34,346 nucleotides of DNA, from positions 1 to 34,346 of IMG/VR virus record IMGVR_UViG_3300042465_000944; one strand, 5' to 3'. The notes beneath the pieces were generated by a model that saw only the letters and a list, made by a program, of their open reading frames with translations, had not been told where the DNA came from and searched no databases. The stretch comes from a virus. Positions 1 to 34,346 of the stretch are shown here, one piece after another. How positions within the stretch are numbered: the first letter of the stretch is position 1; every line of letters begins with the position of its first letter. Both the position numbers and the translations under genes were made by a program.

Positions 1-1
1 T

Positions 2-88
2 ATTGCCGTGGATATGCAAATTGTTGTTGTTGATCTGCAAGAATGGTCGGAGGCTCAAGTTGAACAAAGTACAACGCAAACACTTTGA
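2..88 (+). CDS. C-terminal part of a small phage protein continuing from the right end of the window
   Basis: An open frame enters at the left edge and stops at TGA 86-88, giving 28 residues rich in V, Q and E (…VVVDLQEWSEAQVEQ…). Joined to the ORF that starts at 34282 and runs off the right edge it stays in frame (65 + 88 = 153 nt, 50 codons plus stop). The joined product is a short, probably helical, charged protein. It overlaps the start of the Ref-like nuclease by 29 nt. Function is not recognised. The reading depends on the molecule being circular; as a linear fragment this is only the tail of an unknown gene. Confidence 0.55.
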   Translation: MAVDMQIVVVDLQEWSEAQVEQSTTQTL

Positions 89-326
89 AAAACTTGCAGA
101 GCTTGGATGCTCGTTGTGCCGACACTTAGGTTATGGGGAAACACCCAGCCATTTGCATCACATAAGACGATTAGGGATGAAACGTGAAAATTCGCCGATT
201 ATACCGTTATGCCCAAATCATCATACCGGCAATGATGGGGTACACGGACTGGGTAAAAAGGCGTTTGCTCAAAAGTATGGGGTTACAGAAGAAGATTTAC
301 TAACCCAGACAGAGGCGTTATTGTGA
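60..326 (+). CDS. Ref-like RecA-dependent HNH nuclease
   Basis: 88 residues from a TTG start chosen because GGAGG at 49-53 lies six bases upstream; the open frame extends further left without an ATG. Zinc and nuclease signature: C17-x2-C20, HLHH at 31-34, CPNHH at 51-55, H62, followed by an amphipathic helix (KKAFAQKYG). This matches the C-terminal catalytic part of phage P1 Ref (recombination enhancement function) and its short phage relatives, which cut displaced DNA strands with RecA in the known case. It overlaps the RusA gene by GTGA, so both are probably translated together as a recombination pair. The P1 enzyme is longer at the N terminus, so RecA dependence here is inferred only. Confidence 0.8.
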   Translation: MNKVQRKHFEKLAELGCSLCRHLGYGETPSHLHHIRRLGMKRENSPIIPLCPNHHTGNDGVHGLGKKAFAQKYGVTEEDLLTQTEALL

Positions 327-676
327 TTGCCACACTACAGTTGCCGTTACCGCCATCAATGAACACTTATTGGCGCAACTTTAGGGGCAGAACAATCCTT
401 AGTCAAGGCGGTAGAGATTACAAATTAGCGGTGCAAGAGTACGTTACGGTCAACAAAATACCTAGTTTTGGCTCAAACAGGCTTATGGCGATCATTACAA
501 TCTTTCCGCGGGATAAGCGCAGCATTGACCTAGATAACCGGCTCAAGGGCTTATTTGACGCTTTGCAAGACGCAGGCGTATTTGATGATGACGGTCAATT
601 TGACAAGATCGAGATAGCTAGAGGAAAGATTAAGAAAGGTGGTGGATGTACAATTGTGATTGCAATTCTTGAATAA
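323..676 (+). CDS. rusA: RusA-family Holliday junction resolvase
   Basis: 117 residues from a GTG start overlapping the upstream stop (GTGA). The N-terminal PPSMNTYWR (residues 10-18) and the acidic core D69-x-D71-N-R-x-K75, followed by an alanine-leucine segment and VFDDDGQ (residues 86-92), are the RusA hallmarks; the two aspartates and the lysine are the metal-binding and catalytic residues of the family. The enzyme works as a dimer cutting four-way junctions after the CC step. In phages it resolves branched DNA before packaging. Neighbouring Ref-like nuclease, ERF annealase and SSB fit one recombination module. Length is normal for the family. Confidence 0.93.
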   Translation: MIATLQLPLPPSMNTYWRNFRGRTILSQGGRDYKLAVQEYVTVNKIPSFGSNRLMAIITIFPRDKRSIDLDNRLKGLFDALQDAGVFDDDGQFDKIEIARGKIKKGGGCTIVIAILE

Positions 677-694
677 ATTAAGCACAATATAGCA

Positions 695-1054
695 ATGGAA
701 AAAGACGCTGCCGCTTTTATCTCCGTTTTGCTGCATAGCGGCACGGTTGCCCATTTTCAGCATTTCTCGACAGATTCCTATGCAAAACATAAGGCTTTGC
801 GAAAGTATTACAACCAAATCATTGACCTGGTTGATACATATGCTGAATCGTACCAAGGCAAATACGATCAAATCAAAAAGTTTCCATCAGACTTTCACGG
901 TGAACGAGAGCCGGTCAAGTATTTTGAAGGTTTGAAAGAGTTTGTTGAGGAAAGCAGAGAACATCTGCCGCAAGACACGGAATTACAGAATATTGTCGAT
1001 GAAATTGCAGGCTTGATTAATAGCACGTTGTACAAACTTAGATTCTTGAAATAA
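695..1054 (+). CDS. DUF5856-like, ferritin/Dps-like helical protein
   Basis: 119 residues, mostly helical, with conserved H, E and D positions: GTVAHFQHFSTDSYAKHKAL near residues 16-35, YYNQIIDLVDTYAES near 38-52, and a C-terminal DEIAGLINSTLYKLRFL. This pattern agrees with my recollection of the phage family DUF5856, which has a ferritin/Dps-like helical bundle. Metal binding is inferred from the H/E/D spacing, not shown. It stands alone 18 nt after rusA, with no obvious Shine-Dalgarno (AGCAATGG context), and precedes a small lysine-rich ORF. Role in the phage is unknown. Confidence 0.7.
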   Translation: MEKDAAAFISVLLHSGTVAHFQHFSTDSYAKHKALRKYYNQIIDLVDTYAESYQGKYDQIKKFPSDFHGEREPVKYFEGLKEFVEESREHLPQDTELQNIVDEIAGLINSTLYKLRFLK

Positions 1055-1064
1055 GGAAATCACC

Positions 1065-1247
1065 ATGAAATACGGTAACGACTTCAAACGCCCAGCCGGT
1101 GCAGCATCATCAGATACTAAGGTCGAGCGCAAAGAAATGAAAAAAGACGGTGTTGGAATGGGCAAGATGGATGCCGTGGGCAAAGACAAGAAATTTGACA
1201 CAGGCCGCACAGAAGGGATTTGCTACGAACATAAACGTGGCGATTAA
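1065..1247 (+). CDS. Small lysine-rich hypothetical protein
   Basis: 60 residues, preceded by AAGGA at 1053-1057. The protein is highly charged (many K, D, E and G), with no hydrophobic core and a single cysteine near the C terminus (GICYEH), so it is probably disordered or works bound to a partner. It is the last gene before the terminator at 1256, hence the end of the early rightward operon that starts at 28542 and crosses the window ends. No function is recognised. Confidence 0.65.
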   Translation: MKYGNDFKRPAGAASSDTKVERKEMKKDGVGMGKMDAVGKDKKFDTGRTEGICYEHKRGD

Positions 1248-1255
1248 ATCGAAAA

Positions 1256-1284
1256 CCCAATAACTCGCAATTATTGGGCTTTCT
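1256..1284 (+). terminator. Rho-independent terminator after the early operon
   Basis: Perfect 8-bp stem CCCAATAA (1256-1263) / TTATTGGG (1271-1278) with a 7-nt loop, followed by CTTTCT. AAAA at 1252-1255 can extend the stem against the pyrimidine tail, which suggests some function on both strands. It sits 9 nt after the stop of the last early gene and separates it from the virion gene cluster. Confidence 0.75.
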
Positions 1285-1308
1285 AACCAAACATAATAGG
1301 AGTTATGA

Positions 1309-1524
1309 ATGGCTGCTATCAATTCTAGTGCCTCATGCTACGACTGTCTATTTTGGCGGCGTGGTGATCTCATGGGGCTATGCAGACGCTATCCCGAAAC
1401 GTTCAATAAGCACCAAAGCGATTGGTGTGGCGAATACAGCAAAATTGTTGTAAATGTTGAACCGTATCAAGAAGTTATGAAAAAGCGTGGCAGACCTGCA
1501 AAAGTCGAGGCTACAGATGCTTAG
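1309..1524 (+). CDS. Small four-cysteine (probable zinc-binding) phage protein
   Basis: 71 residues; AGGAG at 1298-1302 is 6 nt before the chosen ATG (another ATG at 1305 is in a different frame). Cysteines C10-x2-C13, C25 and C40 in the setting CYDCLFW…LCRRYP…DWCGEY form a pattern seen in many short phage proteins and probably bind one zinc ion. The basic C-terminal tail (KKRGRPAK) looks like an AT-hook and could touch DNA. It overlaps the GroES start by ATGCTTAG, so translation is coupled. No defined function. Confidence 0.75.
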   Translation: MAAINSSASCYDCLFWRRGDLMGLCRRYPETFNKHQSDWCGEYSKIVVNVEPYQEVMKKRGRPAKVEATDA

Positions 1525-1783
1525 ACCATTACAAGATAAAATCGTTGTTAAGCCGCAACCACGGGTAAAAAGCACAATTATTGACGTAATCATGTCTGAG
1601 AAAGATAATATGGGTACGGTCATAGCAGTCGGGCCGAAAGCCGCAGATAAAGTACAAGTGGGCGATTTCGTTCGCTTTGGTACGATGGGTAACGATGAAT
1701 ACCTTAGTTATCACGAATACCACGAAGGGCAAGAAAAATACCTTGTAATGTCTTGGAAAGACGTTTGTTTTGTTCAAATTTAA
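1517..1783 (+). CDS. groES: Phage-encoded GroES-like co-chaperonin
   Basis: 88 residues. The start at 1517 is chosen over an earlier in-frame ATG (1487) because GAGG lies 6 nt upstream and because homology begins here with LRPLQDKIVVKP, the GroES signature. GTVIAVGP (residues 33-40) and VQVGDFVRFG follow, and the protein ends in the usual beta strand (VCFVQI). GroES caps GroEL; phage versions such as T4 gp31 and Rb49 CocO adapt the host chaperonin to fold capsid protein. The mobile loop (around residues 14-32) lacks the normal GGIVL and reads STIIDVIM, as expected of a diverged loop. Its place ahead of the capsid genes fits a coat-folding role. Confidence 0.88.
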   Translation: MLRPLQDKIVVKPQPRVKSTIIDVIMSEKDNMGTVIAVGPKAADKVQVGDFVRFGTMGNDEYLSYHEYHEGQEKYLVMSWKDVCFVQI

Positions 1784-1792
1784 AGGATTATC

Positions 1793-2194
1793 ATGGGAAA
1801 TTCAGTCGCAACTGGCGTGGCTTATGCTGACCCAGAGTTCACTACCGTTTACGCAATCGCAGAAATTGGCTATGCGGCAGATGCCCAGGGCGCAGTTACA
1901 CAAGCCACAAGCAAATCAACTGGCGTGACGCTAAACAAGTCAGCCGGTAAGATCACAATGAACGGTGCAGCACTTGGTGCTGGCGCAACCGCATTGTTTA
2001 CGCTAACCAACAGCATGATTTCAGCAAAAGACGTTTTGATTGTTAACGTTGGGTCTGGTGGCACAAGTGGCGCATATTGGCCTTACGTTGCAAACCTGTC
2101 GGCAGGAACTGCTGTAATTGGTCTTTACAACAACACCGCAGGGTCATTGTCAGAAACCCCAGTTATTAATTTTGCAATCATTCATTGTGCATAA
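1793..2194 (+). CDS. Beta-rich probable virion protein
   Basis: 133 residues, with AAGGA 6 nt before the ATG. It is rich in A, G, T, S and short hydrophobic strands with almost no charge, for example GVTLNKSAGKITMNG (residues 44-58), ATALFTLTNSMI and VIVNVGSGGTSGAY. This composition and strand pattern are typical of phage capsid decoration or fibre-tip domains, and near-identical short proteins are common in phage genomes. No membrane segment. Its location before the terminase genes does not settle the role. It ends TAATG into the next gene. Confidence 0.6.
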   Translation: MGNSVATGVAYADPEFTTVYAIAEIGYAADAQGAVTQATSKSTGVTLNKSAGKITMNGAALGAGATALFTLTNSMISAKDVLIVNVGSGGTSGAYWPYVANLSAGTAVIGLYNNTAGSLSETPVINFAIIHCA

Positions 2195-2448
2195 TGGCTA
2201 AGTCAGTATCCTTATCGGTCAAGCGTGGTGAAAAGCTACCTGTTAAAGAAGGTGCTGGGTTAACTGCCAAAGGTAGAGCCAAGTACAACGCTGAAACAGG
2301 TAGCAATTTAAAAGCACCTGCGCCTAAACCAAAGACTGAGGCTGACAAAGGTCGCAAAGCATCATTTTGTGCAAGGATGGGCGCAGTTGCTGCCAATGCT
2401 AAAGATGGTGAACGTGCTAAAGCATCTCTTAAACGTTGGAAATGTTAA
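2194..2448 (+). CDS. Small basic protein, DUF6321-like
   Basis: 84 residues from the ATG in the TAATG junction; a GTG nine bases earlier is open but adds nothing conserved. The motif GLTAKGRAKYNAETGSNLKAP, then KASFCARMGAV, and a C-terminal KASLKRWKC are the signature of a short phage family that I recall as DUF6321. It is strongly basic, with two conserved cysteines. Members usually lie in the packaging region of podoviruses and siphoviruses, as here. Biochemical role unknown. Confidence 0.7.
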   Translation: MAKSVSLSVKRGEKLPVKEGAGLTAKGRAKYNAETGSNLKAPAPKPKTEADKGRKASFCARMGAVAANAKDGERAKASLKRWKC

Positions 2449-2450
2449 TC

Positions 2451-2603
2451 ATGGCTAAGACAGGACTTTATTCAAACATTCACGCCAAGCAAGAACGCAT
2501 CAAACAAGGTTCAGGCGAGAAAATGAACAAGGTGGGAAGTAAAACCGCCCCATCTGCCAAAGACTTTAAATTAGCTGCAAAAACAGCAAAGGTTAAAAAA
2601 TGA
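2451..2603 (+). CDS. Small basic protein of the GLYxNIHAKxxRI type
   Basis: 50 residues, two bases after the DUF6321-like stop. The pattern GLYSNIHAKQERIKQGSGEKM…GSKTAPSAKDF…AAKTAK is conserved among many phage small proteins and is recognisable although no function is attached to it. It is basic and probably largely helical or disordered. Its stop overlaps the next start (ATGA), which shows it belongs to a tightly coupled string of packaging-region ORFs. It is too short for most gene callers. Confidence 0.7.
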   Translation: MAKTGLYSNIHAKQERIKQGSGEKMNKVGSKTAPSAKDFKLAAKTAKVKK

Positions 2604-2752
2604 TCCTTGATTTAACACCGCAGCAATGGAATTTTATTGCCGCAGCCTTGCGTGAGTTTCCTGCAATCATTGCCAAAACATCTGAGGAAGTTTTAGCTGA
2701 AATGTCAAAGCAGGCATCTGCCGCAGCACCCCCAACTGAGCCACACGAATGA
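2600..2752 (+). CDS. Small acidic helical protein
   Basis: 50 residues. Start and stop both overlap neighbours by ATGA, and the reading frame is short but coherent: LDLTPQQWNFIAAALREFPAIIA forms a likely amphipathic helix, followed by a second helix and a proline-rich acidic tail. Coupled overlaps on both sides are the main evidence that the gene is real. It could be a small partner of the packaging proteins, but nothing identifies it. Confidence 0.6.
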   Translation: MILDLTPQQWNFIAAALREFPAIIAKTSEEVLAEMSKQASAAAPPTEPHE

Positions 2753-2946
2753 CACCTAACGTCTATTTGCCATTTCCAACGCCACAAAACACTTCAGAGT
2801 TAAATGAGGATGTAGCGGCATTGTTAAAGCAGCCAGGCGTGCCGGTGGAACTGTTGAACGAATACAACCAAGTTATTGACTCGCCACAGACTCAGGCAGA
2901 CATTGATGAGGCGCAGGCTAATTCGGACTCGATGAGCAATGAGTAA
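2749..2946 (+). CDS. Hypothetical protein upstream of the small terminase
   Basis: 65 residues, starting in an ATGA overlap and overlapping the TerS gene by 8 nt. Composition is acidic and polar (N, D, E, Q), with a PFPTPQNTSEL start and a central helix VAALLKQPGVPVELLNEYNQVI. No motif is recognised. It is kept because of its coupling with both neighbours and absence of any competing frame. Confidence 0.6.
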   Translation: MTPNVYLPFPTPQNTSELNEDVAALLKQPGVPVELLNEYNQVIDSPQTQADIDEAQANSDSMSNE

Positions 2947-3340
2947 TCCAGTAGGTCGACCCAGCAAGTACGATCCTGCCTTTTGTGAACGGGCTATTGA
3001 ACTTGGAAAGATTGGCAAATCGACTGAGGCAATTGCCGCAGAATTGATGGTTGGAACAGCAACTTTGTACCGTTGGAGGGATGAATTTCCCGAATTTCGA
3101 GATGCCTTGGACTTGGCAAAGGATTTAGAGTTGCTTTGGTGGGAAGATACCGCCCAACAGAACCTGATTAATCAGTACCAAGGCGATAATCTCAATGCCT
3201 CAGTCTGGTCACGCTCGATGGCTGCAAGGTTTCCTAAGAAGTATCGGGAATCAACCAAGACTGAGATTACAGGTGCTGATGGTGCGCCATTGTTACAGGG
3301 CATCGAAGTATCTTTTGTAACTCCAAAGACTAATGAGTGA
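2939..3340 (+). CDS. Terminase small subunit
   Basis: 133 residues. N-terminal helix-turn-helix: GRPSKYDPAFCERAIELGKIGKSTEAIAAELMVGTATLYRWRDEFPEFRDAL (residues 5-57). A helical oligomerisation region follows (LAKDLELLWWEDTAQ), then a C-terminal tail likely to touch the large subunit. This layout matches P22/Sf6-type small terminases, which recognise the pac site and hold DNA for the motor. It overlaps the large subunit by 8 nt, the usual TerS-TerL order. A pac site often lies in the terS gene; none can be named here without mapping. Confidence 0.85.
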   Translation: MSNPVGRPSKYDPAFCERAIELGKIGKSTEAIAAELMVGTATLYRWRDEFPEFRDALDLAKDLELLWWEDTAQQNLINQYQGDNLNASVWSRSMAARFPKKYRESTKTEITGADGAPLLQGIEVSFVTPKTNE

Positions 3341-4610
3341 CGTTCAAGGCGCAATTGCAAAGGCTCAGTTTCCAGTAAAGTTAGCCTGCCTATTTGAAAA
3401 GTCACGGTACAAAGTCTTATATGGTGGTCGAGGTGGGGCTAAGTCTTGGGGCGTGGCCCGTGCATTATTGATCCTTGGGGCTAAGAAACCAATCCGTGTT
3501 CTTTGCGCCCGTGAGTTTCAAACATCCATCAAAGATTCGGTTCACAAGCTATTGTGCGACCAAATCGAGGCTCTTGGACTGCTAGGTTTTTATGAGATCA
3601 CCCAAGCATCAATCCGTGCAACTAATGGCACAGAGTTTGCCTTTGCCGGTCTAAAGAACAACGTTGCCAACATCAAATCCTTTGAGGGTGTAGACATTTG
3701 CTGGGTTGAGGAGGCGCAGACCACTAGCCGATTGTCTTGGAATATCCTTATCCCAACGATCCGTAAACAAGACTCAGAGATATGGATTACGTTTAATCCT
3801 GAGTTGGAATCTGACGAAACTTACCAACGCTTTGTGTTGAACCCCCCATCTGATTGCATTGTGCAGAAGATCAATTGGTCGGACAATCCTTGGTTTCCCC
3901 AAACGCTCAGACTAGAAAAGGATGCCTTACGGGATCGTGATCTAGAGGCGTACAACACGGTTTGGGAAGGTATTTGCCGCCAGACGGTAGATGGCGCAGT
4001 CTTTGCTAAAGAAATGCAAATGGCTGAACTCGATGGGCGCATTACCCGTGTGCCATACGATGCAGCCAAACCTGTCCATGTGATCTTTGACTTGGGTTGG
4101 TCAGACTCAACAGCCCTTTGGTTTCTACAATTTGTGGGCATGGAAACCCGTCTGATCCGATACATTGAAGATAGCCAAAAGACCATTCAGCACTATTTAG
4201 CCACGATGCAAACCTATGGGTACGTTTATGACACGCTATGGTTGCCCCACGATGCACAGAACAAAACCTTGGCTGCTAATGGGCGCAGCATCGAGGAAAT
4301 TGTTAGAAACTCAGGATTTAATACAAGAATCATCGAAAAAGCACCAATTACCGATTCTATTAACGCTGCCCGTACAATTTTCGCAAGTTGCTATTTCGAT
4401 AGAGAAAATTGCCACGAAGGTCTACAATGTTTAAGAAATTACCGATATGACGTTGACCCAGATACCAAAATGTTCAGCAAAACGCCGGTGCATGACAATT
4501 ATTCGCACGGTGCTGATGCGTTCAGGTACATTGGGTTAATGATTCACGAACCACGGAAAGCGAGGAAACCTAAACCCGCTTACGTTCAAAGCGCAGGATG
4601 GATGGGATAA
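3333..4610 (+). CDS. terL: Terminase large subunit (ATPase-nuclease packaging motor)
   Basis: 425 residues, normal length. Walker A GGRGGAKS at 31-38, Walker B VDICWVEE at 120-127 with the catalytic glutamate, and coupling motif WITFNP at 151-156 form the ATPase. The RNase H-like nuclease has acidic residues D253 (HVIFDLGWSD), D307 (LWLPHDAQN) and D395 (SHGADAFRY). This is the PBSX/Terminase_3-type family, mostly from headful-packaging phages, which agrees with the circular joining of the window ends. It docks on the portal encoded next. The stop overlaps the chosen portal start (TAATG). Confidence 0.95.
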   Translation: MSDVQGAIAKAQFPVKLACLFEKSRYKVLYGGRGGAKSWGVARALLILGAKKPIRVLCAREFQTSIKDSVHKLLCDQIEALGLLGFYEITQASIRATNGTEFAFAGLKNNVANIKSFEGVDICWVEEAQTTSRLSWNILIPTIRKQDSEIWITFNPELESDETYQRFVLNPPSDCIVQKINWSDNPWFPQTLRLEKDALRDRDLEAYNTVWEGICRQTVDGAVFAKEMQMAELDGRITRVPYDAAKPVHVIFDLGWSDSTALWFLQFVGMETRLIRYIEDSQKTIQHYLATMQTYGYVYDTLWLPHDAQNKTLAANGRSIEEIVRNSGFNTRIIEKAPITDSINAARTIFASCYFDRENCHEGLQCLRNYRYDVDPDTKMFSKTPVHDNYSHGADAFRYIGLMIHEPRKARKPKPAYVQSAGWMG

Positions 4611-6697
4611 TGGATGACTTTGATTCACGCATCGAGGAAGCTAAGAAATTCCTGCGATTAGCAGCTGACGCAGACGCACAGAATCGTTCAGAGGCTCTTG
4701 AAGATTTAAAGTTTGCAGCTGGCGATCAATGGCCTGTCGATATTCAGAATAGCCGCCAGTTAGAGGCTCGGCCCTGCCTGACCATCAATAAGATTGATTC
4801 TTATGTGCGCCAGGTCACAAACCAACAACGCCAACAGCGACCACGAATTAAAGTCCACGGTATGAATAATGAGGCTGACGCTAAGTTGGCTCAGATCATT
4901 ACAGGAATCTGCCGCCATGTTGAGGTTAATTCTGATGCTGATAATGCTTATGACAACGCTTTTGATTACGCTGTCCGTATGGGTTGGGGCTTTATTCGTG
5001 TTGTTACAGAGTATGTAAGGGAAGATTCGTTCGATCAAGAGATTTACATTAAGCCGGTTGAAAACCCATTTACCGTTTACTTTGATCCCAATTCAGTTGC
5101 ACCGGATGGCTCAGATGCTGAAAAATGCCTGATTACAACGGTGATGGATAAGAAAATCTTTCACAAGATGTATCCAGATGCTGATGATGGATCAGGTTTT
5201 AGTCAGCGTGGAACTGGTGACAGCAACGCTGAATGGGTGATGAAAGAGGATATTCGGATTGCTGAGTATTTTTATACTGAGCGCAAGAAAGCCAAACTAG
5301 CTATGTTGTCTGATGGTACATCTGCATATGAAGATGAATTGCCCGATCCTGAGATGTTGGCAGCGGCAGGCATTGAGGTTATCGACACAAGAGATTCGTA
5401 CAAAAAGGTTATTAAGTGGGTCAAGTTGACCGCTATGGAAATCCTTGAGGAAGGCGATTGGGCAGGGAAATACATCCCAATTGTGCCGGTCTATGGTCAG
5501 CAATTGATTGTTGAGAACAAGCGTAAAAAGTTTGGCTTGGTTCGCATGGCTAAAGACCCGCAGCGGATGTATAACTTTTGGCAAACGGCGGCAACTGAAA
5601 GTGTTGCATTAGCACCTAAAGCTAAATGGTTGATTGCAGAGGGTCAAGACGAAGGCCACGAAAACGAATGGGCAGCGGCTAACATTAAATCTAGCCCTGT
5701 CTTACGTTATAAACAACGTGATATTGAAGGTGCGCCTGCACCTGCACCGCAGCGTTTGCAACCTGAACCGCCTCCAGCAGGAATTTTGACCGCAGCAGCT
5801 ACCATCAACAGCGATTTGCAAGCCGTGATCGGCATCTTTGATCCAAGCCAAATGCCAACCGGCAATGTGTCTGGCAAAGCATTACAGGGTCAGCAACAGC
5901 AAGTTGATATGTCGAATTACCATTATTTCGACAATTTGACCCGTTCAATCAAACAAATTGGTCGCATTATTCTTGACCTGACACCAAAAATTTACGATGC
6001 CCAACGAGTGATGCGAATTATTGGTGCTGATGGAAAGCCTGAACTGGTCACAATTAATGAGCAAAAAGTTGATGAAATGGGCGTTATGACCATTCTCAAT
6101 GATGTGACTGTGGGCGAATACGATGTGGTGATGGATACTGGCCCAGGCTACAACTCTAAGCGTCAAGAAGCAGTTGACTCGATGATGCAGCTATTGACCG
6201 CTGATCCTGCGCTGATGACTCAGGCCGGTGATCTGATCTTTAGAAACATGGACTTCCCTGGCGCAGATACCATTGCTGACCGTTTGGCAGCTGCTAACCC
6301 ATTGGCTCAGATTGATGAGAAATCACCAATACCGCCACAAGTTCAGATGCAACTGGCGCAGTCTAAACAGATGATTGAGCAATTGCAGCAACAAATGCAA
6401 GAAATGGCAATGAATATGAAGTACGGCGCAAGCATCAAACAATTGCAAGAGGAAGCCGAAACTAAACGTGAACTTATGCGCCAGACTTCAAAAGCATATC
6501 AGATTGATACTCAGGCTCAAAGTGCTGAAATGATTGCCAAGTTGAAAGTAGACGTTGCTGCTAATGACACGGTGATCGACAATCAAACCAAATTAAAGAT
6601 TGAAAGTATTAAAGCGCAATTGGCGATGCTTTTAGCAAGCCTTGATGAAAAGGATGTGTCAATTGCAACTCAAGAAGCTATTGAGCGAAGTATCTGA
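4610..6697 (+). CDS. P22-type portal protein
   Basis: 695 residues from ATG 4610. An ATG at 4598 is in frame but has no room for a ribosome site, whereas 4610 forms TAATG with the terL stop and has AGGA and GGGA upstream. The start FDSRIEEAKKFLRLAADAD…EALEDLKFAAGDQWP and later KQIGRIILDLTPKIYDAQRVMRI segment match P22 gp1-like portals. A long Q/E/M-rich helix (last 110 residues, QLAQSKQMIEQLQQQMQEM) resembles the P22 barrel. As a dodecamer it forms the DNA channel, terminase dock and site for gp4-type tail proteins. Confidence 0.92.
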   Translation: MDDFDSRIEEAKKFLRLAADADAQNRSEALEDLKFAAGDQWPVDIQNSRQLEARPCLTINKIDSYVRQVTNQQRQQRPRIKVHGMNNEADAKLAQIITGICRHVEVNSDADNAYDNAFDYAVRMGWGFIRVVTEYVREDSFDQEIYIKPVENPFTVYFDPNSVAPDGSDAEKCLITTVMDKKIFHKMYPDADDGSGFSQRGTGDSNAEWVMKEDIRIAEYFYTERKKAKLAMLSDGTSAYEDELPDPEMLAAAGIEVIDTRDSYKKVIKWVKLTAMEILEEGDWAGKYIPIVPVYGQQLIVENKRKKFGLVRMAKDPQRMYNFWQTAATESVALAPKAKWLIAEGQDEGHENEWAAANIKSSPVLRYKQRDIEGAPAPAPQRLQPEPPPAGILTAAATINSDLQAVIGIFDPSQMPTGNVSGKALQGQQQQVDMSNYHYFDNLTRSIKQIGRIILDLTPKIYDAQRVMRIIGADGKPELVTINEQKVDEMGVMTILNDVTVGEYDVVMDTGPGYNSKRQEAVDSMMQLLTADPALMTQAGDLIFRNMDFPGADTIADRLAAANPLAQIDEKSPIPPQVQMQLAQSKQMIEQLQQQMQEMAMNMKYGASIKQLQEEAETKRELMRQTSKAYQIDTQAQSAEMIAKLKVDVAANDTVIDNQTKLKIESIKAQLAMLLASLDEKDVSIATQEAIERSI

Positions 6698-6703
6698 TAA
6701 CTA

Positions 6704-6731
6704 TTGACTATTTGTATAAATGCTTTAATAT
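6704..6731 (+). promoter_or_regulatory. Sigma70-like promoter before the scaffold and coat genes
   Basis: TTGACT (6704-6709), 16-nt spacer, TAATAT (6726-6731), 52 nt before the scaffold start, in an 85-nt gap that is one of the few real gaps of the virion cluster. It could give extra transcription of scaffold and coat, which are needed in large amounts. Evidence is the hexamer match and position only. Confidence 0.55.
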
Positions 6732-6745
6732 ATTTAGTAACCTTA

Positions 6746-6763
6746 CCAGTTAGGTTTAACTGG
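6746..6763 (+). promoter_or_regulatory. Leader hairpin between promoter and scaffold gene
   Basis: CCAGTT (6746-6751) pairs with AACTGG (6758-6763) around AGGTTT, just downstream of the predicted start of transcription. No U tract follows, so it is not a standard terminator. It may protect the mRNA 5' end or serve as an operator. Confidence 0.4.
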
Positions 6764-6782
6764 GTTAATTCTTGGGTAGACC

Positions 6783-7688
6783 ATGAGCGATAAAGAAGCA
6801 GGATCGGTAGTAACAAGTGAAAATTTAGCCGAATTTAATGCGAATAAACTGGGTTTAGCTATAGAGGAAACTCCTGTTGTGGCTGATTCGTCAGAGCCGA
6901 CAGTTGAGGAAGATTCACAGAGTGAACCGGTTGCAGAAGATGATGGCGATGCAGCAGAAAAACCGAAACAAAATCCTAAACTTGAAAAACGATTTTCTGA
7001 GTTAACCAAGCAACGTGAATTAGCTAGGCAAGATGCAGCTAGAGAACGTGAGCAACGTGAGGCTTTAGAGGGTCGGTTACGGGAACTTGAGCAGAGAACT
7101 ACTCCTAAACAGGAAAGTGATCTGACCGCAGAACCCCAGCCAAGTCAATTTAGCGATGCTTTTGAATATGCAAAGGCGTTGGCTGAATACTCGGCTGAAA
7201 AGGCTTTAGCAGACAGGGATCGGCAAGACGCAGAACGCAAGGCAAACGATGCGAGAGATCAGGTCATTCAGACTTGGGCAAAACGCCTCGATGCAGCCAA
7301 AGCAGAATTGCCCGATTTTGAGGAAATGGTACAGTCCGCAGATGTCAGGGTATCTGACCAAGTGCGGGATGCCATCTTAGAGAGCGATGTAGGGCCACGA
7401 ATCCTGTATCACTTAGCTGAGAATCCTGAGTTTGCTAACGAACTGACAGCGATGCCAGTTACCAAAGCCTTGAGAGAGTTAGGGAAATTGGAGGCACGAT
7501 TTGAACCTGCGAAAGTAGACGAATCGAGCAAAGGAAAACCTGCTGTTGTGAAGTCTAAAGCACCTGCACCAATACGGCCTTTGAAGTCTAGTTCTGGCGC
7601 AATGGATGCACCGATTGACTCTAATGGAGAGTTTCACGGTACATATCAGCAATGGAAAGAGGCGAGAAAGGCTCAAAAGATCAGGTAA
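6783..7688 (+). CDS. Scaffolding protein
   Basis: 301 residues. The first 60 are very acidic and disordered. Residues 65-110 form a coiled coil (KRFSELTKQRELARQDAAREREQREALEGR in part), followed by further helices and a P/K/S-rich linker. The last 30 residues (FHGTYQQWKEARKAQK) form a basic amphipathic helix, the usual coat-binding element of scaffolds. Position between portal and coat is that of P22 gp8. The protein guides procapsid assembly, limits portal to one vertex and leaves before packaging. Sequence similarity in this family is low; the call rests on order and layout. Confidence 0.85.
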   Translation: MSDKEAGSVVTSENLAEFNANKLGLAIEETPVVADSSEPTVEEDSQSEPVAEDDGDAAEKPKQNPKLEKRFSELTKQRELARQDAAREREQREALEGRLRELEQRTTPKQESDLTAEPQPSQFSDAFEYAKALAEYSAEKALADRDRQDAERKANDARDQVIQTWAKRLDAAKAELPDFEEMVQSADVRVSDQVRDAILESDVGPRILYHLAENPEFANELTAMPVTKALRELGKLEARFEPAKVDESSKGKPAVVKSKAPAPIRPLKSSSGAMDAPIDSNGEFHGTYQQWKEARKAQKIR

Positions 7689-7714
7689 TCAACTTTTCTC
7701 ATTAAGGAAATATC

Positions 7715-8980
7715 ATGGCAAATAACTTGCTAACTATTTCTAAGATCACCAACGAAGCATTGATGGTCTTGGAAAACGAACTGACATTTACGTCAGAAGT
7801 AGATCGTAACTATGATGACCAGTTTGCCGTAGTCGGCGCAAAGATTGGCAACACAGTTAACGTTCGCCGCCCTGGTCGCTTTATCGGTACAACTGGCCCA
7901 GCACTTAACGTTGAAGATTTCAACGAAACTTCTGTGCCTGTTACCTTGGCAACCCAGTTTCACGTTGATACCCAGTTTACAACTCAGGACTTGGCATTGT
8001 CGCTTGATATGTTCAGCGACCGTGTTCTAAAGCCTGCTGTGGCTGCTATTGCCAACAAAATTGACCGTGATGGTCTGTTGATGGCAAAAAACAACACCGC
8101 CAACATCGTTGGTTCAGCCGGTACACCGCCAACTGGTTTGATTACATACCTGACAGCAGGTGCGTATTTGGACTCTGAAGGCGCACCCCGTGATGGTCGG
8201 CGTTCATGCATTATCGAACCCTTTACGTCTGCAACAATCGTTGACAGCCTGAAAGGTTTGTTTATGCCACAAGCTAAAATCTCAACTCAGTACGAGAAAG
8301 GCTTGATGGGTACTGACTCTGCCGGTATGAACTGGAAAATGGATCAGAACGTTGTCAATCAGACATTTGGTTCATGGGCTGGTGCATCTGCATCGACTTT
8401 GACAACCAACACCGCAACCTTTACTGGTTCGTTGACTACTGGTTGGGCATCGACTTCAACAATCACTTTGGCTCAAGGCGCAACAATTACCCTGAATCAA
8501 GGCGATGTGATCCAAATTGCAGGCGTATTTGCTGCCAACCCACAAAACCGTCAACCTTACGGCACTAACAAACTGCGTAATTTCGTAGTGACTAGCACCG
8601 TTACTGGCACAGGTTCAGGAACAATGTCTGTTGTTGTTAGCCCAGCTATCATCACAGCCGGTCAGTTCCAAAACGTATCTGTTGCTACGACTTCATCGAC
8701 TGCTACGGTTACTCCGTTCTCAGCCGGTGTGTCAGGTTCAGGCGTGGTTTCGCCACAGAACATCATCATGCATCGCAATGCGTTCACGCTTGCTTGTGCT
8801 GATCTTGAACTGCCAGAGGGTGTTCACTTTGCAGGCCGTGCAAGCGATAAAGAGATTGGTCTGTCGATGCGTGTTGTTCGTCAATACACCATCAACAATG
8901 ACTCAATCCCAACCCGCTTGGATGTTCTGTACGGATGGGCCCCACTTTATCCCGAACTCGCTTGCCGTGTTGCGGCTTAA
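7715..8980 (+). CDS. Major capsid protein, P22 gp5-like
   Basis: 421 residues, AAGGA before the ATG. It begins ANNLLTISKITNEALMVLENELTFTSEVDRNYDDQFA and continues with GNTVNVRRPGRF, the conserved N-terminal region of P22-type coat proteins. A threonine- and serine-rich beta segment around residues 220-340 fits the extra insertion (I) domain placed in the HK97 fold. The C-terminal GLSMRVVRQYTINNDSIPTRLDVLYGWAPLYPELACRV is also typical. About 415 copies would build a T=7 shell in P22 relatives. The nearby GroES may assist its folding, since P22 coat mutants depend on GroEL/ES. Confidence 0.95.
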   Translation: MANNLLTISKITNEALMVLENELTFTSEVDRNYDDQFAVVGAKIGNTVNVRRPGRFIGTTGPALNVEDFNETSVPVTLATQFHVDTQFTTQDLALSLDMFSDRVLKPAVAAIANKIDRDGLLMAKNNTANIVGSAGTPPTGLITYLTAGAYLDSEGAPRDGRRSCIIEPFTSATIVDSLKGLFMPQAKISTQYEKGLMGTDSAGMNWKMDQNVVNQTFGSWAGASASTLTTNTATFTGSLTTGWASTSTITLAQGATITLNQGDVIQIAGVFAANPQNRQPYGTNKLRNFVVTSTVTGTGSGTMSVVVSPAIITAGQFQNVSVATTSSTATVTPFSAGVSGSGVVSPQNIIMHRNAFTLACADLELPEGVHFAGRASDKEIGLSMRVVRQYTINNDSIPTRLDVLYGWAPLYPELACRVAA

Positions 8981-8995
8981 TTAGGAGAAATCATC

Positions 8996-9232
8996 ATGGC
9001 TAATCCAGGCCCAGCAAGTACCCAAACCAACATTTATCTGTTTAACGGCGATAGCACCGATGGTGTTCAAATCGTTGGTTCAGCAGCTAAATTGCTTGGT
9101 TTTCACGGTGCAACCCCCATTGCACAAGCAGCTGCAATTACCGCCATTGGCAATTCTGCTACTGGTACGGAAATTGCAACAGCAGTAAATGCTCTTATTA
9201 CTGCGCTGAAAAACAAAGGTTTAACCGCCTAA
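8996..9232 (+). CDS. Small head or fibre-associated protein
   Basis: 78 residues with AGGAG before the ATG. It has a short beta-rich start (TNIYLFNGDSTDGVQIVGSAAKLLGFHGATPIAQAAAI) and a C-terminal helix (IATAVNALITALKNKGLTA). The GFHGATPIAQ…LI.ALKNKG pattern recurs in phage capsid-associated proteins, often labelled head fibre. It follows the coat gene by 15 nt and precedes a strong terminator, so it should be made with the coat. The trimeric fibre role is an inference. Confidence 0.6.
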   Translation: MANPGPASTQTNIYLFNGDSTDGVQIVGSAAKLLGFHGATPIAQAAAITAIGNSATGTEIATAVNALITALKNKGLTA

Positions 9233-9256
9233 GTTTGATTGACTAGGAAAGGAGAG

Positions 9257-9283
9257 GCCATCCCCAAAAAGGATGGCTTTTTC
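9257..9283 (+). terminator. Strong rho-independent terminator after the coat operon
   Basis: Perfect 7-bp stem GCCATCC (9257-9263) / GGATGGC (9271-9277), loop CCAAAAA, then TTTTTCTCTTTCT. An AGA next to the stem can add pairs. It ends the scaffold-coat unit. The following 9290-9326 has TATAAT at 9296-9301 but no convincing -35 box. Confidence 0.9.
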
Positions 9284-9326
9284 TCTTTCTACGCTTATAA
9301 TTTAGATATTCTTTACTAAAGGAAAG

Positions 9327-9668
9327 ATGATGGTTAACACTTCTGTTTATCGTCTAAACGGTAAAACTTACACTTTATCGTTGACCACTAGCGCATCTGC
9401 TGCACTTTTAATTACGCCAAAAGCAAACGATCAAACCAATTACGTTCATTTGTTGAATACTGGCACAGGTATTGCAGCAATCGAATTATCAAATGGCGCA
9501 ACATTCATTGATCCCGCTATTGCCTCAACCGGCAACGCAGGTTCGTATGTTTTGCCTGCCGCAATGACGATGCCAATTGTGATTGCTTGTCCTGCTGGGC
9601 CGCTGTACATCAAGGCTATTAGTTCAACTACCAACGTTTTGTACATCACACCTTGCCAGGCTGATTAA
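9327..9668 (+). CDS. Beta-rich probable virion decoration protein
   Basis: 113 residues; AAGGAAAG precedes ATGATG, and either codon could start. It has many short strands and few charges (YRLNGKTYTLSLTTSASAALLI, YVHLLNTGTGIAAIELSNGATF, YVLPAAMTMPIVIACPAGPLYIKAISSTTNVLYITPC), which fits a small beta sandwich. It is the first gene after the terminator, and is tightly followed by the long fibre gene, so it may be a collar or decoration subunit. No exact family is recognised. Confidence 0.6.
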   Translation: MMVNTSVYRLNGKTYTLSLTTSASAALLITPKANDQTNYVHLLNTGTGIAAIELSNGATFIDPAIASTGNAGSYVLPAAMTMPIVIACPAGPLYIKAISSTTNVLYITPCQAD

Positions 9669-9670
9669 AG

Positions 9671-11791
9671 ATGGCTACTGCCTCGACCACTACGATTAAC
9701 ATCGTTCCGGTTCAGGGGATATTTAACGAGGATCACAGCCTTGTTACGTTGATCGGCCCTGCCGGTACGCCATTTAATGCCAATATTAGTCCCGATCAGT
9801 CTGGGCTAAATATTACCAATAGCACGATCAATAGTTCTATTATTGGCGGCACAGTACCGGCGGCGGGAACGTTTACCAACATTGCCACAACGACAGGCAC
9901 GATTACCAATAGCCCATTTAATCCAAGCGATATTGCAAATAAGCAATATGTGGATCAAGTGGCAGCGGGATTGTCGGTTAAAGCCCCAGTTGTTTGTGCC
10001 TCGACTGCAAACATTGCAACGTTATCGGGTTTGCTTACGCTTGATGGTATTACGGTTGTTGCCGGTGATCGAGTATTGGTTAAGAATCAGACTGCCTCGC
10101 AAAATAACGGCATTTACGTTGCCGCAGCTGGCGCATGGTCACGGTCAACCGATTGCTCGACATGGGATCAACTGATTGGCGCATTTTGCTTTGTATCAAC
10201 TGGCACATTGTGGGCTGATACCGGTTGGGTTTGTACGATTGATAAAGGCGGCACATTAGGCACAACGCCTATCCCTTGGGTGCAATTTACGGGATTAAGC
10301 GTATATACGGCAGGCACAGGGTTAACTCTTACCGGCACAGCATTTAGCATCACAAATACTGGCGTGACTGCTGCGGCCTATGGCTCTGCATCGTCAGTTG
10401 CAAACTTTACGGTCAATGCTCAAGGTCAGTTAACTTTGGCGGCATCTACTGCAATTGCCATTGCTGCGACACAAGTAACTAGCGGCACGTTTGCATCAAG
10501 CCTGTTAAGTGGCGTTTATTCAGGCATCACGGGGCTAGGTACGCTTGTTGATTTAACCGTGACAAATGCCATTGTTGGCAGTATTACGGGCAATGCTGCA
10601 ACTGCGACAAGCGCAGGCACGGCAGGCTCGGCAACGACTGCGGGATTTGCCACAAGTGCGGGAAGTGTGACCAATAGCGTTACATTTAATAATGCAGGGT
10701 CTGGTGGCGCATCAGGTAGCACTTACAACGGCGGCTCTGCACTAACGGTTTCGTATAACACCGTGGGCGCACCATCAACATCAGGTACAGGCGCATCAGG
10801 CACTTGGGGAATATCTGTAACCGGAAACGCTGCGACAGTTACCAATGGGGTAGTAACAACCGGATCGTATTCAAACCCGACATGGTTGACTTCAATTTCA
10901 GGCAGTATTGTCAGCGGTGCGGTCAGTAGTGCGACCACAGCAACAAACCTTGCAGGTGGCTTGGCGGGATCGTTACCCTACCAAACAGGTGCAGGCGCAA
11001 CATCAATGCTTGCGTTGGGTACAAGTGGTTATGTATTAACTGCGGGTGCATCTGCGCCAGGCTACGTTGCTCAATCAACACTTAGCGTGGGATCAGCAAG
11101 CACAGCGACCACATCGACAAACTTAGCCGGTGGCGGTGCAGGTTCTGTGCCGTATCAATCAGGCGCAGGTGCAACATCTTTTGTTGCATCAGGTACAGTT
11201 GGCTATGTTTTAACGTCAAACGGTACAAGTGCGCCAACATGGGCAGCTGCTGCCGGTGGCGTGACGTTATCAGACGATACAACTACTGCTGCAACTCGAT
11301 ACCCATTATTTGCAAGTGCAACAAGTGGATCAGCGTCAACGATTTACACCAGTTCGACTAAATATCAATACAACCCATCAACAGGGATTCTTACTGCTAC
11401 AGGGTTTAGTGGGTCTGGCGCATCTTTAACTGCTTTAAGTGCGTCTAATATTTCGGCAGGCACTCTTGCTGTGGCTTATGGCGGCACGGGCCTTACATCA
11501 ACGCCTGCAAACGGCGCATTAGATATTGGAAATGGTACAGGATTTACTAGATCGACATTAACTGCCGGTTCTGGCATATCAATTACTAATGCATCCGGAT
11601 CAATTACGATTGCTGCAACTGGTGGTGGCGCAACAATTACAGATGATACAACCACTAATGCTGTGCGTTATTTGTCATTTACCGCAGCAACTAGTGGGGC
11701 ATTAAGCACTTTATATACATCATCAACTAAATTAAAATACAACCCATCAACAGGGGCGGTTACTGCCTCACAAATTATTATTGCACCATAA
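9671..11791 (+). CDS. Long repetitive tail fibre protein
   Basis: 706 residues, almost all A, G, S and T with regular strand-turn repeats. The N-terminal third has a known phage fibre domain (DGITVVAGDRVLVKNQTASQNNG region at about 125-150, then WSRSTDCSTWDQLIG). Internal copies: TNLAGG.AGS.PYQ.GAGATS near residues 424 and 482, and DDTTT…YTSSTK.(Q/K)YNPSTG near 533 and 657. A YGGTGLTSTPANGALDIGNGTGF module is shared with the small fibre at 16735. No chaperone domain (such as peptidase S74) is seen at the C terminus. It probably trimerises as a host-contact fibre. Confidence 0.8.
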   Translation: MATASTTTINIVPVQGIFNEDHSLVTLIGPAGTPFNANISPDQSGLNITNSTINSSIIGGTVPAAGTFTNIATTTGTITNSPFNPSDIANKQYVDQVAAGLSVKAPVVCASTANIATLSGLLTLDGITVVAGDRVLVKNQTASQNNGIYVAAAGAWSRSTDCSTWDQLIGAFCFVSTGTLWADTGWVCTIDKGGTLGTTPIPWVQFTGLSVYTAGTGLTLTGTAFSITNTGVTAAAYGSASSVANFTVNAQGQLTLAASTAIAIAATQVTSGTFASSLLSGVYSGITGLGTLVDLTVTNAIVGSITGNAATATSAGTAGSATTAGFATSAGSVTNSVTFNNAGSGGASGSTYNGGSALTVSYNTVGAPSTSGTGASGTWGISVTGNAATVTNGVVTTGSYSNPTWLTSISGSIVSGAVSSATTATNLAGGLAGSLPYQTGAGATSMLALGTSGYVLTAGASAPGYVAQSTLSVGSASTATTSTNLAGGGAGSVPYQSGAGATSFVASGTVGYVLTSNGTSAPTWAAAAGGVTLSDDTTTAATRYPLFASATSGSASTIYTSSTKYQYNPSTGILTATGFSGSGASLTALSASNISAGTLAVAYGGTGLTSTPANGALDIGNGTGFTRSTLTAGSGISITNASGSITIAATGGGATITDDTTTNAVRYLSFTAATSGALSTLYTSSTKLKYNPSTGAVTASQIIIAP

Positions 11792-11800
11792 GGAATTATC

Positions 11801-12853
11801 ATGGGATCAGTCGTTTTTCAAGGCGCATCTGGTGGACAAACAAATCTGACAGGTACAGATACAGCATCAACTTTTGCTTTAGCTGTTCCTGCCGCAAATG
11901 GAACTCTTGCTATTGCAGATACGACAAATCAAGCAATTTTGATGCCTGTTGGAACTACAGCACAACGACCTGCTACACCCGTTTCAGGAATGATTCGGCA
12001 AAATTCCACTACTAAAAATCCTGAATGGTATGACACAACAACATCATCGTGGCTGCAATTTAGTCAACCTGCCGGTTATTCGGTTAATTACCTTGTTGTA
12101 GCGGGTGGCGGTGGCGGTGGACAAGGATTTTATGGCGGTGGTGGTGGTGCTGGCGGTAATTTATCTTCATCTCTTACATTATCGTCAGGAACGGCATACA
12201 CAATCACGATTGGCGCAGGCGGCGCAGGTAGCGTTTCACAAACAGCAACTGGGACTAGTGGTGTAAATACTACAGCTCTTGGGTTAACCGCAGTTGGAGG
12301 GGGCGGTGGCGGTAGTAGAAACAACGGTGCTAGTGGCACTCCATCTAATGGCGTTGCCGGAGGATCTGGTGGTGGTGGTTCATTTCCTCCAAGTACGGGC
12401 GGTGCAGGGACTGCGGGGCAAGGAAACGCAGGTGCTGGATCAACTATTGGATTTGGTAATGGTGGCGGTGGTGCTGGTGCTGCGGGAACTGCTGGGTCAT
12501 CAATTTCACCTTTTGGTGGTGCAGGCGGTGTTGGAACGTCAAATTCTATTAGCGGTGCTGCTGTTTTTTATAGTGGTGGCGGTGGTGCTGGTATGGATTC
12601 TGCGGGCAGTTCAAACGGTGGCAACGGAGGCGGTGGAAGTGGCGGTATCAATGCCGTTGGTACAGCTGGCACAGCTAATACAGGTGGTGGTGGCGGTGGC
12701 GGTGGTGCAACGGGCGCAAACGGTGGCGCAGGAGGATCTGGGATTGTAATCATTGCTTACCTCGGCTCACAGCGTGGCACAGGCGGAACGGTGACTAGCT
12801 CAGGTGGTTACACAATTCATACCTTTACTAGTTCTTCAACCTATAACGCATAA
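11801..12853 (+). CDS. Glycine-rich tail adhesin
   Basis: 350 residues, AAGGA before the ATG. An N-terminal fibre-like part (residues 1-95, including MPVGTTAQRPATPVSGMIRQNSTTKNPEWYDTTTSSW) leads into about 215 residues of glycine-rich repeats starting YLVVAGGGGGG and including several GGGGGAGG runs. It closes with GSGIVIIAYLG and GYTIHTFTSSSTY. This matches glycine-rich domains found in phage fibres and similar in composition to the polyglycine tips of T-even gp38 adhesins. Reads in the other frames here (long Val/Leu-rich or Pro-rich) are by-products of the GGT/GGC repeats. Probable receptor-binding tip. Confidence 0.8.
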   Translation: MGSVVFQGASGGQTNLTGTDTASTFALAVPAANGTLAIADTTNQAILMPVGTTAQRPATPVSGMIRQNSTTKNPEWYDTTTSSWLQFSQPAGYSVNYLVVAGGGGGGQGFYGGGGGAGGNLSSSLTLSSGTAYTITIGAGGAGSVSQTATGTSGVNTTALGLTAVGGGGGGSRNNGASGTPSNGVAGGSGGGGSFPPSTGGAGTAGQGNAGAGSTIGFGNGGGGAGAAGTAGSSISPFGGAGGVGTSNSISGAAVFYSGGGGAGMDSAGSSNGGNGGGGSGGINAVGTAGTANTGGGGGGGGATGANGGAGGSGIVIIAYLGSQRGTGGTVTSSGGYTIHTFTSSSTYNA

Positions 12854-12861
12854 GGAACATC

Positions 12862-13209
12862 ATGGGACATTTTGCAAAAGTAGTAGACGGTAAGGTGACA
12901 CAAGTTATTGTTGCAGAGCCTGAATTTTTTGACACGTTTGTAGATTTATCACCTGGCACATGGTTGGCAACGTCATACAACACCGTTGGCAACAAACATA
13001 CAAAAGGCGGCACACCTTTGCGAGGCAATTACGCAGGCGTTGGCTACACTTATGACGCTCAAAAAGATGTTTTTTACGCACCTCAACCATTTCTAAGTTG
13101 GACATTGAGTGCAGATTACTTGTGGGAATCGCCAGTTGCAATGCCTGATGACGGTAAAACATATGTGTGGGATGAAAAAACATTGTCTTGGGTAGAACAA
13201 AATGTCTAA
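12862..13209 (+). CDS. Fibre-cluster protein of the cyanophage/pelagiphage type
   Basis: 115 residues, AAGGA upstream. Starts MGHFAKVVDGKVTQVIVAEPEFFDTF and contains TSYNTVGNKHTKGGTPLRGNYAGVGYTYD, then PQPFLSWTL…W.SPVAMPDDGKTYVWDEKTLSW. This pattern is frequent in marine cyanophages and other aquatic phages in tail or structural clusters, where function is undefined. It overlaps the next fibre gene by 8 nt. Its occurrence suggests an aquatic gene pool. Confidence 0.65.
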   Translation: MGHFAKVVDGKVTQVIVAEPEFFDTFVDLSPGTWLATSYNTVGNKHTKGGTPLRGNYAGVGYTYDAQKDVFYAPQPFLSWTLSADYLWESPVAMPDDGKTYVWDEKTLSWVEQNV

Positions 13210-13861
13210 TGTCTATTTATCGGCATTTGCCGGTGCGGGCTGGCAATTTTTTAGCAATACTGGACAACCTTTAGCGGGTGGTTTGATTTATACCTATGCT
13301 GCGGGAACGACTGCGCCAGCTGCAACTTACACATCAAGTGCAGGCAATATTGCAAACACAAATCCAATTGTTTTAGACGCTTATGGTCGAGTGCCAAACG
13401 AAATTTGGTTAACTGTTGGGTTGGCATATAAATTTGTTTTACAAGATTCTTCTTATGTACAAATTGGTACTTGGGATAATATTTCTGGCACGGTTGGTAG
13501 TCAAAACGTAGTTACATCCATAAGTGGTGGTACAACTGGGTTAATTCCAGCAACTGCATCAATTGGTGCTGTGACATTAAGTGGGACATTAAATATTGCT
13601 AGTGGTGGTACTGGATTAGGTAGTGTTGGAACAGCAGGACAATTTTTAACGTCAAACGGTACAGCATTGGAATTTACAAATGCGCCTGTTTACAATGCCG
13701 TTGGTTCTTACGCTTTTGCTTATTCTGCTACTTCATATGCTGCAAATACATCTGTTGCAGGATCAGGATTTACACCTGTGTTAACAGGAACTTGGCAAAC
13801 AATGGGCGGTTCGTTGTTGTCAGGGGGTAATTATTATTATCTCTTACAGAGAACAGCATGA
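13202..13861 (+). CDS. Tail fibre/appendage protein with tailspike-like N terminus
   Basis: 219 residues. The start NVYLSAFAGAGWQFFSNTGQPLAGGLIYTYAAGTTAPAATYTSSAGN…NPIVLDAYGRVPNEIWL is the common virion-binding head of phage spikes and fibres (residues 1-100). An IASGGTGLGSVGTAGQFLTSNG module follows, shared in style with the other fibres. The C-terminal domain (SYAFAYSATSYAANTSVAGSGF…GTWQTMGGS…YYYLLQRTA) is a known fibre tip. Its stop overlaps the next start (ATGA). Confidence 0.75.
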   Translation: MSNVYLSAFAGAGWQFFSNTGQPLAGGLIYTYAAGTTAPAATYTSSAGNIANTNPIVLDAYGRVPNEIWLTVGLAYKFVLQDSSYVQIGTWDNISGTVGSQNVVTSISGGTTGLIPATASIGAVTLSGTLNIASGGTGLGSVGTAGQFLTSNGTALEFTNAPVYNAVGSYAFAYSATSYAANTSVAGSGFTPVLTGTWQTMGGSLLSGGNYYYLLQRTA

Positions 13862-14169
13862 TTGCTTGGAAGATTCTTGATATTGCAGCTGATAATGGAT
13901 TGGTGATTTCTGCCAAATATCATGCAACTTTAAAAGAAGATGAAAATGTTATTGAAACTGAAGGCAATTGGACATTTTCAGACAAAATATTGAAAACGCT
14001 TTTTGCTGACATTACAGAAGAAATGGTCATAGATTGGATTAAAAACGAATCTATGCAAGATGGTCAAAATATTATTGAAGCGCAATTGATTAAACAATTG
14101 GATGCTTTGAAAAAACAAAATGTGGCAGTAGCACCGTGGATGCCGCAAGTGTTTACACCAAGGATTTAA
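13858..14169 (+). CDS. Fibre-associated hypothetical protein
   Basis: 103 residues in ATGA overlap with the fibre gene. W4[36 protein letters not shown] and a C-terminal [34 protein letters not shown] are typical of short phage proteins that follow fibre genes. The C-terminal third should be a long helix. It could be a fibre chaperone or a virion component; there is no direct evidence for either. Confidence 0.6.
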
Positions 14170-14170
14170 T

Positions 14171-15139
14171 ATGCAACCCATTGATATTGTCAGCCGATCA
14201 TTAAAAGACATAGGCGCACTTGAGGCGGGTGAGAACCCAACTGCCGATGCAGCGCAAGATGCCTTTGATATGCTTAATGATATGGTCGATCAATGGTCAA
14301 ACGAAGATATGATGGTGTTCTACAAGAACGAAATCGTATTCCCGATTACGCCAGGGCAAACTCAATACACTATCGGCCCAGGCGGTCAGATCGGTGCGGT
14401 CATTACCGGATCAATTTCAGGTACGACTTTAACGGTCACAGCAATTAGTCAAGGTGCTGTGTCGATGGGGCAAACCTTATCTGGCACAGGAATCACGGCA
14501 GGCACAACCATTGTCGGGTTTTTAACTGGCGCAGGCGGCAATGTTAATGAAACCGGAACGTATACGGTTAACATTTCTCAGACGGTAGCATCAACCACTA
14601 TCAATGCTTACTATCAACGACCATTGACGATTGATTCAGCCTTTGTGCGAATCAATACTAATTCCAATGGTCAGCCAGTTGTTAACGGCGGTTTGGATTA
14701 CCCAATTGCTATATTGAACCTTGAAAACTATGAGTCAATTGGTTTAAAAACAATGAGTGGGCCTTGGCCTAAAGCAATCTATTACCAACCAAGCGAGATT
14801 TTAGGAAACATTTATGTATGGCCTAATCCATCCCAAGGTGAAGTACATATGTTTGCTAATAACTTGTTTAGCCGATTTGTTACTTTATACGATAACGTTA
14901 ACTTGCCGCAGGGCTATTCGATGGCTCTCAGGTGGTGTTTAGCTGAACGTTTAATGCCCATGTATGGCAAAGTTAATCAGATTCAGATCGCAATGATTAG
15001 CGGCTATGCAGCGCAAGCTAAAGCCACTATCAAACGCACAAATATGCGCCCAACCCAATCGGCACGTTATCCTGATGCGTTGCTTGTAGGCCGCCAGCGG
15101 GATGCCGGTTGGATACTTTCGGGCGGTTTCTTTAGATAA
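14171..15139 (+). CDS. P22 gp4-like tail accessory factor (head completion)
   Basis: 322 residues. The N-terminal helical part [42 protein letters not shown] and the later [18 protein letters not shown]…[10 protein letters not shown], plus a C-terminal [14 protein letters not shown] helix, match P22 gp4, which seals the portal after packaging and links it to the tail hub. A beta domain of about 70 residues ([39 protein letters not shown]…) is inserted near residue 76, absent from P22 itself and found in many unrelated phage proteins. AAGGA precedes the start. Confidence 0.85.
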
Positions 15140-15148
15140 GGATTGGCT

Positions 15149-16735
15149 ATGCCTGATTTTGGTTTTGTTGGCCCATCTTACGAAGCACCTAGTATTTACC
15201 AAGACGCACAAGAGTGCATTAATTTCTATCCTGAGATTGATCCGCTAAAGCAGCCTGGTGATCGAGGCGTGGTTGCTCTCTATGGAACGCCAGGGTTAAC
15301 TAAATTATTTGAATTTAATAATGCGCCAGTTCGTGGGATGCATACGTTATCTGGCGGTCAATACTGTGTCATTGTTGTTGGCAATATTGTTTATGCAATT
15401 GACACAAACAACAATAGTTATTTTCTTGGAACGTTAACAACATCAACTGGTTACGTTTCAATTACCGATAACGTAATGACGCAACAAGGATTAACTGCGT
15501 ACATTGCAGATGGTGAAAATCGTTATTATTGGATAGTTTCACCTAGCACTTTTGCACAATTAGGCAATGATGATGGCCCGTGGACAGGTGCAAATATTGT
15601 TGACGTTGTAGACAATTACATTGTTTATAACCAACCAAACACGCAAAATTGGGCTGTTAGTGACTTAGGTTCACCATTCTCAATTAATGCTTATTACGGA
15701 ACAAAAGATGGCGCACCTGATAACTTAGTAGCGTTGATTGTTGACCATCGACAAGTATTTTTGTTGGGCGAAACAACTTCTGAAGTATGGGTTGACGTTG
15801 GTAACTTAATTACCGGCATTACATCTTTTCCATTTCAGAGAGTACCAGGTACATCTTTGCAACACGGTATTGCTGCCAAATTCTCAATTGCTCGATTTGC
15901 AGAACAATTTTTGTTTGTTAGCAAAGATGCGAGAGGTCAAGCCATCATTGGCGGCATCGTTGGTTATCAATTTCAACGGGTATCAACTCATGCTGTTGAA
16001 GCAACTTTGGCTGGGCAATATATCGCTGATGCCGTAGCTTATTCATATCAAATTGAAGGGCATGAATTTTATGTAGTTACTTTTCCGACAATTGACATTA
16101 CTTGGGCTTATGATCTTGCCTCAAAAATGTGGCACAAATGGTTGTCTATTGACGAACAAGGTGTTTATCATCGGCATCGTAGTAATTGCCAAGCATTTTT
16201 TAATGGAGTGAATTTAGTAGGCGATTACGAAAACGGTAAAATTTACGGACTTGATTCCAATAATTTTACGGAAGATGGCAACACAATTAGACGTTTGCGC
16301 CGTGCGCCTCATTTAACTGTTGATTTGCAACGGATGTATTTTGATGAATTGCAAATTCAATTTCAACCTGGCGTTGGATTAACTGGATATACTTTTGTTA
16401 ATGAATTTAAAGACCCGACTACATTAATCATTGCGCCAACTCAGGTTTATCCAATTGCCCCAACTCAAATTGTCACGATTTGGTACGAATGGAGTATCAA
16501 CGGGCAAACTGTTGGGAATACACCACAAGCCATGTTGAGATGGTCAAATGATGGTGGGTCTACTTGGTCAAATGAGCATTGGGTAAGCATTGGCAAAATT
16601 GGTAAGTATAAGAACCGTGCTATTTGGCGCAGACTTGGATTTGCAAGGGATCGAGTGTTTGAGGTTTCGGTATCAGACCCAGTTCGCACCGTTATTGTGT
16701 CAGCAAATCTTAAAGCTAGTGCTGGGGACAATTAA
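15149..16735 (+). CDS. P22 gp10-like tail hub (packaged DNA stabilisation) protein
   Basis: 528 residues. ATG 15149 is preferred over TTG 15143 because AAGGA at 15138-15142 is then 6 nt away. The start MPDFGFVGPSYEAPSIYQDAQECINFYPE is typical, as is GTPGLTKLFEF and the many beta-propeller-like strands. GVYHRHRSNCQAFFNGVNLVGDYENGKIYGLD near residue 345-378 is another conserved block. In P22, gp10 forms the hexameric hub between gp4 and the needle and holds the tailspikes. Tight spacing with the gp4-like gene supports the call. Confidence 0.88.
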   Translation: MPDFGFVGPSYEAPSIYQDAQECINFYPEIDPLKQPGDRGVVALYGTPGLTKLFEFNNAPVRGMHTLSGGQYCVIVVGNIVYAIDTNNNSYFLGTLTTSTGYVSITDNVMTQQGLTAYIADGENRYYWIVSPSTFAQLGNDDGPWTGANIVDVVDNYIVYNQPNTQNWAVSDLGSPFSINAYYGTKDGAPDNLVALIVDHRQVFLLGETTSEVWVDVGNLITGITSFPFQRVPGTSLQHGIAAKFSIARFAEQFLFVSKDARGQAIIGGIVGYQFQRVSTHAVEATLAGQYIADAVAYSYQIEGHEFYVVTFPTIDITWAYDLASKMWHKWLSIDEQGVYHRHRSNCQAFFNGVNLVGDYENGKIYGLDSNNFTEDGNTIRRLRRAPHLTVDLQRMYFDELQIQFQPGVGLTGYTFVNEFKDPTTLIIAPTQVYPIAPTQIVTIWYEWSINGQTVGNTPQAMLRWSNDGGSTWSNEHWVSIGKIGKYKNRAIWRRLGFARDRVFEVSVSDPVRTVIVSANLKASAGDN

Positions 16736-17382
16736 TGGCACAAACCCCATCATCCAATATTGTTTATCCACAAAGCCCATTTCTTGATCCTCAAACTGGC
16801 AGGCCATCAAGGGAATGGATGCTTTGGTTGATGAACCCATCTTATGTTGGGGTCAACGTTGCCAATATTGTGCCTGTCATTTACGGTGGAACAGGGTTAA
16901 GCGCAGTACCGGCTAACGGTCAGCTGTTGATCGGAACAGGTACAGGGTATGCGTTAAACGGTTTGACTGCGGGAACAGGTGTTAATGTTAATTCTGCATC
17001 TGGTTCAATTACGGTTAGTTTGGCGAATACTACTGTTACAGCAGGATCATATGGATCAGGTTCTCAAATTCCTGCATTTAATGTTAACGCCAAAGGTCAA
17101 ATAACAAGCGTAACGAATATATCCATAACTGCGCCTGCATCTAGTATTACGGGAATTTTAGGGGTTGCTAACGGCGGTTCTGGGGCATCTACGTTAACTG
17201 GGTATCTAAAAGGCAACGGCACATCTGCGTTTACTGCGGTGGCAAGCATCCCTAATACTGATGTTTCAGGTTTGGGAACAATGTCTACACAGAATATTGG
17301 CGCAACAGGTACATTTTTGTCAGGCGATACAGTTCAAAAGACAGTCACAGTTGTTAACGGGATTATTACAAGCATCGTATGA
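16735..17382 (+). CDS. Small tail fibre or needle-like protein
   Basis: 215 residues, TAATG junction with the gp10-like gene. The N-terminal QSPFLDPQTGRPSREWMLWLMNPS is common in phage appendage proteins encoded next to the hub. The rest is A/G/S/T-rich with YGGTGLSAVPANGQLLIGTGTGYALNGLTAGTG, the same module as in the long fibre at 9671. The position of P22 gp26 (needle) is close by, but no long coiled coil is present, so a fibre is more likely than a needle. Confidence 0.65.
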   Translation: MAQTPSSNIVYPQSPFLDPQTGRPSREWMLWLMNPSYVGVNVANIVPVIYGGTGLSAVPANGQLLIGTGTGYALNGLTAGTGVNVNSASGSITVSLANTTVTAGSYGSGSQIPAFNVNAKGQITSVTNISITAPASSITGILGVANGGSGASTLTGYLKGNGTSAFTAVASIPNTDVSGLGTMSTQNIGATGTFLSGDTVQKTVTVVNGIITSIV

Positions 17383-17750
17383 GGGATCAGGCAATTTCTA
17401 TGCTTTACGAATCTGTTAAAGATAGATTGCCTATGGATTTACAGACTTTTAATAAATGTTTAGTTGATTGGAACATTGTGCCTTTGCATCAAAATGACGA
17501 AATCATTGGTGCGATTATGCAAAAAGGAAACGAATTGCATATTGGGTACGGAAAGAAATCAAAAGCATCTATTAGGGGTCATTTGATGATTTTAAAAAAA
17601 GTCATTGATGAATACGGTTTTGCAATTACTGCTGTATCAAAAGACAACCCAAAAGGTTTAAATTTCTGCAAAAGACTAGGATTTGTTGAATTAGCGCAAG
17701 AAAGCGATAAAATCCTACTTAGATGCTATCGGAGTCGATATGTACCATAA
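17379..17750 (+). CDS. GNAT-like acetyltransferase-fold protein
   Basis: 123 residues, ATGA overlap. EIIGAIMQKGNELHIGYGKKSKASIRGHLMILKKVIDEYGFAITAVSKDNPKGLNFCKRLGFVEL (residues 41-106) follows the GNAT order of central strands, helix and the N-x2-G-x2-F-x2-R-LGF end. The acetyl-CoA loop (normally R/Q-x-x-G-x-G/A) is weak, replaced by KSKASIRGH, so activity is doubtful. Proteins of this fold lie among ejection genes in many podoviruses; T7 gp13 is one. It may help assemble the ejection proteins that follow. Confidence 0.7.
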   Translation: MRDQAISMLYESVKDRLPMDLQTFNKCLVDWNIVPLHQNDEIIGAIMQKGNELHIGYGKKSKASIRGHLMILKKVIDEYGFAITAVSKDNPKGLNFCKRLGFVELAQESDKILLRCYRSRYVP

Positions 17751-18795
17751 ATATTATTTAAGCCGCCGCCAAACCAAGTCCATGTCGATAGATCATCCTA
17801 TTGGTGATCCTACTGGTGGCGCAGCGTACCGTGAAATGAATGACCCAGTTACAGCCGGTATTTCGGTTGTGGGCAGTCTTGCGGGTTCATTGATTTCATC
17901 AAATGCGGCAAGATCAGCTGGGCAAACGCAAGCAGATGCCGCAGAAAAAGCAGCATTATTGCAACAACAAACCGCACAAGCTCAAATACCTGTTTTAAGA
18001 GATGTTTATAGCAATAACTACAATTATCTTAATAATTTATACAATGCTCAATATCGCGCTCAAAATGAAATTTATGGGCAAAATACCGCTAATTTGTTTC
18101 CATACACAGCAGTTGGGCAAACTGGTGCAAATCAATTAAATGATTTAGCAAATTCAGGTTACTTTTCAAAACAGTTTGGGCCTGCTGATCTTTACTCCAA
18201 TCTCAGCCCAAATTATGAGTTTATGAAAAAGCAGGGTTTGGGGGCAGTTACCCAAACATTAAACGTTGGCGGCGGCGGTTCAAACATTGTGCGTGGCGCA
18301 ACTAAGTTTGCCGAAGATTACGCATCCAATGCTTATCAACAAGCGTTTAATAACTTTCAAACGCAACGAACTGGTATTTACAACACGCTTTCAGGTCTTG
18401 CTGGTATTGGAGTAAATGCTAATACTCAACAAATTGCAGCCGGTGGGCAATACTCAGGTGCATTGAGTAATTTATATAGCCCACTAATTAATGCACAAAC
18501 TCAAACAGCACAAAACCTTGGTTCAGGCGTTACAGGTTTAGCGGTTGGTGGTGCAAATGCAGGTGCAGCAGGTATTACTGGCGCAGCACAAGCAAACGCA
18601 TCAGGTACAGTTGGCTCTGCAAATGCAATTAGCGGAGGCATAAGCAATGCAACAAATACTTATCTTTTAAGTCAATTGCTTGCACCTAAAACACCAATTC
18701 CAACAGGATCAACGCCAGTAGCGCAAACAGGAATTTATAACCCTGGCACTAGCGGTATTACAGTTAACGGTACATCGTTGATCGGAGGTGGTTAA
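17740..18795 (+). CDS. Ejection (DNA transfer) protein 1
   Basis: 351 residues; GGAG five bases before ATG 17740 supports this start over M15. After a short polar start it carries a hydrophobic A/G/S segment (AGISVVGSLAGSLISSNAA), a Q/A-rich helix (TQADAAEKAALLQQQTAQAQ), and a motif pattern frequent in phage internal proteins: LSPNYEFMKKQGLGAVTQTLNVGGG…NIVRGATKFAEDYASNAYQQAFNNFQTQRTGIYNTLSGLAGIG. The C-terminal part is glycine/alanine rich. Such proteins leave the virion with the DNA and form a channel through the envelope, as P22 gp7/gp20/gp16 do. Confidence 0.75.
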   Translation: MYHKYYLSRRQTKSMSIDHPIGDPTGGAAYREMNDPVTAGISVVGSLAGSLISSNAARSAGQTQADAAEKAALLQQQTAQAQIPVLRDVYSNNYNYLNNLYNAQYRAQNEIYGQNTANLFPYTAVGQTGANQLNDLANSGYFSKQFGPADLYSNLSPNYEFMKKQGLGAVTQTLNVGGGGSNIVRGATKFAEDYASNAYQQAFNNFQTQRTGIYNTLSGLAGIGVNANTQQIAAGGQYSGALSNLYSPLINAQTQTAQNLGSGVTGLAVGGANAGAAGITGAAQANASGTVGSANAISGGISNATNTYLLSQLLAPKTPIPTGSTPVAQTGIYNPGTSGITVNGTSLIGGG

Positions 18796-18797
18796 TC

Positions 18798-20306
18798 ATG
18801 GCAAACGTTGATCCAACTATTGCATTAGCAGCAAAAGCACCGGATGCAATGACTGGCCTTGGTCAGATGCTAAACATTGCCCGTGGCGCACAAGCGTACC
18901 AACAACAAGCAGAGTCATTTCCAACTTTGCTTGAGCAACAAAAACTAGCATTGAATCGTAGTCAACAAATGCTGCCGATTGAAGTGCGCCAAGCTGAAGC
19001 GACTGCTGGCACATCTGAACTTGGGTTAAACCAAAAACAATTGTCTATTGCCGGTGGAATGTTAACTGGATTGGAATATTCAGACGCTTTGAAATCAGGC
19101 AATATTCCTGAATTAACAAGCCAAGTTAAAGTTATTCAAAATGTTTTAACGGCAAATAACATTCCTGTTGAAAAGACTTTTAAGCAAATCAATGAAATGC
19201 TTGGCAAAGGCGATGTAAAAGGTGTGCAAAGTTTTATTGCCAACTTGAGAAATGGTTTTGCATCTGCGGAACAAAAATATTCTGCTGCGTTGCCACAACC
19301 AGTTGGCGGTCTTAATGCACCTGCTGCGTTTACATCAGGCGGGCCACAAGGCGGAACGATTACTAGTACGCCTATTAATGCAACAGGCGCACCAACAGCA
19401 CCGGCAGCACCGGCTGTACCATCAGCACCGGCAACAGCACCAGTATTTACTGAAGTTGCGCCAGGCGTACAAACTGCGCCAGTTGCAGCACCTGCACCGT
19501 TGCAAGGTAAGCCATTACCTCCTGTTGGTACACCTGCGCCAACAACACCTGCACCAACTGGCGTAACACCACAGCAAATGAGTATGCCTCCAGAGGCTGT
19601 TGCTTTGTCTAAGCCTGTGCCTTTATCTTATCCTGTGCGTAGTCCAGGGCAACCTTATGCACCAATAATGGGTGAGGCTGAAGATACAACAAAGAATATT
19701 GCATATCGTCAAGGGTTGACCGCAAGGCAAACAGACTTAACCGCATCAAGGCGCAACATTCAAGAAGTTGTTGATTTGGCAACCAAAATTGAAAAAGAAT
19801 CTACATTGCCAACTACCGGTGTAATTGGTGACATTAGCCGAAAAGTTAAAACATGGCTTGGTGATCCAACATACAAGCAATTAAGCAAAGACTTAGCCAA
19901 TATTCAAATTTCAAATATTCGGGCGCAAGGCGGTTCGTTGGATACGGTTGGCGGTCAGCAATTAACTCGCATGGCTAGTGGTGATGAAACGTACCCGCCA
20001 GAGGTGTTAATTAAGATTGCACGGCGCACAGATGCAGACAGCACAAACATTGATATGCAAGCAACAGCTGCTGATAAATTTGCTCAAAAATTTGGCGATA
20101 ACAACCTTAACGCATTTAAACAAATGTGGTCTAAAAACGCAGATAGTAAAGTGTTTGAGGCTATGAACATTTTTCGTGATGCAAAAGACCCTGCTGAAGC
20201 CAAAAAACAAATTGATGAATTGTTAGGAAAAGACCCAAAACAACGTAAAATTTTCTTTCAAAAATATCAAAACATTCAAAAGATGTATGAAACTGGGGCG
20301 TTGTAA
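18798..20306 (+). CDS. Ejection-type internal virion protein 2
   Basis: 502 residues. N-terminal helical region (ARGAQAYQQQAESFPTLLEQQKLALNRSQQ, around 29-58), a P/A-rich flexible linker between about 165 and 290, and a C-terminal helical domain (TARQTDLTASRRNIQEVVDLATKIEKE…VIGDISRKVKTWLGDP). No membrane segment and no enzyme motif. The layout of coiled coil plus linker plus helical end, and the place between two other ejection-type genes, are the reasons for the call. The TAA forms TAATG with the next gene. Confidence 0.6.
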   Translation: MANVDPTIALAAKAPDAMTGLGQMLNIARGAQAYQQQAESFPTLLEQQKLALNRSQQMLPIEVRQAEATAGTSELGLNQKQLSIAGGMLTGLEYSDALKSGNIPELTSQVKVIQNVLTANNIPVEKTFKQINEMLGKGDVKGVQSFIANLRNGFASAEQKYSAALPQPVGGLNAPAAFTSGGPQGGTITSTPINATGAPTAPAAPAVPSAPATAPVFTEVAPGVQTAPVAAPAPLQGKPLPPVGTPAPTTPAPTGVTPQQMSMPPEAVALSKPVPLSYPVRSPGQPYAPIMGEAEDTTKNIAYRQGLTARQTDLTASRRNIQEVVDLATKIEKESTLPTTGVIGDISRKVKTWLGDPTYKQLSKDLANIQISNIRAQGGSLDTVGGQQLTRMASGDETYPPEVLIKIARRTDADSTNIDMQATAADKFAQKFGDNNLNAFKQMWSKNADSKVFEAMNIFRDAKDPAEAKKQIDELLGKDPKQRKIFFQKYQNIQKMYETGAL

Positions 20307-22924
20307 TGTTAGACGAACTTGGGCAGTTAATTCTAGGGCAGACTTCAACACCTAAAGGGCCAGCTACTCAAGCACCGCTTGCAAGTAGTGGGACAAGATA
20401 CGCTGCTGACATTAACAACCCATCTGGATTAGGTTGGAATGGCAAAACATGGAAAGCATACGATACACCTGAGGAAGGGGTTGCTGACACGCAATCATTA
20501 GTTACAAATTATCTTACTAATCCTCAACGTAATACGCCTCAAGCATTTGTTGGAACATGGGTTAATGGTGATCCAACAACAGGCGCAAATGTACAAGGCG
20601 GGGCATATGTTGCAGGGTTGCAAAAAGAATTAGCAAATGCCGGTGTTCAGTTAAACCCAAACGGTACGATTCCTAATACGCCTGAAGCAAATGCTGCCGT
20701 TACCCGTGCAATCATTCAACATGAATCTGCACCACAGCACGTTGGCAAGTTTTTGCCTCTTGTCAGTAGTGGTGCTAAACCACAAACAGATGCTTATGCG
20801 CCAGCCGACCAAGCAATTTCATTGGCACAAACTGCGCCTGCTGCGCCATCATTGGGTGATTTAATCCTTGGTGGCACACCAGAAATGCCTCAAGCAGCAC
20901 CGCAGGCCGCACCGCAAGCACCTGTGGCAGGTTCGCCTCAAGTCACAGAAGAAACGCCATCAGCGGTATCTCAAGCCGCAGGGCGCAAGTTTGCAGAACC
21001 AGTTAGTCAATCAGGTATTGAGCAATTATCTTTTAAAAACTTAACGCCTGAACAGAAAGCTAAAGGCGAGGAAAAAGTTGCCAATGCTGCCGGTAACGTA
21101 GATGCGGTATTAGCAATGCCTGCCGGTCTTGTTAAATCTCTTGCCACGGCCTATATGTATTTAGGTGATCGGGCGATGCCTGGCGCATTTCCATTAGAAA
21201 AACGTGAGGCAATTGCTAACTCGATTGGTTCTGCACTAACGCCTGAAGTTGCAAAACATCTTGGTATTGATCCTAACAGTAAAGGGTATCAAGAGGCTTT
21301 GCTGCAAAGAATTGGTCAAATCTTTGAAAAAGGTATTGATTACGCTGCTGACAAAACAGGATTGCCTAAAAGTGATCTTGAAGCATTTGCCAATCTTTTG
21401 CCATTTACATTGCCTAAAATTAAAATTAAAGGTGCTGTTGAATCTATTAAAGAACAATTTGCCGCCAAGCAGCCTGGCGCACCAAGATTTGAACCAAAGT
21501 TAGAACCAACTCTTGAACAATTAACGCCACAAGAGCCAGCAGCAGCCGGTAATTTGCAACAGCAATTTGCTCAAAAGAAAATAGAGCAAATGCCGGTTGG
21601 TGTGGCGGCTAATGAACCTATTGCACAACCTGCTGCACCAATTGCACCTGCAACAACTCAAGCATCAACACTTAGCGGTGCAGGTGCAGCTGAAATTAAA
21701 CAACCAAACCTGCGTCAAGCTAGAGCAAATGAACTTGATGTGCCGATCCAGTTATCTAAAGATCAAGCAACCCGTGATCCCGCAGACGTTCGATTTGCTA
21801 GAGAAACAGCTAAAGACCCTGTGCTGGGTGCAAAGTTGCAAGCTAAGTACGCAGAAGATAATGCAAAACTTCAGCAAAATTTAGATATTGCTATTGAAAA
21901 AACTGGCGCAGAATTGACAGGCATTAACCCTGGTGATTTGGCAGATAGGATTGTTAAGACAGTTGAGCCAGAGCGCAAACGCCGTTATGGTGAAGTAAAC
22001 ACAGCATATACTGCGGCCCGTAATGCGGGTGAAATGTCTACGCCTATTGAAATTAGTCCAATTGTTCAATACCTAGACAAGAATTCATCTGCTGCTACCA
22101 ACGCACCAGTTTTAACAAGCGTTTCGGCAGAGTTAAAAAAACTGGCTAAAGATAAAGACACGCTTTCCATCAATGACTTAGAAGAAGTCAGAAAGATGGT
22201 TAACAATATTGCAGAGCCTGGCACACCTAATGGTCATTACGGCAAAGAAATAAATCGTTTAATTGACCGTTTAACTGAGAATCAGGGCGGAGATTTATAC
22301 AAACAGGCAAGAAAATTAAACGCTGAATTTATGACAGAGTTTGAAAACACGCCTGTTATTCGCAATTTAACTGCAATGAAACGTGGAACAACTCAACGTG
22401 TTGTTGCATTAGAGGATTTGGTTGAAAAGTCTTTGATTCGAGGTTCGCTTGATGATGTTAAACAATTGTTTGGATCGTTTGAGCGCATGGGGCCAGCCGG
22501 TGAATCTTTGGCAAAAGAATTGCGTGGGTTTGTCGCTGAGAAAATTAAAGCAGATGCAACTAAAGGTGTAAGCCGTGACATTAATGGCAAACCATATTTG
22601 TCTACGCAAGCCTTAGATAAAATTATTGTTGACTTAGACAAAAGCGGCAAACTCGATTACATTTTTGGCAGAAATCAAGCCGATAAATTCCGCACCATTA
22701 ATGAAGTTACTAAAGACTTGCAGACCGTGCCAGTTGGGACTACTAACCCTAGTGGCACAGCATCAACGTTGCTTGCAACAATGGCTGAAATGGGGGCGCA
22801 AACAGCAATGACGGGCGTTCCCTTACCTGTTGCTATGGTTGCAAGGCATTTATACGGCAAACGTCAAACAACTAAAAAATTAAACAAGATTCAAGAGTTT
22901 TTAGATTACGGTAAAAACCTTTAA
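20306..22924 (+). CDS. Ejection-type internal virion protein 3 with peptidoglycan-active-like N terminus
   Basis: 872 residues. Residues about 30-155 (NNPSGLGWNGKTWKAYDTPEEGVADTQSLVTNYL…FVGTWVNGDP…YVAGLQKELANAGVQLNPNGTIPNTPEANAAVTRAIIQHESA) match a domain common at the start of phage virion proteins and related to muralytic enzymes of the NNPGN type. The middle is P/A/Q-rich. The C-terminal half is long helices with many K/E residues. In podoviruses the large ejection protein often opens the cell wall. No catalytic glutamate can be assigned with certainty (HES at the end of the domain is a candidate). Confidence 0.7.
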   Translation: MLDELGQLILGQTSTPKGPATQAPLASSGTRYAADINNPSGLGWNGKTWKAYDTPEEGVADTQSLVTNYLTNPQRNTPQAFVGTWVNGDPTTGANVQGGAYVAGLQKELANAGVQLNPNGTIPNTPEANAAVTRAIIQHESAPQHVGKFLPLVSSGAKPQTDAYAPADQAISLAQTAPAAPSLGDLILGGTPEMPQAAPQAAPQAPVAGSPQVTEETPSAVSQAAGRKFAEPVSQSGIEQLSFKNLTPEQKAKGEEKVANAAGNVDAVLAMPAGLVKSLATAYMYLGDRAMPGAFPLEKREAIANSIGSALTPEVAKHLGIDPNSKGYQEALLQRIGQIFEKGIDYAADKTGLPKSDLEAFANLLPFTLPKIKIKGAVESIKEQFAAKQPGAPRFEPKLEPTLEQLTPQEPAAAGNLQQQFAQKKIEQMPVGVAANEPIAQPAAPIAPATTQASTLSGAGAAEIKQPNLRQARANELDVPIQLSKDQATRDPADVRFARETAKDPVLGAKLQAKYAEDNAKLQQNLDIAIEKTGAELTGINPGDLADRIVKTVEPERKRRYGEVNTAYTAARNAGEMSTPIEISPIVQYLDKNSSAATNAPVLTSVSAELKKLAKDKDTLSINDLEEVRKMVNNIAEPGTPNGHYGKEINRLIDRLTENQGGDLYKQARKLNAEFMTEFENTPVIRNLTAMKRGTTQRVVALEDLVEKSLIRGSLDDVKQLFGSFERMGPAGESLAKELRGFVAEKIKADATKGVSRDINGKPYLSTQALDKIIVDLDKSGKLDYIFGRNQADKFRTINEVTKDLQTVPVGTTNPSGTASTLLATMAEMGAQTAMTGVPLPVAMVARHLYGKRQTTKKLNKIQEFLDYGKNL

Positions 22925-22935
22925 AAGGATACAAA

Positions 22936-24219
22936 GTGATCGTTAACGTAAAAGATTACGGTGCTGTAGGTAATGGTTTAGTTGACGATTCTGCGGCGAT
23001 TCAATCAGCAATCAATACGGGTCAGCACGTTTACATTCCAACAGGTTATTACTTAATCAACAATGCTCTGACATTTAGACAACATGGGCAAATGGTATCT
23101 GGCGATGGTCGAGATCAATCACGGTTGATTGTTAACGTCACGTTCAATATGTCGGCTCAAGGCGTATTGATTTTTGCATCAGGCGAGGAAGGGCCACAAT
23201 TAGAAGATTTTGGCATTTACTTTGACCAGCCAGATACTTCTGACCGTACCGCACTTGTACCGTATCCAGTTGCAATCTACGCTGTAAACATTGCTCGATT
23301 TACCATTACAAGTTTAAAAATCAGCAATGCATACAACGGCATTGACATGACCGGCAATTGCGGCGGTGCGTTCATCAATTTGTTGGAAATGTCTGCGTAC
23401 AACACAGGCATCCATATTGACGGGTCTTTAGATACGGTACGCATTAACCAGTTTCACTTTTGGTGCTTTGATATGAGTGCCAACCAAACCAACATCTTCT
23501 TTAGTTCAGCTAAAGCCTTAGATGTTGGTCGAGTTGATGGTTTGATGTTATCGGAATTCCTAAACATCTCAAACCTTGGTATAAATATGTACCGTGGTGC
23601 AACTGGCGATCCTTGGGTATATCTGTCTGATTCAGGATTTGATACGTTTAACGCTATTAGAATGTCGGCAGGATCGTTGCAAGTGGTTAACTCATACATC
23701 ACCCTTGCAAACACTCCTGCGTTGCGTGGCGTACACCAGACGGGCGGCATCTTACAGTTTACAAACTGTTACTTTACAAGTGGTCAGACGCAGCCGTTTA
23801 TGTTGCTTGAGAATATGTCTGGGGGGGCGTTACAAATTGACAACTGTTACTTTAATTACGCAGGCGGCGCACAAGTATCGTTGGGCGGTAATGCAAATGC
23901 CAACTCAGTACAAATCTCTAACTGTCGATTTCAAGCCCAGTCAGGCGCATTTCAACTGTTGGGCGCAGCTGCCGGTACAAACAAGATTCATCTGTCCAAC
24001 AACGTCATTGAAACTGCCAACGTTGGGTACAGTCAGCCAATCGTAGATGTTTACGGTGCTAATCGTGTTTACATGACCGGCAACCGTGTTAATGATGGGC
24101 GTGGCAATTTTATCCATATTCAGAATGACAATCCTAATTGGATTAGCGGAAACATTGGATATGGATGGACATACTTGTTCCCATCTGCAAAAATTGGGTT
24201 TTACTCAAACAACATCTGA
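22936..24219 (+). CDS. Tailspike with pectate-lyase-like beta helix
   Basis: 427 residues from GTG, with AAAGGA 8 nt upstream. VKDYGAVGNGLVDDSAAIQSAINTGQHVYIPTGYYLINNALTF (residues 4-46) is the classic start of a right-handed beta-helix of the pectate lyase 3 family found in tailspikes. Repeated coils carry N and C ladders (VQISNCRF, LQIDNCYF, ILQFTNCYF). Unlike P22 gp9 there is no separate head-binding domain, so it must attach through another protein or with its first residues. Probable enzyme or binding protein for a surface polysaccharide. Confidence 0.82.
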   Translation: MIVNVKDYGAVGNGLVDDSAAIQSAINTGQHVYIPTGYYLINNALTFRQHGQMVSGDGRDQSRLIVNVTFNMSAQGVLIFASGEEGPQLEDFGIYFDQPDTSDRTALVPYPVAIYAVNIARFTITSLKISNAYNGIDMTGNCGGAFINLLEMSAYNTGIHIDGSLDTVRINQFHFWCFDMSANQTNIFFSSAKALDVGRVDGLMLSEFLNISNLGINMYRGATGDPWVYLSDSGFDTFNAIRMSAGSLQVVNSYITLANTPALRGVHQTGGILQFTNCYFTSGQTQPFMLLENMSGGALQIDNCYFNYAGGAQVSLGGNANANSVQISNCRFQAQSGAFQLLGAAAGTNKIHLSNNVIETANVGYSQPIVDVYGANRVYMTGNRVNDGRGNFIHIQNDNPNWISGNIGYGWTYLFPSAKIGFYSNNI

Positions 24220-24227
24220 GGCAGCAA

Positions 24228-24482
24228 ATGGATTGGCAAAATTTTATCAATGTAGGGGGGGGGTTATTACTTGCCATTGGTGGTTGGTTTTGCCGTCAAT
24301 TATGGGATTCTGTTAAAGAATTAAAAACTGACATTGCAGGGCTTAGACTTCATGTAAGCGATGTATACGTTAAAAAGTCAGAAATGGACACGCTTAAATC
24401 AGAAATGGACAAGCGTTTTGATCGAGTCGAGATGTTATTAGATCGATTGTTCGATAAACTTGAATCTAAGGTAGACAAGTAA
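24228..24482 (+). CDS. Membrane-anchored coiled-coil protein of the lysis cassette
   Basis: 84 residues from ATG 24228 (an upstream in-frame ATG at 24165 lies within the tailspike). One transmembrane segment near residues 8-24 (INVGGGLLLAIGGWFCRQLW) is followed by a charged coiled coil (KELKTDIAGLRLHVSDVYVKKSEMDTLKSEMDKRF…LLDRLFDKLES). Similar short proteins precede phage holin-endolysin genes and could act as a holin accessory or inner-membrane spanin part. A run of nine G at 24255-24263 codes for GGG at the membrane segment and could slip. The stop overlaps the next ATG. Confidence 0.65.
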   Translation: MDWQNFINVGGGLLLAIGGWFCRQLWDSVKELKTDIAGLRLHVSDVYVKKSEMDTLKSEMDKRFDRVEMLLDRLFDKLESKVDK

Positions 24483-24847
24483 TGGATCCAATTACCCTAC
24501 TTGCAGCACTTGGCCCACTTGCTGTTGATTTAGGCAAAAGCCTAATTGGGCGGTTTATTCAAACTGACGTATATAAGCCAACAAATATTGGCGAGTACAC
24601 GCAAATGCGACAGACCGATTTAGCGATGTTTCAGGCGATGAATAACGCAGGCGGTACTGGCGCAACATACCCTTGGGTTGAGGCCGTTGTAAGGCTGATG
24701 CGACCCGCTGTTGGGGCAATTGTATTGGGTACTTGGTCATTTATGATGTTGACGGGTCAAGAAAACGCTGCGGTTAATAATTTTGCAAGTGCTGTAGGTT
24801 TTTATTTGTTTGGCGATAGAACTTTGTTTTACGCACAAAAGAAATGA
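24482..24847 (+). CDS. Holin-like membrane protein
   Basis: 121 residues. Hydrophobic segments near 5-24 (TLLAALGPLAVDLGKSLIG), 70-90 (AVVRLMRPAVGAIVLGTWSFMML) and 98-112 (NNFASAVGFYLFGDR). WVEAVVRLMRP with a C-terminal YLFGDRTLFY resembles 3-TM holins of the gene-transfer-agent type (PF11351). It lies directly upstream of the endolysin, overlapping its ATG (ATGA). The endolysin lacks a signal peptide, so a pore-forming holin is expected here. Confidence 0.65.
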   Translation: MDPITLLAALGPLAVDLGKSLIGRFIQTDVYKPTNIGEYTQMRQTDLAMFQAMNNAGGTGATYPWVEAVVRLMRPAVGAIVLGTWSFMMLTGQENAAVNNFASAVGFYLFGDRTLFYAQKK

Positions 24848-25449
24848 TTACAAATGAATTGTTGGTTACGTCACAAACTTGTACGCCAGCAATGGCTGAC
24901 AAATGGCTTATCCCACTTCAATTTACTTGTGACAAGTTTGAGATTAATACGCCAAATCGAGTAGCAGGCTTTCTTGCTCAAATTGGGCATGAGTCAGGCG
25001 GCTTTAGGTTTACGTCTGAGAATCTTAATTATCGTGCTGAAACGTTAACACGGTTGTGGCCTAGTCGATTTCCCCCAGGCGTTGCAGAATCCTACGCCAT
25101 GCAACCCGAAAAGATTGCCAACCGTGCATATTGTGACCGCATGGGCAATGGTGATGAGGCATCTGGTGACGGTTGGCGGTACAGAGGCAGGGGTTTGATA
25201 CAGTTAACCGGCAAAGATAATTATGCAAATTTTTCAATGTCAACAGACAATGAGGCGTTAGTTAAACCTGATTTAGTTGCTGAACCTGAACTGGCTGCAT
25301 TGTCAGCAGGTTGGTTTTGGTCAACAAATGGATTAAATGCGTTGGCTGATGCCAAAGATATTGTTGGTATGACAAGGCGCATTAATGGCGGTACAAATGG
25401 GTTAGATGACCGCCAAATGAGATACTCAAAGCTTATTTCTTGTTTGTAA
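24844..25449 (+). CDS. GH19-type endolysin
   Basis: 201 residues. HESGGF (E50, general acid) and SENLNYRA (E59, second glutamate) are the glycoside hydrolase 19 pair; WRYRGRGLIQLTGKDNY (residues 111-127) and GMTRRINGGTNGL near 178-190 complete the fold. In Gram-negative phages this family cleaves the peptidoglycan glycan strand, as a lysozyme and not as a chitinase. No signal peptide or wall-binding domain is present, so export needs the holin. The last 17 nt overlap the convergent gene on the minus strand. Confidence 0.93.
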   Translation: MITNELLVTSQTCTPAMADKWLIPLQFTCDKFEINTPNRVAGFLAQIGHESGGFRFTSENLNYRAETLTRLWPSRFPPGVAESYAMQPEKIANRAYCDRMGNGDEASGDGWRYRGRGLIQLTGKDNYANFSMSTDNEALVKPDLVAEPELAALSAGWFWSTNGLNALADAKDIVGMTRRINGGTNGLDDRQMRYSKLISCL

Positions 25450-25633
25450 ATTGGTTATCGCAATAGACACAAAGACCATCACGCAAATGGCTGCAAATTT
25501 GACCGCAAGTATCGCAAACCCATTCTTTTGGGAAATCTGATTTTTTAGGCCGTGACCAACGCAGCCAAACAAGCGTGCCAACCGTTGCGGCAGCTGCGCA
25601 ATAAAACACAAACATCCAATCCCAAATTGTCAT
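25433..25633 (-). CDS. Membrane-anchored zinc-ribbon protein
   Basis: 66 residues. The start at 25633 forms TAATG with the upstream stop and has GGGGGG about seven bases ahead; ATG 25639 is the alternative. A transmembrane segment (IWDWMFVFYCAAAATVGTLVWL) is followed by WVCDTCGQICSHLRDGLCVYCDNQF, a C-x2-C-x9-10-C-x2-C zinc ribbon. It is the last gene of the leftward operon and its 3' end lies in the endolysin gene, so the two transcripts overlap. Function unknown; a membrane-sited superinfection or signalling protein is possible. Confidence 0.65.
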   Translation of the reverse strand: MTIWDWMFVFYCAAAATVGTLVWLRWSRPKKSDFPKEWVCDTCGQICSHLRDGLCVYCDNQFTNKK

Positions 25634-25911
25634 TACCATCCCCCCACACCCATAAGTACCACTTGTTCTTTTGCGGCTCTCTGAGAGGCTATACGCATGG
25701 CTGGTGACAATCGATAGGCAGGCCGATCAAACCTATCAATCTTCTTTTCAACGTGCGTTAGGAATTTCTCCAAAAGCGCACGTTCGCCAGTTGGTGCAAG
25801 ACCGCCTAATTCATGGGCGCACATGGCTAACATTGCAGGCCGACTGTCTGGCAGCATACCCTTAGTGCGTAATTTGTCAGCAGCGGCTAAATATAAGTTT
25901 GATAATTTCAT
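25633..25911 (-). CDS. Hypothetical protein of the leftward operon
   Basis: 92 residues, start in ATGA overlap with AAGGA upstream. The sequence is basic and helical (LSNLYLAAADKLRTKGMLPDSRPAMLAMCAHELGG…LEKFLTHVEKKIDRFDRPAYRLSPAMRIASQRAAKEQ). The last residues are glycine-rich. No motif is recognised. Its coupling with genes on both sides and consistent ribosome site support it. Confidence 0.6.
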   Translation of the reverse strand: MKLSNLYLAAADKLRTKGMLPDSRPAMLAMCAHELGGLAPTGERALLEKFLTHVEKKIDRFDRPAYRLSPAMRIASQRAAKEQVVLMGVGGW

Positions 25912-26153
25912 TGCAATCCTTTTGCTATATCGGCTAGTTCACGGCGCATCACCACAAGTTCTTCAGCCTGTAAAAGTACGGTTTCCGCTAAAGTTATAAT
26001 GTCTTGTTGCAAATTTTTGATGTATTCAGCTGCCTCAGTTTGCTCTTGATGCGTCATAAAAAACCCGTTTTCCAAGTTTCTTAATATTTGTTTAGGGCTA
26101 AGTGGTTTCATTTGTACATTGCCAAATTTTGGCTGTAAATTTGTTGGTGTCAT
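25908..26153 (-). CDS. Hypothetical coiled-coil protein
   Basis: 81 residues, AGG 7 nt before the ATG. A polar start is followed by two long helices (MTHQEQTEAAEYIKNLQQDIITLAETVLLQAEELVVMRRELADIAKG). It begins a three-gene coupled block after a 96-nt gap (26154-26249) in which only a loose GTGTG/CACAC hairpin (about 26204-26222) is visible. Function unknown. Confidence 0.6.
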   Translation of the reverse strand: MTPTNLQPKFGNVQMKPLSPKQILRNLENGFFMTHQEQTEAAEYIKNLQQDIITLAETVLLQAEELVVMRRELADIAKGLQ

Positions 26154-26249
26154 TTTGTTACCTAAAAAAAGTAATAGACTTTACGAAATATCAATTTTCG
26201 GTTGTGTGATTTCATAAACACACCCAATTCAGGGAAATACCAAAATTGC

Positions 26250-26489
26250 TTACGATAATGACGCATCTTCATTGTTTTCTTTTAATGCGTAAAGTGGTAT
26301 GTTGTATATCCCAGTTCCATCTGTTTCGCTTGATGAAAGCACATCGTTGTAATAAGGCATCATCCACGCTACAGGCTTTAATGCAGCCAACGAATCAGCA
26401 GCCTGGCGAAAGGCACAAGGGTTGTACTGAGCGTTGCATTTGCCAGCGCAAGCCTCTTTAAACAAATGGATGTAATCGGCCTTGGTCAT
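26250..26489 (-). CDS. Hypothetical cysteine-containing protein
   Basis: 79 residues from the ATG at 26489, chosen because AGGGGG lies 4 nt before it; an ATG at 26522 is open in frame but lies inside the preceding small gene. It has KADYIHLFKEACAGKCNAQYNPCAFRQAADSLAALKPVAWM with three closely spaced cysteines, and a C-terminal IYNIPLYALKENNEDA. The 'PVAWM…PLY' pattern is widespread in short phage proteins of unknown role. Start overlaps the stop of the 29-residue membrane peptide (ATGA). Confidence 0.65.
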   Translation of the reverse strand: MTKADYIHLFKEACAGKCNAQYNPCAFRQAADSLAALKPVAWMMPYYNDVLSSSETDGTGIYNIPLYALKENNEDASLS

Positions 26490-26575
26490 ATTGCCCCCTG
26501 AAGGTTCAAAACAATAAAACACATTACTAATCCAAAAATGTAACCAAGCACAAAATAATCAAATTTATCGTTCAT
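26486..26575 (-). CDS. 29-residue single-span membrane peptide
   Basis: A very short ORF coupled at both ends: its ATG (26575-26573) overlaps the stop of the winged-helix gene and its TGA overlaps the next start. The product has a polar MNDKFD start, then YFVLGYIFGLVMCFIVLNL, a clear transmembrane helix, and LQGAI. The double ATGA overlap and the non-random hydrophobic stretch are the evidence. It could be a small membrane regulator, holin-like toxin or superinfection factor; this is not known. Confidence 0.6.
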   Translation of the reverse strand: MNDKFDYFVLGYIFGLVMCFIVLNLQGAI

Positions 26576-26847
26576 AGATGTAACCCAAAAGGTGCGTGAG
26601 CGTGGGTAATGACAAGGTTTTCGTAATCATCTGAAGATTCTGTAGCAGTCGGGGCTTGTCGAGTTACAACAAACGTTGCAGGTGCAATCCTGCGTCTGCC
26701 ATCACCACGCTTTTCAATGATCCCGTTGCGCTGAAGGTTGTTCAAATGCGTATAAATCGTGTCCTTATTCATGCCAAGATAGTTTGCAATCTCTTTAGTT
26801 GATCGAGGCTCTTGACAGTAATTGATGATTTTTTGAATTGTTGTCAT
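26572..26847 (-). CDS. Winged-helix transcription regulator
   Basis: 91 residues; CGGAG is about 7 nt before the ATG. TIQKIINYCQEPRSTKEIANYLGMNKDTIYTHLNNLQRNGIIEKRGDGRRRI (residues 3-54) is a complete winged helix-turn-helix with a basic wing, of the MarR/ArsR/IclR-like type. The tail is polar and may bind a partner. A copy of the 18-bp motif seen at other control points (26866-26883) lies 19 nt before the start, so this protein may be auto-regulated or be the protein that binds those sites. Confidence 0.75.
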   Translation of the reverse strand: MTTIQKIINYCQEPRSTKEIANYLGMNKDTIYTHLNNLQRNGIIEKRGDGRRRIAPATFVVTRQAPTATESSDDYENLVITHAHAPFGLHL

Positions 26848-26865
26848 ATATTCTCCGTGTCTAAT

Positions 26866-26883
26866 GTTTAGTTAGCTTAACAT
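26866..26883 (+). promoter_or_regulatory. Candidate operator copy a
   Basis: GTTTAGTTAGCTTAACAT. It matches the motif at 28482 and 30500 (14-15 of 18 positions each). Here it lies just upstream of the winged-helix gene on the minus strand and overlaps the stop of the P-like gene. No good -35 is seen in either direction. Confidence 0.5.
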
Positions 26884-27254
26884 ATTTTATTAAATATGTT
26901 GCTGCTACTTATCATTTGTCGTATTTTTTCCAAATTTTCTTTGGCTGTTACATCGTCAACTTCTACCTTTTGATAACCAAGCTGCAAATCAATTGTCTTA
27001 GCTGGTGCTTGTCTGCACATATCCCGAAACTTTATGGCGTTTGGCACACGGTCTGGAAGGTTCTTCAGCACAAAAGCTATGGCCTCAGGCTTATCAACAA
27101 ACCCAGCCAGTTCTTCAGCCCAAACCTGTTTAGCATTAGCCATGCCAACATCATTACCGTTTGCATCAATAACTGAAAACTGGCTTGTAAATTCCCGACC
27201 ATAAATGCCCTGGAGTCTAGCAAACATCTTATCAATCCAAGCGATTGGCAACAT
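26877..27254 (-). CDS. P-like replication protein (helicase loader family)
   Basis: 125 residues from the ATG at 27254, with GGAGG 6 nt upstream; a longer in-frame start at 27272 has none. LPIAWIDKMFARLQGIYGREF, then VWAEELAGFVDKPEAIAFVLKNLPDRVPNAIKFRDMCRQAP resembles lambda gpP-type replication proteins, which bring the host DnaB helicase to the origin. No AAA+ Walker motif is visible, which excludes a DnaC-type loader. The gene overlaps the O-like gene by 23 nt, the lambda O-P order. The family call is moderately sure. Confidence 0.62.
   Translation of the reverse strand: MLPIAWIDKMFARLQGIYGREFTSQFSVIDANGNDVGMANAKQVWAEELAGFVDKPEAIAFVLKNLPDRVPNAIKFRDMCRQAPAKTIDLQLGYQKVEVDDVTAKENLEKIRQMISSSNIFNKIC
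26879..26900. repeat. Perfect AT-rich inverted repeat
   Basis: AACATATTT (26879-26887) and AAATATGTT (26892-26900) around TATT. It spans the 3' end of the P-like gene and touches candidate operator a. It has no U tract, so it is more likely an operator or RNA processing hairpin than a terminator. Confidence 0.55.
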
Positions 27255-27966
27255 TGAAAGCCTCCATTTCAATTACAGATGTGTCACCAAAGATAGCTTT
27301 AGCTGTTGCGTCTTGTCTAAGTTGATGCTCTGTCTTGTTGCCTTTCTGTACCCATTCAGCCTTAAACCCTGTCCATCCTCTAGCGCATATTTCTTGCAAT
27401 GCAGCATTTAAAGTTATGCCTGCTTTATTGGCCTCACGCTCTATGCCTTTTAAAGCTGTTTCAGTTATGGCGGCTTTCTTTGCTTTTCGTTGCTGAACAA
27501 AATCTTGCCACACTTCAGGTAATACGCCTACTGGCGAAACGTAGTTATCTTTTATTGGTTTATGTTTAATGTTTAATGGTTTATGTTTTATGTTTAGTTG
27601 CACATCCGTTGAACGGTCGTTGAACGCCTGTTCAGGAACTGCGTCTTTATTGGCTTTCCTGACTTCTGCACTTTTCTTGCCTGCTAACGATGCTGACTTT
27701 TGTTTATTTCTGTATTCATCAATTTGCTCATTAGCACGCTTATTTACCCAACCTTTATCTGTAAGAATAAAGTAGTCGTTCAACACTTGTTCAACGGATG
27801 TTAAACAGTCGTTCATGCCAATTAAAGCAGCTGGGTTTTCTTTTGGTATTGGTTTTTCGTGCAAATAGTACAGGTCAAGCAATCGCCTGTATGCAAGGTC
27901 TTGTGATTGAGTCAAATACCTAGTGTGACTAGCGTAATCACCGATATTAAATTGATAATAGTGCAT
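27232..27966 (-). CDS. O-like replication protein with DUF1376 (YdaU) domain
   Basis: 244 residues. N-terminal YYQFNIGDYASHTRYLTQSQDLAYRRLLDLYYLHEKPIP (residues 3-41) is the DUF1376 signature, found in phage replication initiators and primosome-type proteins of the YdaU group; in this domain a winged helix binds DNA. Two copies of LNIKHKP (residues 124-137) are encoded by a direct DNA repeat. The C-terminal part (VWQDFVQQRKAKKAAITETALKG…GWTGFKAEWV) resembles the tail of phage O-like proteins. The first gene after the structured leader, and followed by the P-like gene, so an origin-binding role is inferred. Confidence 0.8.
   Translation of the reverse strand: MHYYQFNIGDYASHTRYLTQSQDLAYRRLLDLYYLHEKPIPKENPAALIGMNDCLTSVEQVLNDYFILTDKGWVNKRANEQIDEYRNKQKSASLAGKKSAEVRKANKDAVPEQAFNDRSTDVQLNIKHKPLNIKHKPIKDNYVSPVGVLPEVWQDFVQQRKAKKAAITETALKGIEREANKAGITLNAALQEICARGWTGFKAEWVQKGNKTEHQLRQDATAKAIFGDTSVIEMEAFNVANRLD
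27556..27596. repeat. Tandem 20-bp repeat, candidate origin iterons
   Basis: Two direct copies, TGGTTTATGTTTAATGTTTA (27556-27575) and the same with one change, T for A (27577-27596), 21 bp apart centre to centre. They are very AT-rich and lie inside the O-like gene. In lambda the iterons of ori are in gene O. The repeats also code for LNIKHKP twice, so a purely protein-level cause is possible. Confidence 0.5.
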
Positions 27967-27975
27967 GGCAAGCCT

Positions 27976-28057
27976 AAAAAAAAAGACTTAGGCGAGATAC
28001 TCACCGGTTAAGGTGTTGGCGGACTGGTCAGCACCAGCAGTATCCCGTCTAAGTCTT
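27976..28057 (-). terminator. Three-way-junction attenuator in the leader of the replication genes
   Basis: On the minus-strand RNA a 19-bp stem (arms 28057-28039 and 28001-27983, one A·C mismatch and one G·U) encloses two hairpins: CTGGT/ACCAG (28024-28037) and CACC/GGTG (28002-28015). The stem is followed by nine U (27984-27976), then AGGCUUGCC and the ATG of the O-like gene. The form is that of an intrinsic terminator with a branched top. A competing hairpin GCCTAA/TTAGGC (27993-27988 with 27977-27972) covers the U tract and the AGG ribosome site. Confidence 0.7.
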
Positions 28058-28067
28058 GCTGAATTTT

Positions 28068-28167
28068 TATCCCCGCCAAGGGATAGCTTATTATGCCATC
28101 GTCTTTCCGATGTGCCAAGCCCTAAAGCTGGGCTAATGAAACATGACCCTTATCATTGATACGTTTC
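28068..28167 (-). ncRNA. Structured leader with a row of short hairpins
   Basis: Between the Cro-like gene and the three-way junction no ORF of note exists, but four hairpins follow each other: TATCCC/GGGATA (28068-28085), CATCG/CGATG (28097-28112), AGCCC/GGGCT (28118-28134), and GAAAC-ATGA/TCAT-GTTTC (28138-28167). Several stems could form on either strand, but the leftward transcript from the Cro-like gene crosses this region. The arrangement recalls phage RNA sites acting on transcription (nut or HK022 put), but no known consensus was recognised. Confidence 0.5.
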
Positions 28168-28191
28168 GTGCTTGCTAAAGGCAATTCAAGT

Positions 28192-28407
28192 TTATCGCAA
28201 CTTAGGCCAGATTTGTTTCCAGTTTGGAATTTCTTTTCTAGTCCATTGACCGTTAGATTTTTTTTCAAGTTGCATGGCAATTAATACCAGTTTGTTGACC
28301 GGAATACCATTAGTACGCCATTGGCTAACAGCTGGTGGAGTTACCCCACACATCTTAGCAACGGCAAATGTACCGCCTAAAGTTTGGATAATGTCTGTTG
28401 TGTTCAT
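28192..28407 (-). CDS. Cro-like (YdaS-type) helix-turn-helix repressor
   Basis: 71 residues. TDIIQTLGGTFAVAKMCGVTPPAVSQWRTNGIPVNKLVLIAMQLE (residues 3-48) is a Cro/YdaS-type helix-turn-helix; the recognition helix is PPAVSQWRTNG. The C-terminal WKQIWPKLR may form a dimer surface. No ribosome site is seen, and the best promoter (-35 TTGAGT 28443-28438, -10 TAAGAT 28419-28414) would start RNA at or next to the A of ATG, so the mRNA may be leaderless. It faces the ERF operon across a 134-nt control region. No CI partner was found. Confidence 0.8.
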   Translation of the reverse strand: MNTTDIIQTLGGTFAVAKMCGVTPPAVSQWRTNGIPVNKLVLIAMQLEKKSNGQWTRKEIPNWKQIWPKLR

Positions 28408-28443
28408 AAAGCTATCTTAACATTTGTTGTAAAAGAAACTCAA
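28406..28443 (-). promoter_or_regulatory. Leftward promoter with candidate operator copy b
   Basis: On the minus strand TTGAGT (28443-28438), 18-nt spacer, TAAGAT (28419-28414). The operator-like sequence ATAAAGCTATCTTAACAT (28406-28423 read on plus) covers the -10 and the start codon of the Cro-like gene and shares AGCTATCTTAAYAT with copy d. Occupation would block the promoter, as expected for autoregulation. Confidence 0.5.
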
Positions 28444-28470
28444 CTATTTTTTTTAAATCGAGTTTTCCGC

Positions 28471-28499
28471 TTGCAATACAAGTTTAGATGGCTTAATAT
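28471..28499 (+). promoter_or_regulatory. Rightward early promoter with candidate operator copy c
   Basis: TTGCAA (28471-28476), 17-nt spacer, TAATAT (28494-28499). The motif GTTTAGATGGCTTAATAT fills the spacer end and -10 (28482-28499). The expected start, seven bases after the -10, is 28506, exactly the first base of the leader hairpin. It drives the ERF-SSB operon. An AAACTC/GAGTTT inverted pair (around 28437-28466) lies between this and the leftward promoter. Confidence 0.7.
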
Positions 28500-28505
28500 C
28501 AATCT

Positions 28506-28541
28506 GTAGCAATTTGCTACTTACCACGATAAAGGTGATAC
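28506..28541 (+). promoter_or_regulatory. Early leader element, copy 1 (hairpin plus ribosome box)
   Basis: Hairpin GTAGC-AATTT-GCTAC (28506-28520; also a perfect 15-bp palindrome), then TTACCACGATAAAGGTGATAC and ATG 28542. The ACCACGATAAAGGT box contains the Shine-Dalgarno AAAGGTG. The same box follows two other, unrelated hairpins at 30524 and 30866. Confidence 0.7.
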
Positions 28542-29102
28542 ATGAACGAACTAGCAAAGTCATTAGTGAAAGCCCAGGCTGCTATGAACCACGCAGCAAA
28601 AGATTCAAAAAATCCCCATTTTAAATCTGCATACTCTAGCTTGGCATCAGTCATTGATTCCGTGCGGCCTGCGTTGTCTGGCAACGGTTTAGCGTTTGTG
28701 CAAAAACTGCACACCGCTGATGGTGGTGTTGCTGTAGAAACGGTATTGATTCACGAATCGGGGCAAGAAATGTCCTGCGGCACATTGTTTATTCCGGCAA
28801 GTAAGCAAGACGCTCAAGGATACGGTTCAGCAATTTCGTATGCAAAACGTTATAGCTTGCAAGCTGCCCTTGGCATTGCATCAGAAGATGATGATGGTCA
28901 AGCTGCCGTTAAAACGCCCCCAAAACCGCCAGTTGTGACATTGATTGACATGGATGGTGCTGTTGATGAAATGGCTGCAAAGACCGATTTGGACAGTTTA
29001 AAAGCGTGTTTTGCCAAATGGTACAAACAAGCACCTGCGGAACAAAAAGAAGTGTTGAAAGCAATGTATGACGGTATCAAAGTTCAACTGGAGAACAAAT
29101 AA
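28542..29102 (+). CDS. erf: ERF-family single-strand annealing recombinase
   Basis: 186 residues. ELAKSLVKAQAAMNHAAKDSKNPHFKSAYSSLASVIDSVRPALSGNGLAFVQ (residues 3-54) and QGYGSAISYAKRYSLQAALGIASEDDDGQAA (89-119) are the ERF core, as in P22 Erf. The acidic patch EDDDG is the family hallmark. These proteins form rings on ssDNA and anneal complementary strands, which can circularise terminally redundant phage DNA, in agreement with the circular permutation suggested by the window ends. The stop overlaps the SSB start (TAATG). Confidence 0.92.
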   Translation: MNELAKSLVKAQAAMNHAAKDSKNPHFKSAYSSLASVIDSVRPALSGNGLAFVQKLHTADGGVAVETVLIHESGQEMSCGTLFIPASKQDAQGYGSAISYAKRYSLQAALGIASEDDDGQAAVKTPPKPPVVTLIDMDGAVDEMAAKTDLDSLKACFAKWYKQAPAEQKEVLKAMYDGIKVQLENK

Positions 29103-29542
29103 TGGCTAACTCATTAAACAATTGCACGTTTATTGGATACCTGGCTGCTGATCCTGAAGTGCGGTATTCGGCAGACGGTAACGCTATTTGTAATTTTAGG
29201 ATTGGCGTAAGTTCTGAGTACAAAAAACAAAACGGCGAACAAGTAAAGAACACCGAATGGGTCAGAGTAAGTTCGTTTGGCAAACTAGCCGGTATTTGCG
29301 GTGATTGGTTAAAAAAAGGTTCACAAGTTTATGTTGCGGGAAAGTTTACAACTCGCAAATGGGTTAACAAAGACGGTGTTGACCAATACACAACTGAAAT
29401 TGTGTTGAACGATATGCAAATGCTTGGTGGTCGGGCTGCTGAAGATGCGCCAGCTGCTGTGCCTATACCTAGACTTGATGCATACAGATCAATCAAAGAA
29501 GGCGTAGTTGCGCCAGTTGATGACGATTCTGTGCCTTTCTGA
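29102..29542 (+). CDS. ssb: Single-stranded DNA-binding protein
   Basis: 146 residues. Residues 1-110 form the bacterial-type OB fold (NNCTFIGYLAADPEVRYSADGNAICNFRIGVS, then TEWVRVSSFGKLAGICGDWLKKGSQVYVAGKFTTRKWVNKDGVDQYTTEIVLNDMQMLGG). A short linker leads to the acidic tip DDDSVPF (140-146), the usual partner-binding peptide of bacterial SSB, so it can probably recruit host repair and replication proteins. It lies between erf and small genes of the same operon, with which it should work in annealing and replication. Confidence 0.95.
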   Translation: MANSLNNCTFIGYLAADPEVRYSADGNAICNFRIGVSSEYKKQNGEQVKNTEWVRVSSFGKLAGICGDWLKKGSQVYVAGKFTTRKWVNKDGVDQYTTEIVLNDMQMLGGRAAEDAPAAVPIPRLDAYRSIKEGVVAPVDDDSVPF

Positions 29543-29685
29543 TGAACCAAGCAGAAGAAGCAATTTTAATTAGTTGGCGATTGCAACAATGGTATGAAAA
29601 CATGGTCTTAGACGCACGGGCTATGGAAGATTTGCAAGATGCAATCGAGATGCTTAAACAATTAGCTAAACAGGTAAACAAATGA
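29542..29685 (+). CDS. Small helical protein of the recombination operon
   Basis: 47 residues, ATGA-type overlaps at both ends (SSB stop at 29540-29542; exonuclease ATG at 29682). NQAEEAILISWRLQQWYENMVLDARAMEDLQDAIEMLKQLAKQVNK is mostly charged helix. Its coupling suggests that it is translated with SSB and the exonuclease. It may be a small partner of one of them. No family is recognised. Confidence 0.6.
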   Translation: MNQAEEAILISWRLQQWYENMVLDARAMEDLQDAIEMLKQLAKQVNK

Positions 29686-30383
29686 ACATTTATTTTGATA
29701 TTGAAACTATTCCCGCACAAGACCCAGCAGTTATTGAGTTAATCAAGGCTGACATTGAAAAGCAAAAGTTGTTAGTTAAAGCACCCAGCAATTACAAAGA
29801 TCAAGAAAAGATTGATGCTTACATTAAAGCAGAGCAGGACAAACTTGACGCTGACTTTGATGCCACATACCGTAAAACGTCTTTTGACGGTGGTTTAGGG
29901 CAGATATGCTGCATAGGCTATGCCATTGATGACAATGCGCCTTTAGCCATTTGTGGCGGCTCTGAATCGGACATTTTGAATACGTTTTATCAATCTCTGA
30001 TGGATGAATACAAACCATCTTCACAACAGCGGCCTAAGTTCATTGGGCATAACATCGTAAACTTTGATTTACGGTTTATGTTTCAACGTTCGGTAATGAA
30101 TAACGTTAAACCGCCAATGATGATCCCGTTTAATGCAAAACCGTGGGATGAATCAATCTTTGACACAATGACAGCCTGGGCAGGTCACGGCAACCGTGTC
30201 AGCCTAGACAAGTTGTGCAAAATCTTCAACATCCCGTTGAAAGGCAGCGAGATTGGCGAGGAAATTGACGGGTCTATGGTTTGGGACTTTTACCAAGCTG
30301 GGCGCATCCAAGACATTGCAAAGTATTGCGCCGGTGATGTGGATAGAACCAGACAAGCGTACAAACGCATGACTTTCCAGTAA
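29682..30383 (+). CDS. DEDDy 3'-5' exonuclease (DnaQ/PolB-exonuclease-like)
   Basis: 233 residues. FDIET with D6 and E8 (ExoI), GHNIVNFDLRF with D129 (ExoII), and Y215-CAG-D219 (ExoIII, YxxxD) make the full DEDDy set, so activity is expected. A charged helical insert (residues 20-65) separates ExoI from the core. This type is the exonuclease part of family B polymerases as a single protein, frequent in phages. It can trim 3' ends for the ERF annealing pathway. No polymerase domain is present. A 180-nt gap with structure follows. Confidence 0.88.
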   Translation: MNIYFDIETIPAQDPAVIELIKADIEKQKLLVKAPSNYKDQEKIDAYIKAEQDKLDADFDATYRKTSFDGGLGQICCIGYAIDDNAPLAICGGSESDILNTFYQSLMDEYKPSSQQRPKFIGHNIVNFDLRFMFQRSVMNNVKPPMMIPFNAKPWDESIFDTMTAWAGHGNRVSLDKLCKIFNIPLKGSEIGEEIDGSMVWDFYQAGRIQDIAKYCAGDVDRTRQAYKRMTFQ

Positions 30384-30391
30384 GATGTAAA

Positions 30392-30441
30392 TGCGGGGAA
30401 AGCCGTGTCCCTCCACACTCCTTGTTCAGCGAGTACCCGCA
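30392..30441 (+). ncRNA. Structured intergenic segment after the exonuclease
   Basis: TGCGGG (30392-30397) pairs with CCCGCA (30436-30441) around a 38-nt interior that holds GTGT/ACAC (30405-30418) and a possible CTC/GAG pair. No ORF lies here. It may be a branched RNA or part of the terminator system just downstream. Evidence is pairing only. Confidence 0.4.
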
Positions 30442-30442
30442 C

Positions 30443-30472
30443 CCCTAACAAAAATACAACAATTAGGGTTTG
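30443..30472 (+). terminator. Possible weak terminator before the second early promoter
   Basis: CCCTAA (30443-30448) / TTAGGG (30463-30468) with a 14-nt loop, then TTTGT. The loop is long and the U tract short, so it is probably weak. It separates the exonuclease gene from a new promoter at 30489. Confidence 0.45.
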
Positions 30473-30488
30473 TCCCTATAAATAACGC

Positions 30489-30517
30489 TTGCATTGATTG
30501 TTTAGCTATCTTAATAT
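30489..30517 (+). promoter_or_regulatory. Second rightward early promoter with candidate operator copy d
   Basis: TTGCAT (30489-30494), 17-nt spacer, TAATAT (30512-30517). GTTTAGCTATCTTAATAT at 30500-30517 is the operator-like motif, in the same place as in the promoter at 28471. The predicted start at 30524 is the first base of the leader hairpin, again as in copy 1. Confidence 0.7.
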
Positions 30518-30523
30518 TTGTAC

Positions 30524-30563
30524 ATGGCAAAAACGCCATACACCACGATAAAAGGTACATAAA
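30524..30563 (+). promoter_or_regulatory. Early leader element, copy 2
   Basis: Hairpin ATGGC-AAAAAC-GCCAT (30524-30539), then ACACCACGATAAAAGGTACAT and ATG 30564. The stem sequence differs from copies 1 and 3, but pairing and distance to the box are kept. Confidence 0.7.
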
Positions 30564-30725
30564 ATGAACAAAGTAACAAAAGACTTGATGAAATGGTTTC
30601 CTTCTCTTGATTGCGATCAGGCATTTGATTTGCACATGAAGTTGATGATGGAAGGTGTTGATTTCTCAGTGATCAGCAACAAAGAATTGAAATCAGAAGC
30701 AACTCGTTTGTTAAAAGGTAACTAA
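30564..30725 (+). CDS. Small hypothetical protein behind the second early promoter
   Basis: 53 residues, first gene behind the promoter and leader at 30489-30563. NKVTKDLMKWFPSLDCDQAFDLHMKLMMEGVDFSVISNKELKSEATRLLKGN looks like a compact helical protein with a repeated K/E character. The dedicated promoter suggests high early expression and perhaps a host-takeover role. This is inferred from context; no motif is recognised. Confidence 0.65.
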   Translation: MNKVTKDLMKWFPSLDCDQAFDLHMKLMMEGVDFSVISNKELKSEATRLLKGN

Positions 30726-30726
30726 A

Positions 30727-30858
30727 GTGAAAAATAAAAAAGAAATTGATTTAAACAAAGCAATTAAATTGGTTGCAAAAAACTTTCCTGAATTGCCTAA
30801 AGAATCGGCAACAACTCTTGCAAAAATTATTAAGCAAACAATTCAAAACAACGGTTAA
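30727..30858 (+). CDS. Small basic helical protein
   Basis: 43 residues from a GTG start two bases after the previous stop, with AAAGG about 11 nt upstream. It is very lysine-rich at the start (KNKKEIDLNKAIKLVAKNFPELPKESATTLAKIIKQTIQNNG) and should form two helices. Short, but the frame lies between two supported genes and ends 7 nt before the next leader hairpin. Confidence 0.55.
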   Translation: MKNKKEIDLNKAIKLVAKNFPELPKESATTLAKIIKQTIQNNG

Positions 30859-30865
30859 TTACAAG

Positions 30866-30904
30866 TAGGGCGAAAGCCCTATCACCACGACAAAAGGTAC
30901 ATAA
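30866..30904 (+). promoter_or_regulatory. Early leader element, copy 3
   Basis: Hairpin TAGGGC-GAAA-GCCCTA (30866-30881) with a GNRA tetraloop, then TCACCACGACAAAAGGTACAT and ATG 30905. Only a poor -10 (TTAATT 30855-30860) and no -35 lie upstream, so this copy may work within a longer transcript, perhaps by RNA processing. Confidence 0.65.
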
Positions 30905-31165
30905 ATGAAATATTCATACTATCAACTGACAGACGAAGGCAAACGTGAATTGATGCGCCAACTTTCAAGAGAATTGAACGACAAAAAGATTGCCGAATTG
31001 ATTGATCAATTTGCCGATGGCGTGAAATTAGACAGCAATGGCGAACCGTACATCAAGATTGATGCTGATGACGTATTGTGTTGTGCTGTGCCGTTGTATA
31101 CCCATTTTATTGACATCAACCATGTTGAAACCGTGACAGCAAACGAGGAAGATGGCAATGAATAA
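30905..31165 (+). CDS. Hypothetical protein with the third leader element
   Basis: 86 residues, behind leader copy 3. KYSYYQLTDEGKRELMRQLSRELNDKKIAELIDQFADGVKLDSNGEPYIKIDADDVLCCAVPLYTHFIDINHVETVTANEEDG has an N-terminal helical half and a beta C-terminal half, acidic overall. The LTDEGKRELMRQLSREL start has some resemblance to winged-helix N termini, but no complete DNA-binding motif can be drawn. Overlaps the next gene by 8 nt. Confidence 0.65.
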   Translation: MKYSYYQLTDEGKRELMRQLSRELNDKKIAELIDQFADGVKLDSNGEPYIKIDADDVLCCAVPLYTHFIDINHVETVTANEEDGNE

Positions 31166-31355
31166 GCACAACTGGCCCTTTCTAACTGACTTGGGCGATC
31201 CTAACTGGACAGGCCGCACCACTCGCACAATGCGTAACCAGACACGCTATTCGGCAGCTGACGAGCGCATACCGTTGGTAGCTTGGGTTGTAGGCTTGTT
31301 GATGTTGGCACTTGTGTTTGGTTTCTTTCCACTTTTAAGCCTGGTGATGTTATGA
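31158..31355 (+). CDS. Single-span membrane protein
   Basis: 65 residues from ATG 31158, 8 nt after GAGGA; ATG 31152 is too close to it. A polar basic N-terminal part (NKHNWPFLTDLGDPNWTGRTTRTMRNQTRYSAADERIP) precedes LVAWVVGLLMLALVFGFFPLLSLVML, one transmembrane helix at the extreme C terminus. Tail-anchored topology would leave the N-terminal domain in the cytoplasm. The end overlaps the next ATG (ATGA). Function unknown. Confidence 0.7.
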   Translation: MNKHNWPFLTDLGDPNWTGRTTRTMRNQTRYSAADERIPLVAWVVGLLMLALVFGFFPLLSLVML

Positions 31356-31642
31356 AAGAAAAATTCCGCAAGTTATTAGAAAATTACGGCGTTGATTTGT
31401 CGGTAGGCAGCATTGAATATTGGCAAAACGAAGTTGAAATGGCTTTGCTTGAAATGTGTGACGAGGCGGCGGCAGAAGAACGCAAAGGTTGCGCTGAAGA
31501 TTACACAAAAATTATGCAAGATGCCGTATTGAGAGAACGCCAGGCGTGTTTTGATCTTGTTCATAATCATCAAGATACTTATCACTGGTATGGCCTGTGC
31601 AAACGTGCTGCCGAACTTATCAAAGAAAGGGGCTTGACATGA
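31352..31642 (+). CDS. Hypothetical charged protein
   Basis: 96 residues from the ATG in the ATGA overlap; an upstream in-frame ATG (31283) would lie in the membrane protein gene and gives an atypical start. KEKFRKLLENYGVDLSVGSIEYWQNEVEMALLEMCDEAAAEERKGCAEDYTK…AVLRERQACFDLVHNH…LCKRAAELIKERG is helical with conserved-looking cysteines at regular distances. Similar 'AAAEERxxCA…RAxAACxxIxxxH' proteins are widespread small phage proteins of unknown role. Confidence 0.7.
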   Translation: MKEKFRKLLENYGVDLSVGSIEYWQNEVEMALLEMCDEAAAEERKGCAEDYTKIMQDAVLRERQACFDLVHNHQDTYHWYGLCKRAAELIKERGLT

Positions 31643-31899
31643 CTGACCAACGATTAGTTAAACAACTTGACCTGTATGAACGTGCCTACCTTGTGCTGAC
31701 AATTTGGGCAGAGGATTACAGCAACGTTGACCCAGATCACCAAAAAGTCATTGATGATCTGCAACGAGAAATCAAACGGATCACTAAGGAGTTGGAACGC
31801 AAGCCTGCATACTGGATGCATTGCAATGGTCTGAAAACACGGATTGTGTTTACGCCTGAACCTGGTGCTGTTGCCATGTACCGTCAGGAAGAAAAATGA
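31639..31899 (+). CDS. Hypothetical protein
   Basis: 86 residues, ATGA overlap, AAAGGGG 8 nt upstream. TDQRLVKQLDLYERAYLVLTIWAEDYSNVDPDHQKVIDDLQREIKRITKELERK is helical and could be a coiled coil. It ends in a beta segment (PAYWMHCNGLKTRIVFTPEPGAVAMY) reminiscent of short phage 'PAYW' proteins. No specific role is suggested. It is coupled to the next gene by overlap. Confidence 0.65.
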   Translation: MTDQRLVKQLDLYERAYLVLTIWAEDYSNVDPDHQKVIDDLQREIKRITKELERKPAYWMHCNGLKTRIVFTPEPGAVAMYRQEEK

Positions 31900-32129
31900 C
31901 AATTAAAATAACTTACAACCATGAGTGCGATGGTTGCAAAAAGATCATCATGACTGAAAACTACAACTGGGCAAGTTTTCCAAGCTATACAACGCCGCAA
32001 CCTCAAAGAGGCAATGCGTTTGTTTTGTTTGGCGTTAACGCTGACCTGTGTAGTGACTGCGCCCAACCGCTGCAAGAGGCTAAAGAACGCATGATGGAAA
32101 AAATTATTCAGGCGAGGGGTGAGAGATGA
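31896..32129 (+). CDS. Small zinc-ribbon-like protein
   Basis: 77 residues, ATGA overlap. C11-x2-C14 (HECDGCKKII) and C52-x2-C55 (DLCSDCAQPL), about 37 residues apart, form a probable zinc site with beta strands between. The C-terminal helix (LQEAKERMMEKIIQARGER) is basic. Such ribbons occur in many early phage genes that bind nucleic acid or a host protein. No known family name. Confidence 0.65.
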   Translation: MTIKITYNHECDGCKKIIMTENYNWASFPSYTTPQPQRGNAFVLFGVNADLCSDCAQPLQEAKERMMEKIIQARGER

Positions 32130-32383
32130 ACGAGAAATTAAAAGAGTTGGCTGAACAGTCCGGTATGGAGTGGGACACGCACATTTGGTGTTGGTTAGCA
32201 AATCCTCCACATCTTGAAAAATTTGCTGAATTTGTGCGCCAAGATGAGCGTGCTTCAACCAAGCCTGAACAAGCATCTAATGAACCGCCTGACTACGTAG
32301 AGCCGCCAACGTCTGATTATCACAACGGTTGGGAAGAAGGTTTTGAAGCAGCAAAGAATCTGTTTAAAGTGAAAAACACATGA
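32126..32383 (+). CDS. Hypothetical acidic protein
   Basis: 85 residues, ATGA overlap on both sides. NEKLKELAEQSGMEWDTHIWCWLANPPHLEKFAEFVRQDERAS is a familiar start of short phage proteins ('LeKFAelVrqdErA'), followed by a proline-rich acidic linker and YHNGWEEGFEAAKNLF. The start probably forms a helical hairpin. Function unknown. Confidence 0.68.
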   Translation: MNEKLKELAEQSGMEWDTHIWCWLANPPHLEKFAEFVRQDERASTKPEQASNEPPDYVEPPTSDYHNGWEEGFEAAKNLFKVKNT

Positions 32384-32676
32384 ACCAAGTAGCGAGGTAC
32401 ACCGATCCGTCTACCAGTTGGGCTGCTGCTGATTCTGCGAAGTCTTTAGCGGCTCAACACGCCACAATTATTATCCAAGCCTTATGCAAATATGGCCCGC
32501 AAGGGAAAGACGGTATAGCCACAATTACAGGACTTGATGGCAACCAGGTTGCTAGGCGTTTAAGTGAGTTAGAGCGCAACCATGAAATCCTGCTAACTGG
32601 TCGCAATGTGCAAAGCAAATCTGGCCGTGCCGAACGGGAATGGAAGGTTATGCCTAAACAAATGGATTTGATATGA
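32380..32676 (+). CDS. Winged-helix DNA-binding protein
   Basis: 98 residues, ATGA overlap. RYTDPSTSWAAADSAKSLAAQHATIIIQALCKYGPQGKDGIATITGLDGNQVARRLSELERNHEILLTGRNVQSKSGRAEREWKV is a complete winged helix (residues 24-90) of a kind common in phage early operons directly before methylases or replication genes. The wing carries R/K residues. It may be a regulator of the genes that follow. The start of the methyltransferase lies two bases after its stop. Confidence 0.75.
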   Translation: MNQVARYTDPSTSWAAADSAKSLAAQHATIIIQALCKYGPQGKDGIATITGLDGNQVARRLSELERNHEILLTGRNVQSKSGRAEREWKVMPKQMDLI

Positions 32677-32677
32677 C

Positions 32678-33265
32678 ATGGCTAATCAGTCAAGCCTTAA
32701 TGAACTTGCTTTGTTTGCAGGGGCAGGAGGAGGAATCCTTGGAGGAAAATTGCTTGGATGGCGAACTGTCTGCGCCGTTGAATGGGAACAGTACCCAGCA
32801 AGCGTATTGTGCGCCCGACAAAATGACAAAATTTTCCCGCCTTTCCCGGTATGGGATGACGTACAAACCTTTGACGGAAAACCTTGGGCAGGAATTGTTG
32901 ACGTTGTATCTGGAGGATTTCCATGCCAAGACATCTCAGTTGCAGGAAAAGGAGATGGGCTTGATGGAAAACGATCATCAATGTGGAGTCACATGGCACG
33001 GATTATTGGCGAAGTTCGACCCAAATACGCATTTGTGGAGAACAGTCCAATGCTCGTTACTAGAGGACTTGAACGAGTCCTTGCAGACCTTACCAGCATG
33101 GGGTATGACAGTCGGTGGGGAGTTATATCTGCGGCAGACGTTGGTGCAAACCATAAAAGAGAAAGAATCTGGATATTGGCTCACGCCAAGCACAGTGGAT
33201 ATACCAGTGAGGTCACAAGAAAGCATGGAGAAAAGGTTGGAATACCGTGCAAAGATAGGCCGTAA
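32678..33265 (+). CDS. C5 cytosine methyltransferase, catalytic domain only
   Basis: 195 residues. Motif I LFAGAGGGILGGKLLGW (residues 12-28, AdoMet), motif IV GGFPCQDIS (79-87, catalytic C83), motif VI ENS (121-123), and motif VIII RERIWILA (161-168) are all intact. Normal enzymes of this family have over 300 residues with a target-recognition domain and motifs IX-X; this frame stops before them. The missing C-terminal signature (RVDRLKAIGNGQVP) is present at 33885-33930 in the +1 frame, in an ORF that overlaps this one. Either the two polypeptides act together, or +1 frameshifting joins them. The start has only a weak ribosome site. Confidence 0.88.
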   Translation: MANQSSLNELALFAGAGGGILGGKLLGWRTVCAVEWEQYPASVLCARQNDKIFPPFPVWDDVQTFDGKPWAGIVDVVSGGFPCQDISVAGKGDGLDGKRSSMWSHMARIIGEVRPKYAFVENSPMLVTRGLERVLADLTSMGYDSRWGVISAADVGANHKRERIWILAHAKHSGYTSEVTRKHGEKVGIPCKDRP

Positions 33266-33959
33266 TGGAGTGGCAGCAGGATGTTTATCGGAACAAGTAA
33301 CTTGGAGTAAAGAAGGGTTGCCAATAAGTTATATGACAATAGATAAATTCCCAACGCCAAAAGCCCAAGATAGTAGACACGCATTAAATCGACACATTAA
33401 TTCTAAAGATAATCACTGGAAAAGCAATTTAGGAGAGGTTGTATCGGCTCAAATAAATGGTGGATATTTAAATCCAAATTGGGTAGAATGGTTGATGAAC
33501 TGGCCTATCACTTGGAGTAGTTTAAATGCTATTGACTCAAAAGAGTATCAACGCTGGAAGGAAACAAGCTCAAAAACTTTACAAAAATCTGACAAGATGC
33601 GAGAGATGTGGTGGGACAACGACCCTTCACAGGCATCATTTGGACAACAACCCAACAAACAATCAAAGCAGCAACATTGCAACGCTGTGCCACAAATGCC
33701 ACGGGACACTACATGCCAACGAGAGATGGAAAGATCATACGAAAGATCGAATTTGCCTTTATTGTGCAACAACATTTACTTATCTGAGAGCCAGGCAGAA
33801 AACATGCAGTCGGGAATGTGGGAACAAATTAGCGTGGATGAAACGAAGATTGTCCCAAGAACAGACAAAAACATAGTGGCTAGGGTGGACAGACTTAAAG
33901 CCATTGGAAATGGACAAGTCCCTTTATGTGCAGCAACTGCATGGGAGTTACTTAAATGA
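32823..33959 (+). CDS. Methylase-type protein overprinted on the methyltransferase (TRD and motif IX-X part)
   Basis: 378 residues from ATG 32823; the frame is open back to 32673, but that part is only the shifted reading of motif I. MTKFSRLSRYGMTYKPLTENLG…LYLEDFHAKTSQLQ, then WGMTVGGELYLR, YWLTPSTVD, LNPNWVEWLMNWPITW (about residues 216-231) and RVDRLKAIGNGQVPLCAATAWELL (about 355-378) match a family of phage methylase-like proteins. The C-terminal block is motif X of C5 methylases. Residues 1-147 share DNA with the catalytic domain in the other frame, and about 235-351 with the HNH gene. No ribosome site is clear at 32823. Confidence 0.72.
   Translation: MTKFSRLSRYGMTYKPLTENLGQELLTLYLEDFHAKTSQLQEKEMGLMENDHQCGVTWHGLLAKFDPNTHLWRTVQCSLLEDLNESLQTLPAWGMTVGGELYLRQTLVQTIKEKESGYWLTPSTVDIPVRSQESMEKRLEYRAKIGRNGVAAGCLSEQVTWSKEGLPISYMTIDKFPTPKAQDSRHALNRHINSKDNHWKSNLGEVVSAQINGGYLNPNWVEWLMNWPITWSSLNAIDSKEYQRWKETSSKTLQKSDKMREMWWDNDPSQASFGQQPNKQSKQQHCNAVPQMPRDTTCQREMERSYERSNLPLLCNNIYLSESQAENMQSGMWEQISVDETKIVPRTDKNIVARVDRLKAIGNGQVPLCAATAWELLK
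33526..33876 (+). CDS. HNH endonuclease nested in the methylase-type gene
   Basis: 116 residues in the third forward frame, with its own GGAG 8 nt before the ATG. INAGRKQAQKLYKNLTRCERCGG (C25, C28), LHRHHLDNNPTNNQSSNIATLCHKCHGTLH with H37-H38, N50, C55, C58-H59 and H63 is a full HNH site with zinc cysteines. A second zinc finger-like group C77-C80…C94-C98 (ICLYCATTF…KTCSRECG) follows. The same bases code for the end of the methylase-type protein. Possible role: homing or defence nuclease, or cutting partner of the methylase. Confidence 0.8.
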   Translation: MLLTQKSINAGRKQAQKLYKNLTRCERCGGTTTLHRHHLDNNPTNNQSSNIATLCHKCHGTLHANERWKDHTKDRICLYCATTFTYLRARQKTCSRECGNKLAWMKRRLSQEQTKT

Positions 33960-34285
33960 GTGAATACAGCCCACACCCAGCGATTGAATACATTTGGGAC
34001 AATGCGCCGGCATATGCCAAAGCAAAGGGCGAACTGGCGCAACTGGAGGCGTTCAAGTCAAGCTTAAAAGCCATCCTTATGAAAGAATCAGGCGAAACTA
34101 GCATTGGAGGCCAAGAACGAGAGGCTTACGCCAGCCCAAAGTATCAAACCCATTGTGATGCAATTGGGGCAGCAACCGAGCAGGCCGAGTTGCTTAAATG
34201 GCGCATGACAAGCGCACAAATGCGATTTGATGCCTGGCGTACCGAGCAAGCCAGTAACCGACAAATTGAGAAAATAACAAAATGA
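33956..34285 (+). CDS. Conserved helical phage protein
   Basis: 109 residues, ATGA overlap with the methylase-type gene. HPAIEYIWDNAPAYAKAKGELAQLEAFKSSLKAILMKESGETSIGGQEREAYASPKYQTHCDAIGAATEQAELLKWRMTSAQMRFDAWRTEQASNRQ consists of long helices with a short central turn. This is a common protein near NinB/RusA-type recombination genes in phages; it may form a coiled-coil dimer. Function not established. Its stop overlaps the next ATG. Confidence 0.75.
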   Translation: MSEYSPHPAIEYIWDNAPAYAKAKGELAQLEAFKSSLKAILMKESGETSIGGQEREAYASPKYQTHCDAIGAATEQAELLKWRMTSAQMRFDAWRTEQASNRQIEKITK

Positions 34286-34346
34286 AAGATTATTCTGAAA
34301 GCCTTATTAAACTTAAAAAATTGATGCACCAATATCAAAACGCAAT
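34282..34346 (+). CDS. N-terminal part of a small phage protein, cut by the window end
   Basis: Starts in ATGA overlap with the upstream gene and runs off the right edge after 21 codons (MKDYSESLIKLKKLMHQ…). The last two bases (AT) plus base 1 (T) form a codon, and the frame continues at position 2 to the stop at 86-88. The start is typical of short phage helical proteins (LIKLKKLMHQYQNA). Confidence 0.65.
   Translation, partial: MKDYSESLIKLKKLMHQYQNA

Follow-up and report, generated by a model that had tools for sequence, protein, structure and literature searches.

Near the right end of the 34,346-base virus record IMGVR_UViG_3300042465_000944, which is taken here along its whole length and called the window, three forward reading frames overlap, and the question is whether all of them code for proteins and how a methylase and a nuclease came to share the same DNA. 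A previous sequence-only reading had described a C5-methyltransferase core (frame A), a methylase-type protein that ends in motif X (frame B) and an HNH nuclease (frame C), and the three open reading frames are present as described (Table 1). The explanation that we consider highly probable from the comparison with related loci is that the window codes for a C5-methyltransferase split into two overlapping subunits, alpha and beta, into which an HNH element, probably a homing one, has been inserted, moving motif X to beta.

Table 1. Predicted features of the overlapping methylase and HNH locus in the window.
Feature	Positions	Strand	Description and evidence
Alpha subunit, frame A	32678..33265	+	195 aa; C5-methyltransferase motifs I-VIII; PF00145 3.7e-33, phrog_363 1.6e-56
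Beta subunit, frame B (+1 to A)	32673..33959	+	428 aa; phrog_1008 8e-20
Order of regions in beta			N-terminal part lying over alpha; xTP repeats of recognition type; motif IX; linker overlapped by the HNH; motif X
Motif IX-like segment LNPNWVEWLMNWP, frame B	33468..33506	+	Near-invariant columns; same segment in frame in the single-chain Ailee enzyme
Inserted element, 373 nt (3n+1)	33506..33878	+	Anchor distances and clean gap in the L172/L001 alignment
GGAG ribosome-binding site of HNH	33514..33517	+	8 nt before the HNH ATG; supplied by beta Trp-Ser codons
HNH endonuclease with second zinc group, frame C (+1 to B)	33526..33876	+	116 aa; phrog_1271 1.2e-9
Motif X and C-terminus RVDRLKAIGNGQVPLCAATAWELLK	33882..33956	+	Frame B in the window; frame A in HNH-less relatives

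Frame A contains motifs I, IV, VI and VIII of C5-cytosine DNA methyltransferases in order within a single chain, and profile searches matched it to the Pfam DNA_methylase family and to a PHROG family, in agreement with the methyltransferase core proposed before. The two remaining motifs, IX and X (AIGNGQVP), are also encoded at this locus, both in frame B. Residues 52 to 289 of frame B match phrog_1008, and its tail matches the motif-X segments of methyltransferase PHROGs, which is what one would expect of the methylase-type protein that had been described. The extent of frame B, on the other hand, had to be revised. Its start had been placed at position 32823, giving 443 nt of double coding with frame A; however, the protein has a conserved N-terminus, M-S/T-W-L-(F/I/Y)-S-Q-A-L, which in the window lies at 32673, and 32823 is therefore too late, so that the overlap covers all of frame A, 588 nt. 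This N-terminus is written by two different DNA arrangements, NTGAATGAG, with the alpha start 4 nt earlier, and ATGNCATGG, with the beta start 5 nt earlier; the window has the second one, with the ATG of beta overlapping the stop of the preceding ORF.

The C-terminal half of beta contains repeated xTP segments and LNPxWVEWLMxWPxxW. The methylase of Gordonia phage Ailee is a single chain, read in one frame, that contains, in this order, the methylase core, LPTP repeats, the segment RLNAAFAEWMMMLPAGW and motif X, and the C-terminal half of beta can therefore be equated with the part of an ordinary enzyme that comprises the recognition region and motif IX, an assignment that, for motif IX, relies on this comparison with the Ailee protein. 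The +1 frame of the Ailee gene (L346:1417-3291) nevertheless also shows beta-like sequence, and contains an ORF annotated as an HNH or as a LAGLIDADG endonuclease, depending on the record. An AlphaFold model of beta alone gave no confident fold (pLDDT 53), and a sequence search of solved structures with beta found no relative.

To place the window among its relatives, we kept 80 loci retrieved from viral contigs via frame B and 80 via frame A, out of about 600 and 440 matches, respectively. In the loci that lack the HNH, A and B are mostly about 230 to 400 aa each and overlap along a median of 873 nt, their starts being a few bases apart in most loci and their ends within about 50 bases. Motif X is found in frame A in all of these except two deletion variants (L073 and L143), which were set aside; in both, the stretch after motif VIII is changed, alpha is shortened, frame B holds motif X, and there is no motif IX. 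Judging from these sequences, the HNH-less form appears to be a split enzyme in which A carries motifs I-VIII and X, while B, lying almost end to end over A, carries motif IX.

There is selection against stops in the second frame. Between the start of frame A and motif X, the +1 frame of 81 non-redundant HNH-less loci has 0 stops, where gene-by-gene shuffling of the synonymous codons of A predicts about 509, while the remaining frame has an excess of them (1590 versus 1360 expected, same loci). Selection bias derived from searching with frame B was rejected as an explanation, as a set of 78 phage loci selected by frame A only likewise had 0 stops in the 20,907 codons of its +1 frame. Differences without effect on the protein of A are biased towards conservative ones in B, both in motifs I-VIII (p 0.0012) and in the recognition region (p 0.0066), these p values being indicative only, since the sequences share ancestry; no conservative bias was seen among A-silent differences in the third frame. 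A further 65 bacterial loci (Pseudomonas, Acinetobacter, Nitrosomonas, Enterobacterales, Rhizobiales, and others) mostly retain the pair, and together with four phage loci they contain 25 stops versus 256 expected, all of them being loci selected by frame B.

With hundreds of viral stretches and these 65 bacterial loci matched, the split overlapping methylase appears to be widespread in phages and prophages. In PHROGs, this stretch of DNA is represented by two separate families, phrog_363 and phrog_1008, one for each frame, and the records examined often have only one frame annotated (MG592659.1:6637-7335, frame B, in a Vibrio phage, and OQ471969.1:54972-55886, frame A, in an Acinetobacter phage). 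One half of a common enzyme can therefore easily be overlooked.

Regarding frame C, the PHROG match is accompanied by a match to Pfam HNH with an E value of 0.0085, under the curated cut-off. Ten homologues have invariant Cys and His residues both at the HNH site and in the second zinc group, and GGAG precedes the ATG by 8 nt in every HNH-bearing locus in which the start is covered, which bears out the proposal of an HNH protein with a second zinc group and its own ribosome site. The AlphaFold model of the HNH protein was of middling quality (pLDDT 69), and the fold search with it retrieved no PDB chain at E<1, the nucleases Hpy99I and EcoKMcrA being among the weak matches. Across the HNH gene, the frame B of ten loci has 1 stop versus 64.1 expected with HNH codons shuffled, and the third frame has 50 versus 38 expected, so the 351 nt of double coding between B and the HNH gene hold as originally delimited; the single frame-B stop belongs to one locus (L088), an exception. 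Substitutions pile up at the third codon positions of the HNH gene (2055 versus 878 and 738 at the other two), and this concentration indicates that the HNH is the constrained protein of the overlap. Amino acid constraint on the part of beta overlapped by the HNH gene was tested for and not found. Thus, to judge by its sequence, beta seems to pass through the HNH gene as an open frame with no detectable amino acid conservation, as a linker would. Chance was rejected as the origin of the open frames by the two shuffle tests, A/B and B/HNH, in keeping with the earlier opinion that motifs of separate families could hardly all be accidental.

How the HNH gene came to lie there is apparent from the alignment of HNH-bearing and HNH-less loci, which shows a clean gap: TGGCC, with which motif IX ends, lies on one side of it, and the motif X segment begins on the other. 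TGGCC and the motif X anchor are 27 nt apart in each of the 70 measurable HNH-less loci and 400 nt apart in each of the ten complete HNH-bearing ones, and the insert therefore measures 373 nt. As this length is 3n+1, the downstream DNA once read in frame A, including motif X, is now read in B, and the former C-terminus of beta, TDLKPLEMDK, falls in frame C. In one locus (L007) and, in altered form, in another (L089), the HNH ORF continues past the insert into this old beta tail, fusing both. The three overlapping frames are arranged alike in a distant relative (L339:1692-3054), with an identity of about 36% both in A and in the HNH; its insert lies at the corresponding site and measures 547 nt, which is also 3n+1, and the coincidence of register suggests that the transfer of motif X may be needed for the element to be tolerated. 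A group I or II intron was considered and rejected, because the element had no Rfam match up to E 1 and the ORF takes 351 of its 373 nt. The window is a rarer form of the apparently split methylase, with its motifs partitioned as I-VIII in alpha and IX plus X in beta.

Putting these data together, we propose that alpha, translated from frame A, would provide the SAM-binding and catalytic motifs I-VIII, and beta, translated from frame B with a separate start, the recognition-type repeats and motif IX. The 373-nt HNH element would have entered a stretch that was already doubly coded, for motif IX in beta and for motif X in alpha, and its 3n+1 length would have shifted motif X into the beta frame. 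Beta would then be translated straight through the element, giving an alpha with I-VIII and a beta with IX, a linker and X, while the former alpha tail would be decaying, and the HNH would be translated in the third frame from its own GGAG and ATG. Most likely, the HNH would cut the uninterrupted IX/X site of other phages, and the element would be copied in. Phage methylases protect phage DNA against restriction, and we infer that the two subunits assemble into an active methylase with this function.

The HNH is patchily distributed among related methylases: 79 of the 88 in the tree of the methylase core lack it, and its presence requires 8 changes on that tree (7 of them forced by well-supported branches) versus 8.8 for shuffled labels, a scatter that would suit an element that homes or recombines. 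These data fit both homing and the exchange of a 3' cassette. The recombination explanation, by which the HNH would have spread with the 3' part of the gene without any active homing, is the one that survives best, and we regard it as a realistic if unlikely alternative. Recognition regions have plainly been exchanged, as the core of the window is 96% identical to that of the HNH-less locus L009, with about 370 nt fully identical, and the recognition region beyond is unrelated. The HNH of the window is 93% identical to that of L001, while their cores are 81.5% identical. Positions 33170 to 33510 form a mosaic, with the core identical to L009, the first repeat like L002 and the second repeat, together with the HNH, like L001, which suggests an exchange of recognition modules that are themselves dual coded in the relatives. 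However, the insertion site is fixed and highly conserved, and the nuclease residues are intact in all full-length copies, which favors a homing HNH without being decisive.

A second alternative, that the HNH-bearing loci are in decay, with the methylase inactivated by the insertion and the element surviving as a selfish one, seems improbable to us. The end of alpha does show signs of decay: in nine HNH-bearing loci, the stretch of frame A between motif VIII and the HNH has accumulated 32 stops, and beta of L088 has a stop as well. The alpha of the window ends at a stop (33263-33265) where the relative L002 has a Gln codon, and frame A of L001 retains KWWIFESKLGRMAYELAYHME, a remnant of the alpha C-terminus directly before the insert, and then has a stop at the insert. 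However, 67 stops were expected in that stretch of the nine loci (0 versus 300 expected in HNH-less loci), so the alpha tail is relaxed but not yet fully random. Against the death of the enzyme as a whole, motifs I-VIII, IX and X and an open beta frame across the HNH are retained in diverged copies, and in L029, in which the HNH is broken by the loss of 198 nt of the element, B is still joined in frame to motif X.

Still less probable is a single methylase gene whose two parts a programmed +1 frameshift would join (as the sequence-only reading had contemplated) or which a recent indel has broken, with frame B untranslated before about 33170. Looking at the window alone, this would be a natural interpretation, since A has I-VIII and B has IX and X and the joined product would be a complete enzyme, but A alone has I-VIII and X in the HNH-less relatives, and a recent indel would not recur at a single site in ten diverged loci. 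Moreover, beta has its own conserved start and is stop free from the first codons of A (0 stops versus 28.5 expected in the first 20 columns), and a frameshift is not needed, because a product of frameshifting downstream would not require B to be open there. Finally, the adjoining and overlapping of nuclease and methylase would suit a compact restriction-modification pair, and the sequence-only reading had also contemplated an overprinted pair of this kind, of which the overprinting turned out to be stronger than claimed, while the pairing itself is scarcely credible, as most related methylases lack the HNH, which sits as a separate insert at one fixed site interrupting the methylase gene, and a related arrangement elsewhere has been taken as a homing element (PMC11855218). 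The outcomes that the earlier reading had named as damaging to it, i.e., no homologues for the early part of frame B or for the HNH, or relatives in which the frames are broken by stops, were examined, and none of them refuted it.

We therefore return to a split methylase carrying an HNH that we infer to be a homing one. Seen in this way, the HNH form is a natural experiment in which an essential motif would have changed chains and a mobile gene persists in a dual-coded site, and it makes the need for each subunit, homing and triple-frame coding directly testable.

Among known systems, the small subunit of M.EcoHK31I is encoded in a +1 offset. The HNH-less relatives share the motif partition of this enzyme, a likeness of layout. 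M.EcoHK31I is a two-polypeptide C5-methyltransferase (PMC3404938, PMC3439449) in which alpha has I-VIII plus X and the smaller beta has only IX, with the recognition domain placed in the larger subunit (PMC3404938). Across the family studied here, in contrast, beta and alpha are of similar length and overlap almost completely, and beta carries the recognition-type repeats; the window additionally has motif X in beta and the inserted HNH. In M.AquI, also made of two polypeptides, alpha has I-VIII and beta has IX-X (PMC3404938), and the window has this same partition, compared by motif layout only; however, in the window it seems to stem from a mobile insertion, and beta overlaps alpha by 588 nt and the HNH by 351 nt. 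It seems to us rather likely, with less confidence than in the split enzyme itself, that a mobile HNH has adapted to a site dual coded for two subunits, with three frames usable, and that its 3n+1 length moves an essential motif while the enzyme survives, passing from an EcoHK31I-type to an AquI-type organization. In Kagunavirus coliphages such as K1G, a second ORF with a IX-like segment is annotated in the +1 frame, nested in the C5-methylase gene and without an HNH, and we found no split-enzyme analysis of this annotated pair in the literature searched. Likewise, no earlier description of the overlapping pair or of an HNH insertion in split C5 enzymes was found in the openly licensed literature.

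The system that comes closest is the ShiLan domain, in which a mycobacteriophage methylase has an insertion with a hidden, out-of-frame HNH and yet keeps its own frame open; the domain has a scattered distribution and no intron or intein features, the start of the insert resembles the sequence following the insertion site, and this arrangement was interpreted as a homing element (PMC11855218). The window resembles it in that the HNH is out of frame, the methylase frame B is open through the insert and the HNH occurs at one site in a disjunct set of loci, without an intron signal, while the resemblance at the insert start is a partial match of WSDLN to WTDLK. However, the ShiLan methylase, gp65, belongs to another class, and the two HNH proteins are weakly similar (26%, E 5e-4), short of what would identify homologous inserts. 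The ShiLan insertion is in frame, its target is singly coded and no ribosome site was found for it, whereas what is new at this locus is the dual-coded target, the 3n+1 length of the insert, the move of motif X from alpha to beta and the clear ribosome site, GGAG, before the HNH.
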